A stretch of 64,000 nt of DNA from Rhizobium pisi (lineage in GTDB: Bacteria > Pseudomonadota > Alphaproteobacteria > Rhizobiales > Rhizobiaceae): NCBI RefSeq assembly GCF_003938655.1, contig NZ_RJJT01000009.1, positions 124,001 through 188,000 on the forward strand. Reading direction: 5' to 3'. Shown here in pieces: positions 1-64,000 of this stretch. The translations under genes were made by a program, and so were the position numbers. The first letter of the stretch is position 1; every line of letters starts with the position of its first letter. The notes under the pieces were generated by a model. The model worked only from the letters and a program-made list of their open reading frames with translations, did no database searches and was not told where the DNA came from.

Positions 1-1
1 C

Positions 2-463
2 CTTGCCCGTATGGTCCGCTCCTATGCCATGCCGGCCATGGAAAACGTCGCCCTCTGGCACGAGCGCGATATCTCCCACTCCTCGGTCGAACGCATGATC
101 GGCCCAGATGCGACAGTCACCCTCGATTTCGCCCTCTCCCGCCTCGCCGGCGTCATCGAAAAGCTGCTGGTCTATCCCGAGAACATGGAAAAGAACCTCA
201 ACAAATTCCGCGGCCTCGTCCACTCCCAGCGCGTCCTCCTGGCGCTCACCCAGGCCGGCACCTCCCGCGAGGACGCCTACCGCCTGGTACAACGCAACGC
301 CATGAAGGTCTGGGAACAGGGCAAGGATTTCCTGGAAGAGCTGCTCGCTGATGCGGAAGTTCGCGCCGCGCTTTCGGAGGAGGATATTCGGGAGAAGTTC
401 GACCTTGGCTACCACACCAAGCATGTCGACACGATCTTCCGCAGGGTGTTTGGGAAGGCATGA
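2..463 (+). CDS. purB: Adenylosuccinate lyase, C-terminal part (5' end outside window)
   Basis: The frame is open from the window edge and gives about 153 residues, roughly the last third of a PurB of about 435 residues. PurB cleaves SAICAR to AICAR and adenylosuccinate to AMP in the cytoplasm. The segment matches the C-terminal helical domain of the family: the SYAMPAMENVALWHERDISH stretch, the LVYPENMEKNLNK stretch and the end DLGYHTKHVDTIFRRVFG are characteristic. The catalytic flexible-loop signature lies upstream and cannot be seen. The purC-purS-purQ-purL genes follow downstream on the same strand after 4.9 kb of unrelated genes. Identity is secure. The ATG at 11 is internal and is not the start. 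Confidence 0.95.
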   Translation, partial: LARMVRSYAMPAMENVALWHERDISHSSVERMIGPDATVTLDFALSRLAGVIEKLLVYPENMEKNLNKFRGLVHSQRVLLALTQAGTSREDAYRLVQRNAMKVWEQGKDFLEELLADAEVRAALSEEDIREKFDLGYHTKHVDTIFRRVFGKA

Positions 464-520
464 GCGATCCCCGATAGCGATATTGCAACGCCCTGAAGGC
501 GCCATCGCTGTCTAATTGGC

Positions 521-595
521 GTCATCCTCGGCCTTGTGCCGAGGATCTGCTACATATCAACGGCTGCAGTTGCTCGGGACAAGCCCGAGCATGAC
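521..595. repeat. Rhizobial palindromic intergenic repeat
   Basis: The left end GTCATCCTCGGCCTTG (521-536) and the right end CAAGCCCGAGCATGAC (580-595) are imperfect reverse complements. The left arm can also fold on itself (CCTCGG...CCGAGG). Elements of the form GTCATcCTCGGGCTTG...CAAGCCCGAGgATGAC are dispersed in many rhizobial genomes between genes. It lies between the 3' ends of purB and the convergent iron-permease-like gene, where it could act as a transcript 3' structure. The assignment to a dispersed family is from memory; the palindrome is visible. Confidence 0.6.
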
Positions 596-639
596 GAAGA
601 AGGTTGGCAGACACTGTCGGCGGTCCGGTGGCGCCGTTT

Positions 640-1098
640 TTATTTCTGCTTCGCCGGCTTGGCGGAAACTCGTCGCTTCCTCGCCACCGCCTTTTTCGAC
701 GGTGCGGCCTCGGCTGTTTCCTCTGTCATGCAGGCCTCCCTCTCACCCCTGCCTTTGGCGGCCTTGGCCACCAACTCGTCGAGACGCTTCAGCTCCTCTT
801 CGTCAAGATTCTCGATGCCGATGAAGCGGTTCTCGGCGTGGCTTGTCAGGATGATTTCGTTGAGTTTGGCCTGGATCGCTCGCGTGTCGCGCGTCTGGGC
901 GTTCTGCAGCACGAAAACCATCAGGAAGGTGATGATCGTTGTGCCGGTATTGATGATCAGTTGCCAGGTTTCCGAATAGCCGAAAAAGGGGCCGAGCGCC
1001 GCCCAGATGACGACGACCATCAGCGCCAGGATGAAGACGACGGGTTTGCCCGCCCATTCCGATGTCTTTGTTGCGAAGTGGGCAAACAGATGCTTCAT
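640..1098 (-). CDS. Low-affinity iron permease family protein
   Basis: A small membrane protein of 152 residues. Two hydrophobic helices (about residues 20-41 and 46-65 of the product) are followed by a cytoplasmic stretch rich in acidic residues and a Lys/Arg/Ala tail. The pattern WAGKP...TGTTIITFLMVFVLQNAQ followed by RDTRAIQAKLNEII is typical of the bacterial iron-permease-like family (Pfam Iron_permease). The iron-transport role is inherited from a fungal relative and is not well shown in bacteria. A GTG one codon upstream (1101) is possible, but AGAGG sits better for the ATG at 1098. It is convergent with purB. Confidence 0.75.
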   Translation of the reverse strand: MKHLFAHFATKTSEWAGKPVVFILALMVVVIWAALGPFFGYSETWQLIINTGTTIITFLMVFVLQNAQTRDTRAIQAKLNEIILTSHAENRFIGIENLDEEELKRLDELVAKAAKGRGEREACMTEETAEAAPSKKAVARKRRVSAKPAKQK

Positions 1099-1207
1099 CA
1101 CTACCTCTGAAATCCTGCCTCGAAGTCCGTGCTAAAAAACTCCGAGGCAGGTCCGAAGGTTCCCCCGGGGATCGAGTTGCGACCGAAACCCAGGGGCAAC
1201 GCCGTGG

Positions 1208-2011
1208 TTACGCGGCTTCCCGCGCAACCAGCTTGCGATAGAGATGCCAGGTCGCATGGCCGAGGATCGGAATGACGAGCGCAAGACCGGCAAAGACCGG
1301 GATCGTGCCGATGACGAGCAGTGCGGCCACGATCAGGCCCCAGAGCAGCACCGGCACCGGATTGATGAGCGTGGCGCGGATCGAGGTCACGACGGCGGAA
1401 ACCGCCCCGACATCGCGGTCGAGCAGCAACGGAAAGGTGATGACCGATATTGCCAGCACGACGAGTGCGAAAACGAAGCCGATGAGATTGCCCCAGATGA
1501 TCAGCTGCATGCCCTGGGGCGTGCCGAAGACCTGGCGGGTGAAATCGCCCATGGTGCGCGGAAACACTTCGCCGAGCAGGTTGCTGTAAAGCGTCTGCGC
1601 CGTTACCAGCCAGACGACGAAGAGGGCAAGAAGCATCAGCCCGACCGCCACGATCGCCGGCAGCGCCGGCGAATGGCGCACATCAAGCGCATGCGTCCAC
1701 GACATGTCGACGCCAGCCTCGCGACGGCGGCTGATCTCGTAAAGGCCGATCGCGGCGATCGGACCGATCAGCACGAAGCCCGCCATCAGCGGGAAAACCA
1801 TCGGCAGAAGGTTGGCGCCCGAGGTCCACAGCGTCAGGAAAACGCCGGCGATCGGGTACATCAGGCAGAGAAACACATAGTGGGATGGTTTCTCCATGAA
1901 ATCATCGAATCCGCGCTTCAGCGCATCGAAGACGTCGGCGATGCCGATGCGATTGACCACGGGCCGCGCGAAGCTTTCACCCGCACCCGTCATGACATGA
2001 AATGCCGCCAT
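1208..2011 (-). CDS. DUF2189 family integral membrane protein
   Basis: The product has 267 residues. The N-terminus MAAFHVMTGAG is followed by RPVVNRIGIADVFDALKRG, the entry motif of the DUF2189 family, and then about six hydrophobic helices. The protein is predicted in the inner membrane; its biochemical role is unknown. The start at 2011 is chosen because GAGGAGGAG lies about seven bases upstream on the minus strand. A reading from 2092 would add 27 poorly structured residues. It is divergent from the serine-hydrolase gene at 2188. DUF2189 proteins are common in alphaproteobacteria, but no partner gene is suggested here. Confidence 0.75.
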   Translation of the reverse strand: MAAFHVMTGAGESFARPVVNRIGIADVFDALKRGFDDFMEKPSHYVFLCLMYPIAGVFLTLWTSGANLLPMVFPLMAGFVLIGPIAAIGLYEISRRREAGVDMSWTHALDVRHSPALPAIVAVGLMLLALFVVWLVTAQTLYSNLLGEVFPRTMGDFTRQVFGTPQGMQLIIWGNLIGFVFALVVLAISVITFPLLLDRDVGAVSAVVTSIRATLINPVPVLLWGLIVAALLVIGTIPVFAGLALVIPILGHATWHLYRKLVAREAA

Positions 2012-2187
2012 GGCTTTCTCCTCCTCAGCCGAGACCTGATCGGCGGCGGAAAGCATCGGCGGGCAAGCCGACACGAAATCCGCAACCGGCACTGGAGCAA
2101 TATAGCAACTTTCAGCGCCCGTGTCGCCGTCTGCCTTGACCTCCCCCTCTTGACATCCGGGACAAGCTTTCTCACATCGGCGGCACT

Positions 2188-2742
2188 ATGAAAGCCTCAG
2201 ACGCAGATATCCTCATCATCCCCGGCTACACCAACTCAGGTCCCGGCCATTGGCAGACCCGCTGGGAGGCAAAGCTCAGCACGGCGCGGCGCGTCGAACA
2301 GGCCGAATGGACGAAGCCGGTCCGCGAGGACTGGATCGCCCGCATCGCCGAGGAGGTGAACGCCTCGACGCGGCCAGTCGTTCTCGTCGCCCATTCGCTG
2401 GGCGTGCCCTCGGTGATCCACGCCATCCCGCATTTCCGTAAGCCGGTGGCGGGCGCCTTTCTCGTCGCCCCGCCCGATGTCGCCAATCCCGAGATCCGCC
2501 CGAAGCACCTGATGACCTTCGGCCCCTACCCGCGCGAGCCGCTGCCCTTCCCTTCGATCACGGTGGCGAGCCGCAACGATCCGTTCGGCAGCTACGACCA
2601 TGCTGACGACATCGCCAGCAGCTGGGGCTCCTTCCTTGTCGATGCCGGCGAGTCCGGTCATATCAATACCGATTCCGGTCACGGGCCCTGGCCGGATGGC
2701 ACGATGGTCTTTGCCCAGTTCCTCAGTCGGCTCACCGCCTGA
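2188..2742 (+). CDS. RBBP9/YdeN-type small serine hydrolase
   Basis: The product has 184 residues, the normal size for the RBBP9/YdeN branch of alpha/beta hydrolases. It begins with the beta-strand and loop ILIIPGYTNSGPGHWQTRWE typical of the family. The nucleophile elbow VAHSLG places the catalytic Ser at residue 70. Asp131 in SRNDPFG and His158 in GESGHIN complete a plausible triad. No signal peptide is seen, so it should act in the cytoplasm. The substrate is unknown. It stands alone between the divergent DUF2189 gene and the GGDEF-EAL gene. Confidence 0.85.
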   Translation: MKASDADILIIPGYTNSGPGHWQTRWEAKLSTARRVEQAEWTKPVREDWIARIAEEVNASTRPVVLVAHSLGVPSVIHAIPHFRKPVAGAFLVAPPDVANPEIRPKHLMTFGPYPREPLPFPSITVASRNDPFGSYDHADDIASSWGSFLVDAGESGHINTDSGHGPWPDGTMVFAQFLSRLTA

Positions 2743-2838
2743 TTGAGGAAAAGCCACCTTCTCGTTAATTGAGCGATTGCTTTCTAAGTCTTTCTTAATG
2801 GAATGACCGCAGACTGCATCGAGATGCAATAAGCGAGA

Positions 2839-5109
2839 ATGCCCGTGAAGAAAGCCCATCCAGAGGCCGATGATCCGCATGGCGATGCCGCAGCGGCCGA
2901 CGGCTCCGATCTGGCCGAGCGGGAGGGCCGCTGGAACTATGCGCTCGTCGGCTCGGACCTCGGCGTGTGGGATCACAACTACCGCCTGGATCGGAAATAT
3001 TACTCCCCGACGTGGAAAACCATGCGCGGCATGGCGCCGGACGAGGAAGTTGCCGGCGATTACGATGCCTGGCTGCAGCTCGTCCATCCCGATGATCGCG
3101 ATTTCATCGCGCATGCCATCGATCGGCAGAACGCCGGCGATCCTGATTATCAGATCTTCGAATATCGCGAGCGCCACCGGGACGGCCACTGGATCTGGAT
3201 CGAATGCCGTGGCGCCTGCGTGGAATGGGACGAGGCAGGCGTGCCGACACGCGTCGTCGGCACGGATACCGATATCACCGCCCGCAAGCAGGCGGAGGAG
3301 ACGCTGTCGCGCCTGTCACGCCGGCTCGATCTGGCCCTGGAGATTTCCCGCATCGGCGTCTTCGAGGCCGACATCGAGGAGGATATGGTCGAGTGGGACG
3401 ACCGCTTGATCGCCATCTACGGGCTGAAGGGCGCCGCCCGCCGGATTGCCGGCGACGTCTGGGCAAAAAGCCTGCACCCCGACGATCGCGAGCGCGTCCT
3501 TGGCCTGGCCGACCGCAGCGTCGAAAGCGGCAGTGATTTCCAGCAGGAATACCGCATCATCCGCGGCGACGGCCTTGAACGCGTCATCCGCGCCCGCTCG
3601 GCCTTCTTCATCGACGGAAACGGTCACCGTAAGCTCATTGGCGCCAATTGGGATGTGACTGAGGAAGTCAGGCTTCGCGACGAGCTGCAGCGCGCCAAGG
3701 ATCTGGCGGAAGCCCGCAACCATGAACTCGAGGCCGCTAAGGAAAGCATCGAGCACCTGGCTCTGCACGATTACCTCACCGGCCTTCCGAACCGCCGCTA
3801 TCTCGACAAGATGCTGGACGACCGCTCGGCCGAATGCCGGGCCAAGGGCCTGGCGTTGGCGATCCTGCATATCGATCTTGACCGCTTCAAACAGATCAAC
3901 GACACGCTCGGCCATCGGGCCGGCGACGCCATGCTGAAGCATGCAGCGGGCGTGTTGAGAAATTCCGTCCGCGCCGCCGATTTCGTTGCCCGCATCGGCG
4001 GCGATGAATTCGTCATCCTTTGCGCCGTCGATGCCGCCTCGAAGAAGATCGCCAGCCTCGCCGAACGCGTCATCCGCGAATTGCGCAAACCCGTCAGATA
4101 TGAGGGGCACGACTGCCGTTTCGGCGCCAGCATCGGCATCGCTGTCGACAGCGGTCCGAAGCTCGACGCCAAGCAGATACTGCTCGACGCCGATATCGCG
4201 CTTTATCGGGCCAAGGGCCTCGGCCGCAATCGATTCGAATTCTTCTCGGCGTCCGACCGCCGCGACGTGGTTTCCGCCAAGCAGCTCGCCGACGAGATCT
4301 TGATCGGCCTCGAGCGCAATGAATTCGTGCCCTTCTATCAGCTGCAGTTCGATGCGCGCACACTGGATGTCGCAGGCGTCGAAACGCTTGCCCGCTGGCA
4401 GCATCCGGTACACGGGCTGCTAACGCCCGATAGATTCCTCGCTATCGCCGAGGATCTCGACGTCGTTTCGACCATCGATGCCCTGATCCTGGAGCGCGCG
4501 CTGGCCGACCGCAGCGCCTGGATCAAGGACGGGCTGTCCGTCCCGAAAATATCGGTCAACGTCTCCGCCAGGCGGATCGCCGATCCCGATCTCGGCAAGA
4601 AGCTTCGAGCCCTCAAGATCCCGCCGGGCAGCATTTCCTTCGAACTGCTGGAGTCGATCTCGCTCGACGATTGCGACGAGGCGGTGGCTGCAAACCTGAA
4701 AAAGCTGCGCAAGTTCGGCATCGACATCCAGATCGACGATTTCGGCACCGGCCACGCCTCGATCGTCAGCCTGCTGCGCCTGAGCCCGAAGACGTTGAAG
4801 ATCGACCGCGAGTTGATCCGTATGCTGCCGCAATCGGCCGAGCAGCGTAAGCTCGTCGGCTCGATCATCGATATCGGCCGTTCGCTTGATATCCTCGTCA
4901 TCGCCGAGGGTGTCGAGACGGCGGAGCATGTCCGTATTCTCGAAGAACTCGACTGCGACATGCTGCAGGGCTATGCGCTCGCCCGGCCGATGCCGGCCAT
5001 GCAGATCCCCTCCTTCATCCGCGCCGGAAGCTGGCGCCATAGGCAAACGGCCGCCCGCGCCCTGCAGACGCAGCTTCGCCGCGCGCTGCGAAGCAGAGCC
5101 GCCAAATAA
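2839..5109 (+). CDS. PAS-PAS-GGDEF-EAL c-di-GMP signalling protein
   Basis: The product has 756 residues and no membrane segment. Two PAS/PAC sensor units (about residues 30-150 and 165-280, each ending in a PAC-like [14 protein letters not shown] or [14 protein letters not shown] stretch) lead through a short helix into a GGDEF domain. GGDEF is intact at 387-391, and an RxxD inhibitory site sits five residues before it, so diguanylate cyclase activity is plausible. The C-terminal phosphodiesterase-type domain carries ETL (515-517) in place of EAL but keeps [10 protein letters not shown] and AEGVET. Whether it makes or degrades c-di-GMP, or both, cannot be told from sequence. It is a single-gene unit. 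Confidence 0.9.
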
Positions 5110-5360
5110 AAGCCTGCATAAACGGCCCGCCATTTCGCCTTCATTTCACCGTAAAGGAAAAGGCGCTAGACTCATCTGGCGAATTCATTCGATTCTCTTG
5201 GCGGTATTCCGTAAAATCCGGAATCCGGGGCCACGAAATCTGGAAACCGGGGAAGGAGCGACAGGCGGATTGTGAAACACTCTCTTTTCCTTTAAGGGGA
5301 CGCCACGAGATCGATCCACTCGCGCTATCCCAAGAGCGCCAACAACAGAGAATAACCACG

Positions 5361-6125
5361 ATGAACCGTCGCCGCCGTATCTACGAGGGCAAGGCAAAGA
5401 TTCTGTATGAGGGCCCGGAGCCGGGCACTTTGATCCAGTTCTTCAAGGACGATGCCACCGCCTTCAACAAGAAGAAACACGAAGTTATCGACGGCAAGGG
5501 CGTCCTCAACAACCGCATTTCCGAATATATCTTCAGCCATCTGAACAAGATCGGCATCCCCACTCACTTCATCCGCCGGCTGAACATGCGTGAGCAGCTG
5601 ATCAAGGAAGTGGAGATGATCCCGCTGGAGATCGTCGTGCGCAATGTCGCCGCCGGTTCTCTCGCCAAACGCCTCGGTATCGAGGAAGGCGTCGTCCTGC
5701 CGCGCTCGATCATCGAATTTTATTACAAGTCCGACGCACTCGACGACCCGATGGTCTCGGAAGAGCACATCACCGCCTTCGGCTGGGCCAATCCCGCCGA
5801 GCTCGACGACATCATGGCGCTCGCCATCCGCGTCAACGACTTCATGACCGGCCTTTTCCTCGGCGTCGGCATCCAGCTTGTCGATTTCAAGATCGAATGC
5901 GGCCGCCTGTTCGAAGGCGATCTGATGCGCATCATCCTCGCTGACGAAATCTCGCCGGACAGCTGCCGGCTCTGGGATATCGAAACCCGCGAGAAGATGG
6001 ACAAGGATCGCTTCCGTCGCGATCTCGGCGGGCTGCTGGAAGCCTATTCCGAAGTCGCGCGCCGTCTCGGCATCATCAATGAAAACGAGCCCGTGCGCGG
6101 CACCGGCCCGGTTCTCGTCAAGTAA
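5361..6125 (+). CDS. purC: SAICAR synthetase (phosphoribosylaminoimidazole-succinocarboxamide synthase)
   Basis: The product has 254 residues, the usual PurC length. It joins CAIR and aspartate with ATP to make SAICAR in purine synthesis. The N-terminal [13 protein letters not shown] strand-loop and the conserved [37 protein letters not shown] and [12 protein letters not shown] motifs are all present. It opens the purC-purS-kptA-purQ cluster; purS starts 15 bases after its stop. The 250 bases before it (5110-5360) hold no gene and presumably the operon promoter, but I could not pick out a convincing -35/-10 pair. Confidence 0.97.
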
Positions 6126-6140
6126 GGCAGGAAAGACAAA

Positions 6141-6383
6141 GTGATCAAGGCTCGTGTCACCGTCACGCTGAAAAACGGCGTTCTCGATCCGCAGGGCAAG
6201 GCCATCGAAGGCGCGCTCGGCGCCCTCGGCTTCTCGGGCGTCGGCCATGTAAGACAAGGCAAGGTCTTCGACCTCGAGCTTGAGGGCGCCGACAAGGCCA
6301 AGGCCGAGGCCGACCTCAAGGCCATGTGCGAAAAGCTGCTCGCCAACACGGTGATCGAGAACTTCGCAATCGCAATCGACTGA
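6141..6383 (+). CDS. purS: Phosphoribosylformylglycinamidine synthase subunit PurS
   Basis: The product has 80 residues, the normal PurS length, and starts with GTG. PurS bridges PurL and PurQ in the three-part FGAM synthase found in bacteria with small PurL. The opening KARVTVTLKNGVLDPQGKAI and the central VGHVRQGKVFDLEL strand are diagnostic. GGAAAG precedes the start. The gene follows purC closely, and its stop is 44 bases before kptA, which separates it from its functional partner purQ. Confidence 0.95.
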   Translation: MIKARVTVTLKNGVLDPQGKAIEGALGALGFSGVGHVRQGKVFDLELEGADKAKAEADLKAMCEKLLANTVIENFAIAID

Positions 6384-6427
6384 TGATCACGGCCCGGCTG
6401 TCCGGCGGACTTTGAAGATTTGGCGTC

Positions 6428-6982
6428 ATGATGAAAACAAAGCTGGAGACGGAAGTCTCGAAATATATGAGCTATGTTTTGCGTCATGCGCCAGAAGCCG
6501 CGAGTCTGACGCTGGATGGCGAGGGCTGGGTATCGTTCGATGAATTCGAAAAAGCGCTGACGTATAGATATGACGTCTCCCGCGCCGATATTATCGAGAT
6601 CATCGCAAACAATCCAAAAAAGCGCTTCACGCTCGCCGATAACAGAATTCGCGCAAATCAAGGTCACAGCGTCGAGGTCGACCTCGCCTTGAAAGAGGTC
6701 GAGCCGCCAGCCGTTCTTTTTCATGGCACGTCCCTGGCGAGCTGGTCCTCGATCGAGCGCGAGGGCCTAAAGAAGATGCAGCGGCATCATGTTCATCTGT
6801 CGGCGGATGTCGAAACGGCGAAAATCGTCGCAATGCGCCGCAAGGGTGAATATGTCATCCTGCGGGTGGATGCGGCCCGCATGTTTTCAGAGGGCCATTC
6901 TTTCTTTGTCTCCGACAATGGAGTATGGCTCACCGAAAGCGTTCCAGTTCAATATCTTTCGCGAAACGCAGGGACCCCATGA
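6428..6982 (+). CDS. kptA: RNA 2'-phosphotransferase (Tpt1/KptA family) inside the pur operon
   Basis: The product has 184 residues, full length for the family. KptA/Tpt1 transfers an internal RNA 2'-phosphate to NAD+. The N-terminal module holds [12 protein letters not shown] with the catalytic Arg19-His20. RANQGHS includes Arg76, LFHGTS gives His99, and the NAD-binding end [14 protein letters not shown] is kept, so the enzyme looks active. G+C is about 49% over 6421-6660 by hand count, against roughly 62% in a purQ line, which points to transfer. The TGA stop overlaps the purQ ATG (ATGA). The RNA substrate in bacteria is unknown; nothing nearby encodes an RNA ligase. Confidence 0.93.
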
Positions 6983-7650
6983 AATCAGCCGTCGTTCAAC
7001 TTCCGGGCCTTAACCGCGACCGCGACATGATCGCAGCCCTGACCAAGATCTCGGGCAAAGCGCCGGTCACGATCTGGCAGACGGAAACCGATATCCCCGA
7101 TGTCGACCTGATCGTCATTCCCGGCGGCTTCTCCTACGGCGACTACCTGCGTTGCGGCGCGATCGCCGCCCGCATGCCGGTCATGCAGGCGATCATCGAC
7201 AAGGCTGCAAAGGGCGTGAAGGTGCTCGGCGTCTGCAACGGCTTCCAGATCCTCGTCGAGGCCGGCCTGCTGCCCGGTGCCTTGATGCGCAATGCCTCGC
7301 TGAAATTCGTCTGCCGCGAGATCAAGCTCGAAGTCGTCAACGCCGATACTGATTTCACCCGCGCCTATGCGCAGGGTCAGGTCATCCGCAGCCCGGTCGC
7401 CCATCACGACGGCAATTATTTCGCCGACGAAGCAACGCTGGCGAAGATCGAAGGCAATGGCCAGGTGGTGTTCCGTTATGCCGAGGGCACTAATCCGAAT
7501 GGCTCGATCAAAGATATTGCCGGCGTGATGAACGAAAAGGGCAATGTGCTCGGCATGATGCCGCATCCCGAAAACCTGATCGAAGCCGCCCATGGCGGTT
7601 CGGACGGCCGCGGTCTCTTCGCCTCCGCGCTCGACGTCATCGCCGCCTGA
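6979..7650 (+). CDS. purQ: Phosphoribosylformylglycinamidine synthase, glutaminase subunit PurQ
   Basis: The product has 223 residues, the PurQ norm. It is a class I glutamine amidotransferase that supplies ammonia to PurL. Cys86 in GVCNGFQ is the nucleophile and His196/Glu198 in MMPHPEN complete the triad. The start at 6979 is set by the conserved [15 protein letters not shown]-terminus. The frame is open further upstream (ATG at 6925), but that sequence belongs to kptA in another frame. The ATG shares bases with the kptA stop, so purQ translation is probably coupled to kptA. Confidence 0.96.
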
Positions 7651-7729
7651 GCCTCGCGCCCTGATGCATGTCGCCGGCACGCGTGCCGTGCGTAAGACAT
7701 GCAAGGCCTTCATCCCTGGAGCAAGACCA

Positions 7730-8128
7730 ATGCGCCCTCGCCTCTCCGTCGCAAACGCCGCCGTGTCGACTGTTCTCGCAGCCATGCTGGCAGCCTGCCA
7801 GACGCCGGCGCCGACAGCCGGTCCCAACCGCGGCGCGCTGCCGACGATGGAACGCGTAGCGCTCGGCGCCAATGCCTGCTGGTTCAAATCGGGCGATCCG
7901 GCCTTTGCTGCCTATAAACTCGCGCCGGAGCTCAATTCCTTCTCCGGCCGGCCGCGCATCCTGCTCGTTCATAAGGGCAGCCCGGAAAGCCGGCCGCTGC
8001 TCGTCGTCCAGGCCGAAGGAAGCCCGGCACGTCTTCAGGCCTTCGGCCCGATGATGCAGGAGCCGGTCGCCGGTCGTGTTGCCGCTGACGTCAATCGTTG
8101 GTCGGCAGGCGGCAAGGCCTGCAACTGA
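7730..8128 (+). CDS. Small lipoprotein of unknown function
   Basis: The product has 132 residues when started at 7730. The N-terminus is a lipoprotein signal: Arg-containing n-region, hydrophobic stretch AAVSTVLAAML and lipobox LAAC with Cys23, followed by QTPAPTAGP. The mature part is about 110 residues with one PALNSFSGRPRILLV-like strand region (APELNSFSGRPRILLVHKG) and a C-terminal Cys in GGKACN. I do not recognise a function. It lies 79 bases after purQ on the same strand and may be read from that transcript. An in-frame ATG at 7664 would give a longer N-terminus that fits a signal peptide less well. Confidence 0.7.
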   Translation: MRPRLSVANAAVSTVLAAMLAACQTPAPTAGPNRGALPTMERVALGANACWFKSGDPAFAAYKLAPELNSFSGRPRILLVHKGSPESRPLLVVQAEGSPARLQAFGPMMQEPVAGRVAADVNRWSAGGKACN

Positions 8129-8137
8129 TCGCAGCGA

Positions 8138-8395
8138 TCAGTCCCAGAAAAACGACTTGCCGATTTCGCGTGCCGCTTCGGATTGCGACACGCCGATATC
8201 CTTGAGCTCGCTGGCCGTCAGGTTTCTCAGCGCACGCCGACCTTCCCGCTTTTCATGCCAGAGAAGAACAGCCGCCCAGATCCGGCCCAGGCGCGTCGCC
8301 GCCTCGGCGGGTGCGGCCGGCACGGCAACCATTCTCCTGTCCTCGAAGGAGGCAATTGATACAATCGGCATTTTGATTTCAGGTAAGGCAGACAT
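8138..8395 (-). CDS. DUF1127 family small arginine-rich protein
   Basis: The product has 85 residues. The C-terminal half, LLWHEKREGRRALRNLTASELKDIGVSQSEAAREI, is a textbook DUF1127 domain: a short basic helix pair with the LxxLxxxxLKDIGxS pattern. Small DUF1127 proteins in alphaproteobacteria have been tied to RNA-related and phosphate or stress responses, but the role of this one is not known. It is convergent with the lipoprotein gene (stop to stop 10 bases) and divergent from the MocR-type regulator. The shared 81-base region holds a palindrome. Confidence 0.85.
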   Translation of the reverse strand: MSALPEIKMPIVSIASFEDRRMVAVPAAPAEAATRLGRIWAAVLLWHEKREGRRALRNLTASELKDIGVSQSEAAREIGKSFFWD

Positions 8396-8437
8396 TCCAG
8401 GAATCCTTTCGGCGATCCGTTGGAATTGACTCTTAAA

Positions 8438-8476
8438 CTTGACAGGTACAATGTGACAATATAAGCAATTGTCACC
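8438..8476 (+). promoter_or_regulatory. Putative promoter and operator of the MocR-type gene
   Basis: A perfect 8+8 inverted repeat GTGACAAT-N7-ATTGTCAC occupies 8453-8475 and ends two bases before the ATG at 8477. A TTGACA hexamer at 8439-8444 is a good -35, and AT-rich sequence within the palindrome (about 8460-8467) can serve as the -10. No Shine-Dalgarno is seen before the ATG, so the transcript may be leaderless. MocR proteins commonly autoregulate through such repeats, so this is the likely self-binding site. It may also act on the divergent DUF1127 gene. The palindrome is seen; its function is inference. Confidence 0.65.
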
Positions 8477-9895
8477 ATGACAAATTGGCTTCCTGATCTT
8501 TCCCGCGGCTCCGGGCCGGTCTATCTCCGGCTTGCCGACAGCATTGAATCCGCCATATCGAGCGGCGCCCTACCCGCCGGCAGCAAATTGCCGCCGCAGC
8601 GCAACCTGGCCTACGATATCGGCGTGACGATCGGGACGATCGGCCGCGCCTATGCGCTGGTGCACGAGCGTGGCCTGGTTGCCGGCGAAGTCGGGCGCGG
8701 CACCTATGTGCTGAACCGTTCCGAGACGCCGCCCGGCGAACAGATGGATCCGTTGGCTGTCTCGCTCGGCGGGACCCGTTTCCACGATGCGCCGGCAAAC
8801 AAGATCCGCTTCGATACGACAGCCGCCCCTGATCTCGGGCAGGGCAAGATCATAGCTGGCATCCTCGCCGAAATCGGCGAGCAGCATCTCGCCGAGATCT
8901 CCTCCTATTCCCGGAGCTTCCCACGCAACTGGTTCGAAGCCGGCCGTCTCTGGCTTGCCCGCAGCGGCTGGACGCCGGAGGTTGAAAACATCGTGCCGAC
9001 GCTCGGCGCGCATGCGGCTGCGATATCAGTCATCGCCGCCGTTTCGGCGCCGGGCGACAAGATCGTCTTCGAGAATCTCAGCTATACCCAAATCAGCCGC
9101 AGCGCCCGCCTTCTCGGTCGTCGCACGCTGACGGTCGATTCCGACGAATGCGGCATCATCCCCGATGATTTCGAGCGGCTCTGCCAGCAGCAGCATCCGA
9201 AGCTCGCCTTCCTGATGCCGACCGTTCACAATCCGACGCTGACGATCATGCCCTATGAGCGGCGCGTCGCAATCGCTGCAATCGCGAGGAAACACGGCGT
9301 CTGGCTGATCGAGGACGATCTTTACGGCGGCATGGCCGATGACGAGACGCCGCTGCTTGCCTCGATCGCGCCCGATCGCACTTTCCTCGTCAACGGCCTT
9401 TCGAAATCGGTCGCCGCCGGCGTGCGCGGTGGCTGGGTCGCCTGCCCGCCGCATTTTGCGCAGCGCATCAAGGTGACCCACAGGATGGTCACTGGCGGCC
9501 TTCCCTTCATCCTGGCGGAAACCTGCGCGCGGCTCGTCGAAAGCGGAAAGGCGCACGAGATCCGCAAGGAGAGCGTCAAGGAACTCTCCCGGCGTGTCCG
9601 GCTCGCCCGCGAACAGCTGGCGGGCTTCGATTTCGAATCACACCAGCATGCGCCGTTCCTCTGGCTGAAACTTCCGGAGCCCTGGATGTCGGGCACCTTC
9701 AAGAACGCCGCTTACCGTGATGGTGTGCTCGTCGACGACGAGGACGAATTCAAGACGGCGCGTAGCGAAAAAACCTATTACCGCGTCCGCGTCGGCTTCT
9801 CCTCGCCGAAGACGGGGCAAGAGCTGATCGCGGGCCTGATGATCCTGCGCCGGCTGTTGGAAAACGGCGGCTCCGCCTATGATGGCGAAATATGA
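8477..9895 (+). CDS. MocR-type regulator: GntR winged helix fused to PLP aminotransferase fold
   Basis: The product has 472 residues. Residues 1 to about 75 form a GntR winged helix (YLRLADSIESAISSGALPAGSKLPPQRNLA, then GVTIGTIGRAYALVHERGLVAGEVGRGTYV). The rest is a fold-type I aminotransferase-like domain with the PLP lysine at residue 310 in NGLSKSVAAGVRGGW and the conserved PTVHNPT and EDDLYGG motifs. Proteins of this class sense PLP or amino-compound ligands and control a neighbouring gene. No metabolic target lies next to it, so it may control itself or the divergent DUF1127 gene. The start at 8477 agrees with the family N-terminus. Confidence 0.9.
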   Translation: MTNWLPDLSRGSGPVYLRLADSIESAISSGALPAGSKLPPQRNLAYDIGVTIGTIGRAYALVHERGLVAGEVGRGTYVLNRSETPPGEQMDPLAVSLGGTRFHDAPANKIRFDTTAAPDLGQGKIIAGILAEIGEQHLAEISSYSRSFPRNWFEAGRLWLARSGWTPEVENIVPTLGAHAAAISVIAAVSAPGDKIVFENLSYTQISRSARLLGRRTLTVDSDECGIIPDDFERLCQQQHPKLAFLMPTVHNPTLTIMPYERRVAIAAIARKHGVWLIEDDLYGGMADDETPLLASIAPDRTFLVNGLSKSVAAGVRGGWVACPPHFAQRIKVTHRMVTGGLPFILAETCARLVESGKAHEIRKESVKELSRRVRLAREQLAGFDFESHQHAPFLWLKLPEPWMSGTFKNAAYRDGVLVDDEDEFKTARSEKTYYRVRVGFSSPKTGQELIAGLMILRRLLENGGSAYDGEI

Positions 9896-10017
9896 TCTGT
9901 TGCAAATACACCTCATAGTTCCAAAAAAATCCCGGCGCTGAGCCGCTGCGCTTTACCCATCGACACTCCATGATACCTCTCTCACATCCCACGGATGAGG
10001 GAATCAAAGGACAGCAA

Positions 10018-10599
10018 ATGAAGATCGACTTCGGCAAAGTCGCTCTGCGCTTGTTGGGTATAGCGTCAGTGGCAGCGGTTACCGGCTTTTTGGCTGTGAC
10101 AGGCTCCGCAAGTGCAAGTGAACAGATTTTCGATGAATTGCGCTTCGGCGCATCGGCCTCGGTACAATCGGGCCATTCCCGGGAAAACGGCGTCTTTCCG
10201 GAAATTACCGCCCTCTTCGATCCATTCGGCTACGATCAGGCTGTCGGCTGGCAGCAGCAATTGCTGCACCCCCGTGTCCATCTCGGCACCTCGATCGGCA
10301 CCTCCGGCGAAGCCACCCAATTCTTCACCGGCTTCACCTGGACGGTCGATTTCAACGAGAAGCTCTTTGCCGAAGCCGGCTTCGGCGGCGTGATCCACAC
10401 CGGTGATCTCGATGGCGATAGTGACGGTCCGGAACTCGGCTGCCGCGTCCTGTTTCACGAATATCTCGGCGCTGGCTATCGTTTCACCCGCAATTGGAAC
10501 GTGATGGCCCAGATCGCCCACTCCTCGCATGCCAATCTCTGCGACGGGCCGAACGACGGCATGACGCGCGCCGGCCTGCAGATCGGCTACAAATTCTGA
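10018..10599 (+). CDS. PagL-like lipid A deacylase (acyloxyacyl hydrolase family)
   Basis: The product has 193 residues. Residues 1-34 form a signal peptide (hydrophobic stretch, then GSASASEQ). The rest alternates as expected for a small outer-membrane beta barrel and ends with the C-terminal aromatic YKF. The PagL catalytic His-x-Ser is visible as His168 and Ser170 in IAHSSHANLC. The third catalytic residue, a Glu in PagL, is not obvious here. PagL removes the 3-O acyl chain of lipid A in the outer leaflet. AAAGGACAG gives a good ribosome site for 10018. A hairpin terminator follows. Confidence 0.75.
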   Translation: MKIDFGKVALRLLGIASVAAVTGFLAVTGSASASEQIFDELRFGASASVQSGHSRENGVFPEITALFDPFGYDQAVGWQQQLLHPRVHLGTSIGTSGEATQFFTGFTWTVDFNEKLFAEAGFGGVIHTGDLDGDSDGPELGCRVLFHEYLGAGYRFTRNWNVMAQIAHSSHANLCDGPNDGMTRAGLQIGYKF

Positions 10600-10626
10600 G
10601 CGGCCGCCGCTTTGTGAAGAAAGTCT

Positions 10627-10656
10627 GCCCGCCCTCTGTTGACGGCGGGCATTTTC
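10627..10656 (+). terminator. Rho-independent terminator after the PagL-like gene
   Basis: A 7-bp stem GCCCGCC / GGCGGGC (10627-10633 and 10644-10650) closes a 10-base loop and is followed by ATTTTCC. It stands 28 bases after the stop and isolates the gene from purL. Confidence 0.7.
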
Positions 10657-10680
10657 CTGTCGCGCGCCGCCGCTACATAA

Positions 10681-12951
<2,271 letters not shown>

Positions 12952-12970
12952 TGCGCAAGGAGTAACGATC

Positions 12971-13204
12971 ATGGCCATGAAACCCGGCGATATCGAAGAC
13001 ATGATCAAGGCTGGGATTCCCGGTGCCAAGGTGACGATCCGCGATCTGGCGGGCGACGGCGATCACTACGCCGCCGAAGTCGTCGCCGAAGCCTTCCGCG
13101 GCAAGAGCCGCGTGCAGCAGCACCAGATGGTCTACGAGGCGCTGAAGGGCAACATGGGCGGCATACTGCACGCCCTGGCCCTCCAGACTTCGGCGCCGGA
13201 ATAG
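12971..13204 (+). CDS. BolA family protein
   Basis: The product has 77 residues. The fold signature is complete: N-terminal helix MKPGDIEDMIKAGIPGAKVTI, a loop with DGDHYAAEVV, then FRGKSRVQQHQMVYEALKG with the conserved GKS and QHQxVY. The single His in the DGDHY loop and the lack of a Cys there resemble the IbaG-like subgroup. BolA proteins pair with CGFS glutaredoxins to bind or hand on [2Fe-2S] clusters, and grxD lies 6 kb downstream. It is probably cotranscribed with purL. A weak CGCTCC/GGAGCG hairpin follows the stop. Confidence 0.9.
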   Translation: MAMKPGDIEDMIKAGIPGAKVTIRDLAGDGDHYAAEVVAEAFRGKSRVQQHQMVYEALKGNMGGILHALALQTSAPE

Positions 13205-13237
13205 GGTCCGCAACGCTCCGAATGGAGCGCTTCTGGC

Positions 13238-14002
13238 TCATCCCATCCTGTATTGGATATGGAAGCGGCCATGGATCGAAGATCTTTCGACATGTGCCCG
13301 GACACCGAAGACGCGGCCGATCAACCCCTCGGTGAGCACTGTTTCGGCTGCTCCCGCGGCAACGAGCTTTCCCTTCTCCAGCACGGCCAGGCTATCGCAG
13401 AACATTGCCGCCAGATTGAGGTCGTGCAGGGCGACGATGCAGGTTATGCCGAGCTTCGAGACAAGGGAAAGAATGTCCAGTTGGTGCTGGATATCGAGGT
13501 GATTGGTCGGCTCGTCGAGCAGGAGTTCGCTTGGCGACTGCGCGAGCGCTCGTGCGATATGGACGCGCTGGCGTTCGCCGCCCGAGAGCGTCTGCCAGAG
13601 CTGCGCGGCCCGATCTTGCATATCGACACGGGAAAGAGCCTCGTCGACGCGGAGATCGTCATCAGCAGCCCAGGACGACAGCAGTCCACGATGCGGCGTC
13701 CTGCCGAGACGTACGACATCCCTGACGGTCAGTTGCGTGTCGGTCGTCGATTGCTGCTCGACGAAGGCGACGCGGCGGGCAAGCTCGGCTCTCGATATCG
13801 TCGAGATATCGTCCTCCCCGAGCCGGATCACGCCGCTTTGTACCTTTCTCAGCCGGCAGATCAGTCGCAACAGGCTCGATTTTCCCGAACCGTTCGGCCC
13901 GAGCAGGCCGAGTACCTTGCCTTTTTCCACGGCAAGGCTGACACCGTTGACGATGAGCGCATTGCCGGCAGCAACGCTCACCCTGTCGACAATGATGCTC
14001 AT
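13238..14002 (-). CDS. ABC transporter ATP-binding protein, cobalamin/iron-siderophore type (BtuD-like)
   Basis: The product has 254 residues and a complete nucleotide-binding domain: Walker A GPNGSGKSS near residue 35, Q-loop VEQQ, signature LSGGERQRVHIARAL, Walker B LLLDEPTNHLD and the switch His in ALHDLN. The sequence is of the FepC/BtuD/HmuV branch. It is the last gene of a three-gene operon read leftwards and overlaps the permease by four bases (ATGA). Because the operon leader is a cobalamin riboswitch, corrinoid uptake is favoured over haem or siderophore. No TonB-dependent receptor is encoded nearby. Confidence 0.85.
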   Translation of the reverse strand: MSIIVDRVSVAAGNALIVNGVSLAVEKGKVLGLLGPNGSGKSSLLRLICRLRKVQSGVIRLGEDDISTISRAELARRVAFVEQQSTTDTQLTVRDVVRLGRTPHRGLLSSWAADDDLRVDEALSRVDMQDRAAQLWQTLSGGERQRVHIARALAQSPSELLLDEPTNHLDIQHQLDILSLVSKLGITCIVALHDLNLAAMFCDSLAVLEKGKLVAAGAAETVLTEGLIGRVFGVRAHVERSSIHGRFHIQYRMG

Positions 14003-15039
14003 GCGGTCCTCCTGAAACCGTAAAGGATGACCGCGAAGGCCGGAGCGCCGAAGAGCGCAGTGACGACGCCGATCGGCAGAATCTGTTGCGGAATGATGAT
14101 CCGCGAGATGATATCGGCCGCGACCATGAAGAGGGCGCCGCCGAGCGCTGTGGCCGGCAGCAGCCGGCTATGGGCCGGCCCGACCAGAAAACGCGCGGCA
14201 TGCGGAATGACGAGGCCGACAAAGCCGATCGAGCCGACCATGCTGACGACAACAGCCGTCATCACGGCGGTCGCACCGAGCAGCACGATCTGGACACGCC
14301 TGACCGCAATGCCGAGCGATGCGGCAGCATCCGTGCCGAAAGCGAAAGCATCGAGGGCGCGCACATGGGCAAGGCAGACGAGGAAGCCGATCACGGCAAC
14401 CGGCACAGAGAGATAGACATCCGGCCAGCGAACGCCGCTGAGCGAGCCGAGCAACCAGAACATGACACCCCTCGCCTGCTCGGCATTTGCTGATGTCGTG
14501 ACGATATAGGAGGTCAGCGCATTGAAGAGCTGCGACCCGGCAACCCCGCACAGAATGATGCGCTCGCTGGTGCCGCCGGCCCCGGCAGCAAGCACGCCGA
14601 CCAGCAGAAAGGCGATCACCGCACCGATGAACGCGCCGCTCGACAGGCTGAGCACGCCGTAACCGAAACCGAGGATCATGACGCAGACCGCACCCGTCGA
14701 AGCGCCTGCCGAAATGCCGAGAACGTAAGGCTCGGCCAGCGGATTGCGCAGCAATGCCTGCAGGATGGCGCCGCAGAGCGCCAGCGAGGCGCCGGCACTG
14801 ACGGCGACCAGCGCGCGGCTGAGGCGATAATCCCAGATGATGCCCTGATGAATGCGGCTGAGTTCGAAACCGGTCCCGAAGAGCCGGTTCGAGACGGCCT
14901 TTACAGTCGTTTGAAGTGGGATCGATATTTCGCCGACCGAGACGGCCAGACTGATCATCAGCCCCAGGAGGACGAAGGCGGCAATAGTGAGCGCGGCAAG
15001 CGTCCACCATCCCTCCCGTTTCAGGAGCGTCTTGTTCAC
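13999..15039 (-). CDS. FecCD-family ABC permease (BtuC-like)
   Basis: The product has 346 residues and about ten hydrophobic helices. Family marks are RLSRALVAVSAGASLALCGAI-type sequence, LRNPLAEPYVLGISAGAS and GSIGFVGLVIPHAARF, the region that contacts the ATPase. It forms the inner-membrane channel of the importer. It overlaps the binding-protein gene and the ATPase gene by four bases each, so the three are translated as a coupled unit. The likely substrate is cobalamin because of the upstream riboswitch; FecCD permeases as such also carry haem and siderophores. Confidence 0.87.
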   Translation of the reverse strand: MNKTLLKREGWWTLAALTIAAFVLLGLMISLAVSVGEISIPLQTTVKAVSNRLFGTGFELSRIHQGIIWDYRLSRALVAVSAGASLALCGAILQALLRNPLAEPYVLGISAGASTGAVCVMILGFGYGVLSLSSGAFIGAVIAFLLVGVLAAGAGGTSERIILCGVAGSQLFNALTSYIVTTSANAEQARGVMFWLLGSLSGVRWPDVYLSVPVAVIGFLVCLAHVRALDAFAFGTDAAASLGIAVRRVQIVLLGATAVMTAVVVSMVGSIGFVGLVIPHAARFLVGPAHSRLLPATALGGALFMVAADIISRIIIPQQILPIGVVTALFGAPAFAVILYGFRRTA

Positions 15040-16052
15040 TGGGCGAGACCCGACGACTTGATGCCCTTTGCCAGGATCTCGATGCCGTCGATCGTCCGGA
15101 TCGTCGGGTTCATCGATTGCGCGTCCATCATCACGAAGCGCTTGTTCCTGACGGCAGCAAGCTCGCGGGTGACGGGGTCATTCTCCAGAAAGCCGAGCTT
15201 CACCTTGGGATCATCCGCGGCATAGCGCCTGCGGTCCATCGTAGCGATGACGATGACTGCGGGATTGGCCTGAGCAATCGTCTCCCAGCCGACCAGCGGC
15301 CATTCCTCTTCGGTTGTGACGACATTCGCCGCACCCAGGGTCTTCAGGATATAGGCCGGAGCGCCGTTCTTTCCGGCGATGAAGGCATCGCCGTTGACCT
15401 CCTTGCTGGAAAACCAGAAGACAACGGGCAGCTTCCTGGCCGATGCGCCCGATATCAAGGCGACGGCATCGGCCTCGCGCTTCTTGAGATCGGCGATCAA
15501 GGCATCGCCGCGGTCCTTGATGTCGAAGATTTCGGAGAGTTCGGCGATTTCCTGATAGATCAGGTCCATCGTGAACAACTCCTTGCGCACGCCGTCGCCG
15601 CCGTCAGTATTGACCTTGGCGACGCAGTCGGCGGGCGCGACATAGGTGTTGATCCCAAGCCCGGAGAACTGTTCGCGCGTGCCGACGGAACCCTGCGCGC
15701 CGACATGCCACTCGAATTCGGCCGCCACCAGATCGGGCTCCGCGCCGACGACGGATTCGAAGCTCGGATCGTTGTCGGCAAGGCGTTTGATCTTGCTGTT
15801 GGCTTCAGCATATTGCGGCAGGACGGGGCCGACCCAGACGGCGGTTCCGGCGATCTTATCCGCCAGTCCCAGGGAAAACAGGATTTCGGTCATGCCCTGG
15901 CCGATCGAAACGATCGTTGCCGGGGCCTTTTCGAAAGTCACCTGCTGGCCGCAATTGGTGATGGTCAATGGATATTGGGTTGCAGCAAGGCTCGGCGCTG
16001 CAAGGCCGGTCAGCCCGAAGGCAAACGTCAGGCTCGTGAGAAACTGGCGCAT
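15036..16052 (-). CDS. Periplasmic substrate-binding protein of the riboswitch-controlled ABC importer (BtuF-like)
   Basis: The product has 338 residues with a signal peptide (cleavage likely after SLAA, about residue 24). The mature protein has the cluster A2/TroA-like two-lobe fold: PATIVSIGQGMTEILFSLGLADKIAG starts the first lobe, SFESVVGAEPDLVAAE follows, and EEEWPLVGWETIAQANPAVIVI belongs to the second. It is the first gene after the cobalamin riboswitch and should deliver a corrinoid to the permease. The binding residues cannot be used to settle the ligand by eye, so the assignment rests on the regulatory context. Confidence 0.83.
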   Translation of the reverse strand: MRQFLTSLTFAFGLTGLAAPSLAATQYPLTITNCGQQVTFEKAPATIVSIGQGMTEILFSLGLADKIAGTAVWVGPVLPQYAEANSKIKRLADNDPSFESVVGAEPDLVAAEFEWHVGAQGSVGTREQFSGLGINTYVAPADCVAKVNTDGGDGVRKELFTMDLIYQEIAELSEIFDIKDRGDALIADLKKREADAVALISGASARKLPVVFWFSSKEVNGDAFIAGKNGAPAYILKTLGAANVVTTEEEWPLVGWETIAQANPAVIVIATMDRRRYAADDPKVKLGFLENDPVTRELAAVRNKRFVMMDAQSMNPTIRTIDGIEILAKGIKSSGLAQ

Positions 16053-16246
16053 GGAAAATCTCGATAAGGAGGAAAATGGCTAGGCCTGCCGTGCCGCGCG
16101 CGGCTGCGCGGGACAAGGCACAGTCAAACGGACGCTAGCGGCGAAAAACCCAATCGAGACGGATTCGTGCCGGAGTTCGGCGAAGGTTCAGGTCAATCAT
16201 GTCTGTTCCTTTCCAGGCATCCCCGCCCGGTTGATTGGATCGTGAT

Positions 16247-16498
16247 TGACGGCAGGTCTCCTGGCTTGCGGATATGCGCCGATCATCTGCCTTCCCGCGA
16301 AAACCTTCGCAGTGGCATGGCCAGAGGCCCTGGGGGATGAGCAGCGGTGCTCACCTCAGGAGGATCGGCAAACCGATCATCCTGGGATGATCGGCAATCC
16401 GCTTACAGTTGCGGGGGCAGCCACGGTCTTGATCCCTATTGGGTCGTCCTCACCGTGTTCCCTATTAATCCCTTTGGAGTCATCCTCGGGGAACCGTC
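16247..16498 (-). ncRNA. Cobalamin (AdoCbl) riboswitch
   Basis: Read on the minus strand the element has all conserved parts in order: a GACGG P1 strand (16494-16498), GGGAACACGGTG, GGCTGCCCCCGCAACTGTA, GCCACTGCGAAGG, GGGAAGGC and the B12 box AGCCAGGAGACCTGCC (16251-16266), followed by the CCGTC that closes P1 (16247-16251). It lies 195 bases before the start of the substrate-binding protein. Riboswitches of this class switch off expression when adenosylcobalamin is plentiful, so the importer should be made under B12 shortage. The expression platform is probably between 16052 and 16247 but was not resolved. Confidence 0.95.
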
Positions 16499-16588
16499 GC
16501 GCCCAGTTACGACGCCTCACCGCATTGCGTCAAGAACAAGCTGATGCATCGGGCCTTGTGCGGAATGCCTTCCGCGAAAAGGCCGCTC

Positions 16589-17755
16589 TCAGCCGGGCAT
16601 CCTCTTTTCATCGGGGCTGGCAAAAACCGACGCCGGCATCGGCCCTGATGTGATCAGCGTGAAATCGAAGGGCGCCTGAAGGTCCGGGCCAAGCACATAT
16701 TGGCGATGTACTCGCAGCTGGTCCTTGCGGATCTTGCGGTAGTGCTCGCGCGTCAGCATCTGCTTGACGCGAATCAGGATCATCTTCGCCTGGAGCGCGT
16801 CCGGATGACCGGAGACGGCAACGACCGGCACCTTGTAGAAATTGATCGAATCCGTCAGGCACTGGACGTCGAGCCAGGAAATATCGGGACAGCGGGCGAT
16901 CAGGCCGACGCGCGCGCGAAGCTGCGTCGCCGACGATAACAGAGCGCATTGCAGGATGGCGCTGCCGAGGGTGGCGAACACCACGCGCTTGCCCTTGAAG
17001 AGATCGGGCTCCCTTTCGAGCAATATGCCGATGACATGGGCAGCCACATTCGATCCCATGCTGTGCGAGGAGATCACATATTCGTCAGCCTCTTCGTCAA
17101 GCGCCCTGCGAACGGCATCGGCTCGGTCTTCCAGCCATTCGTTGAAATCTGCCCGGTCCACCCGGCCGAGCGCCACCGCCATTTCCCAGTCGGCAAAGAG
17201 ATGCAGCGTATGGAAACGTTCGGAAAATGGCAGGAAGGCGAAGATGAAGAAACAGAGTCCCAGCGGCCCGCTCCAGAGCACGTGCCAAGGCGAAAAGCCG
17301 AAACTATAAGGCAAGAGAGCGATTTGCGCCGCCAGCACGATCGCCAGCGCCGTCAACAGGAACGGAAAGAGGAAGAACAGGCCAAAGCGCCACGCATGGC
17401 GGAAATATCCCAGCATCCCGCCTTCCAGCACGATCTGTATGAAGCTGCGGAAACCGGCAATGATCTGGCTCAGCGTGTTGCCGCTGCGCAGCCTGCGCAC
17501 GAAAACATCATGATCGACCATGTGGATCCGGCTCTTCGTCCGCCAGCCGGGTGGATAGGTTCCGGCTCCGTTGCCCGTCGTGACCTCGAAACTGAGGGGA
17601 TCGCTTCCCGCCTCCGGAGCGCCGGTCTCGATCGAATAGCCCCAGACGGCGGCGCTCTGTCTGGCCGAACGCTCGTAGCGCGCCCTGTGGGCCGCGCCGT
17701 CGAGCGGCTCGAAGCCCGGGAAATGCAGGACGACCCGCTTCTCGATCAGTTTCAT
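16589..17755 (-). CDS. Membrane-anchored alpha/beta-hydrolase-like protein, unknown function
   Basis: The product has 388 residues. The first strand KRVVLHFPGFEPLDGAAH resembles an alpha/beta-hydrolase start. Two or three hydrophobic helices (around residues 122-153 and 158-182) interrupt it. After them comes EYVISSHSMGSNVAAHVIGILLE, a nucleophile-elbow-like SHSMG that would supply the Ser. VVAVSGHPDAL could hold the acid. I recognise it as a conserved rhizobial hypothetical but know no function. It ends 91 bases before the 5' edge of the riboswitch on the same strand, so it may be a separate unit. Confidence 0.6.
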   Translation of the reverse strand: MKLIEKRVVLHFPGFEPLDGAAHRARYERSARQSAAVWGYSIETGAPEAGSDPLSFEVTTGNGAGTYPPGWRTKSRIHMVDHDVFVRRLRSGNTLSQIIAGFRSFIQIVLEGGMLGYFRHAWRFGLFFLFPFLLTALAIVLAAQIALLPYSFGFSPWHVLWSGPLGLCFFIFAFLPFSERFHTLHLFADWEMAVALGRVDRADFNEWLEDRADAVRRALDEEADEYVISSHSMGSNVAAHVIGILLEREPDLFKGKRVVFATLGSAILQCALLSSATQLRARVGLIARCPDISWLDVQCLTDSINFYKVPVVAVSGHPDALQAKMILIRVKQMLTREHYRKIRKDQLRVHRQYVLGPDLQAPFDFTLITSGPMPASVFASPDEKRMPG

Positions 17756-17920
17756 TCCACTCTTCCGGCCGGCTCGATGGCCGGCATATTGCTGCTATCT
17801 TGCTGTTGCGCCGCTGATATCGGCGAAAAAGCAGGGATGGTCTCGAAGCCGTCTTGCTAACCGAACTCTTCCGGAATTCAATAGCGACCATGTCGTTTCC
17901 ACCACGAACGGAGGGGTTTT

Positions 17921-18154
17921 GTGGCCGATCTTGTCAAAGAATTGATATCGGGCGTCGTCGACAGAGTGCTGAAGGAAATCCTGAAGAAAACCACCGGTCG
18001 TGTGACGACGAAGCGCAGCAGGCGCAAGACGCACCCCACTGCAACGACAACGGCCTCACGCAAGGCAACCTCCGCCAAGCGCAAACCTGCCGCCCGCAAA
18101 CAGGTCAGCAAGCGCCGCACCACCGCCGGCCGTAGCCGCCAGCGCCGCGGCTGA
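17921..18154 (+). CDS. Small, very basic histone-H1-like protein
   Basis: The product has 77 residues and starts with GTG behind a strong GGAGGGG site. Residues 1-25 (ADLVKELISGVVDRVLKEILKK) form an amphipathic helix. The remaining two thirds is Lys/Arg/Thr/Ala-rich with no hydrophobic core, like the tails of bacterial H1-like or nucleoid-associated proteins. A nucleic-acid-binding role is inference from composition only. It is divergent from the hydrolase-like gene and 108 bases before the cytochrome gene. Confidence 0.65.
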   Translation: MADLVKELISGVVDRVLKEILKKTTGRVTTKRSRRKTHPTATTTASRKATSAKRKPAARKQVSKRRTTAGRSRQRRG

Positions 18155-18262
18155 GGCATCGTGAAATCAAAATCTGAGCGCTTTGCGGATCGTCGGGCTC
18201 CGACAACGGAAGAGCCCGCATCCGGCCTATGCGCCTCCTCAACGTCACCAAGGGGCTGAACC

Positions 18263-19084
18263 GTGAAGCGCATTTTGAAAATCACTCTGCCGGCCGTCAT
18301 TGCGATCTGTCTCATCGCCGTCGCATGCGTCTACGTCCTGTCGGAAAGGCGCCTTGCCAGGACCTATGACGTTGCGGCGACCGACTTCACGGTCAAGACA
18401 ACACTCTCTCCCGAGGAGGCAGAACGCCGCGCCCGCACGTTTATGTGCGGCGGCTGCCATCGCGATGCCGGCAACGTGCTGGTCGACGAGCCGGGCGTCG
18501 GTCGCATCGTCGCGCCGAACCTGACCCGCTTCGTGCCTATGTATAGCGATGCCGAACTCGTGCGCCTCATCCGCCACGGCGTCAAGAAGGATGGCACGGG
18601 CGTCTTCATCATGCCGGTAAGCAACTTTGCGAATATTGCCGATGACGACATAGCGGCGATGATCGCATGGCTGCGCAGCCTCAAGCAGCTTCCCGATGCG
18701 GTGGACGGAACGACGCAATGGGGGCCGGTCGGTCGGATCGGCCTTGCGCTCGACAAGATCCCCTTTGAAGCCGATCTCGTCCCTGTCTCCATGACGCCCG
18801 CCGCCGCGCGTCCCGCCGACATCGGCGAATATGCCTTCAGGACCGATTGCAGCCACTGCCACAATCTCGACACGGAGAAGCAGTCGGAAGTCTTCGTGGC
18901 GCCGGCGCTGCGGCCGCTGGCGCAATCCTATTCGCCTGCCGATTTCAAGACGCTGCTGCGCACCGGCAAGGGTGTCGGCGGGCGTGATCTCGGGGTCATG
19001 ACCGAGGTTTCGCAATGGGATTTCAATCACTTCACAGATATTGAAATAGACCAGATTCAAGCCTATCTCGCCCGGCAACCGTAA
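18263..19084 (+). CDS. Membrane-anchored dihaem cytochrome c
   Basis: The product has 273 residues. An uncleaved signal anchor spans about residues 5-26, so the protein faces the periplasm. Two CxxCH haem sites are present: CGGCH at 62-66 and CSHCH at 196-200. Candidate axial methionines are Met117 (VFIMPVSNF) and Met246 (LGVMTEV). Each half looks like a class I cytochrome c domain. The partner oxidase or dehydrogenase is not in the window, so the electron donor and acceptor are unknown. It precedes grxD by 144 bases with a weak hairpin between. Confidence 0.85.
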   Translation: MKRILKITLPAVIAICLIAVACVYVLSERRLARTYDVAATDFTVKTTLSPEEAERRARTFMCGGCHRDAGNVLVDEPGVGRIVAPNLTRFVPMYSDAELVRLIRHGVKKDGTGVFIMPVSNFANIADDDIAAMIAWLRSLKQLPDAVDGTTQWGPVGRIGLALDKIPFEADLVPVSMTPAAARPADIGEYAFRTDCSHCHNLDTEKQSEVFVAPALRPLAQSYSPADFKTLLRTGKGVGGRDLGVMTEVSQWDFNHFTDIEIDQIQAYLARQP

Positions 19085-19100
19085 CGCGATGGCAACAATC

Positions 19101-19133
19101 CCGGCGGCGGCTGGCCGGATTGGTCTTTTTTTG
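19101..19133 (+). terminator. Possible terminator between the cytochrome gene and grxD
   Basis: A short CCGGC/GCCGG stem (19101-19105, 19114-19118) is followed by ATTGGTC and a run of seven T. The stem is only five pairs and the T-run is offset, so this is a weak candidate. Confidence 0.4.
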
Positions 19134-19228
19134 GTTCGGGCGGCTGGAATTCCTGCCGTCGCATGCTATCTAAAGGCAACGATTGAAACGACGGGCCTTT
19201 AACCCGCCTGTTGAAAGGATCAGGTCCT

Positions 19229-19564
19229 ATGAGCGGCATTCACGAATTCATCGACAACGAAATCAAGAGCAACGACGTCGTCCTCTTCATGAAGGGCACG
19301 CCGCAGTTTCCGCAGTGCGGTTTCTCCGGGCAGGTCGTGCAGATTCTCGATTACATCGGCGTCGACTACAAGAGCGTTAACGTGCTCGCCGATTCGGAAA
19401 TCCGCCAGGGCATCAAGGATTATTCCAACTGGCCGACGATCCCGCAGCTTTACATAAAAGGCGAATTCGTCGGCGGCTGCGACATCGTCCGGGAAATGTT
19501 CCAGGCCGGTGAGCTGCAGCAGCATCTCCAGGAAAATGGCATCGCCGTACGCGGCGCCGCCTGA
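19229..19564 (+). CDS. grxD: CGFS monothiol glutaredoxin Grx4
   Basis: The product has 111 residues, the length of single-domain CGFS glutaredoxins. The active site PQCGFS has Cys30. The glutathione-binding features [28 protein letters not shown] and the trailing helix are all present. Such proteins bind a [2Fe-2S] cluster as a dimer or with BolA and act in iron-sulfur delivery rather than as dithiol reductants. A bolA gene lies at 12971. The start at 19229 follows AAAGGAT; the in-frame ATG at 19211 would add six unconserved residues. Confidence 0.95.
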
Positions 19565-19659
19565 CCGGTCTCCGGGCGTCCGCTCGGTTTCCAAATCTGT
19601 TTCTTGAGTCCGGGGCGCTGCGGTAAGCAGCGCCTTGGCCTGTTTATGGGAATTTCATT

Positions 19660-20907
19660 GTGACAGATTCATCGCAAGCCGTGTCCGCGGGCCGCCTGCC
19701 CATGGGCAAGCGTGAATTCATCGCGCTTGCCGCCTTCCTGATGGCCATCAATTCGCTGGCGATCGACATCATGCTTCCGGCCCTGCAGCAGATCGGTGCA
19801 AGCCTCGGCGTCGAAAGCGAGAATCACCGCCAGTTCGTCGTTTCCACCTACCTGCTCGGCTTCGGCTGCGCCCAGCTTTTCTATGGACCGCTTTCCGATC
19901 GCTTCGGCCGCCGTACACCGTTGTTGATCGGCCTTGTCATCTATATCGCTTCCGCCATCGGAATCGTTTTCGTTCCATCATTCGCTGGCCTGCTGGTGCT
20001 GCGCTTCATCCAGGGCATCGGTTCGGCCGCCACCCGCGTCATCACCATTTCCATCGTCCGCGATATCTATGGCGGCCGGCAGATGGCGGAAGTCATGTCG
20101 CTCATCATGATGGTCTTCATGATTGTACCGGTGATTGCGCCCGGCACCGGCCAGATCGTCATGTTCTTCGGCAACTGGCACCTGATCTTCCTCTTCATCG
20201 CCACCATGGCGACCGCTATCGCCGTCTGGGCTTACCTGCGCCTGCCGGAAACCCTGCATCCCGCCAATGTCAGGCCCTTCACCGCCCGCTCGATTTTCGG
20301 CGCCTTCAAGCTCGTGCTGACCAATCGCATGGCGCTCTGCTACACCATCGCCAGCACCTTCATCTTCGGCGCGCTGTTTGGCTTCATCAATTCCGCGCAG
20401 CAGGTCTATGTCGGCATCTATGGCCTCGGGATCTATTTCCCCTTTGCCTTTGCCGCCGTTGCGATCTTCATGTCGCTGTCGTCCTTCTTCAACTCGCGCT
20501 TCGTCGGCAAGCTCGGCATGCGCCGCCTATCGCACGGTTCGCTCCTCGGCTTCATCGCCATCAACACCATCTGGCTGATCGTGCAGATGGTGAGCACGGA
20601 GCCGATGCCCTTTGCCCTGTTCATTTCATTCTTCGGCCTTGCCATGTTCCAGTTCGGCTGGATCGGCTCGAACTTCAACTCGCTCGCCATGGAGCCACTC
20701 GGCCACGTCGCCGGCACCGCCTCCTCCGTGCTCGGTTTCATGAGCACGGTCGGCGGCGCCATCATCGGGGCCGGCATCGGCCAGGCCTTCGACGGCACCG
20801 CGCTGCCGATGGTGGCCGGTTATTTTGCCGTGTCGATCGTCGGGCTGATCTTCGTGCTGATCGCCGAGAAGGGCCGGCTCTTCCAACAGCATAACCCTGC
20901 CGTCTGA
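19660..20907 (+). CDS. Bcr/CflA family MFS drug-efflux transporter (copy 1)
   Basis: The product has 415 residues and twelve predicted helices, starting with GTG. It carries the DHA1 12-helix signatures: DIMLPALQQIGASLGV in helix 1, GFGCAQLFYGPLSDRFGRRTPL as motif A, and RFIQGIGSAATRVITISIVRD as motif B. The family exports bicyclomycin, chloramphenicol-like or sulfonamide drugs; the substrate here is not known. A close paralogue follows after 35 bases, so the pair arose by tandem duplication and is probably one transcript. Confidence 0.88.
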   Translation: MTDSSQAVSAGRLPMGKREFIALAAFLMAINSLAIDIMLPALQQIGASLGVESENHRQFVVSTYLLGFGCAQLFYGPLSDRFGRRTPLLIGLVIYIASAIGIVFVPSFAGLLVLRFIQGIGSAATRVITISIVRDIYGGRQMAEVMSLIMMVFMIVPVIAPGTGQIVMFFGNWHLIFLFIATMATAIAVWAYLRLPETLHPANVRPFTARSIFGAFKLVLTNRMALCYTIASTFIFGALFGFINSAQQVYVGIYGLGIYFPFAFAAVAIFMSLSSFFNSRFVGKLGMRRLSHGSLLGFIAINTIWLIVQMVSTEPMPFALFISFFGLAMFQFGWIGSNFNSLAMEPLGHVAGTASSVLGFMSTVGGAIIGAGIGQAFDGTALPMVAGYFAVSIVGLIFVLIAEKGRLFQQHNPAV

Positions 20908-20942
20908 ACGACCGGCCTCATTCGCATACGGGATTTCACCAC

Positions 20943-22223
20943 ATGACGCCGCCGCATAAACCGCACCAGGAAAACCAGGGCTCCCGCCGCATCGGCATGG
21001 GCTTCGGCGAATTCGTCGTCACCATCGCCATCATGACCGCCAGCATCGCCATGGCGATCGACAGCATGCTGCCGGCGCTGCCCAATATCGGCCACTCCCT
21101 CGGCGTCACCAATACCAACGACGCACAGCTCATCATCGGCGTCTTCTTCTTAGGGTTTGGCTTCTCGCAGATCTTCTTCGGCAGCCTTTCGGATACGTTC
21201 GGCCGTCGCAATATCCTGCTTGGCGGCCTCGCCTGCTATGTCCTCGGCATGTTTGCCGCTGCGGCAACCGGCAGCTTCGAAATGCTGCTGGTCATGCGCT
21301 TCGTTCAGGGTGTGGGCGGCGCGGCCGTGCGCATCACCACCATGGCCATCGTGCGCGACTGCTTCGGCGGCCGCGAAATGGCCCGCGTCATGTCCTATGT
21401 CATGATCGTCTTCATGATCGTGCCGATCGTCGCCCCCTCCGTCGGCCAGCTCATCATCATCTACGCCAACTGGCACTGGATCTTCATCCTGCTCGGCATC
21501 GTCGCCTCGATCCTGTTCGTCTGGGCTCTTCTCAGGCTGAAGGAATCGCTGCCGCCGGAAGAGCGCCTGCCACTGTCGGTCAGCTCTGTCATGGATGGTT
21601 TCAAGACCGTGCTCACGAACCGCATCACCTGCGGTTACATGATCGGCCTCACCATGTTCACCGGCGTCATCAGCGCTTATGTGATCTCGGTGCAGCAGGT
21701 CTTCGGCGAGGTCTACGGCCTTGGCGACTGGCTGCCGATCGCTTTTGCTGCGACCGCCGGCGGCATCGCCGTCGCCAACTTCGCCAATGGCTTCTTCGTG
21801 CGCAAGTTCGGCATGCGCCGCATCTCGCACGCCGCCCTCCTGATCTTCACGGCGCTGTCTGCCGTCGGCTTTTTCCATTCGCTGGCCGGCAAGCCGGATT
21901 TTGCCGTCGCCTACGGCATCTTCACCGTTGTATTGATGATGTTCGCCGTGATCGCCACCAATTTCACCGCCATCAGCCTCGAGCCGATGGGCAATCTCGC
22001 CGGTACGGCGACAGCCATCACCGGCTTCGTCTCAACGACCTTCGGCGCCATCCTCGGCGGCCTGGTCGGCCAGATGTTCAACGGCACGGTGCAGCCCCTC
22101 TTTGGCGGCTTCGCGCTCTTCGGTCTGGTGACGATCGCAGCCACTCTCTGGGCGGAAAACGGCAAGCTCTTCACCCATCCCGGCGACAGCCCTCAGCTCG
22201 ATCCGGGTGCGGCCCATTTCTGA
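20943..22223 (+). CDS. Bcr/CflA family MFS drug-efflux transporter (copy 2)
   Basis: The product has 426 residues. The N-terminal cytoplasmic stretch is longer than in copy 1. The same marks appear: DSMLPALPNIGHSLGV, GFGFSQIFFGSLSDTFGRRNIL (motif A) and RFVQGVGGAAVRITTMAIVRD (motif B). The two copies differ throughout, so the duplication is not recent and the substrates may have parted. The frame closes just before the GNAT gene. Confidence 0.88.
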   Translation: MTPPHKPHQENQGSRRIGMGFGEFVVTIAIMTASIAMAIDSMLPALPNIGHSLGVTNTNDAQLIIGVFFLGFGFSQIFFGSLSDTFGRRNILLGGLACYVLGMFAAAATGSFEMLLVMRFVQGVGGAAVRITTMAIVRDCFGGREMARVMSYVMIVFMIVPIVAPSVGQLIIIYANWHWIFILLGIVASILFVWALLRLKESLPPEERLPLSVSSVMDGFKTVLTNRITCGYMIGLTMFTGVISAYVISVQQVFGEVYGLGDWLPIAFAATAGGIAVANFANGFFVRKFGMRRISHAALLIFTALSAVGFFHSLAGKPDFAVAYGIFTVVLMMFAVIATNFTAISLEPMGNLAGTATAITGFVSTTFGAILGGLVGQMFNGTVQPLFGGFALFGLVTIAATLWAENGKLFTHPGDSPQLDPGAAHF

Positions 22224-22257
22224 AGCAGGCCCGCTGGGCCGGTTCAAGGCATTCCCG

Positions 22258-22731
22258 ATGGACGAGCGAATTCTGATCAGGCCTTATGCACCGAGCGACG
22301 CGGCTGCGACGATCGAAATTTTCCTGCGCGCCATTCGCGAGGTTTCCTCGAAAGACTATTTGCCGGCTCAGATAGAGGCTTGGGCGCAAGTCGAAGATCG
22401 CAGTTTGTGGGCGGCGCGCAGGATAAGCAGGCCAGCCTGGATCGCTGAAATTGAAGGAAAGCCCGCAGGCTTTTCAGACCTGACCAGCGACGGATGCCTG
22501 GACATGATGTTCGTCCACCCTGAATTCCAGGGGCTTGGAATTGCAAGCGGTCTGCTGAGCCGGGTCGAGGAGGAAGCCTTGAAGCTGGGATTCAGCCGAA
22601 TTTATACGGAGGCCAGCCGAACCGCCCGTCCGTTTTTCGAGCGCAGAGGGTTTCGCCTGATCACGAAGCAAATCGTCGAGAAGCGTGGTCAAAGCCTGGA
22701 AAACTTCCTTATGGAAAAGCTCTACGGCTGA
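22258..22731 (+). CDS. GNAT family N-acetyltransferase
   Basis: The product has 157 residues. It begins ILIRPYAPSDAAATIEIF, the beta1-alpha1 of a GNAT fold, and has the acetyl-CoA site FVHPEFQGLGIASGLLSRVEEEA (the Q-x-x-G-x-A type loop) and the closing YTEASRTARPFFERRGFRLI. The acceptor substrate is unknown. The start at 22258 matches the usual family N-terminus; an ATG at 22207 would overlap the MFS gene. Base composition is lower in G+C than in its neighbours. A strong hairpin terminator follows. Confidence 0.82.
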   Translation: MDERILIRPYAPSDAAATIEIFLRAIREVSSKDYLPAQIEAWAQVEDRSLWAARRISRPAWIAEIEGKPAGFSDLTSDGCLDMMFVHPEFQGLGIASGLLSRVEEEALKLGFSRIYTEASRTARPFFERRGFRLITKQIVEKRGQSLENFLMEKLYG

Positions 22732-22787
22732 TACGCGGGGCGGGAGAACAAGGCCCGCTTCCTGGCTGAAAAGATTACTCCCACAGG

Positions 22788-22824
22788 AACCGGCCGCAAA
22801 TTCGAATTTTGCGGCCGGTTTTCA
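22788..22824 (+). terminator. Rho-independent terminator after the GNAT gene
   Basis: A 13-bp perfect stem AACCGGCCGCAAA / TTTGCGGCCGGTT (22788-22800 and 22808-22820) is followed by TTTTCA. It lies between convergent genes and may stop transcription from both sides. Confidence 0.85.
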
Positions 22825-22829
22825 TGCCT

Positions 22830-23654
22830 TCAGACCGTGAAAACCTCGCGCCGAAGCACCTCCCACGAAGCCTTGTCTGGTGTAATCAGCAGCCCGCCGT
22901 CGAGATGGTGCGGCAGGTAGGGCGAGCCGTCGAAACGGGCTGCATAAGCACCCGCCTCCTGCGAGATCAGCGTGCCGGCAAGGTGATCCCAGGGCATCAG
23001 CTTGTTGTACATGAGGTAATGCACATGCCCGCCGGCAAAGGTCCGGTATTCGTGGGCCGCGCAGCGATAGTTGGTCAGGAATCGCACCTTGGCAAGATTG
23101 CCGAGGATCACGGCGCGCTTTTCCTGTGGCAGGTAACCGGTGGAGGCCATGCCGACCATCTGGTCGAGCGCAACCGGCGCGGCGGTGTGCAGCCGCTCCG
23201 CTTCGCCGTCCGGCCGCTGCAGCCAGGCGCCGCCGCCCTTTTCGGCCATGACCCAGTCGTCGCCCATTGGATCGTAGATGATGCCGGCGACGGTCTCACC
23301 CTTTGACACGACCGAGGCCATGACGCCGAAGGCCGGAATGCCGGAGGCGAAGTTAAACGTGCCATCGACCGGATCGACGACGACGGCAAGATCCGCGCCG
23401 TCGAGCTTGTGGAGCAGAGCGGGATCTGACGAAACCGACTCCTCACCGATGAAGAGTGCTTCCGGCCAGAGGCGCGCGGCCTCTGCCTTCAGCATTCTTT
23501 CGGCCTGTTCATCGGCTTCCGTCACCAGGTCGGTCGCCTCCGTCTTGGCGCGGACATCACGGCTGCCCAACCTGCGAAAGCGCGGCAGGATCTCGGCTTT
23601 CGCTGCCTGCCGCAGAAGATCGGCAAGGGTCATTGTGTCTATGGCAGTCGTCAT
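22830..23654 (-). CDS. Inositol-monophosphatase family phosphatase (copy A)
   Basis: The product has 274 residues. The metal-binding motifs of the IMPase superfamily are present: FIGEES, VVDPVDGTFNFASG and the PWDHLAGTLISQEAG site. The enzyme is a magnesium-dependent phosphatase. Members act on inositol phosphates, histidinol phosphate (HisN) or 3'-phosphoadenosine phosphates, and I cannot choose by eye. GAGGAA precedes the ATG at 23654. A paralogue starts upstream, with only 21 bases between the two genes, so they are cotranscribed. Confidence 0.88.
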   Translation of the reverse strand: MTTAIDTMTLADLLRQAAKAEILPRFRRLGSRDVRAKTEATDLVTEADEQAERMLKAEAARLWPEALFIGEESVSSDPALLHKLDGADLAVVVDPVDGTFNFASGIPAFGVMASVVSKGETVAGIIYDPMGDDWVMAEKGGGAWLQRPDGEAERLHTAAPVALDQMVGMASTGYLPQEKRAVILGNLAKVRFLTNYRCAAHEYRTFAGGHVHYLMYNKLMPWDHLAGTLISQEAGAYAARFDGSPYLPHHLDGGLLITPDKASWEVLRREVFTV

Positions 23655-23675
23655 GGCAAATTCCTCTTCGGTTTA

Positions 23676-24503
23676 TCAGTGGCCGATGATTTCCCTGCGG
23701 ATCGTCTGCCAGCTTTCCCTATCCGGCGCCGAGATGATGCCACCGGAAATCTCTCCCGGCCTGTAGGGCGTTCCGTCGAACTTCGCCGTATGGCCGCCGG
23801 CCTCCTGATGCGCAAGCACGCCGGCCAGATGGTCCCATGGCATCAGCTTCGAATGCCCAATGAAATGCAGCTTGCCGGAGGCAACCATCCAGTATTCGTA
23901 GGCCGAGCAGTTGAAAGCAAAGGTCATGCGGGCCTTTGCCATGTTGGCGCAGGTGCGTGAACGGTCCGGCTCGTCCATATGACCCCACGACATGCCGCCG
24001 ACCATTTGGTTCAGTGCCGCGGGTTCCGCCACCTTCAGCTTGCTCGACTGCCCGTCTTGCCGCGTCAGGAAGGCTCCTGCCCCTTTGATCGCCGTCACCG
24101 TGTCGCCAAGAACGGGATCGTGAATGATGCCGGCGACGGTCTCGCCCCTGACGGTCACCGCAAGCATCGTTCCGAAAACGGGAAGCCCGGCGGCGAAATT
24201 GAACGTCCCGTCGACAGGGTCGATGACGAAGGCAAGCTCGGCATCGGCAAGTGCGGGCACCACCGACTTGTCGGCGTCATAGGCCTCCTCGCCGACGATG
24301 AGTGCTGCGGGAAAGCGCTCCTTCAGTGCGGCTGTGATCCTGTGTTCGGCAAGCAGATCGGCTTGCGTCACCAGATCGGTGGCCGAGGTCTTTTCCGAGA
24401 CGTCGGCAGCGCCGAGATTGCGGAAACGCGGCATGATCTCGGCTTGCGCCGCTTGCCTGACGCACTCGCCGAGGAAAAGAATATCCGTGTCTGAAATAGT
24501 CAT
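23676..24503 (-). CDS. Inositol-monophosphatase family phosphatase (copy B)
   Basis: The product has 275 residues from MTISDTDIL. It shows LIVGEEAYD, VIDPVDGTFNFAAG and PWDHLAGVLAHQEAGG, the same active-site set as copy A, with roughly half the other residues also shared. AAGGA lies about 10 bases before the ATG at 24503; a reading from 24539 is less likely. The gene is 45 bases after ttcA on the same strand. The tandem pair may divide two phosphatase tasks. Confidence 0.86.
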   Translation of the reverse strand: MTISDTDILFLGECVRQAAQAEIMPRFRNLGAADVSEKTSATDLVTQADLLAEHRITAALKERFPAALIVGEEAYDADKSVVPALADAELAFVIDPVDGTFNFAAGLPVFGTMLAVTVRGETVAGIIHDPVLGDTVTAIKGAGAFLTRQDGQSSKLKVAEPAALNQMVGGMSWGHMDEPDRSRTCANMAKARMTFAFNCSAYEYWMVASGKLHFIGHSKLMPWDHLAGVLAHQEAGGHTAKFDGTPYRPGEISGGIISAPDRESWQTIRREIIGH

Positions 24504-24548
24504 GCGAAATCTGTCCTTCATGCAATGGGCAGCCTGCATAGCCCGCCC

Positions 24549-25421
24549 TCATGAAGGATCGGTGACGCCAAGGCTGGAAAAGTCGAAGAGTTTCGGGTCA
24601 AGCAGGTGCGACGGGTTCACATGCGAAAGCGCCCGCAGCATCGTGTCCTTGCGGCCGGGCATGCGCCGCTCAATATCGGCGAGCATGTCCTTCATCGCAT
24701 TGCGCTGCAACCCGTCCTGAGAGCCGCAGAGGTCGCAGGGGATGATCGGAAACTGCATGGCGGCGGCAAACTTGGCGAGATCGTCTTCGGCGGCATAGGC
24801 AAGCGGCCGGAGCACCATCAGGTCGCCCTCGTCGTTCAGAAGTTTCGCCGGCATGGAGGCAAGCCGTCCGCCGTGGAAGAAATTCATGAAGAAGGTTTCG
24901 AGAATGTCCTCACGGTGGTGGCCGAGCACCAGCGCATCGCAGCCCTCTTCCCGCGCGACGCGGTAGAGATTGCCGCGCCGCAGCCGCGAACAGAGCGAGC
25001 AATAGGTGGCGCCTTCCGGCACCTTCTCCTTCACGATCGAATAGGTATCCCGATATTCGATCCGATGCCGCACACCGATTTTGGTCAGATACTCCGGCAG
25101 CACATGCTTCGGAAAGTTCGGCTGCCCCTGGTCGAGATTGCAGGCCACGAGCTCGACCGGCAGCAGGCCGCGCCATTGCAGATCGAGCAGCAGCGCCAGC
25201 AGCCCGTAGGAATCCTTGCCACCGGAAAGGCCGACCAGCCAGCGCTTCTGCCCCTTCAACATGTCGAAATCGTCGAAGGCCTGGCGCACCTGCCGCAGCA
25301 GCCGCTTGCGCAGCTTGTTGAAGGAGACGGAACGCGGTGCATCGGCAAACAGCGCATGGCCGATGCCGCTGTCGGCTTCGCCGCTTTCCAGGTCATCGGC
25401 GATATCGGCTGCGATATTCAT
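24549..25421 (-). CDS. ttcA: tRNA 2-thiocytidine(32) synthetase TtcA
   Basis: The product has 290 residues. The PP-loop ATP site is [14 protein letters not shown]. The Fe-S cysteine pair is [10 protein letters not shown], and a further CDLCGSQ lies downstream, as in TtcA. The enzyme uses a [4Fe-4S] cluster to put sulfur on cytidine 32 of certain tRNAs. AGGA precedes the ATG. It heads a unit with the two IMPase-like genes and follows glsA by 60 bases. Confidence 0.93.
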
Positions 25422-25481
25422 TGCTTCGTCCTATCGAAGATTCATGCTTGCCTTAGCAGAAAGCCCTTCGCCAACACAGTC

Positions 25482-26411
25482 TCAATCGCCGAAAACCGAC
25501 CAGCCGGTGCGCGCCGCCAGCATCTCCAGCGCCACCGCGCCGAGCTGCGAATTGCCGACCTTGTTCAGCCCCGGCGACCACACCGCGATCGAGGCGATGC
25601 CGGGCGCAACCGCGAAGATGCCGCCGCCGACGCCGCTCTTGCCGGGCAGGCCGACATGATAGGCGAAATCGCCGGAGCCGTCGTAATGGCCGCAGGTCAG
25701 CATCAGCGCGTTGATGCGCCGCGCCCGCTTGGGCGAGACCACCGAATGGCCGGTCATCGGATTGCTGCCGCGCGCCGCCAGGAACAGCCCGGCACGCGCC
25801 AGCTGCTCACAACTCATCGACAGCGCGCATTGATGGAAATAGACGCCGAGCACGTGATCGACGGGATGATCGAGATTGCGGTAGGCGCGCATGAAATTGG
25901 CGAGCGCGACATTGCGATATCCCGTCTGCGTTTCCGAGCGTGCCACCTTGTCGTCGATGGTGATCGATTCGTCATCGGCGAGATAACGCACGAAGCGCAG
26001 CAATTCGCCGATCGCCTCGCGCGGTGCATGGCCGGCCATGACGACGTCGCTGACGGCGATCGCGCCGGCATTGATGAAGGGATTGCGCGGAATGCCGCTC
26101 TCGTGCTCGAGCTGGACGATCGAGTTGAAAGCCGATCCGGACGGTTCGCGCCCGACACGCTTCCATAAGCCTTCGCCGACTTTGCCGAGCGCCAGCGTCA
26201 GCATGAAGACCTTGGATATGCTCTGGATCGAAAAGGCGATGCCGGCATCGCCGACACGGTAGACCTTGCCGTCGACGGTCACGATCGCCATACCGAACTG
26301 CCGCGGATCGACCTTGGCGAGCTCGGGAATATAGTCGGCCACCTTACCCTCGCCGATCCGCGGCAGGATATCGGTGTAGATGCTATCGAGGGTCGCCTGC
26401 AAATCCGCCAT
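25482..26411 (-). CDS. glsA: Glutaminase A
   Basis: The product has 309 residues, the GlsA norm. The serine-beta-lactamase-like fold is marked by [16 protein letters not shown] with the catalytic Ser-x-x-Lys, by [15 protein letters not shown], and by the C-terminal [19 protein letters not shown]. It hydrolyses glutamine to glutamate and ammonia in the cytoplasm. It is separated from rpsD upstream by the rpsD terminator. Confidence 0.95.
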
Positions 26412-26428
26412 CGCTTCTCTCCAGATAA

Positions 26429-26457
26429 CAAAAAAGCCGCCCGAAAGAGCGGCTTTT
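26429..26457 (-). terminator. Rho-independent terminator of rpsD
   Basis: On the minus strand the stem AAAAGCCGC/GCGGCTTTTT with a short loop lies 27 bases after the rpsD stop and ends in a T-run. Confidence 0.85.
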
Positions 26458-26483
26458 CCATAAGCGAAAACGCCTGGTTCTTC

Positions 26484-27101
26484 TTAACGCGAATAGAATT
26501 CGACGACCAGATGCGGTTCCATGACGACCGGGAACGGAACGTCGCTGAGCGTCGGAACGCGACCGAAAGTGGCGACCATCTTGTTGTGATCGACTTCGAT
26601 GTAATCAGGAACGTCGCGCTCGGCGAGGCTGACGGCTTCCAGAACGGTCACGAGCTGCTTCGACTTCTCGCGAACTTCGATGACGTCGCCGGCCTTGCAG
26701 CGGTAGGAACCGATGTTGACGCGCACGCCATTGACGGTCACGTGGCCATGGTTGACGAACTGACGGGCAGCAAAGACCGTCGGAACGAACTTGGCACGAT
26801 AGACGATCGCGTCGAGACGCGATTCCAGCAGGCCGATCAGGTTTTCAGACGTGTCGCCCTTGCGGCGGTCGGCTTCGGCGAAGATCGCGCGGAACTGCTT
26901 TTCGCGCAGGTCACCGTAGTAGCCCTTGAGCTTCTGCTTCGCGCGTAGCTGCACACCGAAGTCCGAAAGCTTGCCCTTGCGGCGCTGGCCGTGCTGGCCC
27001 GGGCCGTATTCGCGGCGGTTCACCGGGGACTTCGGACGGCCCCAGATGTTTTCGCCCATACGGCGGTCAATTTTGTACTTGGACGATTCGCGCTTGCTCA
27101 T
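26484..27101 (-). CDS. rpsD: 30S ribosomal protein S4
   Basis: The product has 205 residues. The N-terminus [20 protein letters not shown] is that of alphaproteobacterial S4. The S4 RNA-binding domain ([31 protein letters not shown]) is complete. S4 binds 16S rRNA early in 30S assembly. The usual zinc cysteines of some S4 proteins are absent, as is normal in this class. AAAGGAAA sits before the ATG at 27101; an extended reading to 27158 is rejected. Confidence 0.98.
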
Positions 27102-27325
27102 CGCATTTCCTTTCAAAGGTTTATGACGGTCTGTTGCCAAACCGCACGAAGGAAACACGCCCTCCTCTGATCTCTGCCGAGATCTGACAGGATGTTCCGG
27201 TTAGCGAACAGGAACGATCCACGGGACATGTCAAATGAAACACCGGACATTGCTGCCCGGTGCTTGGCGCGGTCTTTAGAGCTCCGTCATGAAAATGTCA
27301 ACAGCGGCAAAACTCGAAAGAGCTA

Positions 27326-28837
27326 CTATTCCGCCGCCAGCGGCTGATCGCCCGTATCTGGCGCGTTGGCGTCGCCCGGCGCCGTCTGGCAATTCATGTC
27401 CGGGAACGCCACGATGCGCTTACCGGAAAAATCCGTGTGCACGACGACGATCCCCTGCTCCTCGAAATAGCCGAGCAGACGGCGGGCGCGGCGAGCGGAA
27501 TGGGTGCCGTAGGCGCGGGCGATGCGGGCATCCGACGGGCACACCTCACTGCAGACGGCCGCCTTGGCGAGCATCAGGAACACGCCTTGCAGATCGTCGG
27601 TGACACCAGATGACAACGATAGCGCCGTTGTCCAGGCTTCCGTTCCGGCCGTTTCCGCATCGACACCCGAGCGTGAGACCGCCACGCGCCGACGGAAATC
27701 CGGCAGCGCTATCGGCGGTCCCGGTACGCGGCGCATGCGCAATCGCACGAGAAAATCCTGGTAGAGCACCGAATCGGTGCGGAAGCCCGAGGTGGGATCC
27801 TCGAGTATCTCGGCGAGTACGCCGGCGAGGCGCTCCTCCCGTTCCTCGGCGGAGACTTCCATCTGGTTCGCACGCGCTTCGGCTGGTGCCGCGGATGCGG
27901 CCGGCGTCGAGCGCGAGAGTTCGGCAAGAATATCCGTCGTCGGTCGCGGCGCCGGCTGCGTGCGACGCACCAGCGGGCGCTGGAACTCTTCCGGATCAGG
28001 CGTGAAAATCAGGTCCTCGACATCCTGTGGCGCGTCCGGCAGCGGCATCAGCTTCGGGCTGGAGGAGCGTGCCGAGGTCTCCACCGCGCCGATCTGGATC
28101 GGCAGCGGCCGGCGCGATAAGGCAGGCCCGAGGGCGACGAAATTGCCGCGCTTCAGGTCGCGGAACATTTCGGCCTGCCGCCGGTCCATGCCGAGCAGGT
28201 CGGCGGCGCGCGCCATATCGATATCGAGGAAAGTGCGGCCCATCAGGAAGTTCGAGGCCTCGGCGGCAACGTTCTTGGCAAGCTTGGCAAGCCGCTGTGT
28301 CGCGATCACCCCGGCAAGCCCGCGCTTACGGCCGCGGCACATCAGATTGGTCATCGCGCCGAGCGACATCTTGCGCGCATCTTCCGAGACATCGCCCCCC
28401 ACGGATGGCGCAAACATCTGCGCTTCGTCGACGACGACGAGGACCGGATACCAGTATTCGCGGTCGGCATCGAACATGCCGTTGAGAAAAGCAGCGGCGG
28501 CGCGCATCTGCTGCTCGATGTCGAGACCTTCGAGCGTCAGCACGCAGGAAACGCGATGCTGGCGGATACGGTTGGCAATGCCCGCCAACTCCGCCTCGGT
28601 CCGCTCGCCATCGACGACGACGTGGCCGAACCTGTCGCTGAGGGTGACGAAATCACCCTCGGGATCGATGATGACCTGCTGCACCCATTGCGCCGACTGT
28701 TCGAGCAAGCGGCGCAAGAGATGCGATTTGCCCGATCCGGAATTGCCCTGCACGAGCAGACGGGTCGCCAGCAGCTCTTCGATATCGAGCGTCGCCGGGC
28801 TGCCGGACGCCAATCCCATATCGATGCCAACCTGCAA
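27326..28837 (-). CDS. HerA/FtsK-like ATPase with C-terminal winged helix
   Basis: The product has 503 residues and begins with TTG behind GAGGA. Walker A GNSGSGKS is at 31-38 and Walker B VLVVVDEAQMF near 130-140, followed by GRKRGLAGVIATQRLAKL with a probable arginine finger. This is the HerA/VirB4 branch (DUF87-like). A Pro/Ser-rich linker joins it to a C-terminal region (VFLMLAKAAVCSEVCPSDARIARAYG...) that reads as a winged helix. HerA usually works with the nuclease NurA, but no nuclease gene is near. Its DNA role is inference. Confidence 0.75.
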   Translation of the reverse strand: MQVGIDMGLASGSPATLDIEELLATRLLVQGNSGSGKSHLLRRLLEQSAQWVQQVIIDPEGDFVTLSDRFGHVVVDGERTEAELAGIANRIRQHRVSCVLTLEGLDIEQQMRAAAAFLNGMFDADREYWYPVLVVVDEAQMFAPSVGGDVSEDARKMSLGAMTNLMCRGRKRGLAGVIATQRLAKLAKNVAAEASNFLMGRTFLDIDMARAADLLGMDRRQAEMFRDLKRGNFVALGPALSRRPLPIQIGAVETSARSSSPKLMPLPDAPQDVEDLIFTPDPEEFQRPLVRRTQPAPRPTTDILAELSRSTPAASAAPAEARANQMEVSAEEREERLAGVLAEILEDPTSGFRTDSVLYQDFLVRLRMRRVPGPPIALPDFRRRVAVSRSGVDAETAGTEAWTTALSLSSGVTDDLQGVFLMLAKAAVCSEVCPSDARIARAYGTHSARRARRLLGYFEEQGIVVVHTDFSGKRIVAFPDMNCQTAPGDANAPDTGDQPLAAE

Positions 28838-28967
28838 TGCTGATCCTCGCGGCGAAGAGACTCACATGAACGAAGCGCCATTCTTCCGAAACGGCAGCGC
28901 CCCGTCTATCAAAGAATGCGCTATCTTTCAGGACCGAATTTCACCAACCCACAGGACAATTCCGCGC

Positions 28968-29456
28968 TCATCCGAGAAGATGATCCATCGCCGTGATCGG
29001 CAGGACAAGCCGAAGCGCAGTGCCCGAAAGCCTCTGGAAACCGAAGCGTTCATAGAATCCTGCCGCGCGTTCGTCCTTCGCATCAACAATCATGCCCAGA
29101 ATTCCGATCTGTCCAGCGGCCGATCGCGTGATCGCGAAGGCATGGACGATCAGCGTATCTCCAAGACCCTGGCCCTGATAATTGCGATCAACGGCGAGGC
29201 GGCCCAGCATCAGAAACGGCAATTCCTCATAGGGGCCTACCTGGATCTTTGGCGGAAGATCCTGACGGGACACCGAATGAGCGCTCAGCGAAAAATAGCC
29301 GGCAATCCGTGCCTCCTCGCAGAGAACATAGACGCGCGTAAGGCCGCGCCTGACATCCTGATTGGCGAAGCGTTGGAGATAGGTATTCAATGCGTCGACG
29401 CCGCAATCGAATCCCTCCCGGTCATGCCGCTTCGGATCCAGCAGTTCGAATTTCAT
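28968..29456 (-). CDS. GNAT acetyltransferase toxin of a TacAT-type toxin-antitoxin pair
   Basis: The product has 162 residues. The acetyl-CoA loop is LAVDRNYQGQGLGDTLIVHA, and the C-terminus has DERAAGFYERFGFQRL with the conserved Tyr. Together with the upstream DUF1778 gene this matches TacT/AtaT toxins, which acetylate the amino group of aminoacyl-tRNAs and stop translation. It overlaps its antitoxin by four bases (ATGA). The DNA fragment is otherwise surrounded by core genes, so it is probably an acquired module. Confidence 0.85.
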   Translation of the reverse strand: MKFELLDPKRHDREGFDCGVDALNTYLQRFANQDVRRGLTRVYVLCEEARIAGYFSLSAHSVSRQDLPPKIQVGPYEELPFLMLGRLAVDRNYQGQGLGDTLIVHAFAITRSAAGQIGILGMIVDAKDERAAGFYERFGFQRLSGTALRLVLPITAMDHLLG

Positions 29457-29737
29457 GAGCCGCCGACGATATCGCGATATTTCCGGACAGCATTGACCAT
29501 GCGCTCCGTCGGCTTGGCCGGCTCGTCGAATGCCGCAAAAAAGCCTTCCCAGTCCTCGGCCGTAAAGCGCGTTCTGGTATGGTCGGCAATCACCGCCTCC
29601 GCCTTTTCGCGAATGCTTTCACGGATGAATTTGCTCTTGTCGAGATGAAGGTAATTGCGCGCGGTTTCCATCAACTCGAATGTTGGCCGGTCCACGCGGA
29701 TCTTCAGCGTATCGTCTTTGTGAGCATTCTGGGCCAT
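29453..29737 (-). CDS. DUF1778 ribbon-helix-helix antitoxin
   Basis: The product has 94 residues. The N-terminus KDDTLKIRVDRPTFELMETARNYL is a ribbon-helix-helix DNA-binding motif, and LDKSKFIRESIREKAEAVI is its second helix. The tail (TAEDWEGFFAAFDEPAKP) is the toxin-neutralising part in the TacA family. GAGGAG precedes the ATG at 29737. It should neutralise the GNAT toxin and repress the pair through the palindrome just upstream. Confidence 0.85.
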   Translation of the reverse strand: MAQNAHKDDTLKIRVDRPTFELMETARNYLHLDKSKFIRESIREKAEAVIADHTRTRFTAEDWEGFFAAFDEPAKPTERMVNAVRKYRDIVGGS

Positions 29738-29753
29738 ATCAGCTCCTCTATTC

Positions 29754-29775
29754 TGTGGGTGCAATTGTACCCACA
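29754..29775 (-). promoter_or_regulatory. Probable TacA operator of the toxin-antitoxin pair
   Basis: A 22-base near-palindrome with arms TGTGGGT and ACCCACA (20 of 22 positions symmetric, core CAATTG) lies 17 bases before the antitoxin start, where the promoter should be. Ribbon-helix-helix antitoxins bind such sites with their toxin. Confidence 0.7.
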
Positions 29776-29801
29776 AATCATCCGAGCGTCAAATCGCGGC
29801 G

Positions 29802-30602
29802 TTACGCCTTCAAGCCAAACCCCTGCATCAGCCGTCGCGTCGCGAAATCCTGCTGACCTGATGTAAAGACCGCAAAGTCGAAATTGTCTGGATGCACGGC
29901 ATCGGCGACCAACGGCACCAGCGTGCGGGCGCGTCGCGCGATCGCTTCGGCCGGGTCAAGCCAGTCCACAGGCCAGGGGGCCAGGCGGCGGAAGAGGTTA
30001 GCCATAAAGGGGTAATGCGTGCAGGCCAGCACGACGATATCGGTCTTGCGACCGTCCTTCTCGACGAAACACTGGTCGATCTCGGCAAGCACGGCCTCAT
30101 CGGAGGCCGCATCGCCGCGAATATAGGTCTCGGCCATACGCGCGAGGTTTTCCGAACCGACGAGCCGGACATGGCATTGCTGGGCGAAGGACTGGATGAG
30201 ATCGCGTGTATAGGCCCGCCTCACGGTGCCGGGCGTCGCGAGCACCGAGACAAGGCCGGAACGCGTGCGCTCTGCCGCCGGTTTGATCGCCGGTACGGTG
30301 CCGACGAACGTCATTTGGGGAAAGGCGGCGCGCAGGTCGGCGCCGACGAGCGTGAAGGCGGTGTTGCAGGCGATGATGCAGACTTCGGGGTCGTATTCCT
30401 CAAGCAACCGGCCGAACAGCCCGATGATGCGTTCCTTCAGCGCCTGTTCCTCCCAGCCGCCATAGGGAAAGCCGGCATCGTCGGCGACATAGATGAAGCC
30501 GCGCTCGGGCATCAGTACACGCGCCTCTCGCAGCACGGTCAGCCCGCCAATGCCGGAATCGAAGACGAGGACGGGTTTCAGCTTATGCGTCGGCGCTGTC
30601 AT
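29802..30602 (-). CDS. murI: Glutamate racemase
   Basis: The product has 266 residues. [14 protein letters not shown] starts the first domain, and both catalytic Cys are present: [10 protein letters not shown] and LACTHYPFM. The enzyme makes D-glutamate for peptidoglycan in the cytoplasm. The start at 30602 gives the normal N-terminus; its first 20 bases overlap the end of trmJ, which runs in the same direction. Confidence 0.95.
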
Positions 30603-31413
30603 CGGGCGGTGTTTCCTTGGCCGCTGTCGGGAACCGGCCGCCGCGCGGGCTCTTGCGCGAAAAGCGGTCGAGGGAGGAGATGACGCCGCGCAACACGCTG
30701 ATTTCCTGCTCCGTGAAAGCCCGGCGGGATAGAACAGCACGGAGATTGTCGACCATTTTCGGCTTTTTCCCGGCAGGGTGGAAATAACCGCGCGCATCAA
30801 GCGCCTCTTCGAGCTGATCGAACAGGCCGAACAGCTGCTCCTTGGTCGAAGGCGTCTGCCCGATCGCCTGAAAAGGCACGTCGCCCAGATCCTCCATGCC
30901 TGACTTCATCCATTCGTAGGACATCAGCAGCACGGCCTGGGCGATATTAAGTGAGGCGAAGGCAGGGTTGACGGGAAAGGTGACGATCTCGTCTGCAAGT
31001 GCCACCTCTTCGTTGGTCAGCCCCCAGCGCTCGCGCCCGAAGAGGATGCCGGTGCCCTCGCCTGCCCGGAATTTCGCCCTGAGCGTTTCGGCGGCAATGA
31101 CCGGCGAACGCACCGGCTTGTAGCCGTCACGCTCACGCGCCGTCGTCGCATAGACGAAATTGAGATCGGCGACGGCCTGTTCCAGCGTGTCGTAGACTTT
31201 GGTCGTCTCGATCACATGGTCGGCCTTGGAGGCGGTCGCCAGCGCCTTTTCGTTCGGCCAGCCGTCGCGCGGATTGACAAGGCGAAGTTCGGCAAGACCG
31301 AAATTCGCCATGGCGCGCGCCACCATGCCGATATTCTCGCCCATCTGCGGCTCGACCAGAATGATGGCCGGCCCTTCGGCCAGAAGTTGACGCTCGCTGT
31401 TCGTGCCTGCCAT
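30583..31413 (-). CDS. trmJ: tRNA (cytidine/uridine-32-2'-O)-methyltransferase TrmJ
   Basis: The product has 276 residues. It is a SPOUT methyltransferase: [36 protein letters not shown] and [12 protein letters not shown] make up the knotted SAM site. TrmJ methylates nucleotide 32 of several tRNAs. ttcA, which modifies the same tRNA position, is in this window too. It begins 4 bases after the FUSC stop, so the FUSC gene, trmJ and murI form one tight unit. The start at 31413 is preferred to the longer reading. Confidence 0.92.
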
Positions 31414-31417
31414 GGTT

Positions 31418-33457
31418 CTATCCCTGTTTCGAGCGCGCAATAGCCTCGCCCGGTGCAAACGGCAAGACGTCGGCCTGCGGATAGAGCCTTTCCAGCGCCG
31501 AACCGATCATTTCGAGCCCGAGCCTGGCGCCCTCGCGCGACAATGGCAGATGTCGTCCCGTTGTCCGCGATGTCTTCCGCGCCATGAAGAAACAGGTCGA
31601 GCCGCGCGGAGCCGCATGGTCGATCAGCGCCAGATCGGCCGCAATCAATCTCTTTTGGTCATCGTCGACAGCTGGCGCTTCGTGGTTCCTTGCCAGGATG
31701 CGCGCCCAATAGGTGCAGGACAGGAAGATCGCCAGCGTCTGGCGGATCTGGCCCGGCCGCGTCACCACCGACCAGGAGGAGCCGAGCGGCTTCGCCGCCA
31801 CCGTGATGTCGCGGTAGCAGGCATCGATCCTCTGTGACAGCGCAATCAGCTCGAAACCGCGCTTGCCTTCGCCCATCGCGCCGAGCAACTCGCGCAGCGC
31901 CTCGAACCAGCGGGCAAGCGCTGAATCGAGCGCGCCGCGTGTGCGTGTGGGAAAGACGACGAAGGCGACGGCCGTTCCGGCCGCGGCCCCGATCATGGTC
32001 TCCCCGATGCGCAGTTTCAGGAGATCGAGCGTCAGTACGCCGGTCATGCCATAGACCAGACAAAGTACGATCGAGATGAAGAATGTCATCGTCGCGTAGG
32101 AAACCTGCAGGAAATAGAAGGCGAGGAAGATGCAGACGACTGCGACCAGAATGGCAACCGCGGGTTCACCCGAAATCAGCGTTGCGAGCGCCAGGCCGAT
32201 GGCGATGCCGAACACGGTGCCGAGCGAGCGCGACAGCGCCTTCATCGCCGTGTCGCCGCGCGAATTGGTGTTGGTGAAGACAAGGAAGGAGGAAAGCACT
32301 GCCCAGAACCAGCGTTCGCGTGACAAGAGCAGGCCGAAGCTCATGGCGATCGCCGCCGCGAGCGTGATCTGCAGTGCCGAGCGCAGCAGCGGATTGGCAA
32401 ACGAAAAGTCGATCGGCTGGGGTTGAGCCGTTTCCTTGACCGCATCGATGCCGGAAAACCCGGATGCCTGTCCCTCGGCGATCGCCTGCGTCAGCTGCTG
32501 CCGCGCCTCGCCAAGCCAGAGCAGCGCCCGCACGGTTTCGCCCTGCGGCTGATCCACGATGGCTTCGGTCGCGCTCTCGTATCTTGCGAGCTCAGCTGCT
32601 TCGGCCTCGATTACCGCATGGACGAGGGCGAAGGGCGGCGGGCTCTGGAAGCTCAGCACGATCGCGCTCTCGGCGGCAAGATGCGCATCGAAGAGCCGGA
32701 TCGCCAGCTCGGCGGCGGGATCGGCCGCACCGTCAAAGACACCAGCTGGCGGGCGCGGGATGAAGGTTTCGGCCATCAGCACCACTTCCTTCAGCCGATC
32801 TTCCAGCAGGCGCAGTTCCTGACGATCGGCTTCCCCGATCTCGGCGCTGCCGGCAAGGGTGGCGAGCTTGAAGAGGATCTGGTTGATGCGGCCCCTGACG
32901 CTCTCGAGCGATCGCAGCAGGTCGCGCCGCCAGTCGTCCGGCAAGAGCACCGCCCTCACCACATGGCCGACGAGCACAGAGACGACGGGGCCGATCGCCA
33001 CTTCAGGCAGTTGGGCAAGCGACGGCTTGAAATAGGCGCCCATGAAATAGGAGGTGAAGGCGAACATGCCGATCGCAAAGCCGCGCGGCCCGAACACCCG
33101 CCCTGCCGAGGCGAGCGCGATGATCAGGAGGAAGACGAGATCGGAGAAAAGGCGGCGATCCTCGAGCCCCGCCGCAATGCCGACGACCGCAAGGCTTGCG
33201 ACGCAACCGAAGAGCCGTGTCACCAACTGGCGCGAATTGCCCTTGTCGCGCACAGCCACCCCACCCTCGATCGACAATACGATGCCGAGACCGAAGGCTG
33301 CGGTCGGCAACGGCAGGATGAGGGTCTTGATGGCAAGCAGGATCAGGAAGGAAAGAACGATTGTCAGCGTTACCCGCAAGCCCATGCGCAGGCGCGAAAG
33401 CGCCGGATCGTTGGCAAGCAGCCAGTCGCGGAACTGAAAACCGGAAAACAAATGCAT
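31418..33457 (-). CDS. FUSC family membrane protein (aromatic-acid efflux-type)
   Basis: The product has 679 residues. A first block of about six helices (RLRMGLRVTLTIVLSFLILLAIKT onward) is followed by a long soluble region and a second block (FANPLLRSALQITLAAAIAMSFGLLL). This two-block layout is that of FusC/AaeB/YccS proteins. Their substrates are often aromatic acids, but that is not shown here. GAGGGG lies six bases before the ATG at 33457, which I prefer to the reading from 33526. Confidence 0.82.
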   Translation of the reverse strand: MHLFSGFQFRDWLLANDPALSRLRMGLRVTLTIVLSFLILLAIKTLILPLPTAAFGLGIVLSIEGGVAVRDKGNSRQLVTRLFGCVASLAVVGIAAGLEDRRLFSDLVFLLIIALASAGRVFGPRGFAIGMFAFTSYFMGAYFKPSLAQLPEVAIGPVVSVLVGHVVRAVLLPDDWRRDLLRSLESVRGRINQILFKLATLAGSAEIGEADRQELRLLEDRLKEVVLMAETFIPRPPAGVFDGAADPAAELAIRLFDAHLAAESAIVLSFQSPPPFALVHAVIEAEAAELARYESATEAIVDQPQGETVRALLWLGEARQQLTQAIAEGQASGFSGIDAVKETAQPQPIDFSFANPLLRSALQITLAAAIAMSFGLLLSRERWFWAVLSSFLVFTNTNSRGDTAMKALSRSLGTVFGIAIGLALATLISGEPAVAILVAVVCIFLAFYFLQVSYATMTFFISIVLCLVYGMTGVLTLDLLKLRIGETMIGAAAGTAVAFVVFPTRTRGALDSALARWFEALRELLGAMGEGKRGFELIALSQRIDACYRDITVAAKPLGSSWSVVTRPGQIRQTLAIFLSCTYWARILARNHEAPAVDDDQKRLIAADLALIDHAAPRGSTCFFMARKTSRTTGRHLPLSREGARLGLEMIGSALERLYPQADVLPFAPGEAIARSKQG

Positions 33458-33555
33458 GAGCCCCTCATGCCATGAAGCATCGATAGATACCGCCGCGGGA
33501 GCGGAAATCAAACCGCCGGCTTCCACCCTCCCAGCACGGATCGAATGTCGCGCGC

Positions 33556-34083
33556 TTACTGACCCTTGGCAATCAGCGCCATCGTCGCCTTCAGGGAATC
33601 ACGGGCCTGCGTTTCGATATTCTCGGTGATGATATCGTCGATCACCGCATTGCCGCCCTCCTCGACCACCTCGAAGCGAACGGTCGTATAGTCCTTGGCA
33701 TCGGGCGCGTCCGAGCAGGCGGACTTCTGGAAGCGCACAGTCACCTCGGTCGTCCCGTTGACCGGCGCCGCCGCCGCCATCGTCAGATCCTGCAGCGGGC
33801 ACGCGTCCTGGCCGTTGACGATGACGTCGTAATCGAATGGCGATATGCCGTCGTCGTCGACCGCGGGAAACTGCGCGGCTGCCTGATATCTCGCCACGAA
33901 ATCCTTGCTGTAGAGATGGTCGAGCCGGCTCGCGTCGAAGATATCGGTCCAGTCGCTGTTATTGTCAGCCCAGTTATTCTTGGTCGCCTCCATGATCTCC
34001 TTGACCGGAGCTGTGGCATCGGCGGCGTGGCCGACGCCTGAAAAGGCAATAAGGCTGGTGATGATGAGGGCAATAGTCTTCAT
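33556..34083 (-). CDS. Secreted protein of unknown function
   Basis: The product has 175 residues with a signal peptide (MKTIALIITSLIAFSGVGHAADA, cut after GHA). The mature part is acidic, with two cysteines (QDACPLQ and KSACSDA) that may form a disulfide. The pattern ends KDYTTVRFEVVEEGGNAVIDDII, a predicted beta region. I recognise no family. It is divergent from icd and upstream of the FUSC unit on the same strand. Confidence 0.7.
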   Translation of the reverse strand: MKTIALIITSLIAFSGVGHAADATAPVKEIMEATKNNWADNNSDWTDIFDASRLDHLYSKDFVARYQAAAQFPAVDDDGISPFDYDVIVNGQDACPLQDLTMAAAAPVNGTTEVTVRFQKSACSDAPDAKDYTTVRFEVVEEGGNAVIDDIITENIETQARDSLKATMALIAKGQ

Positions 34084-34271
34084 GGTCGAATGTTCCGGGC
34101 GGGGCAAATCAGGCCGGACACTAGCCAGATTTCCGCGCTTGGCAATGGCGGCAAAAACGCATTGTCGAACCCGTAGCAGCTTTGCGTTCCGGGTTCACAA
34201 TGCTATAGCGCTCCTCATCACATAACCCACCCGGGACCCCGTCCCCATTCAAGCTCGAACGAGGCAGATAC

Positions 34272-35483
34272 ATGAACAAGATCAAGGTCGCCAATCCCGT
34301 CGCCGATCTCGACGGCGATGAAATGACGCGCATCATTTGGCAGCTCATCAAGGATAAGCTGATCCATCCGTATCTCGACCTCGATATCGACTATTACGAC
34401 CTCTCGGTCGAAAACCGCGACGCCACCAACGACAAGGTCACCGTCGATGCCGCCAACGCCATCAAGAAGTACGGCGTCGGCATCAAGTGCGCGACGATCA
34501 CGCCCGACGAAGCCCGCGTCAAGGAATTCAACCTCAAGGAAATGTGGAAGAGCCCGAACGGCACGATCCGCAACATCCTCGGCGGCGTCATCTTCCGCGA
34601 GCCGATCATCTGCCGCAACGTTCCGCGCCTGGTTCCCGGCTGGACGCAGCCGATCGTCGTCGGCCGTCACGCTTTCGGCGACCAGTACCGTGCCACCGAT
34701 TTCAAATTCCCCGGCAAGGGCAAGCTGACGATCAAGTTCGTCGGCGAAGACGGCACCGTCATCGAGAAGGAAGTCTTCAACGCTCCAGGCGCCGGCGTCG
34801 CCATGGCCATGTACAACCTCGACGAATCGATCCGCGAATTCGCCCGCGCCTCGATGATGTACGGCCTGATGCGCAAGTGGCCGGTTTACCTGTCGACTAA
34901 GAACACCATCCTCAAGGCCTATGACGGCCGCTTCAAGGACATCTTCGAAGAAGTCTTCGAGACCGAATTCAAGGATCAGTTCAAGGAAGCCGGCATCACC
35001 TACGAACATCGCCTGATCGACGACATGGTCGCCTCCGCGCTGAAGTGGTCCGGTGGCTACGTCTGGGCCTGCAAGAACTATGACGGCGACGTCCAGTCCG
35101 ACACGGTTGCCCAGGGCTTCGGCTCGCTCGGCCTGATGACCTCGGTTCTCTTGACGCCCGACGGCAAGACAGTCGAAGCCGAAGCCGCCCACGGCACAGT
35201 GACCCGCCACTACCGCCAGCACCAGAAGGGCCAGGAAACCTCGACGAACTCGATCGCCTCGATCTTCGCCTGGACCCGCGGTCTCGCCCACCGCGCCAAG
35301 CTCGATGACAACGCCGAGCTTGCCCGCTTCGCCTCGACGCTGGAAAAGGTCTGCGTCGACACCGTCGAATCCGGCTTCATGACCAAGGATCTTGCGCTCT
35401 TGATCGGCCCCGATCAGCCGTGGCTCTCCACCACTGCCTTCCTCGACAAGATCGACCAGAACCTGCAGAAGGCCATGGCGTAA
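34272..35483 (+). CDS. icd: NADP-dependent isocitrate dehydrogenase
   Basis: The product has 403 residues, the eukaryote-like dimeric IDH of alphaproteobacteria. [23 protein letters not shown] opens it, and [19 protein letters not shown] (substrate site), [25 protein letters not shown] (metal and substrate) and [12 protein letters not shown] (NADP) follow. It makes 2-oxoglutarate and NADPH. The gene stands alone, with a terminator at its end. Confidence 0.97.
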
Positions 35484-35510
35484 GCCTCTCCTTTCGGGGT
35501 AGCATTGAAG

Positions 35511-35535
35511 CGGCGGGGATTTCCCCGCCGTTTTC
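35511..35535 (+). terminator. Rho-independent terminator of icd
   Basis: A 9-bp stem CGGCGGGGA/TCCCCGCCG (35511-35519, 35522-35530) is followed directly by TTTTCATTTT, 28 bases after the icd stop. Confidence 0.9.
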
Positions 35536-35553
35536 ATTTTGGGAGAACAGGAA

Positions 35554-36000
35554 ATGACGGCGACCGTGCGCCCGCTCGAACCTTCTGACCGTGCCGCCTG
35601 GGAACCCTTATGGGCGGCCTACCAGCGTTTCTACGAAGTGGCCATCCCTGCCGAGACGACCGATCTTACCTGGGCCCGCTTCCACGATCCCGATGAAATG
35701 ATGCATGCGCTCGGCGCCTTTGACGACGACGGCCGCCTCGTCGGTATCGTGCACGCGATCTTCCACCGCTCCTGCTGGCTGCCGCAATGGACCTGCTATC
35801 TGCAGGATCTCTATGTCGAGGACAATCAACGCGGGCTCGGCACTGGCGCAGCACTGATCGAGGCTGTCGCCGGGCTGGCGCGGCAAAACGGCGCCGGCAG
35901 GCTTTATTGGATGACGCACGAGAGCAATGCCACCGCGCAGCGCCTCTATGACAGGATCGCCGAGCGTTCCGGTTTCATTCAATACCGAAAGGTGCTTTAG
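35554..36000 (+). CDS. GNAT family N-acetyltransferase
   Basis: The product has 148 residues. TATVRPLEPSDRAAWEPLWAAY is the first part of the GNAT fold. The acetyl-CoA motif is LYVEDNQRGLGTGAALIEAV, and the end WMTHESNATAQRLYDRIAERSGF is typical. The acceptor is unknown. CAGGAAATG gives a close ribosome site. It sits between the icd terminator and a GST gene on the same strand. Confidence 0.88.
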   Translation: MTATVRPLEPSDRAAWEPLWAAYQRFYEVAIPAETTDLTWARFHDPDEMMHALGAFDDDGRLVGIVHAIFHRSCWLPQWTCYLQDLYVEDNQRGLGTGAALIEAVAGLARQNGAGRLYWMTHESNATAQRLYDRIAERSGFIQYRKVL

Positions 36001-36085
36001 GCCTGGGGCTTGCACAAAGACCTCGCCGCACTTTTGATTCCGGGCGACGACAACACTGAAAACAAGGGCACACGAGGAGGACGTC

Positions 36086-36712
36086 ATGACTGACGAGCTG
36101 GTATTCTATACGAACCCAATGTCGCGCGGCCGCATCGCGCGCTGGATGCTGGAGGAGATCGGCCAGCCTTACCGCACCGAACTTCTGACCTTCGGCGGAA
36201 CCATGAAGGCGCCGGAATATCTCCGGGTCAATCCGATGGGCAAGGTGCCGGCGATTCGCCACGGCGACACCGTCGTCACCGAATGCGCGGCGATCTGCGC
36301 CTATCTTGCCGACACTTTTCCCGAAAAGGGCCTGGCGCCGAGGCCGGAGGAACGCGCCTCCTATTACCGCTGGATGTTCTTTGCCGCCGGCCCCCTTGAA
36401 TCGGCGGTGACGATGAAGGCTCTCGGCTTCGAAGTTCCCCCGGAACGCCTGCGCATGGCTGGCTGCGGCAGTTTCGGCGACGTCATGAACGCGCTTGAGA
36501 TGGCCGTTTCCGGCTCGACCTACGTCGCCGGCGAACGCTTCACTGCCGCCGACGTCTATGTCGGCTCCCATATCGGCTGGGGCCTTGATTTCGGCAGCAT
36601 CGAGAAGCGCCAGGCCTTCATCGATTATTTCGGCCGCATCAGCGAGCGTGAGGCCCACAAGCGTGCCAAAGCGCTGGACGACGAGGCTGGCAAGGCGATG
36701 CAGGCCGCCTGA
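36086..36712 (+). CDS. Glutathione S-transferase family protein
   Basis: The product has 208 residues. The thioredoxin-like domain (VFYTNPMSRGRIARWMLEEIG, with the MGKVPAI cis-Pro turn and GDTVVTECAAICAYLAD) is followed by the all-helical domain ending in TAADVYVGSHIGWGLDFGSI. The reactive residue is probably the Ser in NPMSRG, as in the beta/theta-like bacterial classes. GAGGAGG stands before the ATG. The substrate is unknown. Confidence 0.9.
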   Translation: MTDELVFYTNPMSRGRIARWMLEEIGQPYRTELLTFGGTMKAPEYLRVNPMGKVPAIRHGDTVVTECAAICAYLADTFPEKGLAPRPEERASYYRWMFFAAGPLESAVTMKALGFEVPPERLRMAGCGSFGDVMNALEMAVSGSTYVAGERFTAADVYVGSHIGWGLDFGSIEKRQAFIDYFGRISEREAHKRAKALDDEAGKAMQAA

Positions 36713-36731
36713 CCGTCAAATCCCGCGCGGC

Positions 36732-36780
36732 GGCTACAGCGCCGTGTCCTTTCGGATACGCAAAGACGCGGCAACACTCT
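36732..36780. repeat. Degenerate rhizobial REP-like repeat
   Basis: The stretch GCTACAGCGCCGTGTCCTTT and the following GATACGCAAAGACGC look like a worn copy of a rhizobial palindrome that runs GCTACAGCGCCGCGCGTCT...AGACGCGCAAAGGACGCTGTAGC. Matching was by eye and from memory, so the confidence is low. Confidence 0.4.
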
Positions 36781-36810
36781 GGGCTATCGCCGCGCAGGAG
36801 ATATCTTCCG

Positions 36811-37662
36811 TCAGACGAGCGGCATGTGAATATCCGTCAGAAGCTCTGTCGGTGGCACGTCGCGCGGATTGTTGAGATATTCCTCGAACATCAGCCGGTC
36901 CTTCAGCTGCCGGCCGGATTTCGGCAGCCATTCGGCAAACAGCCACTGATAGGACTTGGGCATATTGGCATAGGGACCCTTGTGGCGCAGCACGGCATAA
37001 TCGCCGCCCTCGATCACCCGCCGCTCAAACGGCGCCTCGACCGGCACGTCGGCAGCGCCGGTGACGCAGGCGATCGAGCGCAACTTTTCCTCCGGCACGA
37101 TGTCAGGATCGTCGAGATAGACGCCGATCATCCGCATATCTGGCCTGGCGAGGCCGCGGGCGTAAAGGGTGCCGAACAGGGTCTCGAAGGCCTTGTCGAT
37201 CTGCATGTAAGAACCGGTATGGGCAACGCCGATCAGCTTGATCGATCCGATTTCGCGTATGGTAACGTTCAGCATGGCTTTGGTCTTTCCGTTAGGTGAG
37301 GGTTCGAAGGCTGTGTGGCTTCCCTCTTTCCGGTAGCGGGCCGGCGGCATGCCGTAGACCGACTTGAAGATGCGATTGAAGGATTGGAGATTGGGATAGC
37401 CTGATCGCTTCGCAATTTCACTGACGGCAAGTTCCGTGCGGACGATCTCACCCACCGCATGATGCAGCCTGAGCCGCTTGACGGTCGCCGCCAACGTCTC
37501 ACCGTAAATCGCCCGGTAGATCCTGTGCCAGTGATAGCTCGACATGCAGGCGATTTCGGCGAGGCGCTCCATATCCAGCTCCTCGTCGAGGTGGTCGTGA
37601 ATATAGGCCGAAACCCGCCGCAGGCGGTTTTCATAAAGTGCCCATGCCGTTTCGCCATTCAT
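36811..37662 (-). CDS. AraC family regulator with GyrI-like ligand domain
   Basis: The product has 283 residues. The N-terminal 110 residues hold two helix-turn-helices (YIHDHLDEELDMERLAEIACMSSYHWHRIY and RSGYPNLQSFNRIFKSVYGMPPARYR). From about 125 on a GyrI-like domain follows (VTIREIGSIKLIGVAHTGSYMQI), the small-molecule pocket of Rob/BmrR-type regulators. It probably senses a toxic hydrophobic compound; the target gene is unknown. GAGG lies seven bases before the ATG at 37662. Confidence 0.88.
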   Translation of the reverse strand: MNGETAWALYENRLRRVSAYIHDHLDEELDMERLAEIACMSSYHWHRIYRAIYGETLAATVKRLRLHHAVGEIVRTELAVSEIAKRSGYPNLQSFNRIFKSVYGMPPARYRKEGSHTAFEPSPNGKTKAMLNVTIREIGSIKLIGVAHTGSYMQIDKAFETLFGTLYARGLARPDMRMIGVYLDDPDIVPEEKLRSIACVTGAADVPVEAPFERRVIEGGDYAVLRHKGPYANMPKSYQWLFAEWLPKSGRQLKDRLMFEEYLNNPRDVPPTELLTDIHMPLV

Positions 37663-38037
37663 GTCAAACCTCGTGCAAATCGATCGACCGCAGAGAACCA
37701 TATCCGGATTTGACAAATCCTGCTGACTTGCCGGCTCTGGAGGCCAACATTCGAGAGAGGCTCATCCCTGAGGTGCCCCGCAAGGGGCCTCGCAGGGCGA
37801 GGCCGTGCTTGCCTGATGGAGCACCCAACGCGCTATTCTGCGGCGCAGACGGTCAGTTTGGCGAGAAGGCCGCGACACTCACCGTCATCCTCGGCCTGAT
37901 GTAAAGCCCGGAGACATACCTGACACTCAGTCCAAGCTTTTGAGGTCGATTTTAGCGACCTGAGTTGCGCCGAAGAAGACGCCGTAGTGGCCGTCTTGCT
38001 GGAGACGGCGAACCGAGAGCACGGTCCATCAACAAAC
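37663..38037. other. Gene-free stretch between the AraC gene and alaS
   Basis: No reading frame here has coding character. It holds the palindromic repeat at 37761-37801 and a GTCATCCTCGGCCT stretch near 37879 that resembles half of the repeat at 521-595. The sequence next to the AraC start presumably contains that gene's promoter, but I see no clear -35/-10 pair. Confidence 0.5.
37761..37801. repeat. Rhizobial palindromic repeat
   Basis: CTCATCCCTGAGGTGCCCC is followed by GCAA and GGGGCCTCGCAGGGCGAG. GAGGTGCCCC and GGGGC-CTC form a tight hairpin. This is the form CTCATCC...GGATGAG of a dispersed rhizobial repeat, partly decayed at the right end. Confidence 0.55.
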
Positions 38038-38064
38038 AAAGGCGGAAGCCGAGCTTCCGCCTTT
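38038..38064 (-). terminator. Rho-independent terminator of alaS
   Basis: A 12-bp perfect stem AAAGGCGGAAGC / GCTTCCGCCTTT (38038-38049, 38053-38064) with a 3-base loop lies 14 bases after the alaS stop. On the minus strand it is followed by GTTTGTT. Confidence 0.9.
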
Positions 38065-38077
38065 CGAAATTCTTCTC

Positions 38078-40732
38078 TCAGCCGGCGAGCGCCACGGCAA
38101 CCGCTTCGATCGCCTCGTCGGCCTTGGCGCCATCCGGGCCGCCGGCCTGCGCCATGTCGGGACGGCCGCCGCCGCCCTTGCCGCCAAGTGCGGCAGAAGC
38201 GACGCGCACCAGATCAACGGCACTGAAACGACCCACGAGATCAGGCGTCACGGCGACGACCGCACTTGCCTTGCCGTCATCGGAAACGCCGATGAGCGTG
38301 ACGACGCCGGAACCGATGCTGGTCTTGCCGTCATCGGCAAGCCCCTTCAAATCCTTGGGATCGACGCCCGAGATCGACTTGCCGAGGAACTTGACGCCGG
38401 CGACCTCGCGCACGGCGTCGCCCGAACCGCCCTGCCCGCCGCCCATGGCGAGCTTGCGCTTGGCGTCGGCCAGTTCCTTCTCGAGCTTGCGGCGCTCGTC
38501 CATCAGCGCTTCGACGCGCGAGAGAACGTCGGACGGCTGAACCTTCAACGAGGCGGCAAGCGTCTTCACGCGTTCGTCCTGCTCGGCCAGATATTCACGC
38601 GCCGACTCGCCGGTCACCGCTTCGATACGACGAACGCCCGCACCGACGGCGCTTTCGCCGAGAATGCGCACGAGGCCGATCTGGCCGGTCGCCGACACAT
38701 GCGTGCCGCCGCAGAGTTCGACCGAGTAAGGCTTGCCGGCCTTGACGCCGCGCACGCCCTCGCCCATCGCCACGACGCGCACTTCATCGCCGTACTTCTC
38801 GCCGAACAGCGCCATCGCACCTTCGGCAATTGCATCGTCGACGCTCATCAGGCGGGTCGTGACGGGCGCATTCTGCAGCACGATCTCGTTGGCCATGTCC
38901 TCGACGACCTTCAGCTCCTCGGCCGACATCGGCTTCGGATGCGAAACGTCGAAACGCAGGCGCTCGGGCGCAACCAGCGAGCCCTTCTGCGCAACATGGG
39001 TGCCGAGCACTTCGCGCATCGCCTCGTGCAACAGGTGCGTCGCCGAGTGGTTGGCGCGCAGGCGCGAACGGCGGGCGTGGTCGACCGTCAGCACGACCGC
39101 ATCGCCAGCCTTGATCACACCATCGACGACTATGCCCACATGCACGAACAGGCCTTCGCCCCTCTTTTGTGTATCTGAAATCTCGATCTTGCCGTGGTCG
39201 GACGAGATCATGCCCGTATCGCCCATCTGGCCGCCGGATTCACCGTAGAACGGCGTCTGGTTGACGACGATCTGCACCTTATCGCCGGCCTTGGCTTCAG
39301 TCGCAACGGCACCATCCTTGACGATCGCCTGCACCACGCCTTCGGCAGCTTCCGTGTCGTAACCGAGGAATTCGGTTGCACCGTGCTTTTCCTTGAGCTC
39401 GAACCAGACGGTTTCCGTCGCCTTTTCGCCGGAACCGGCCCAGTGCGACCGTGCTTCAGCCTTCTGGCGCTGCATGGCATCAGTGAAGCCTGATATATCG
39501 ACGCCGATTTCGCGAGCGCGCAGTGCATCCTGCGTCAGGTCGAGCGGGAAGCCGTAGGTGTCGTAGAGCTTAAAGGCGGTCTCGCCATCCAGCATATCGC
39601 CCTTGGAAAGATCCGTGGTCGCGTCCGACAGAAGCGACAGGCCGCGCTCCAGCGTCTTGCGGAAGCGGTTTTCTTCGAGCTTCAGCGTTTCGGAGATCAA
39701 CGCCTCTGCGCGCACCAGTTCCGGATAGGCGCGGCCCATCTGCTGCACCAGCGTCGGCAGCAGCTTGTACATCAGCGGCTCCTTGGCGCCGAGAAGCTGG
39801 GCATGGCGCATGGCGCGGCGCATGATACGGCGCAGCACATAGCCGCGGCCTTCGTTCGACGGTAGCACGCCATCGGCGATCAGGAAGGCCGAGGAGCGCA
39901 GGTGGTCGGCGATGACGCGGTGGCTGGCGCTGCCCTCTGCCTTGGCCCCCATCGTATCCTCGATGGTGCCGATCAACGTGCGGAAAAGGTCGGTGTCGAA
40001 CACGCTCTGAACGCCCTGCAGAACGGCAGCCATGCGCTCCAGGCCCATGCCGGTATCGATCGACGGGCGCGGCAGCGGGTTGCGTACGCCTGGCTCGGTC
40101 TGTTCGAACTGCATGAAAACAAGGTTCCAGAATTCCAGGAACCGGTCGCCGTCTTCCTCCGGCGAGCCGGGAGGGCCGCCCCAGACGTTCTCGCCCTGGT
40201 CGATGAAGATTTCGGAGCACGGGCCGCAGGGGCCGGTATCGCCCATCTGCCAGAAATTGTCGGAGGTCGGGATGCGGATGATCTTGTCGTCGGAAAAGCC
40301 GGCGATCTTCTTCCAGAGCGTCGCTGCTTCCTCGTCCTCGGAATAGACGGTGACCAGCAGGCGGTTCTTCGGAAGGTCGAAACCTTCGGTGACGAGCTTC
40401 CAGGCAAGCTCGATCGCATTCTCCTTGAAATAATCGCCGAAGGAGAAATTGCCGAGCATTTCGAAGAAGGTCAGGTGGCGCGCGGTGTAGCCGACATTGT
40501 CGAGGTCGTTATGCTTGCCGCCGGCGCGCACGCACTTCTGCGAGGTTGTCGCCGTGAAATAAGGGCGCTTTTCCAGGCCGGTGAAGACGTTCTTGAACTG
40601 CACCATGCCGGCATTGGTGAACATCAGCGTCGGGTCGTTGCGCGGCACCAGCGGGCTCGACGAAACGATCTCGTGGCCGTTCTTCTTGAAATAGTCGAGG
40701 AAGGTCGACCGGATATCGTTCACGCCGCTCAT
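38078..40732 (-). CDS. alaS: Alanyl-tRNA synthetase
   Basis: The product has 884 residues. The class II catalytic domain begins [34 protein letters not shown]. The editing domain has [12 protein letters not shown] and the second metal motif CGGTH. The C-terminal oligomerisation and DHHA1 region ends with [20 protein letters not shown]. It charges tRNA-Ala and removes Ser or Gly misacylation. It follows recA on the same strand, an order common in alphaproteobacteria. Confidence 0.98.
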
Positions 40733-40811
40733 TCTATGCCCTTCAATGCTGCCCGAGGCAGGTCAATCTAAATCCATCGGCTTTTAACGTTCACCTCCGC
40801 CACTGTCCAGC

Positions 40812-40851
40812 CGACAAACAAAACCAGCCGCATTCTGATCAAGAATGCGGC
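40812..40851 (-). terminator. Rho-independent terminator of recA
   Basis: The 10-bp stem GCCGCATTCT/AGAATGCGGC (40827-40836, 40842-40851) lies 47 bases after the recA stop. On the minus strand it is followed by TGGTTTTGTTTG. Confidence 0.88.
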
Positions 40852-40897
40852 CGGCCTGGGCTTTCAAATGGATTGGCGGACGAACTGAACGCTAAAA

Positions 40898-41986
<1,089 letters not shown>

Positions 41987-42033
41987 CCGATCCACCTTTA
42001 GGTTATTGAAGCCGCTCAAGCAATGTCGAGTTT

Positions 42034-42048
42034 GTACCCTATTTGTTC
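42034..42048 (-). promoter_or_regulatory. LexA (SOS) operator of recA, GAAC-N7-GTAC form
   Basis: On the minus strand GAAC and GTAC are spaced by seven bases (42034-42048), 47 bases before the recA start. This departs from the common alphaproteobacterial GAAC-N7-GAAC / GTTC-N7-GTTC form, but it is the form established by mutation for the Rhizobium etli recA operator. LexA should bind here and release recA after DNA damage. Confidence 0.85.
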
Positions 42049-42215
42049 CACTCTCGCAATAGGCGATCAAACAATTGAAAGAAAAAGGTAAAACGATCCG
42101 TGTTCTATATTTGTTTTATCGATGCAAAGCAACGGCTTAGACCGCATGCGCCGGGTGCGATGCACCAAGTTGCGGCGTTCCGATTCGCTCGTCCAGGATA
42201 TGGAGAGCGGTTGAA

Positions 42216-43160
42216 ATGAAAAGAAAGATTCTCGTTCTCGGTGGCGCCCATATCGACCGGCGCGGCCGCATCTCAGGCGAGACTGCGCCGGGCGCCAGCA
42301 ACCCCGGCACATGGTTCGAGGAGCCCGGCGGCGGTGGCTTCAATGCGGCGCGCAATCTCGCAAGGCTCGGCTTTCAGGTGACGATGATCTCGCCGCGCGG
42401 CGGCGATCCCTTGGGCGAGATGGTCGGCGAAGCCGCCGATTTTGCCGGCATCGACGACCGGCCTTTCGTCTTCCTCGATCGCAAGACGCCGAGCTACACC
42501 GCCATTATCGAGAAGGACGGCAATCTGGTCATCGCCCTTGCCGACATGGAGCTTTATCGTTTCTTCGTGCCGCGCCGTCTTTCCATTCGTTGGGTGCGGG
42601 AAGCCTTCGCCGCCCATGATTTCATTCTTTTCGATGCCAACCTGCCGGAAGAGACGATCGCGGCGATCGTTGCAAAGGCAAACTCCCTCCAAAAGCCCGT
42701 CGCGGCGATCGCCATCTCGCCGGCGAAGGTTGTCAGGCTGACACCCTGCATCGGGGATATCGACTACCTGTTCCTCAACGAGGCCGAAGCCGCCGCTCTT
42801 ACCGGCGAACGGCCCGAGGATGCGGGCGGCTGGCCGCCGCTTTTAAACGAGATCGGCATCAAAAGCGCCGTCGTCACCCGTGGCCGGCGCGAGCTGGTTG
42901 CGATTTGCGAGGGCCGCGCGGTGACACTGCAGCCGCCGATCGCCGATACGGTCGCCGATGTTACGGGCGCCGGCGATTCCCTTGCCGCCGGCACGCTTGC
43001 GGCCTTGATGGCGGGCCTGCCGCTCGAGGAAGCTGTCCGCTATGGCGCGGCCGCCGCCATCCTCACCGTGCAGTCGCGGCACGCCGTCAATGAAAATCTG
43101 ACGCCGGACCTCTTGAATGAGGCGCTTGCCCTTGTTCCCGCGGCCCGAATTCTGCATTGA
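42216..43160 (+). CDS. psuK: PfkB-family kinase, probable pseudouridine kinase
   Basis: The product has 314 residues. The PfkB marks are GGGGFNAARNLARLG near residue 40 and the C-terminal DVTGAGDSLAAGTLAALM with the catalytic Asp. The gene is directly followed by psuG with the REP palindrome between, and this pairing is the usual PsuK-PsuG pathway: the kinase makes pseudouridine 5'-phosphate, which psuG splits. A sugar kinase role is the alternative. Confidence 0.87.
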   Translation: MKRKILVLGGAHIDRRGRISGETAPGASNPGTWFEEPGGGGFNAARNLARLGFQVTMISPRGGDPLGEMVGEAADFAGIDDRPFVFLDRKTPSYTAIIEKDGNLVIALADMELYRFFVPRRLSIRWVREAFAAHDFILFDANLPEETIAAIVAKANSLQKPVAAIAISPAKVVRLTPCIGDIDYLFLNEAEAAALTGERPEDAGGWPPLLNEIGIKSAVVTRGRRELVAICEGRAVTLQPPIADTVADVTGAGDSLAAGTLAALMAGLPLEEAVRYGAAAAILTVQSRHAVNENLTPDLLNEALALVPAARILH

Positions 43161-43179
43161 AGCGGCGAATTAAATAGTT

Positions 43180-43227
43180 GAGCATGATGTCGTCCGAAAA
43201 CCGCTCACACTTTTCGGCATCATGCTC
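43180..43227. repeat. Rhizobial REP-like palindrome
   Basis: A 48-base element with ends GAGCATGATG and CATCATGCTC, inner arms CGAAAA/TTTTCG and centre CCGCTCACAC. This element, seen in many Rhizobiales intergenic regions, lies between psuK and psuG and could process or pause the shared transcript. Confidence 0.75.
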
Positions 43228-43248
43228 TGTCGATCACAGGACACGACC

Positions 43249-44181
43249 ATGACCAAGCCCATCTCCCCTCTTCTGCCGATCGCCTATTCGAAGGAGGTCG
43301 CGAGCGCCAAACAGCGCGGCGCACCGCTGGTGGCGCTGGAATCGACCATCATCACCCACGGCATGCCCTATCCTGGCAATATCGAGATGGCCCGCAGCGT
43401 CGAGGCAATCATCCGCGAACAGGGCGCGGTGCCGGCAACGATCGCCGTCATTCACGGCACGCTGCATATCGGCCTTGAAGCGAACGAGCTGGAACAGCTC
43501 GCCAAGGCGACCGAGGTGATGAAGGTGTCGCGCGCCGATCTCGCCTTCGCGATCGCCGAGCGCCGCACCGGCGCCACCACGGTCGCGGCGACGATGATTG
43601 CAGCGGCCCGCGCCGGCATCCGCGTCTTTGCAACGGGCGGCATCGGCGGCGTGCATCGCGGCGCCGAGGAGAGCTTCGACATTTCAGCCGATCTGGAGGA
43701 ACTGGCGCGCACCGGCGTCATCGTCGTCTGCGCCGGCGCAAAGGCGATCCTCGACATTCCGAAAACGCTGGAAGTTCTCGAAACCCGCGGCGTGCCCGTC
43801 GTCACCTATGAGAGCGAGGAATTCCCTGCCTTCTGGTCGCGCTCCTCAGGCATATCAAGCCCGCTGTCGCTGAACAGCCCGGCCGCCATCGCCAATTTTC
43901 AGACCGTGCGCGAACAGCTCGGCATCGACGGCGGCATGCTCGTCGCCAATCCGGTGCCCGAAGCCGACGAGATCGCGCGCGAAGAGATGGAAATCTATAT
44001 CGAGCGGGCGCTCGACAGCGCCGAGCGCGACGAGATCACCGGCAAGGCGGTCACGCCCTACCTGCTCTCGACCATTTTCGACCTGACGGACGGCCAGAGC
44101 CTCAAGACGAATATTGCACTGGTTGAGAACAATGCCCGGCTTGCGGCTGAGATTGCGGTCGCGCTGGGGAATGAGGATTAA
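43249..44181 (+). CDS. psuG: Pseudouridine-5'-phosphate glycosidase
   Basis: The product has 310 residues. VALESTIITHGMPYPGNIEMA, with the conserved Glu, opens the enzyme. RRTGATTVAATMIAAARAGIRVFATGGIGGVHRG carries the catalytic Lys-free loop of this family's manganese site, and FPAFWSRSSG and NPVPEADEI are further conserved marks. It cleaves pseudouridine 5'-phosphate to uracil and ribose 5-phosphate. The start at 43249 (MTKPIS) is chosen over the upstream ATG at 43222, which lies in the repeat. Confidence 0.94.
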   Translation: MTKPISPLLPIAYSKEVASAKQRGAPLVALESTIITHGMPYPGNIEMARSVEAIIREQGAVPATIAVIHGTLHIGLEANELEQLAKATEVMKVSRADLAFAIAERRTGATTVAATMIAAARAGIRVFATGGIGGVHRGAEESFDISADLEELARTGVIVVCAGAKAILDIPKTLEVLETRGVPVVTYESEEFPAFWSRSSGISSPLSLNSPAAIANFQTVREQLGIDGGMLVANPVPEADEIAREEMEIYIERALDSAERDEITGKAVTPYLLSTIFDLTDGQSLKTNIALVENNARLAAEIAVALGNED

Positions 44182-44267
44182 CTGGGTCCGGCCGGAATCG
44201 CCTTGGCAGATAGGTAGTGCCGTTCCAGCCCCCTCGGGGGCGGACACGGCACAACGCCTACCGCGGC

Positions 44268-46859
44268 TCACCCGTCCAGCGTTTCCTTGACGACGACGGC
44301 CAGCTGTTTCAGCGAGAAAGGCTTCGGCAAAAATCCGAACTTTGCATCCGGCGGCAGGTTGCGGGCAAAGGCATCCTCGGCGTAGCCCGACACGAAGATG
44401 AATTTCAGGTCGGGATAGGTCTTGCGCAGCTCGCCCAGCAGCGTCGGGCCGTCCATTTCGGGCATGACAACGTCGGAAACGACGATGTCGACCTTGCCGT
44501 CAAGCTCTTCCATGATGGCGAGCGCCTCGACGCCCGAGCCCGCCTCGTGCACGGTATAGCCGCGCGTTTCCAGCATGCGCTTGCCGCCGCGTCGCACCGC
44601 CTCTTCGTCCTCGACGAGAAGGATGACGGCCGATCCCGTCAGGTCCTCCGGTTGCTGCGCCGCCGGTGCCTCGGGCCGCGCGCCGACTTCGGCGATCGCA
44701 TCCACCTCGCCCGCAACCGCCGGTTCCGGAATGTGGCGCGGCAGGAAGACGCGGAAGGTCGTGCCTTTACCGACTTCGGATTCCGGCTGGATGTAACCGC
44801 CCGACTGCTTGACGATGCCGTAGACCATGGCGAGGCCGAGGCCGGTGCCCTTGCCGACGTCCTTGGTGGTGAAGAACGGCTCGAAGATCTTGTCCATGAT
44901 CTCGGGCGCAATGCCCGTGCCATTGTCGGCGACCTCGACCAGCACCATGTCCTCGGCCGGCATGTAGGAATAGTTGAAGGCGGCGACCTCGGCGGCGGTC
45001 AGATTGCGGGTGCGCAGCGTCAGCTTCCCGCCGTCGGGCATGGCGTCGCGCGCATTGACGCAGAGATTGATCAGCACCTGCTCGAACTGCGAAAGATCCG
45101 TTTTGACGGGCCAGAGGTCGCGGCCATATTGCACGTCGAGCTTGACGTTGGTGCCGGAAAGCAAACGGTCGACCAGCATGCGCAGGTCGCCGACGACGTC
45201 GGTAAGGTTCAGCACCGAAGGCCGCATCGTCTGCTTGCGCGAGAAGGCGAGCAACTGTCGCACTAGCACCGCGGCGCGGTTGGCGTTGCGCTTGATCTCC
45301 ATCAGATCGGCGAAGCTCGCATCGGAGGGCCGCGCCTGCAGAAGCAGATGGTCGGAGGAAAGCAGGATCGCCGTCAGCACGTTGTTGAAGTCGTGCGCGA
45401 TGCCGCCGGCAAGCGTTCCCACCGCATTCATCTTCTGCGTCTGCGCCATCTGCGCTTCCAGCGCCTTCTGTTCGGTCACCTCGACCGCATAGACGATCGC
45501 GGCCTCCTCGGGCGCCTCGTCGCTCTGGTCGATGACGGCATTGACATAGAAGCGGAAATAACGCGCCTCATCGGTCGGCGTGCGGGTGTCGAGCGGCGCG
45601 ATGTCGCCCTGCCGGTCTTTCGCCGCCGCCAGCGCCTCGGCCAGCTGCGGCCGGTCGCTCTCCTGGACGATGATTTCGAGATGTGGCCGCTTTTCGAGAT
45701 CGTCACGCGAGACGACGCCCGAAAACAGCTTCAGGAACGGCGCATTGGTGCGCAGGATGCGTCCGTCACCGTCGACCGAGGCGATCGCCATCGGCGTATT
45801 GTTGAAGAAGCGGGTGAAACGCATGGCGGCGGCCGACGCCGAGTGGCCGTTTTCGTCGCCCTTTTCGCGCGCCAGCACGATCGTCCGGCTTTCACCGGGT
45901 GCGCCATCGCGCATCGAGGTGACGCTGTGGATGATCTGTACCGGCAGGCTCTGCCCGTTGGTCTTGCGCAGGTCGAGATCGAGCGTCACGGTCTTTTTCA
46001 GGCCGGGTTCCGCCTGCACCGACTGGATCAGCGCCAGCCCCTCGCCAGCCACGACATCGCCGATCGTCATCGAGCCCGGCACGAACTTGGTCAGGTCGAG
46101 GCCGAGCCACTCGGCAAGCGTCGCATTCAAATAGAAGATCTCGCCCTTCCTGCCGGCGGAGAAGAAACCGGCCGGTGCATGGTCGAGATAGTCGATCGCG
46201 TTCTGCAATTCCTTGAAGAAACGCTCCTGGTCGTCGCGTTCGGCGGTGATGTCGGTGATCTGCCAGATCTGTAGCGGCTTGCTGCCGTTCTCCTCCGGAT
46301 GCAGCAGCCGTGCCTTCAGCCGGTACCAGTGCGCGCCGGAGTTGTTGCTGCCCGGCCCGACAGCGCGCAGCAGACGGAATTCCTCGCTGCCCTCCTTGCC
46401 CTCCCGCAGGCCGTTAACCAGCCTGTAGAGCGCCTCGTTGGATTCGCGGTGGCGAGACAGCAACGTTTCCAGCGTCTGCACCTCGGTCGCCTTGCGCGCA
46501 CCGGTCAGCGCGCCATAGGCGGCGTTGGCATAGATGATCCTGCCCTTTTCGTCGGTGATCAGCGTGCCGTCGGGATGACTGTTGAGGAAAGAGCGCGCCA
46601 GGCTGTCGGACTGGCGCTGCGGCATCACCTCGATGAAGCCGATGACCGAGGACACCAGAAAGAAGATGCCGACCATCGCGAGCACGCCGAGGCCGCCGAG
46701 CACAATCTCGTTATCAAGCGACCGCTTGAAGACGACGAAGCCGCCGGCGGCCGCGATCAACACGAGCGCAAGCAGAAGAATGCGCAAAACCGTGCCAGAA
46801 CGCCCCCCACGATCCACAAGCGGTGCGTTATAGTCGTCGGCCTGACGCGGTTTCGTCAT
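44268..46859 (-). CDS. cckA: Cell-cycle hybrid histidine kinase CckA
   Basis: The product has 863 residues. Two membrane helices (about 25-46 and 53-79) are followed by three PAS-like units (about 88-205, 225-330, 345-460). The phosphoacceptor is His489 in [15 protein letters not shown], and the HATPase follows. The C-terminal receiver has the phospho-Asp at 796 ([12 protein letters not shown]). CckA feeds ChpT, CtrA and CpdR in alphaproteobacteria. No chpT or ctrA gene is in the window, though an Hpt gene is at 57287 and CtrA-type boxes lie beside it. The gene is essential in related bacteria. Confidence 0.92.
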
Positions 46860-47173
46860 GTATTCCTCACATAAACCCTTCCTTCTCAGTCACTAGCACG
46901 AGGACGAAGCAGGAATCAGGCACTCTTTTCTTCTTAGCAATTTGCCACGCCCGCAAGAACAGCGGTAGTCGGCAAGACTGCTTGAATTCACAGACAAGAA
47001 CGCCATCTGCCCCTGAAGCCTGCCACCGTTGCCCGCAAAGGTGCAATGTCGGCAAGCGCGACCCGGCACAACACGAAATCGCGTCCACACGTGACTGGAC
47101 AGAACCGGCGGCCCTTGCCTAAGGAACGGAAAAGTCGTCAATATGTGCCTGATGTGAAATGGAGTGAGTGACT
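46860..47173. other. Gene-free stretch between divergent cckA and fliO-like genes
   Basis: These 314 bases separate two divergent starts and must hold both promoters. I see no clear hairpin, repeat or coding frame, and no TTAA-N7-TTAAC CtrA box. A GGAG sequence before 47174 is the ribosome site of the fliO-like gene. Confidence 0.5.
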
Positions 47174-48214
47174 ATGTTGGATGATGTTGTCGGAGCTTAC
47201 GGCGGTCGTTTCCTGCTTGCGGCCGGTGGCGTCGGACTGGCGCTTCTCCTGCTCATCGTCGTTTTGTGGGTGATCCGCAACCGCGCGCCCTCGCCCTTCG
47301 TGCGTGGCGGCCGCAACCGCCAGCCCCGCCTGCAGGTCCTGGACGCAGCGGCCGTCGATACCCGCCGCCGGCTGGTGCTGGTGCGCCGCGACGACGTCGA
47401 GCACCTGATCATGATCGGCGGCCCGACCGATGTCGTAATTGAAAGCCGCATCCTGCCCGCGGCGGCCGAACAGCCGGAAAGCGCCTTTCGCCCGCAGCCG
47501 GTAGAGCAGCGCCCCGTATCGACCGTGCGGCCGGATACACCGCCCGCCCCTTCGCCGCGGCCGGTTGCTGCCCGTGTCGAGCCGGCCGCAGAACCTTCCT
47601 TCTCCGCGCCAGCCTCGCTGGAACCGCGCCCGCGGCCCGAACCGCCGGCCCAGCCGGTCGCCGCGCCGCCCGTGGCGACGAGCCCCCTTCCAGCGGAACC
47701 CGTGATGCCTCCCGTTGCGGCTCCGGTTTCGGCCGAACGCGACATTCCGCTGCGCGCCGCCGCGCCACAGCCCCGCCCGCCGGAGCGCCCCGCCGCTCCT
47801 CCGGCAGCGCAGCCCGCGTCGTTCCGGGATGCCGCGAGCGCGGCCGAGATCCTCGACGCCGCCCGCCAGCGCGTGCTGCCGCAACAGCGCATCGAGCCCG
47901 AAGTTTCCGCCCCGCCTGTCCAGGACATGCCGGCGGCGGCGCGTACAGCCGAGGCCGTGGACGACGCGGCGGCGCAATCGGCAGCGATCCGACGTGATTT
48001 CCAGCGCGTGCTGGAGCAGGAAATGTCGAATAACCTGACGGCCGAACGCGTCGTCCAGGCTCCGGCAAATCAGACGCCCCGCCAGGCAGCACCGCAGCCC
48101 GGCAACCTGCCGCGCCGCGATCCCGACCTTGCGCCGATCACCGGCGCCGATACCGAGCTGCAGAAGGAAGTCGCCCGTATCTTCGGTGAAATGAGCGTCA
48201 ATCGCGACAAGTGA
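47174..48214 (+). CDS. FliO-like protein with long Pro/Ala-rich region
   Basis: The product has 346 residues. One helix (about residues 13-36) is followed by basic residues and RLQVLDAAAVDTRRRLVLVRRDDVEHLIMIGG, a FliO-type domain as in flagellar export. A Pro/Ala-rich region of about 170 residues follows, then a short helical end. No other flagellar gene is near; in rhizobia the flagellar cluster lies elsewhere. It is divergent from cckA. The name FliO is an inference from the domain; a role outside flagella is possible. A GTG at 47168 is an alternative start. Confidence 0.7.
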   Translation: MLDDVVGAYGGRFLLAAGGVGLALLLLIVVLWVIRNRAPSPFVRGGRNRQPRLQVLDAAAVDTRRRLVLVRRDDVEHLIMIGGPTDVVIESRILPAAAEQPESAFRPQPVEQRPVSTVRPDTPPAPSPRPVAARVEPAAEPSFSAPASLEPRPRPEPPAQPVAAPPVATSPLPAEPVMPPVAAPVSAERDIPLRAAAPQPRPPERPAAPPAAQPASFRDAASAAEILDAARQRVLPQQRIEPEVSAPPVQDMPAAARTAEAVDDAAAQSAAIRRDFQRVLEQEMSNNLTAERVVQAPANQTPRQAAPQPGNLPRRDPDLAPITGADTELQKEVARIFGEMSVNRDK

Positions 48215-48608
48215 GCGGGCGCGAAAGCCGAGCCTCTTTCATCACCAAGTTGCATAAAAGCCGCATTGCTGCGACTTTCGGTTCCCGATGCCTCAGGGGG
48301 CTCCATCTCACGCGGATAATTTGTTATCCCTGAGCGTGAAGAGCGTTGGCGCATCGAGGTTGCACTTTGCCTAAGTAAATACCGGTCTCACTCCAGTTTC
48401 ACCCGTATTGCCGGACAGCGGGCATGCTGACGGCGTATGAACATGTTCACCGGGTGGTGGCGAGAGACCGGTTTGGCATTGTTGACATGTGCCATGTGCA
48501 GCTCCGCTGTCTCAGCTCTTCCGCCGCCCAGAACATCGCCACACCGTGCCCGCAAGGGCTTTCTCAAGCACCATCGTGGTGGACTTCCGAACGGAAGACC
48601 AAGACGAT
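48215..48608. other. Gene-free stretch between the FliO-like and DUF1062 genes
   Basis: The 394 bases have no convincing coding frame; overlapping frames at 48424 and 48437 read into the DUF1062 gene in the wrong phase. A weak hairpin AAAGCCGC...GCGACTTT lies near 48256. A larger hairpin at 48309-48338 has stem GGATAA/TTATCC (48314-48319, 48324-48329) with an outer CACGC/GCGTG. It may be a terminator-free 3' structure, an operator or part of an unrecognised RNA. Confidence 0.45.
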
Positions 48609-49244
48609 ATGTGCAGTACCCTTCAGGTCCGATGGACCATTCTACCCAAAACAGCGCCCCAGCCTTGGATTGCATGCAGCGGATGCGGAGGCCTCAGAGC
48701 TTTCCGATGCAGCGACAAGATCCGGCTCAACGCCAATGGCCGCAGGCTCGACGCCTGGCTCATCTACAAATGCCTGGCCTGCGAAAAGACATGGAACCGT
48801 CCGATCTTCGAACGCCGGAATGTTCGCGACATCGATCCCGCAACCCTCGCAGCATTGCAGTCCAACGATCCGGATTGGATTCGGGCGGAAGCCTTCAATC
48901 TCGAGGCCCTCAGGCCCAAGTCGCAGCGTGTGGACGAATTTGCCGAATTCGACATCGCAAAAGAGATTCGGCAGGAAACATCTGATTGGACGAGGCTGGA
49001 AATCGAACTGATGGTCCCGTTTCCATCAAGCACGCGCCTCGACCGCCTGCTGGCGTCCGAGCTGAAAGTGTCCCGCACGCGGCTGCAAGCTCTTCACCAG
49101 GAAGGTATGTTACGAACGGATTCGGACCGAGCCGACATCCTGCGACGGCGGATCAGGAACGGCACCAGGGTTGCGGTTGACCTCGCCGCCGAGACGGGCC
49201 GGGAGCAGTGGTGGAAACCCCTGGCGACCGGAAGCCCGCTGTAA
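48609..49244 (+). CDS. DUF1062 protein: zinc ribbon plus S4-like C-terminus
   Basis: The product has 211 residues. Two CxxC pairs, Cys23/26 in IACSGCGG and Cys55/58 in YKCLACEKTW, form a zinc ribbon. After an acidic middle the C-terminal part TRLDRLLASELKVSRTRLQAL...LRRRIRNGTRVAVDL reads like an S4 RNA-binding fold. The family is DUF1062 with no known function. A role with RNA or ribosomes is inference from these two parts. The start at 48609 is set by the family N-terminus; the frame is open to 48489. Confidence 0.78.
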   Translation: MCSTLQVRWTILPKTAPQPWIACSGCGGLRAFRCSDKIRLNANGRRLDAWLIYKCLACEKTWNRPIFERRNVRDIDPATLAALQSNDPDWIRAEAFNLEALRPKSQRVDEFAEFDIAKEIRQETSDWTRLEIELMVPFPSSTRLDRLLASELKVSRTRLQALHQEGMLRTDSDRADILRRRIRNGTRVAVDLAAETGREQWWKPLATGSPL

Positions 49245-49248
49245 TTGG

Positions 49249-49281
49249 ATAAGGCGCCGCGAACGGATCGCGGCGCCTTAT
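49249..49281. terminator. Bidirectional hairpin between convergent DUF1062 and dksA genes
   Basis: A 14-bp perfect stem ATAAGGCGCCGCGA / TCGCGGCGCCTTAT (49249-49262, 49268-49281) with a 5-base loop lies five bases past the DUF1062 stop and 25 bases past the dksA stop. There is no T-run, so termination may be partial. Confidence 0.65.
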
Positions 49282-49306
49282 GACTCTCAAGCTTGCATGA
49301 AAACCG

Positions 49307-49726
49307 TTACTCGTCGCGGTAGACTTTTTCGCGGCGTTCGTGGCGCTCCTGCGCCTCGATCGACAGCGTCGCGATCGGGCGTGCGTCGAGACGCTTGAGG
49401 CCGATCGGTTCGCCGGTTTCCTCACAATAACCGTAGGTGCCGTCTTCGATGTGCTGCAATGCAGCGTCGATCTTGGAAATCAGCTTTCTCTGCCGGTCGC
49501 GGGCGCGAAGTTCGATCGCTCGGTCTGTTTCCGATGACGCCCGGTCGGCGAGATCGGGATGGTTTGCGCTCTCCTCGGCCAGATGGTCGAGTGTTTCGCG
49601 CGCTTCTCTAAGGATATCATTTTTCCAGGCAACCAGCTTTGCCCTGAAGTAGGCACGCTGGTTTACGTTCATGAACTCTTCCTCTTCCGAGGGAACGTAA
49701 TTGCTAAGATCGATCTTCTCACTCAA
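49307..49726 (-). CDS. dksA: RNA polymerase-binding transcription factor DksA, zinc-cysteine-poor form
   Basis: The product has 139 residues from a TTG start behind AGGAGA. The long coiled coil carries the tip motif DLADRA (DxxDxA), which reaches into the polymerase secondary channel. The zinc finger is degenerate: only the first of four Cys remains (YGYCEETGEPIG then ATLSIEAQER, i.e. C-T-S-A). Such DksA forms occur in alphaproteobacteria and need no zinc. With ppGpp it controls rRNA and amino-acid promoters. Confidence 0.93.
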   Translation of the reverse strand: MSEKIDLSNYVPSEEEEFMNVNQRAYFRAKLVAWKNDILREARETLDHLAEESANHPDLADRASSETDRAIELRARDRQRKLISKIDAALQHIEDGTYGYCEETGEPIGLKRLDARPIATLSIEAQERHERREKVYRDE

Positions 49727-50000
49727 CGCGATTCTCCTGAAGAACATCTCTTGGCGGGCTGTATATCCCAAGCGCTATCCGCGATTCAAGCCAAATACGA
49801 CAGGTAAACAGATTTTTAAATCTGTTACATTTTTCGGCTAACGGTCTATTTTCTCACCATTATTCCGGCCGCCGTTTTTTGCTTCGCCTTCAAAACGCCG
49901 TGTTGTCGGCCACCTTTTGGGAGCCTCCGCATGGCTGGCGGTTGACGGCGGCGAAATGCAACCGATACTGAAAAGACCCGCTGGATCCCGGATTTTGCCC

Positions 50001-50495
50001 ATGACCGTACCCTTGCCTCCGCCCAACCGCATTTATCTCCTGCGTCATGCCGAGTCTGCCCGGGCCGAACCCGGACAGCGCGATTTTGACCGGCCGCTCA
50101 ACGAAAAGGGCTATGGCGATGCCGAGATCATCGCCGACAAGGCCGCCGACAAGGGCTACCGTCCCGATCTGCTGATCAGCTCGACGGCGCAGCGCTGCCG
50201 CGATACCGCCGATGCGGTGTACCGGGCGATGGGCCTGTCGCTCGAGGTTCGTTATGTCGACGCGCTCTATAACGCCACGGTCGACAACTATATCGAGATC
50301 GTCGATGCGCAGGAGGAGGAGGCCGTCATGCTGATCGGCCACAATCCGACCATGGAGCAGGCTCTTGAGGCGCTGATCGGTCATGAGGCGATGGTGAGCG
50401 CCCTTCCCGGCGGCTTTCCGACGGCTGGCCTTGCCGTCATCGATTTCGACGCTTCCGCCACCGCCTGGCGTCTCACCGATTTCGTGGTCGTCTGA
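50001..50495 (+). CDS. SixA-like histidine phosphatase
   Basis: The product has 164 residues from 50001. The phosphatase motif RIYLLRHAESARAEPGQRD has the catalytic His, and LIGHNPTMEQAL has the second His. The short length and the late LIGHNP are those of SixA, which removes phosphate from phospho-His Hpt domains. An Hpt gene lies in this window, but any link is a guess. Upstream ATGs at 49917 and 49956 are in frame; no strong ribosome site decides, so the start is uncertain. Confidence 0.8.
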   Translation: MTVPLPPPNRIYLLRHAESARAEPGQRDFDRPLNEKGYGDAEIIADKAADKGYRPDLLISSTAQRCRDTADAVYRAMGLSLEVRYVDALYNATVDNYIEIVDAQEEEAVMLIGHNPTMEQALEALIGHEAMVSALPGGFPTAGLAVIDFDASATAWRLTDFVVV

Positions 50496-50588
50496 ATCTT
50501 TGGTGCAATTCAAGCAAAAGCGCGGCGCTTCTTTTGCGGGCGGCGCGCCCTTCCTATATTGCCGGCAGTCACCAATCGGAATTGCGCC

Positions 50589-52064
50589 TTGCCGCCACGC
50601 CTGACATCTTTTGCCGACGACGCCCGCATCGCGTTGGATAATCTCGCTGACCGGGCGAGCGGCCTCGTCAATCCGACCGTGCGTCTCGGCGTCACCGGCC
50701 TCTCCCGCTCCGGCAAGACGGTCTTCATCTCCTCGTTGGTCCATAATCTGCTGCATGGCGGCCGCCTGCCGCTGTTCGAGCCGGTGCAGTCAGGCCGCGT
50801 CTCGGCCGTGCGCCTTGAGCCGCAGCCGGACGATGCCGTGCCGCGCTTCCAGTACGAGGATCATATCCGTGCGCTCGTGAAGGAGCGGATCTGGCCGGAT
50901 TCGACCCGCGCCATCTCCGAACTGCGCATCACGCTGGAATACCAGAGCGCCAGCGGCTGGAATCGCCTGTTTTCCCCCGGCCGGCTGTCGATCGACATCG
51001 TCGATTATCCCGGCGAATGGCTGCTCGACCTGCCCCTGCTCGGCAAGGATTACCGCACCTTCAGCGAAGAGACGATCGCGCTCGCCGAAACCGGCATCCG
51101 CTCAGAGCTGTCGCATGGGTGGCTGGCGCTCACCCGCGCCGCCGATATTCATGCCGGCGCGGACGAGATGGTCGCCCGCGACCTCGCTAACGCCTTTGCC
51201 GACTATCTCAAAGCCTGCAAGGCCGACGAACGCTCGCTCTCCACCCTACCGCCAGGCCGCTTGCTTCTGCCCGGCGATCTCGAAGGATCGCCGGCGCTGA
51301 CCTTCGCGCCATTGGCTTTGCCGGCGCAGGGACATTCCGGCCGCGGCTCGCTTTGGGCGATGATGGAGCGGCGCTACGAGGCCTATAAATCGGTCGTCGT
51401 CAAACCCTTCTTCCGCGAGCATTTCGCCCGGCTCGACCGCCAGATCGTGCTGGTCGATGCGCTGCAGGCGATGAACCGCGGCCGCGAAGCCGTGCAGGAT
51501 CTGGAGCGCGCGCTGACCGATGTCCTGGCCTGCTTCCGTCCCGGCACAAATTCGCTGCTTTCCTCCCTGCTCGGGCGCCGAATCGACCGCGTGCTGGTCG
51601 CTGCCACCAAGGCCGATCATCTCCACCATGAAAGCCACGACCGGCTCGACGCGCTGACCCGACGCCTCGTCGATCGCGCCATCGCCCGCATCGGCATGGC
51701 CGGTGCCGGCATCGACGTCATGGCGCTCGCCTCGGTGCGCGCCACCCGCGAGGCAACGGTCAAGCGCAACGGCCATGAGCTGCCTGTCATCGTCGGCACG
51801 CCGATGGAGGGCGAAACCATCGGGGTCGAGCGATTCGACGGCCAGAGAAAGACCGCGATCTTTCCCGGCGACCTGCCGGAGGATCCGGAAAGCCTGTTTG
51901 CCCGCATCGCCTCAGGCGAGGCCGGCGAGCCCCTGCCCGACGTCAACGTCGTCAGGTTCCGCCCGCCACTTCTTGAGGAAACCGGCGGTGGCATCAAGCT
52001 CTCGGTACCGCATATCCGCCTCGACCGCGCCATGCAGTTCCTGTTCGGAGATCGTCTCGCATGA
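50589..52064 (+). CDS. YcjX family P-loop NTPase
   Basis: The product has 491 residues. The Walker A is GLSRSGKT at 37-44. Further marks are IDIVDYPGEWLLDLPLLG and VLVAATKADHLHHESHDRL, the NTPase switch and specificity regions of the DUF463/YcjX family. The start is TTG at 50589 (PPRLTSFADDARIALDNLADRASG), which matches the family N-terminus; a TTG at 50559 is further out. The product pairs with the membrane protein encoded by the next gene, which overlaps by four bases. In proteobacteria the pair is stress-linked, function unknown. Confidence 0.9.
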   Translation: MPPRLTSFADDARIALDNLADRASGLVNPTVRLGVTGLSRSGKTVFISSLVHNLLHGGRLPLFEPVQSGRVSAVRLEPQPDDAVPRFQYEDHIRALVKERIWPDSTRAISELRITLEYQSASGWNRLFSPGRLSIDIVDYPGEWLLDLPLLGKDYRTFSEETIALAETGIRSELSHGWLALTRAADIHAGADEMVARDLANAFADYLKACKADERSLSTLPPGRLLLPGDLEGSPALTFAPLALPAQGHSGRGSLWAMMERRYEAYKSVVVKPFFREHFARLDRQIVLVDALQAMNRGREAVQDLERALTDVLACFRPGTNSLLSSLLGRRIDRVLVAATKADHLHHESHDRLDALTRRLVDRAIARIGMAGAGIDVMALASVRATREATVKRNGHELPVIVGTPMEGETIGVERFDGQRKTAIFPGDLPEDPESLFARIASGEAGEPLPDVNVVRFRPPLLEETGGGIKLSVPHIRLDRAMQFLFGDRLA

Positions 52065-53140
52065 GCAAGCCTCCATCCGATCCGCCGCGCCGCCCGCCCG
52101 CCGCTTTCCACTATGAGGACGAGGCCGCCGCGCCGCCCGACAACGGCCGCCAGGCAGTTGAGCGGCGCAAGCCGGAAAGCTTCTCCGAACATATCGTCGT
52201 CACACCTGATGAGGACGATCCCTTCCTCAATCCCGACAAGGATCTGAGCGCGGTTCCCGTTGCTGCGCCGCACAGGCGCCGGACCTCCTTCGGCAAAATC
52301 GCCGCCGGCGCTTTCGGCATCCTGCTCTCGCTTGCCGTCGGCCTCTGGACCGACAGCCTGATCCGCGATCTCTTCACCCGCGCCGACTGGCTGGGATATG
52401 CGGCCCTTGCCGTGCTCGCGGTCGGCATCCTTGCCGTGCTTGCCCTCGTGATCGGGGAGACTGCGGGCATGATGCGCCTTGCCGCCGTCCAGAAGATCAA
52501 GGCCGAAGCCGAGGCGGCGATCCTCGAAACCCGCCCGGTCAAGGCACGCGCAGTCGTCGCGCAGTTGACCGCGCTGCTCTCGGCAAATCCCGAGACATCG
52601 AAGGGCCGCGCGACGCTGAAAGCGACCGAAGGCGAGGTCATCGATCCCCCGCATCTGATTGCGCTGGCCGAACGCGAACTGCTTGCCCCCCTCGATCGCA
52701 AAGCCCGCGCTCTGATCGTCAACGCTTCCAAGCGCGTCTCGATCGTCACCGCCGTCAGCCCGCGCGCCGTCGTCGACCTGCTCTATGTGCTCTATGAGGC
52801 CGTGCGCCTCATCCGCGCCATGGCCGAGCTCTACGGCGGCCGTCCCGGCACGCTCGGCATGTTCCGCCTGCTTCGGGACGTGTTGGCTCATCTCGCGGTC
52901 ACCGGCTCGATTGCGATGGGCGACAGCCTCGTCCAGCAGGTGCTCGGCCATGGGTTGGCCTCCAAGCTCTCGGCCCGACTGGGCGAAGGCGTCATCAACG
53001 GCCTGATGACCGCCCGCATCGGAATCGCGGCGATGGATCTCTGCCGTCCGCTCGCCTTCCGCGCCCTCAAGCGGCCGGGAATCGGCGACTTCATCGGCGA
53101 TCTCACGCCCTCCATGTCACCGCGCGGCAACAATCCTTAA
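52061..53140 (+). CDS. YcjF-type DUF697 membrane protein
   Basis: The product has 359 residues. The first 85 residues are charged and Pro-rich, then two helices (about 92-113 and 122-145) lead to a helical domain of the TIGR01620/DUF697 type. TVSPRAVVDLLYVLYEAVRLIRAMAELYGGRPGT is its signature part. It is coupled to the upstream NTPase gene by ATGA and should form its membrane partner. Confidence 0.88.
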   Translation: MSKPPSDPPRRPPAAFHYEDEAAAPPDNGRQAVERRKPESFSEHIVVTPDEDDPFLNPDKDLSAVPVAAPHRRRTSFGKIAAGAFGILLSLAVGLWTDSLIRDLFTRADWLGYAALAVLAVGILAVLALVIGETAGMMRLAAVQKIKAEAEAAILETRPVKARAVVAQLTALLSANPETSKGRATLKATEGEVIDPPHLIALAERELLAPLDRKARALIVNASKRVSIVTAVSPRAVVDLLYVLYEAVRLIRAMAELYGGRPGTLGMFRLLRDVLAHLAVTGSIAMGDSLVQQVLGHGLASKLSARLGEGVINGLMTARIGIAAMDLCRPLAFRALKRPGIGDFIGDLTPSMSPRGNNP

Positions 53141-53350
53141 GCGATCAGGCGATTCTGTAATTTTCGCCTTCCGTAACGGCAGGAGAAGGAAATTTCAGTG
53201 GATTCAAAGCCATAATGGCAGGATGTTAAAATCCGCGCTGTGTGAAAGGCGTGTGTCGCCTCGTATTTGGGCGCAATCGAAAGGAAGGATTAACCATTAT
53301 TCGGCAAAACTTGCAGCCAGTTCGTGAGTGGTGTTTGCCAAGGAAAATCC

Positions 53351-53902
53351 ATGTATTCGCGCAAGTTTCTCTTCGTTTGCGGCCTGGCCGCCGCGGCATT
53401 GTCTCCCGTGGCAGATGTCGCTCCGGCAGCCAGCGCTGCGACCCGTGACAAGGCCTTCTTCGATTCCGTAACCGGCTCCTGGAAAGGCCCCGGTGAGATC
53501 GTCGCCGGCAAATACAAGGGCACGAAATTCACCTGCAACCTGATCGGTGAGCCCACAGGCGACAGCAGCGCCGGCATCAAGCTCGACGGCACCTGCCGGG
53601 TCGGCGTCTTCAAGCAGCCGATGACCGCGGTCATTTCGCAGTCCGGCTCCACCTACAAAGGCAAGTTCCTCGACGGTGCCGCCGGCAAGGGCCTCGACGT
53701 CGTCTCCGGCGCCGTCACCGAGGACACCGTCGTCGTCGGCATCAACCGCGCCAAGCTGAACGGCGCGATGATTGCCCGCGTGCGTGACGACAAGACGATG
53801 AACGTCACCGTCTCGGTCAAGGTCGAAAGCCAGATGATCCCTGTCATCGGCCTGACGTTGACCCGGCAGGTTGACGAAATGGCCGTCGGTTCCATCGAAT
53901 AA
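53351..53902 (+). CDS. Secreted protein of unknown function
   Basis: The product has 183 residues. A signal peptide (YSRKFLFVCGLAAAALSPVADVAPAASA) is cut after about residue 29. The mature protein has the repeated strand pattern of a small beta barrel: FDSVTGSWKGPGEIVAGKYKGTKFTCNL, then a Cys in DGTCRVG, which may make a disulfide. I see no known motif. AAGGAAAA gives a ribosome site at 53351. A terminator follows. Confidence 0.7.
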   Translation: MYSRKFLFVCGLAAAALSPVADVAPAASAATRDKAFFDSVTGSWKGPGEIVAGKYKGTKFTCNLIGEPTGDSSAGIKLDGTCRVGVFKQPMTAVISQSGSTYKGKFLDGAAGKGLDVVSGAVTEDTVVVGINRAKLNGAMIARVRDDKTMNVTVSVKVESQMIPVIGLTLTRQVDEMAVGSIE

Positions 53903-53930
53903 GGAACGGCATTCCGGGATTTTCCTGAAG

Positions 53931-53951
53931 CGGCGGGTTTCCCGCCGTTTT
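53931..53951 (+). terminator. Rho-independent terminator after the secreted-protein gene
   Basis: A 7-bp stem CGGCGGG/CCCGCCG (53931-53937, 53941-53947) is followed at once by TTTTCC. Confidence 0.8.
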
Positions 53952-53970
53952 CCGTTTCAGGGGGCTTTTT

Positions 53971-54498
53971 TCAAACCCTGAGCCACCAGTCCCGGCTTTC
54001 GTCGGCGACTTCGATGCCCGCCACCTCGGCATCGCCAAGCCAGTCGCTCACCGTCCTGCCCCGGACGAGAAGATCGGGTGCGATATCGGTAAGGGGCATC
54101 AGCACAAACCCACGATCGGTCATGCGGGGATGCGGCAATTCCAGCCGCGGCGCGTCCTGCGCGACATCGCCATAGGTGAGAACGTCGATATCGAGCGTGC
54201 GCGGACCCCAGCGCTCGATACGCTCACGTTTCATCTCGCGCTCTATGGACAGGCAGACATCGAGCAACGCTTCCGGATCGAGCCGGGTTTCGACGGCAGC
54301 GCAGGCGTTGAAGAAGAACGACTGGTCGGTCTTGCCCCAGGGCGGCGTGCGATAGAGCCGCGAGACCGCCGCGACCCGGCAGTCATCCCGCGCGTCCAGC
54401 CTTTGCAGTGCGGCCGCCATCGCCTTGACGGGATCGCCGATATTGCCGCCGAGGCCGAGGGTCGCCGATTGCAATGCGGTGTCAGGCAAAATGCTCAA
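53971..54498 (-). CDS. folK: Hydroxymethyldihydropterin pyrophosphokinase FolK
   Basis: The product has 175 residues. SATLGLGGNIGDPVKAMAAAL starts the HPPK fold, TPPWGKTDQSFFFNACAAVETRL follows, and RWGPRTLDIDVLTYGDV carries the metal-binding Asp pair. It gives 6-hydroxymethyldihydropterin its pyrophosphate in folate synthesis. It overlaps folB by 17 bases and is the last gene of a folP-folB-folK unit. Confidence 0.95.
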   Translation of the reverse strand: MSILPDTALQSATLGLGGNIGDPVKAMAAALQRLDARDDCRVAAVSRLYRTPPWGKTDQSFFFNACAAVETRLDPEALLDVCLSIEREMKRERIERWGPRTLDIDVLTYGDVAQDAPRLELPHPRMTDRGFVLMPLTDIAPDLLVRGRTVSDWLGDAEVAGIEVADESRDWWLRV

Positions 54499-54847
54499 CG
54501 CTCACCTGCACGAAATCGAGCACGCCTGGCACGGGCGCATTCGGCTTGCGCACCGTGATCTTCGCCCTTCGGACCTGCGGGAACGTCTGGCAGAGCCCCT
54601 TGGCGATATCGAGCGCCAGGGCCTCGATCAGGTAGCGCCGCTTGCCGGTGACGATTTCCTCGATCACGGTAAAGGCGATGCCGTAATTGACGGTATCGTT
54701 GATGGAATCGCTTTCCAGCGCCTCACCCGCGACGACATCGAGCTCGGCATCGACGAAGAAGCGCTGGCCGAGAAATTCCTCCTCGTCATGCACGCCGTGG
54801 CGCGCGAAGAAGGCGCAGTTCTGCAGCGTGATCGTGTAGGTGGTCAT
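54482..54847 (-). CDS. folB: Dihydroneopterin aldolase FolB
   Basis: The product has 121 residues. YTITLQNCAFFARHGVHDEEEFLGQRFF carries the catalytic region, followed by DTVNYGIAFTVIEEIV and a VRKPNAPVPGVLDFVQV end. It forms hydroxymethyldihydropterin. It starts inside the folP stop (four-base overlap). Confidence 0.94.
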   Translation of the reverse strand: MTTYTITLQNCAFFARHGVHDEEEFLGQRFFVDAELDVVAGEALESDSINDTVNYGIAFTVIEEIVTGKRRYLIEALALDIAKGLCQTFPQVRRAKITVRKPNAPVPGVLDFVQVSVEHFA

Positions 54848-55713
54848 GTCGGCCGCTTCCTCTCGAATTCCTGGCGCGCATTCAGCATAGCATCGGCGAT
54901 GTCGAGTGCATCCCTGTTGATTGCGACATTGTGCACGCGGAAAACCGCAGCTCCCTGAAGTCTGAGCAGGGCGCTTGATGCAGCCGTCGCCGCGTCCCGG
55001 TCCGGCGCCTCACGCCCCGTCACCGCGCCGAGGAAGCGCTTGCGCGACGTGCCGGCGAGCAGCGGCAGGCCGAAGCGGGAAAGTTCGGAGAAACGCGCCA
55101 TCAGTTCCAGGTTCTCCTCCGCCGTCTCCTTGGCGAAGCCGAAGCCGGGATCAAGCACGATACGGTCGCTGTTGACGCCTGATGCCGTTGCGATAGCAAG
55201 CGATTGTTTGAGGAAGTGCACCTGGTCGGCGATCACGTCGGGAAGTTTCGCCCTGTCGCGGCCGGTATGCATGATACAGAGCCCTGCCCCGGTCGCCGCG
55301 GCGATATTGGCGATATCGGGCTCCTTCTGCAGCCCGAACACGTCGTTGACGATATGGGCGCCGGCGCTGACTGCAAGCCGCGCCGTCTCGGCGCGATAGG
55401 TATCGATGGAGATCAGCGCCTCGGTGCGCCCGCGTAGCGCCTCGATGACGGGCAGCACGCGCGCCTGTTCCTCGGAAGGGCTAACGGCTGCAGCCCCCGG
55501 CCGGGTTGATTCCCCGCCGATGTCGATAATGGCAGCACCTTCGCTCACCGCCCTCAGCGCATGCTCGACGACTGCATCCACAGTCTCGAAGCGTCCGCCG
55601 TCGGAAAAGGAGTCCGGCGTCACGTTGATGATCGCCATGATCGTCGAACGACGGCCGAGTTCGATCTCACGGCCATGGGCGACGCGCCATAAAATGCCTT
55701 CGAGCCCTGTCAC
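54844..55713 (-). CDS. folP: Dihydropteroate synthase
   Basis: The product has 289 residues from a GTG at 55713 (VTGLEGILWRVAHGREIELG). Signature stretches are IMAIINVTPDSFSDGG and IDIGGESTRPGA, then SIDTYRAETARLAV. The enzyme joins pABA and the pterin pyrophosphate and is the sulfonamide target. AGGAT stands eight bases before the GTG; the frame stays open up to 55800 but that part is not conserved. Confidence 0.95.
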   Translation of the reverse strand: MTGLEGILWRVAHGREIELGRRSTIMAIINVTPDSFSDGGRFETVDAVVEHALRAVSEGAAIIDIGGESTRPGAAAVSPSEEQARVLPVIEALRGRTEALISIDTYRAETARLAVSAGAHIVNDVFGLQKEPDIANIAAATGAGLCIMHTGRDRAKLPDVIADQVHFLKQSLAIATASGVNSDRIVLDPGFGFAKETAEENLELMARFSELSRFGLPLLAGTSRKRFLGAVTGREAPDRDAATAASSALLRLQGAAVFRVHNVAINRDALDIADAMLNARQEFERKRPT

Positions 55714-55814
55714 CAGACTTATCCTATTGATGACGAAAAAACCGTCATCCGATATTGCGCTTGCGGTGGCTATGCCCCAAGCTCCCGTCGATTTCAACAC
55801 GGGTTGCGTTCAGA

Positions 55815-56441
55815 ATGCCGCTTGCAGTGCGTTATATGGTCCTTCCTATGGTCTTTTCCATTGGTCTTTCCCTTTGCGGGCCGGCCGCTGCTGAAGTGAT
55901 CGCATCGAAAAGCTATTCCTATTTCGACATTCGCGGCAAAACCGCGGATGAGCTGGACCGCGAACTCAGCCGGCGCGGCCCGACGGCGAGCGGCTCCTCG
56001 GCACGCCATCCCGGCGCCACCAAGATCCGTTTCGGCGGCGAGGCCACCTATATCCAGGACGACGGCCGCTGCCGCATCGGCAACGTCAAGGTTACCGTCC
56101 ACACCCAGATCATCCTGCCGCGCTGGAGCAACCGCATGGGCGCGGGCAAGGAGCTGTCGATGATCTGGGATGCCCTGTCGAGCGATATCAAGCGTCACGA
56201 GGAGCGCCATGCCGAGATCGCCCGCAATCAGGCCCGCTCCATGGAGCGCGCCATCCGCGCCCTGCCGCCGCAGCGCAGCTGCGAGACCATGCAGGAGCTC
56301 GTTTCCAACGAATCAGCTCGCGGTATAGAGGAGCACGACCAGTTGCAGGCGCGCTTCGACCGGGTCGAAGCGGTCAACTTCCAGAAGCGTATGCTGAGAT
56401 TGCTGAACAATCGAATCAGAGGTCGAACCGGCGAAAAATAA
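55815..56441 (+). CDS. DUF922 protein, predicted secreted zinc protease
   Basis: The product has 208 residues. A signal peptide (MVLPMVFSIGLSLCGPAAAE, cut near AAA) is followed by YSYFDIRGKTADELDRELSRRGPT, the DUF922 entry motif. HEERH (HExxH) in IKRHEERHAEIARNQ is a metal site. Cys in DGRCRIGN and RSCETMQ may form a disulfide. Proteolysis is inferred, not shown. It is divergent from folP. An ATG at 55836 is another start candidate. Confidence 0.8.
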   Translation: MPLAVRYMVLPMVFSIGLSLCGPAAAEVIASKSYSYFDIRGKTADELDRELSRRGPTASGSSARHPGATKIRFGGEATYIQDDGRCRIGNVKVTVHTQIILPRWSNRMGAGKELSMIWDALSSDIKRHEERHAEIARNQARSMERAIRALPPQRSCETMQELVSNESARGIEEHDQLQARFDRVEAVNFQKRMLRLLNNRIRGRTGEK

Positions 56442-56580
56442 GGCTTTCTCAAGCAGGCTGCGAGCGAAAAAGCTTAGCTGCACAACGAAACCTGTGCGAA
56501 ACTTGCGTCCTCCCCAGCGATTCAATGGTCATTTTTCATTCTGGCAGACTCAACCGGAACGCGTTAATATGAACACATTC

Positions 56581-56717
56581 GAAAGTTCAGGTACGGCACC
56601 TGCACTTTCATCGCTGGGTTCTCCTGGCGCGTTCCGAAGCCGCGGATGTTCCTCCCTCATCCGTAGGTAATGCGCCCGCCTCGCCTCGCTCGCACCAGCG
56701 CGCGAGGCGTCTTTTTT
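56581..56717 (+). ncRNA. Small RNA candidate, alpha-r8/MmgR-like
   Basis: Three hairpins follow one another. The first (56581-56609) has GAAAGT/ACTTTC and CAGGT/ACCTG stems. The second (56643-56663) has CGGATG/CATCCG and shows the single-stranded loop TTCCTCCCT. The third (56682-56709) has CGCCTCGC/GCGAGGCG and ends in TCTTTTTT (the terminator). A loop that could pair with Shine-Dalgarno sequences plus a strong terminator is the plan of the alpha-r8 family (MmgR), which limits polyhydroxybutyrate granules in Sinorhizobium. The RNA may start only at the second hairpin (about 77 bases). No reading frame lies here. Confidence 0.7.
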
Positions 56718-56765
56718 GTACTGTAGGGATATTGAGCAGCGACTGCGGTTGATGCGCGGCGCGCG

Positions 56766-57086
56766 TCAGGCCTGTCGTTCCGGCACGTGCACCACAAGCC
56801 CGTCATAGACGGCCTTCATCCGGATCTGACAGGACAGCCGCGACGTCGGGCGCACGTCGAAGGCGAAGTCGAGCATGTCCTCTTCCATCGCCTCCGGCTG
56901 GCCGACCTTCTCAGTCCACTCCTCGTCGACATAGACGTGGCAGGTCGCGCAGGCGCAGGCGCCGCCGCATTCGGCCTCGATGCCGGGCACCGAATTGCGC
57001 ACTGCGTTTTCCATCACGGTGGAGCCTTGGTCGACGTCGAGGTCGAAGCGCGTGCCGTCGAAGGCGACGATGGTAAGTTTGGGCAT
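56766..57086 (-). CDS. Adrenodoxin-type 2Fe-2S ferredoxin
   Basis: The product has 106 residues from [10 protein letters not shown]. The cluster Cys are Cys40, Cys46 and Cys49 in [13 protein letters not shown] and the last in SRLSCQIRM. Cys44 is extra. It should carry single electrons in the cytoplasm, e.g. to a cytochrome P450 or an Fe-S assembly step. The start at 57086 is the conserved one. Confidence 0.92.
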
Positions 57087-57286
57087 CAGGACGATTCCGG
57101 TCTTCAAATGGATGGGCGGATTTTCTTCCGATAATTCGACGCGTCAGTCAACATCGGCGAAATTGGCCATAGCCTCGCAGATCGGGCCTTTGCCCGCCGT
57201 CTTCAAAGCGTCATATCGGACGTCGCAAAAAGACCCGTGGTTTCGCAATGAAACAACGGGCCTCATGTTTTGTGCCCGGAAGCGGC

Positions 57287-57658
57287 TCAGCCGCGGCAGA
57301 GCTTCAGGATGAAATTCTCGGCGTCGATGACGGCAGCGCCGAGCGCTGCCATCGTGCCGGCATCGGTCCCGTTTTCCTCGATGGCTTCCGCCGTCTCCGA
57401 CACGCGGAACGCGCCGACCGAGCTTGCAGCCCCCTTCAGCCGGTGCGCGGCCGCGCCGGCGCGGCTGGTTTCTCCGCTCGCAATGTCCTGAAGGCATGCG
57501 CGCGCCTGGCGCGCAAACATCTGAAGGACTTCGATTTCGAGCGTTTTGTCGCCCATCGTCTGTTTTGCGAGGTGGACCAGATCGATCGGCCGAGCCTTGG
57601 AGGGACACGGTCCCTTTGCATTATCCGGCGTCTCGAATACGATGCTCAATGCTGCCAT
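57287..57658 (-). CDS. Orphan Hpt domain phosphotransfer protein
   Basis: The product has 123 residues. It is a four-helix Hpt domain with the phospho-His at 72 in AAAHRLKGAASSVGAFRV. It lacks a kinase core, so it must take phosphate from a hybrid kinase and pass it to a receiver. No partner gene adjoins. It is not like ChpT, which is larger with an ATPase-like second part. Its upstream region shares two CtrA-type boxes with the gpr-like gene. Confidence 0.87.
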   Translation of the reverse strand: MAALSIVFETPDNAKGPCPSKARPIDLVHLAKQTMGDKTLEIEVLQMFARQARACLQDIASGETSRAGAAAHRLKGAASSVGAFRVSETAEAIEENGTDAGTMAALGAAVIDAENFILKLCRG

Positions 57659-57763
57659 GTGCCAATTTCCCCGTCGCTTGTCGTCCGCACTTGCAACAGT
57701 TCTGCGACGACAGGGTGGCCATCACGTTAAATTCCGGCACAGCGAGGGCGGAAATCTCGCCAC

Positions 57764-57781
57764 ATGGTTAACGTCCGTTAA
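57764..57781. promoter_or_regulatory. CtrA-type box, ATGGTTAA plus spaced TTAA
   Basis: ATGGTTAA (reverse of TTAACCAT) at 57764-57771 is followed after six bases by TTAA. Half sites of this form occur in CtrA promoters, though the spacing is one base short of the classic TTAA-N7-TTAAC. Confidence 0.45.
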
Positions 57782-57829
57782 ATATCCCTAAATTATTGGT
57801 TTTTAAGCGGCTCCTCGGATTCAAAGATG

Positions 57830-57845
57830 TTAACAACGGGTTAAC
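57830..57845. promoter_or_regulatory. CtrA box, exact TTAA-N7-TTAAC
   Basis: TTAA at 57830-57833, seven bases, then TTAAC at 57841-57845 fit the full CtrA consensus. The box is 276 bases before the GPR/RgsE-like start and 172 bases before the hpt start. CtrA is the end point of the CckA relay. Confidence 0.65.
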
Positions 57846-58120
57846 GAGCCATGAATCTCAAGCCTTCATTAATTGTGTGAAGAGCCCAGATGTGTCACTA
57901 CGATACTGGTGGAGCGGGTTTATGGTACGCGCCTTTGCCGAGTGAGTGGATAATGGTAGTGTTTTGATACCTTCCGTTTGAAAAAGCGGCTATCTACTCT
58001 GAAATGACATGCTTATCCGTCCGTCGTTGGGGGGGAGGGCTGGAACGGCAAAGTTGTCCCCGGGTGATGCGGAAGCCCGGGATGCGGTGTCCGGCTGGCT
58101 GACAGTAACGAGGCATACGA

Positions 58121-61100
58121 ATGGCGAACAACAAATATAATGAGTCGATCGAGGACAAGGCGTTCAAGGCATTGGACGAAGCGCTCCAGATCGACTTCGG
58201 CAAGGAAAACGTGCCGTCTCGCCGCGGCAGCGCGCCTGAGGCCCCGGAGGCTAATGTGTCTGACCCATCGAATGCGCGTAATCAGCAGGCCCAGGAAGAA
58301 GCGCAACGCCGTAACCGCCGCAGTGCTGCGGGCGAGCAGGCTTCCAGGGCTCCGGCCTTCGCGCCGGCCAACGATGCCAGCCGCAACACGCCCGCCTCTA
58401 TCCTGAAATCCTTCGACGGCGCCTCCAGCCGCTCGGCGATGCGCACCGCCACCCTGTTCTCCATACTTTGGGTCATGGCCGGCCTCGGCCTGATGTCGCT
58501 GCTTTATTCACCGCAGATCTGGCAGATCCGTTCGATCGCCGATCTCGTCGCCCTGCCCGGCGTCATCGCCGGCCTGGTCGGCATCGTCATTCCCGTGATG
58601 ATGTTCTACGCCTTCGCCATCATGATCTCCCGCGCCCAGGACATGCGCAACGCCGCCCGTTCCATGGCGGAGGTGGCACTTCGTCTGGCGGAGCCGGAAA
58701 CCATCGCCTCCGAGCGCATCATGACGGTCGGCCAGGCCGTGCGTCGCGAAGTCTCTGCCATGAACGAAGGCATCGAGCGCACTATCGCGCGCGCCTCCGA
58801 GCTGGAAACGCTTGTCCATTCCGAGGTCAATGCCCTCGAGCGCTCCTATGCCGACAACGAGCTGCGTGTCCGCGGCCTCGTCCACGAACTCGGCTCCGAG
58901 CGCGAGGCGATCGTCAATCATGCCGACCGCATCCGCACCTCGATCGGCAGCGTCCACGACCAGTTGAAGGAAGAACTGTCGCTTGCGACCGAGGAGATCG
59001 CGGTGCGGCTCGCCACATCGGGCGAAGCCTTCGCATCGCTGATCGATACGCGCGCGGCGACGATCCTGGAAAAATCCGACAGCGCCCTGCAGTCCATGGG
59101 CAGCCTACTTGCCGCCAAGACCGACAGCCTGCTCCAGACACTCAACGCATCCGGTTTTGCGCTTGCCACCGAATTTGACAACCGCCTCGAAGCGCTCTCG
59201 GTCAATCTCAACGAACATGGCGAAAGGCTGCTCAGCCAGTTCGAGACACGCGCCTCGACGATGGACAGCAGCACCGAGAAGCTGAACGCGGCGCTGAACG
59301 AGCGCACGCATCAGCTCAACGAAATCCTGATCGCCCGCACCCGCGAGATCAACGAGAGCCTGACATCGGGCGAACGCACTATCGGCGGCACGCTTGACGA
59401 CGTGCTGTCAAAGCTGAATAGCGCGCTCGACGAAAAGGGCGCAAGCTTCCGCCAGAGCCTGCAGACCACCGCCGACGATGCCGTGATGGATCTCGACGTG
59501 CGCTCCGGCTTCTTCGAGGAGCGGCTGCAGACGACCGTCGCCCAGCTGTCGACCGCCTTCGACGAAAGGGTCGCCGAATTCACCAGCGCCTTCGACAAGC
59601 GCACCGGCTCGCTCGACACCAAGCTGATGGAAAGCCTCGCCCGCATCAACGAGACGCTGACCGGCGGCTCGGATTCGATCGACGGCATCCTGAGTTCCGG
59701 CATTGACCGTCTCGGCTCGTCGATGACAGACCAGTCGTTGGCGCTTGCGACCGCACTCGCCACCGGCCACGAAATGCTGGAAAGCACGGTCGGCGCACGG
59801 GCGGAGGAAATTACCACCGCCCTCACCAGCCGCACCGGCGAACTGACCTCTGCGCTGCAGAACGCCACATCGGACATCGCGCTGGCGCTTGCATCGGGCA
59901 GCTCCGAGCTGCAGAACAATCTTCAGGCCCGCTCGGCCGAGTTCCGCGACACGCTGCGCACCACCACGACCGATCTGACGAGCGCCGTTGCCGCCGGCAC
60001 CGAGCAGGTTACGTCGGCATTCGGCGGCCGCGCGGAGGAACTGAGCGGCGTGCTTGCTGCGCGCGCAGCCGAAATCACCGAGGCGCTCGGCACGGCGCAC
60101 AGCCGCATCGACAGCGTGATGGCCGAGCGCGGCGGCGCGCTCGTCGATGCGCTGGCCACCCATCACGGTCGCTTCGAGGAAGCGTTGGCAACCCGCGCCG
60201 ACGCCATCATCAACACGGTGTCGGGCACCCATGACCGTCTTGCCGAGACGCTCGACGAAAAGGCGATGGCACTTGCCATTTCGCTCAACGAAAGCCAGGC
60301 CCGTATCGAGGATACGCTGGAAACCCGTTCGGCAGCCCTTCTGAACGCTGTCTCCGGCACCCATGACCGCCTCTCCGAGACGCTGGACGAGAAGGCGATG
60401 GCGCTCGCCATCTCCTTGAACGAAAATCAGAGCCGCATCGAGGATACGCTCGAAACCCGCTCTGCCGCCTTCCTCAACGCCGTCTCGGGCACCCATGACC
60501 GCCTGTCGGAAACGCTGGACAGCAAGGCGGCTGCGCTTACGACCTCGCTCGACGAGCGCCATGCCCGCATCGAGGACGCACTCGGAACACGCGCCGAGGC
60601 GCTGCTGAACACCGTCTCCGGCACGCGCGACCGCCTTGCCGAAACGCTCGACGAAAAGGCAATGGCGATCGCCATTTCCTTGAGCGAGAGCCAGGCGCGT
60701 ATCGAGAATACCCTGGAAACCCGTTCGGCCGCCCTGCTGAACGCTGTCTCCGGTACCCATGACCGCCTCTCCGAGACGCTGGACGAGAAGGCGATGGCGC
60801 TTGCCATCTCGCTCAATGAGAGCCAGTCGCAGATCGAAGGCACGCTGGAAGCCCGCTCCGAAGCCTTCCTCAAGGCCGTCTCCGGCACGCATGAGCGTCT
60901 CTCGGAAACCTTGGACACGAAGGCATCGGCGCTCGCCGCCTCGCTGAACGAGGGCCAGAGCCGCCTGCAGGACACGCTGGAGACCCGCTCGGAGTCCTTC
61001 CTCAACGCGGTCTCGGCCACCCATGACCGCCTGTCCGAAACGCTCGACGATCGGTCGATGGCGCTTGCCATCTCGCTGAACGAGAGCCAGAGCCGTCTCG

Positions 61101-64000
61101 AGGAGACGCTGACGAGCGGTGCCGATGCGATCACCAATGCCGTCTCCGGCACGCATGAACGCCTGAACGGTGTGCTCAATCAGAAGGCGAACGCGCTCGC
61201 CGCGTCGCTGACCGAGGGCCAGGCTCGCCTGGAGGAAGCACTGGGACACCGTACTGCCGCGATCGTCGGCGCCGTTGCGGCAAGCCACGACCGGCTCACC
61301 GATGCGCTCGACGAAAAGACCATGGCGCTCGCCATTTCGCTCGACGACAACCAGAGCCGCTTCGACAGCGCGCTCGAAGCCCGCAGCAACTCCATGATGG
61401 AAGCTGTCGCCGGCGCCGAAGCACGCGTCGCTGGCGCCTTCGCCGACAAGACCGACGCTATCCGCGACGCCTATACCGACAACCAGCAGCGGCTCGAAAA
61501 CGCGCTCTCGGAGCATAGCGCGGCTCTCGCCGGCGCTCTCGATGCCGGCAGCGCCCGCTTCGAGGATATCGTCGGCGGCTTGACCGGCCGCATCGAAGGC
61601 CGACTGACCGATGCCCATGCGCGTCTCGGAGGCCTTGCCGACCAGGCCGCGACGCGCATCGAGGGTGGCCTTGCCTCCGCTCATGAACGCATCCGCACGA
61701 CGCTCGAGGAGCGCACCAACGCCATCGACCTGTCGTTGAACCAGGCCCATGCTCTGATCAGCGATACGCTCTCCGAGCAGGCGACCAGCATCGGCACCTC
61801 GGTAGCGACCAGCGTCAGCATGCTCGAGATGTCGCTGGAGGAACGCGAGGCTGCGATCCGCCAGGCCATCGATGCCGGCGCGCAAACGTTGGAAGACCGC
61901 ATGCATGCCGGCGCCGGCCAGATCGCCGGCCGCTTCCAGGAGGCGGCAAACGCGATCTCGACCTCCGCCCAGAGCTTCTCGGCCCATCTCGACCAATCTG
62001 TGGAAAGCCTGACCGGCCGTTTCGAAGAAACCGGATCGCGGGTGGAATCCGGCCTTGCGGCGATCGAGAACCGCATCCGCGACGGCGTCGGCGGCGTTGC
62101 CGAAAAGGTCGAAGCGGTGAGTGGTCAGCTCTCCGGCGTGCTTTCCGACGGCATTTCCCGCCTCGGCGCGCTGAGCGACGACACCACACGGCGTATTTCG
62201 GCCACGCTCGAAGGCAGTGCCGCGACCCTCACCCAGGCGATCGACAGCCGCACCGCCAATCTGGCCGAAACGCTGGACAGCCGCTCCACCACGCTGACGG
62301 GCGCCATCGAGGGCCGCACGGCAAGCCTCGGCGAAACCCTGGATCGCGGCAATGCACGCATCGAGGAACGCCTCTCCACCATGGACCGCGCCCTGACCAT
62401 CGGCCTCGATGCGGTCAACCGCACCATCGAAGGCAAGGCCGCCGGTCTCGCCTCGACGCTGCGCAGCGCAGTTGCCGAAGCCGCCCAGGGAATGGAAGGC
62501 GAAGCGACGAGAACCACCGAACTGCTTGGCAAAACTGGCCAGCAATTCGCCGAGGACCTCAACGCCAAAAGCGACGAATTCACGCGCACCATGGATGAGC
62601 GCTCCTCGCAGATCGTCACCCGCGTGTCGGAAGCGCAAAACCGACTGGCAAGCCAGGCCGCTGCCGTCGCGCAGACCTTCTCGGAAGCCGGCAACGCCAT
62701 CGTCAACAAGGTCGCCGAAGCCGAAACCATCGTCGGCACCCAGGTCAACGCCATCTCCAAGGTGCTGTCGGATGCCGGCCAGTCGCTGGAAACCCGCGGC
62801 AACGCCATCCGCTCGACGCTCTCGGGCGCCGGCAGCGAGATTTCCGCCACCATGGCCGATGTCGACCGGGCGCTCGAAGCCCGCAGCAGCGCCATCCGCT
62901 CCAATCTCGAAGAACGAGCCCGCGAGATCGATACGACGCTCTCCGACATCGACCGGGCGCTCGAAGCGCGCGGCAACTCGATCCGCACGGTGCTCGATGA
63001 GCGCACCCGCGACCTCAACTCGATGCTCGCTGGCCGCTCGGTCGAACTGACGCGCATCCTCGACGAGACCGCCCGCCCGATCCTCGATCGCTACACGGAT
63101 GCCGGCGAGCAGGCCGCCGCCCGCATCACCGCGGCCGCCAACCTCAGCGCCGACCGTCTGCGTGCCGAAAACGAAGCGCTTGCCAGCGCCGTTGCCGCCC
63201 GCACCGAAAATGTTGCCAATGCCGTCAGCGCCATCGAGAACAGCCTGGTCGCCAACGTCAACGGCCTCGTCGAGCGCATGTCGGAAAGCAGTGCGGCGAT
63301 GGCGATGATGATGAACCGTGCCGCGGAGCAACTGACGAGCGTCGATGGCCGTCTCGGCGACACCACCACGCGCTTTGCCGACTCTGCCACGAAGGCCGCC
63401 GAAATGGTCTCGGCCTCTACCAGGCTTCTCGAAGGCAAGGTCGATCGCCTCTCCGACATTTCGGGCCAGACGCTCGCACAGGTCGGGGGCATCATCGGCC
63501 GCTTCGACGAACACTCCAAGGTCCTGACGCAGGCCTCGCAGCTTCTCGGCGCCGCCCAGTCCAACCTCGCCTCGACGCTCGAAGAGCGCGAAAGCGCGCT
63601 GCAGACGCTCTCTGTCGGCCTCGTTACGCGCTCCGCAGAGATCGAAAAGACCATGCTCGGCCTCGGCAGCATGATCGAGACAGTGTTCGAGCGGGCAGAG
63701 CAGCGCTCCAACCAGGTCACCGGCAATCTGCGCCAGGGCGTACAATCCTCCTTCACCGATATTGGCCGCATTCTCACCGAAACCGAGAAGCGCGCCCAGG
63801 AGGCGGCCGAGACGATGCGCGAGGCGATCACTCGGGCAGGCGACGAGGCCAATACGACGATCGACGGAACCTTCGCCAATGTCGAACGCCGCTCCGGCGA
63901 TCTCTCCAACCGTATTCGCGGCGGTCTTACTGCCTCGCTGTCGGAAGTCGAGCGTATGCTCGGCGAAGCCGGCCGTGCCTCGGACGGCGCCGCCCAGCAC
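58121..64000 (+). CDS. GPR/RgsE-like giant coiled-coil polar-growth protein (3' end outside window)
   Basis: The frame is open for 1960 residues and runs past the window edge. An acidic, disordered N-terminus of about 105 residues is followed by two membrane helices (about 111-130 and 145-170). The rest is Ala/Ser/Glu/Arg/Thr-rich helix with an 11-residue rhythm, of the sort often annotated as kinesin-like or apolipoprotein A1/A4/E-like. Residues 700-1095 hold nine exact 44-residue repeats. The Agrobacterium Growth Pole Ring protein and Sinorhizobium RgsE have this plan and are needed for polar growth. I infer orthology from size, layout and family memory. GAGG precedes the ATG. Confidence 0.85.
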   Translation, partial: MANNKYNESIEDKAFKALDEALQIDFGKENVPSRRGSAPEAPEANVSDPSNARNQQAQEEAQRRNRRSAAGEQASRAPAFAPANDASRNTPASILKSFDGASSRSAMRTATLFSILWVMAGLGLMSLLYSPQIWQIRSIADLVALPGVIAGLVGIVIPVMMFYAFAIMISRAQDMRNAARSMAEVALRLAEPETIASERIMTVGQAVRREVSAMNEGIERTIARASELETLVHSEVNALERSYADNELRVRGLVHELGSEREAIVNHADRIRTSIGSVHDQLKEELSLATEEIAVRLATSGEAFASLIDTRAATILEKSDSALQSMGSLLAAKTDSLLQTLNASGFALATEFDNRLEALSVNLNEHGERLLSQFETRASTMDSSTEKLNAALNERTHQLNEILIARTREINESLTSGERTIGGTLDDVLSKLNSALDEKGASFRQSLQTTADDAVMDLDVRSGFFEERLQTTVAQLSTAFDERVAEFTSAFDKRTGSLDTKLMESLARINETLTGGSDSIDGILSSGIDRLGSSMTDQSLALATALATGHEMLESTVGARAEEITTALTSRTGELTSALQNATSDIALALASGSSELQNNLQARSAEFRDTLRTTTTDLTSAVAAGTEQVTSAFGGRAEELSGVLAARAAEITEALGTAHSRIDSVMAERGGALVDALATHHGRFEEALATRADAIINTVSGTHDRLAETLDEKAMALAISLNESQARIEDTLETRSAALLNAVSGTHDRLSETLDEKAMALAISLNENQSRIEDTLETRSAAFLNAVSGTHDRLSETLDSKAAALTTSLDERHARIEDALGTRAEALLNTVSGTRDRLAETLDEKAMAIAISLSESQARIENTLETRSAALLNAVSGTHDRLSETLDEKAMALAISLNESQSQIEGTLEARSEAFLKAVSGTHERLSETLDTKASALAASLNEGQSRLQDTLETRSESFLNAVSATHDRLSETLDDRSMALAISLNESQSRLEETLTSGADAITNAVSGTHERLNGVLNQKANALAASLTEGQARLEEALGHRTAAIVGAVAASHDRLTDALDEKTMALAISLDDNQSRFDSALEARSNSMMEAVAGAEARVAGAFADKTDAIRDAYTDNQQRLENALSEHSAALAGALDAGSARFEDIVGGLTGRIEGRLTDAHARLGGLADQAATRIEGGLASAHERIRTTLEERTNAIDLSLNQAHALISDTLSEQATSIGTSVATSVSMLEMSLEEREAAIRQAIDAGAQTLEDRMHAGAGQIAGRFQEAANAISTSAQSFSAHLDQSVESLTGRFEETGSRVESGLAAIENRIRDGVGGVAEKVEAVSGQLSGVLSDGISRLGALSDDTTRRISATLEGSAATLTQAIDSRTANLAETLDSRSTTLTGAIEGRTASLGETLDRGNARIEERLSTMDRALTIGLDAVNRTIEGKAAGLASTLRSAVAEAAQGMEGEATRTTELLGKTGQQFAEDLNAKSDEFTRTMDERSSQIVTRVSEAQNRLASQAAAVAQTFSEAGNAIVNKVAEAETIVGTQVNAISKVLSDAGQSLETRGNAIRSTLSGAGSEISATMADVDRALEARSSAIRSNLEERAREIDTTLSDIDRALEARGNSIRTVLDERTRDLNSMLAGRSVELTRILDETARPILDRYTDAGEQAAARITAAANLSADRLRAENEALASAVAARTENVANAVSAIENSLVANVNGLVERMSESSAAMAMMMNRAAEQLTSVDGRLGDTTTRFADSATKAAEMVSASTRLLEGKVDRLSDISGQTLAQVGGIIGRFDEHSKVLTQASQLLGAAQSNLASTLEERESALQTLSVGLVTRSAEIEKTMLGLGSMIETVFERAEQRSNQVTGNLRQGVQSSFTDIGRILTETEKRAQEAAETMREAITRAGDEANTTIDGTFANVERRSGDLSNRIRGGLTASLSEVERMLGEAGRASDGAAQH
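60218..61405 (+). repeat. Nine tandem 132-bp coding repeats in the GPR/RgsE-like gene
   Basis: Unit starts lie at 60218, 60350, 60482, 60614, 60746, 60878, 61010, 61142 and 61274, all exactly 132 bases apart, and the phase continues to 61406. Each encodes 44 residues close to VSGTHDRLSETLDEKAMA followed by LAISLNESQSRIEDTLETRS and ALLNA. 44 is four 11-residue turns, so the helix register is kept. More worn units lie before (from 60086) and after. Confidence 0.95.

Follow-up and report, generated by a model that had tools for sequence, protein, structure and literature searches.

A small RNA gene, predicted to give a transcript of about 144 nt, lies at positions 56574-56717 (+) of the window, by which we mean the whole 64,000-nucleotide stretch of Rhizobium pisi DNA that was analysed. 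Its upstream neighbour (55755-56441, +) encodes a DUF922 protein (PF06037, E 2.8e-42, scanned from 55809), and its downstream, convergent neighbour (56766-57107, -) encodes a 2Fe-2S ferredoxin (PF00111, Fer2, E 2.1e-12). Farther along, two overlapping frames run on opposite strands, one of 1960 aa at 58121-64000 (+) that is open at the window end and one of 1530 aa at 59408-64000 (-) whose translation is highly repetitive in appearance. A scan of the window with all Rfam models gave two matches over threshold, Atu_C7 at this locus and a cobalamin riboswitch (RF00174, 94.2 bits) at 16234-16513 (-). The Atu_C7 (RF02501) match is full length (56574-56713, model positions 1-157 of 157; 54.3 bits, E 1.7e-9) and exceeds the curated cut-off of 45 bits; at E 0.001 or better, this locus is the single RF02501 place in the whole genome. 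Moreover, the gene lies between DUF922 and ferredoxin genes, as does the copy in the C58-like genome (L193). The element is a member of the Atu_C7 family, which is already known from Agrobacterium; no functional study of C7 or Atu_C7 was found in the literature searched. New here are a second conserved anti-Shine-Dalgarno site, covariation in support of the core stems, evidence for a clade-specific upstream hairpin and a candidate regulon. Several other Rfam models overlapped the locus below their own cut-offs and were set aside (anti-hemB, 19.5 bits; sX13, 19.1; ClpQY_promoter, 13.6; ar14, 12.1), and of the five Rfam matches that 56400-56800 gave at E 10 or better, none was AbcR/alpha-r15 (RF02345).

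The predicted fold of 56575-56720 has an energy of -61 kcal/mol (z -5.3), and 0 of 200 dinucleotide shuffles were equally stable. Its minimum-energy form recovers exactly the upstream hairpin at 56581-56609 of the original prediction. That prediction had also described a 6-bp hairpin (56643-56663) exposing an anti-Shine-Dalgarno loop and followed by a terminator, and the fold confirms both. In particular, six Watson-Crick pairs (56643-56648/56658-56663) and an additional G-U pair (56642/56664) form an inner hairpin (56642-56664, +) around the 9-nt loop UUCCUCCCU at 56649-56657, all nine bases of which are unpaired with probability 1.00. The intrinsic terminator (56682-56717, +) has its stem at 56682-56709 and a U6 tail at 56712-56717, which is likely to serve as the binding site for Hfq; it is the one terminator-like site in the gap between the DUF922 and ferredoxin genes, where 0.4 were expected from shuffles. 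Two elements had gone unmentioned. An 8-bp outer stem (56626-56633/56669-56676, within 56626-56676) carries the inner hairpin, and a conserved, CU-rich UUCUCC (56619-56624, within GUUCUCCUGG) precedes it as a second anti-Shine-Dalgarno site; hereafter, UUCUCC is called site 1 and the loop site 2. The unpaired probability of UUCUCC is at least 0.80 at four of its six bases and 0.29 and 0.25 at the last two.

A putative promoter read from the sequence (56542-56570, +) consists of TGGCAG, a 17-nt spacer and TAATAT (56565-56570). Of 16 aligned close relatives, 15 share TAATAT as the -10 hexamer and one has TAGTAT instead. A sigma-70 consensus scan between the flanking genes passed no promoter, and for this reason the putative -35 element may be weak or activator-dependent. 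The 5' end of the RNA most likely lies near 56574, the start of the Rfam model, because in the C58-like genome the model start (1345809) falls 4 nt from a reported RNA end (1345805).

In genome G423, which we take to be Agrobacterium C58, the core model R1 matches C1:1345650-1345759 on the minus strand, and the Rfam Atu_C7 model scores 197 bits there over 157 positions. Table 4 of Lee et al. (PMC3738593) gives C1_1345805R as an intergenic RNA of 155 nt running from 1345805 to 1345651. Northern bands of about 200 and 140 nt are reported in the same source, as are RPKM values without and with exonuclease of 471 and 454 in rich medium at log phase, 1602 and 1593 in rich medium at stationary phase, 3667 and 7684 in minimal medium, and 1634 and 4123 upon virulence induction. 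A second study places C7 on the minus strand between atu1350 and atu1351 and reports, for minimal medium, a 20-fold enrichment of it on Hfq and a reduced level in an hfq mutant; in complex medium, its level in the mutant was comparable, with no visible Hfq effect (PMC4201532). From family name, strand and coordinates, we infer that C7 and C1_1345805R are the same RNA. The original suggestion of an intergenic small RNA is thus supported by an orthologue that is transcribed and bound to Hfq in C58, and the Atu_C7 Rfam family is now tied to a mapped, Hfq-bound Agrobacterium RNA. The window RNA resembles it in its full-length covariance match, its neighbours, its two anti-Shine-Dalgarno sites and its terminator. 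It differs in its pre-core leader, which has its own sequence and hairpin, and on the side of the loop, which reads GUUCC in the window and GUUUCC, one base longer, in C58.

The original prediction went further and assigned the RNA to the alpha-r8/MmgR family, citing a nearly identical exposed sequence. On that sequence it was right: alpha-r8 exposes UUUCCUCCCU (PMC12559287) and the window RNA GUUCCUCCCU, alike in 9 of 10 bases, with a terminator downstream. The assignment itself failed. Covariance search of 56400-56800 with RF00519 (Rfam name suhB, description mmgR) gave no match up to E 10, and the genome's own RF00519 mmgR, at 59.3 bits, is on another contig. At E 0.001 or better, RF00519 matches three places in the whole genome, all of them other than 56574-56713. 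Two are a tandem AbcR pair (L003, G000:C33, about 19560-19860) that scores higher with ar15 (127 and 120 bits); the third (L002) is the mmgR gene, which provides a positive control for the search. This gene is flanked by genes for N-formylglutamate amidohydrolase (FGase, PF05013) and inositol monophosphatase, and the former is described as the usual alpha-r8 neighbour (PMC12559287), whereas 56574-56717 is flanked by the DUF922 and ferredoxin genes. The placement of the core is also different: in alpha-r8, a weak hairpin is followed by the core as single-stranded RNA (same source), and in the window an 8-bp stem encloses a 7-bp hairpin that has the core as its loop. The alpha-r8 transcript measures about 77 nt; the length predicted here is about 144 nt. 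The window carries GUUCCUCCCU in place of the alpha-r8 10-mer; since the full 10-mer is present in 33 of 67 Rfam-chosen Atu_C7 loci, UUUCCUCCCU alone does not separate the two families. The core model R1 does match the genome's own mmgR weakly (17.5 bits, E 0.003), a score that can be explained by the shared motif and terminator. Membership in the MmgR family is thus refuted by the alpha-r8 covariance test, which the original prediction had itself named, and it is extremely improbable that 56581-56717 is the Rhizobium alpha-r8/MmgR RNA tuning polyhydroxybutyrate storage. Functional overlap with MmgR is possible, and the likeness of Atu_C7 to alpha-r8 may reflect either convergence or remote descent.

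Atu_C7 is found in all 120 genomes of the genus that were sampled, over the curated cut-off in 118, and as a single match in 119. A possible second copy in the same genus (G252:C34:32155-32296) is weak, at 31 bits, and lies under the cut-off. The RNA is also present in 9 of 9 genomes of another genus and, by the core model R1, in 39 of 39 genomes of the genus of C58. Of 97 loci tested (96 distinct places, including the best 30 of 120 and the best 30 of 39 genus loci), 94 have both a DUF922 and a ferredoxin gene beside the RNA, and the remaining three have DUF922 only; in the genus of C58, both neighbours occur at 30 of 30 loci read, including the C58-like copy L193. The core motif stands beside the ferredoxin gene in Rhizobium laguerreae, Sinorhizobium meliloti 4H41, Ensifer adhaerens and Neorhizobium petrolearium, with Rfam Atu_C7 scores of 64.6 bits in S. 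meliloti and 55 bits in R. laguerreae; around the ferredoxin genes of 21 Mesorhizobium records, R1 gave no match. That search took in 48 loci, of which R1 matched ten, one of them the genome's own mmgR (17.5 bits).

The filters applied when many genomes were searched were strict and lose weak members. Across the taxonomic family, the Rfam model matched 29 of 151 genomes, 24 of them over the cut-off, and R1 matched 83 of 297, the weakest (about 25-30 bits) being doubtful. In a sample of the order, R1 matched 28 of 397 genomes; above 80 bits there were nine, all in the host's own taxonomic family. Ten weaker R1 matches were inspected (seven of the eight best places outside the own family and three within it). 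Four overlap Rfam suhB/mmgR and others lie near ar14 or CcsR1, all of them sub-cut-off; two are weak Atu_C7 matches (32.6 and 20.6 bits). All ten score below the Atu_C7 cut-off and are therefore not counted as Atu_C7. In genomes of another family, f6 (L403-L406), sub-threshold matches to ar14, suhB/mmgR and CcsR1 stand side by side within 2 kb.

The core structure was evaluated on an alignment (A1) of 51 motif-chosen cores from which near-duplicates had been removed. Changes on both sides were found in 11 of 23 pairs, and covarying cells numbered 73, compared with 21 in shuffles and 2-11 in controls with slid partners. One of five covariation measures, the count of further pair types, did no better than its shuffles (28 against 26), 68 of 500 of which equalled it. 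The outer stem is paired in 98.8% of cells, with two-sided changes in 5 of its 8 pairs; the inner stem covaries and is paired in 88.6% of cells over its five inner pairs; the terminator stem is paired in 97.3%. RNAalifold unaided predicted the outer stem and the terminator and not the inner stem, which was added by hand. Because the motif columns of A1 are conserved partly by construction, conservation was recounted on 67 Rfam-chosen loci. These are the places that the Rfam model gave in this genome, in the family sample, in the genus with nine genomes and in the 120-genome genus sample, the last represented by its best 30 of 120. In these, the loop carries CUCCC in 67, CCUCCC in 66 and the whole of UUCCUCCCU in 37. 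Site 1, as UUCUCC[C/U]GG, is present in 57 of the 67; the ten loci without it are nine of one genus and one of the genus of C58. In genus g84 (L005, L113-L120), the CCUCCC loop is kept and UUCUCC[C/U]GG is missing in 9 of 9 loci read, and the genus thereby offers a natural test of the role of the UUCUCC site.

The upstream hairpin behaves differently from the core. Among 14 distinct close relatives, it is paired in 83.8% of cells and covaries modestly, with four pairs changed on both sides, a number reached by 11 of 500 shuffles. The 99 distinct leaders of the whole family have a mean folding z of -0.35, with 24 below -1 and 9 below -2; the hairpin is therefore not a family feature.

Candidate targets were sought through the complement of the loop. 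UUCCUCCCU is complementary to AGGGAGGAA, and the pattern AGGGAGGAA-N3-12-ATG gave 24 rows (22 sites) in the genome and none with the reversed control pattern, from which it follows only that the loop complement is a genuine ribosome-site sequence. When frames of at least 70 aa were kept, 20 of the 22 sites remained (two were dropped). Six of these 20 frames encode uptake components, all of ABC uptake and all at the E 1e-8 level (OpuAC, NMT1, two Peripla_BP_4, Peripla_BP_6 and one permease). Other frames resemble sugar or polyol enzymes or regulators, namely UxaC, two GFO/IDH, a xylose-isomerase-like protein, RbsD/FucU and LacI. The control ribosome site AAGGAGAA gave 90 rows (87 loci) and 55 kept frames, of which two were uptake components at E 1e-8. 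The enrichment, 6/20 against 2/55, has a one-sided Fisher p of 0.004 for a category chosen post hoc and against a control set richer in doubtful genes (the 70-aa limit removed 32 of its 87 loci and 2 of the 22 for AGGGAGGAA); a value of p 0.0099 against a control of 43, where real genes were estimated rather than counted, is not relied on. Since the loop complement is an ordinary strong Shine-Dalgarno sequence, the enrichment could also reflect how uptake genes are translated. Three further genomes yielded 38 sites and 32 frames, 11 with uptake families among the first 25 of 34 families listed, a count that has no control and that assumes each family match to be a different protein.

Some candidates recur. 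For one Peripla_BP_4 gene, three of the four genomes searched (this one, C58 and G047) carry the site, and its proteins are 81-89% identical; for the second, this genome and G047 do (93% identical). The permease site is shared with G106, at 35% identity and with uncertain orthology. Predicted duplex energies of Atu_C7 on the three sites of this genome (the two Peripla_BP_4 genes and the permease) are -22.8, -16.2 and -22.2 kcal/mol, and those of the genome's own MmgR core on the same sites range from -19.5 to -22.0 kcal/mol; because the energies are similar, these sites cannot distinguish the two RNAs. The site-1 complement CCAGGAGAA occurs before ATG in 45 rows from four genomes, two of which are the antisense of the small RNA gene; 20 of the remaining 43 have frames of at least 70 aa, and there is no homologous pair among the 20. 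Three of the genomes have near-identical stretches among the 23 dropped rows (L302, L321, L342), which may lie within a gene. Ten of the 20 frames were scanned with Pfam, and three of these ten encode solute-binding proteins (in this genome SBP_bac_8 and SBP_bac_3, in the C58-like one SBP_bac_5), on which no weight is put because the count has no control. The start of a gene for a DUF2270 membrane protein is preceded in this genome by the loop complement (L271, on the contig of the window, G000:C72 near 273400) and in G047 by the site-1 complement (L331), as if this putative target could be reached by either site.

We consider it rather probable that the element is a stand-alone, trans-acting Atu_C7 RNA that, assisted by Hfq, represses uptake and catabolic mRNAs by base pairing. 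With Hfq, the RNA would pair through its UUCCUCCCU loop to purine-rich ribosome sites of mRNAs, with UUCUCC perhaps as a second pairing segment; covering of the ribosome site would then lower the translation chiefly of mRNAs for uptake and for sugar and polyol catabolism. A model for such activity is SisA, the Caulobacter alpha-r8 RNA, which according to PMC12559287 pairs through UUUCCUCCCU with the 5' region of a TonB-receptor mRNA and thereby represses it; the pairing is backed by compensatory mutations, and the set of SisA targets is rich in transporters. By analogy, Atu_C7, although no member of alpha-r8, probably acts in the manner of those RNAs.

Other modes of action were weighed against this repressor. 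PmaR, bench-tested in Agrobacterium, is reported to regulate most of its nine targets positively, and an RNA of that kind could activate or stabilise mRNAs without masking ribosome sites. It is, however, a different RNA, the former C10; what the Atu_C7 loop complements is the ribosome site itself, which such pairing normally blocks, and SisA, with nearly the same core, represses (PMC12559287), so that activation by Atu_C7 is unlikely. Quite unlikely, too, is a general decoy of Hfq or the ribosome, or a sponge of another small RNA, acting on no defined mRNAs. The anti-Shine-Dalgarno motif is indeed short and generic, and in Caulobacter the purine-rich complementary loop of CrfA can sponge such a motif (PMC12559287), but in Atu_C7 the flanks, the stems and the sequence next to the motif are conserved, and 119 of 120 genus genomes have one match.

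The element follows the DUF922 stop codon by about 130 nt on the same strand, and no consensus promoter was found; both observations would fit a rival reading in which it is merely the DUF922 gene's 3' untranslated region or its terminator and regulates nothing. The C58 RNA in rich medium is likewise not enriched by exonuclease (RPKM from 471 to 454 and from 1602 to 1593; PMC3738593). Yet the same data show a distinct RNA that is enriched in minimal medium (3667 to 7684) and upon virulence induction (1634 to 4123), the orthologue is Hfq-associated (PMC4201532), and the conserved loop is unneeded for a mere terminator; we therefore regard this explanation as very improbable.

The Atu_C7 RNA has several counterparts. 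With alpha-r8 MmgR/SisA-D (RF00519), it shares a near-identical exposed core, an intrinsic terminator and the use of Hfq (for Atu_C7, in C58 only), in contrast to which stand the lack of a model match, the longer predicted RNA, the core in a nested hairpin loop and the other neighbours. Like AbcR1/AbcR2 (alpha-r15, RF02345), it has two anti-Shine-Dalgarno sites and ABC uptake genes as targets, predicted for Atu_C7 and known for AbcR from the literature; AbcR is nevertheless a separate family with other motif sequences and its own tandem pair elsewhere in the genome. EcpR1, PmaR and the RNAs with CCUCCUCCC loops are also alphaproteobacterial and known or thought to reach their targets through C-rich or GC-rich loops. 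Neither of the first two was retained as an identity for the element: the EcpR1 gene lies downstream of divK-pleD, and PmaR is the former C10. SmelA075/A099 differ in that all of their three or four hairpins carry CCUCCUCCC. An anti-Shine-Dalgarno loop is thus common to several alphaproteobacterial RNA families and is no evidence of family, and the analysis corrects a plausible misassignment to MmgR and supplies a short list of candidate targets.

Since the cores of Atu_C7 and MmgR are nearly identical, the two RNAs could compete for targets or share them. A tentative extension, possible though doubtful, is that Atu_C7 acts as the functional sibling of MmgR, a separately controlled second input to a shared regulon of uptake and carbon catabolism in which UUCUCC might widen or sharpen targeting. 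If such a shared regulon is real, the control of carbon uptake in rhizobia would gain a player beyond AbcR and MmgR, and studies of MmgR deletions should take Atu_C7 into consideration.
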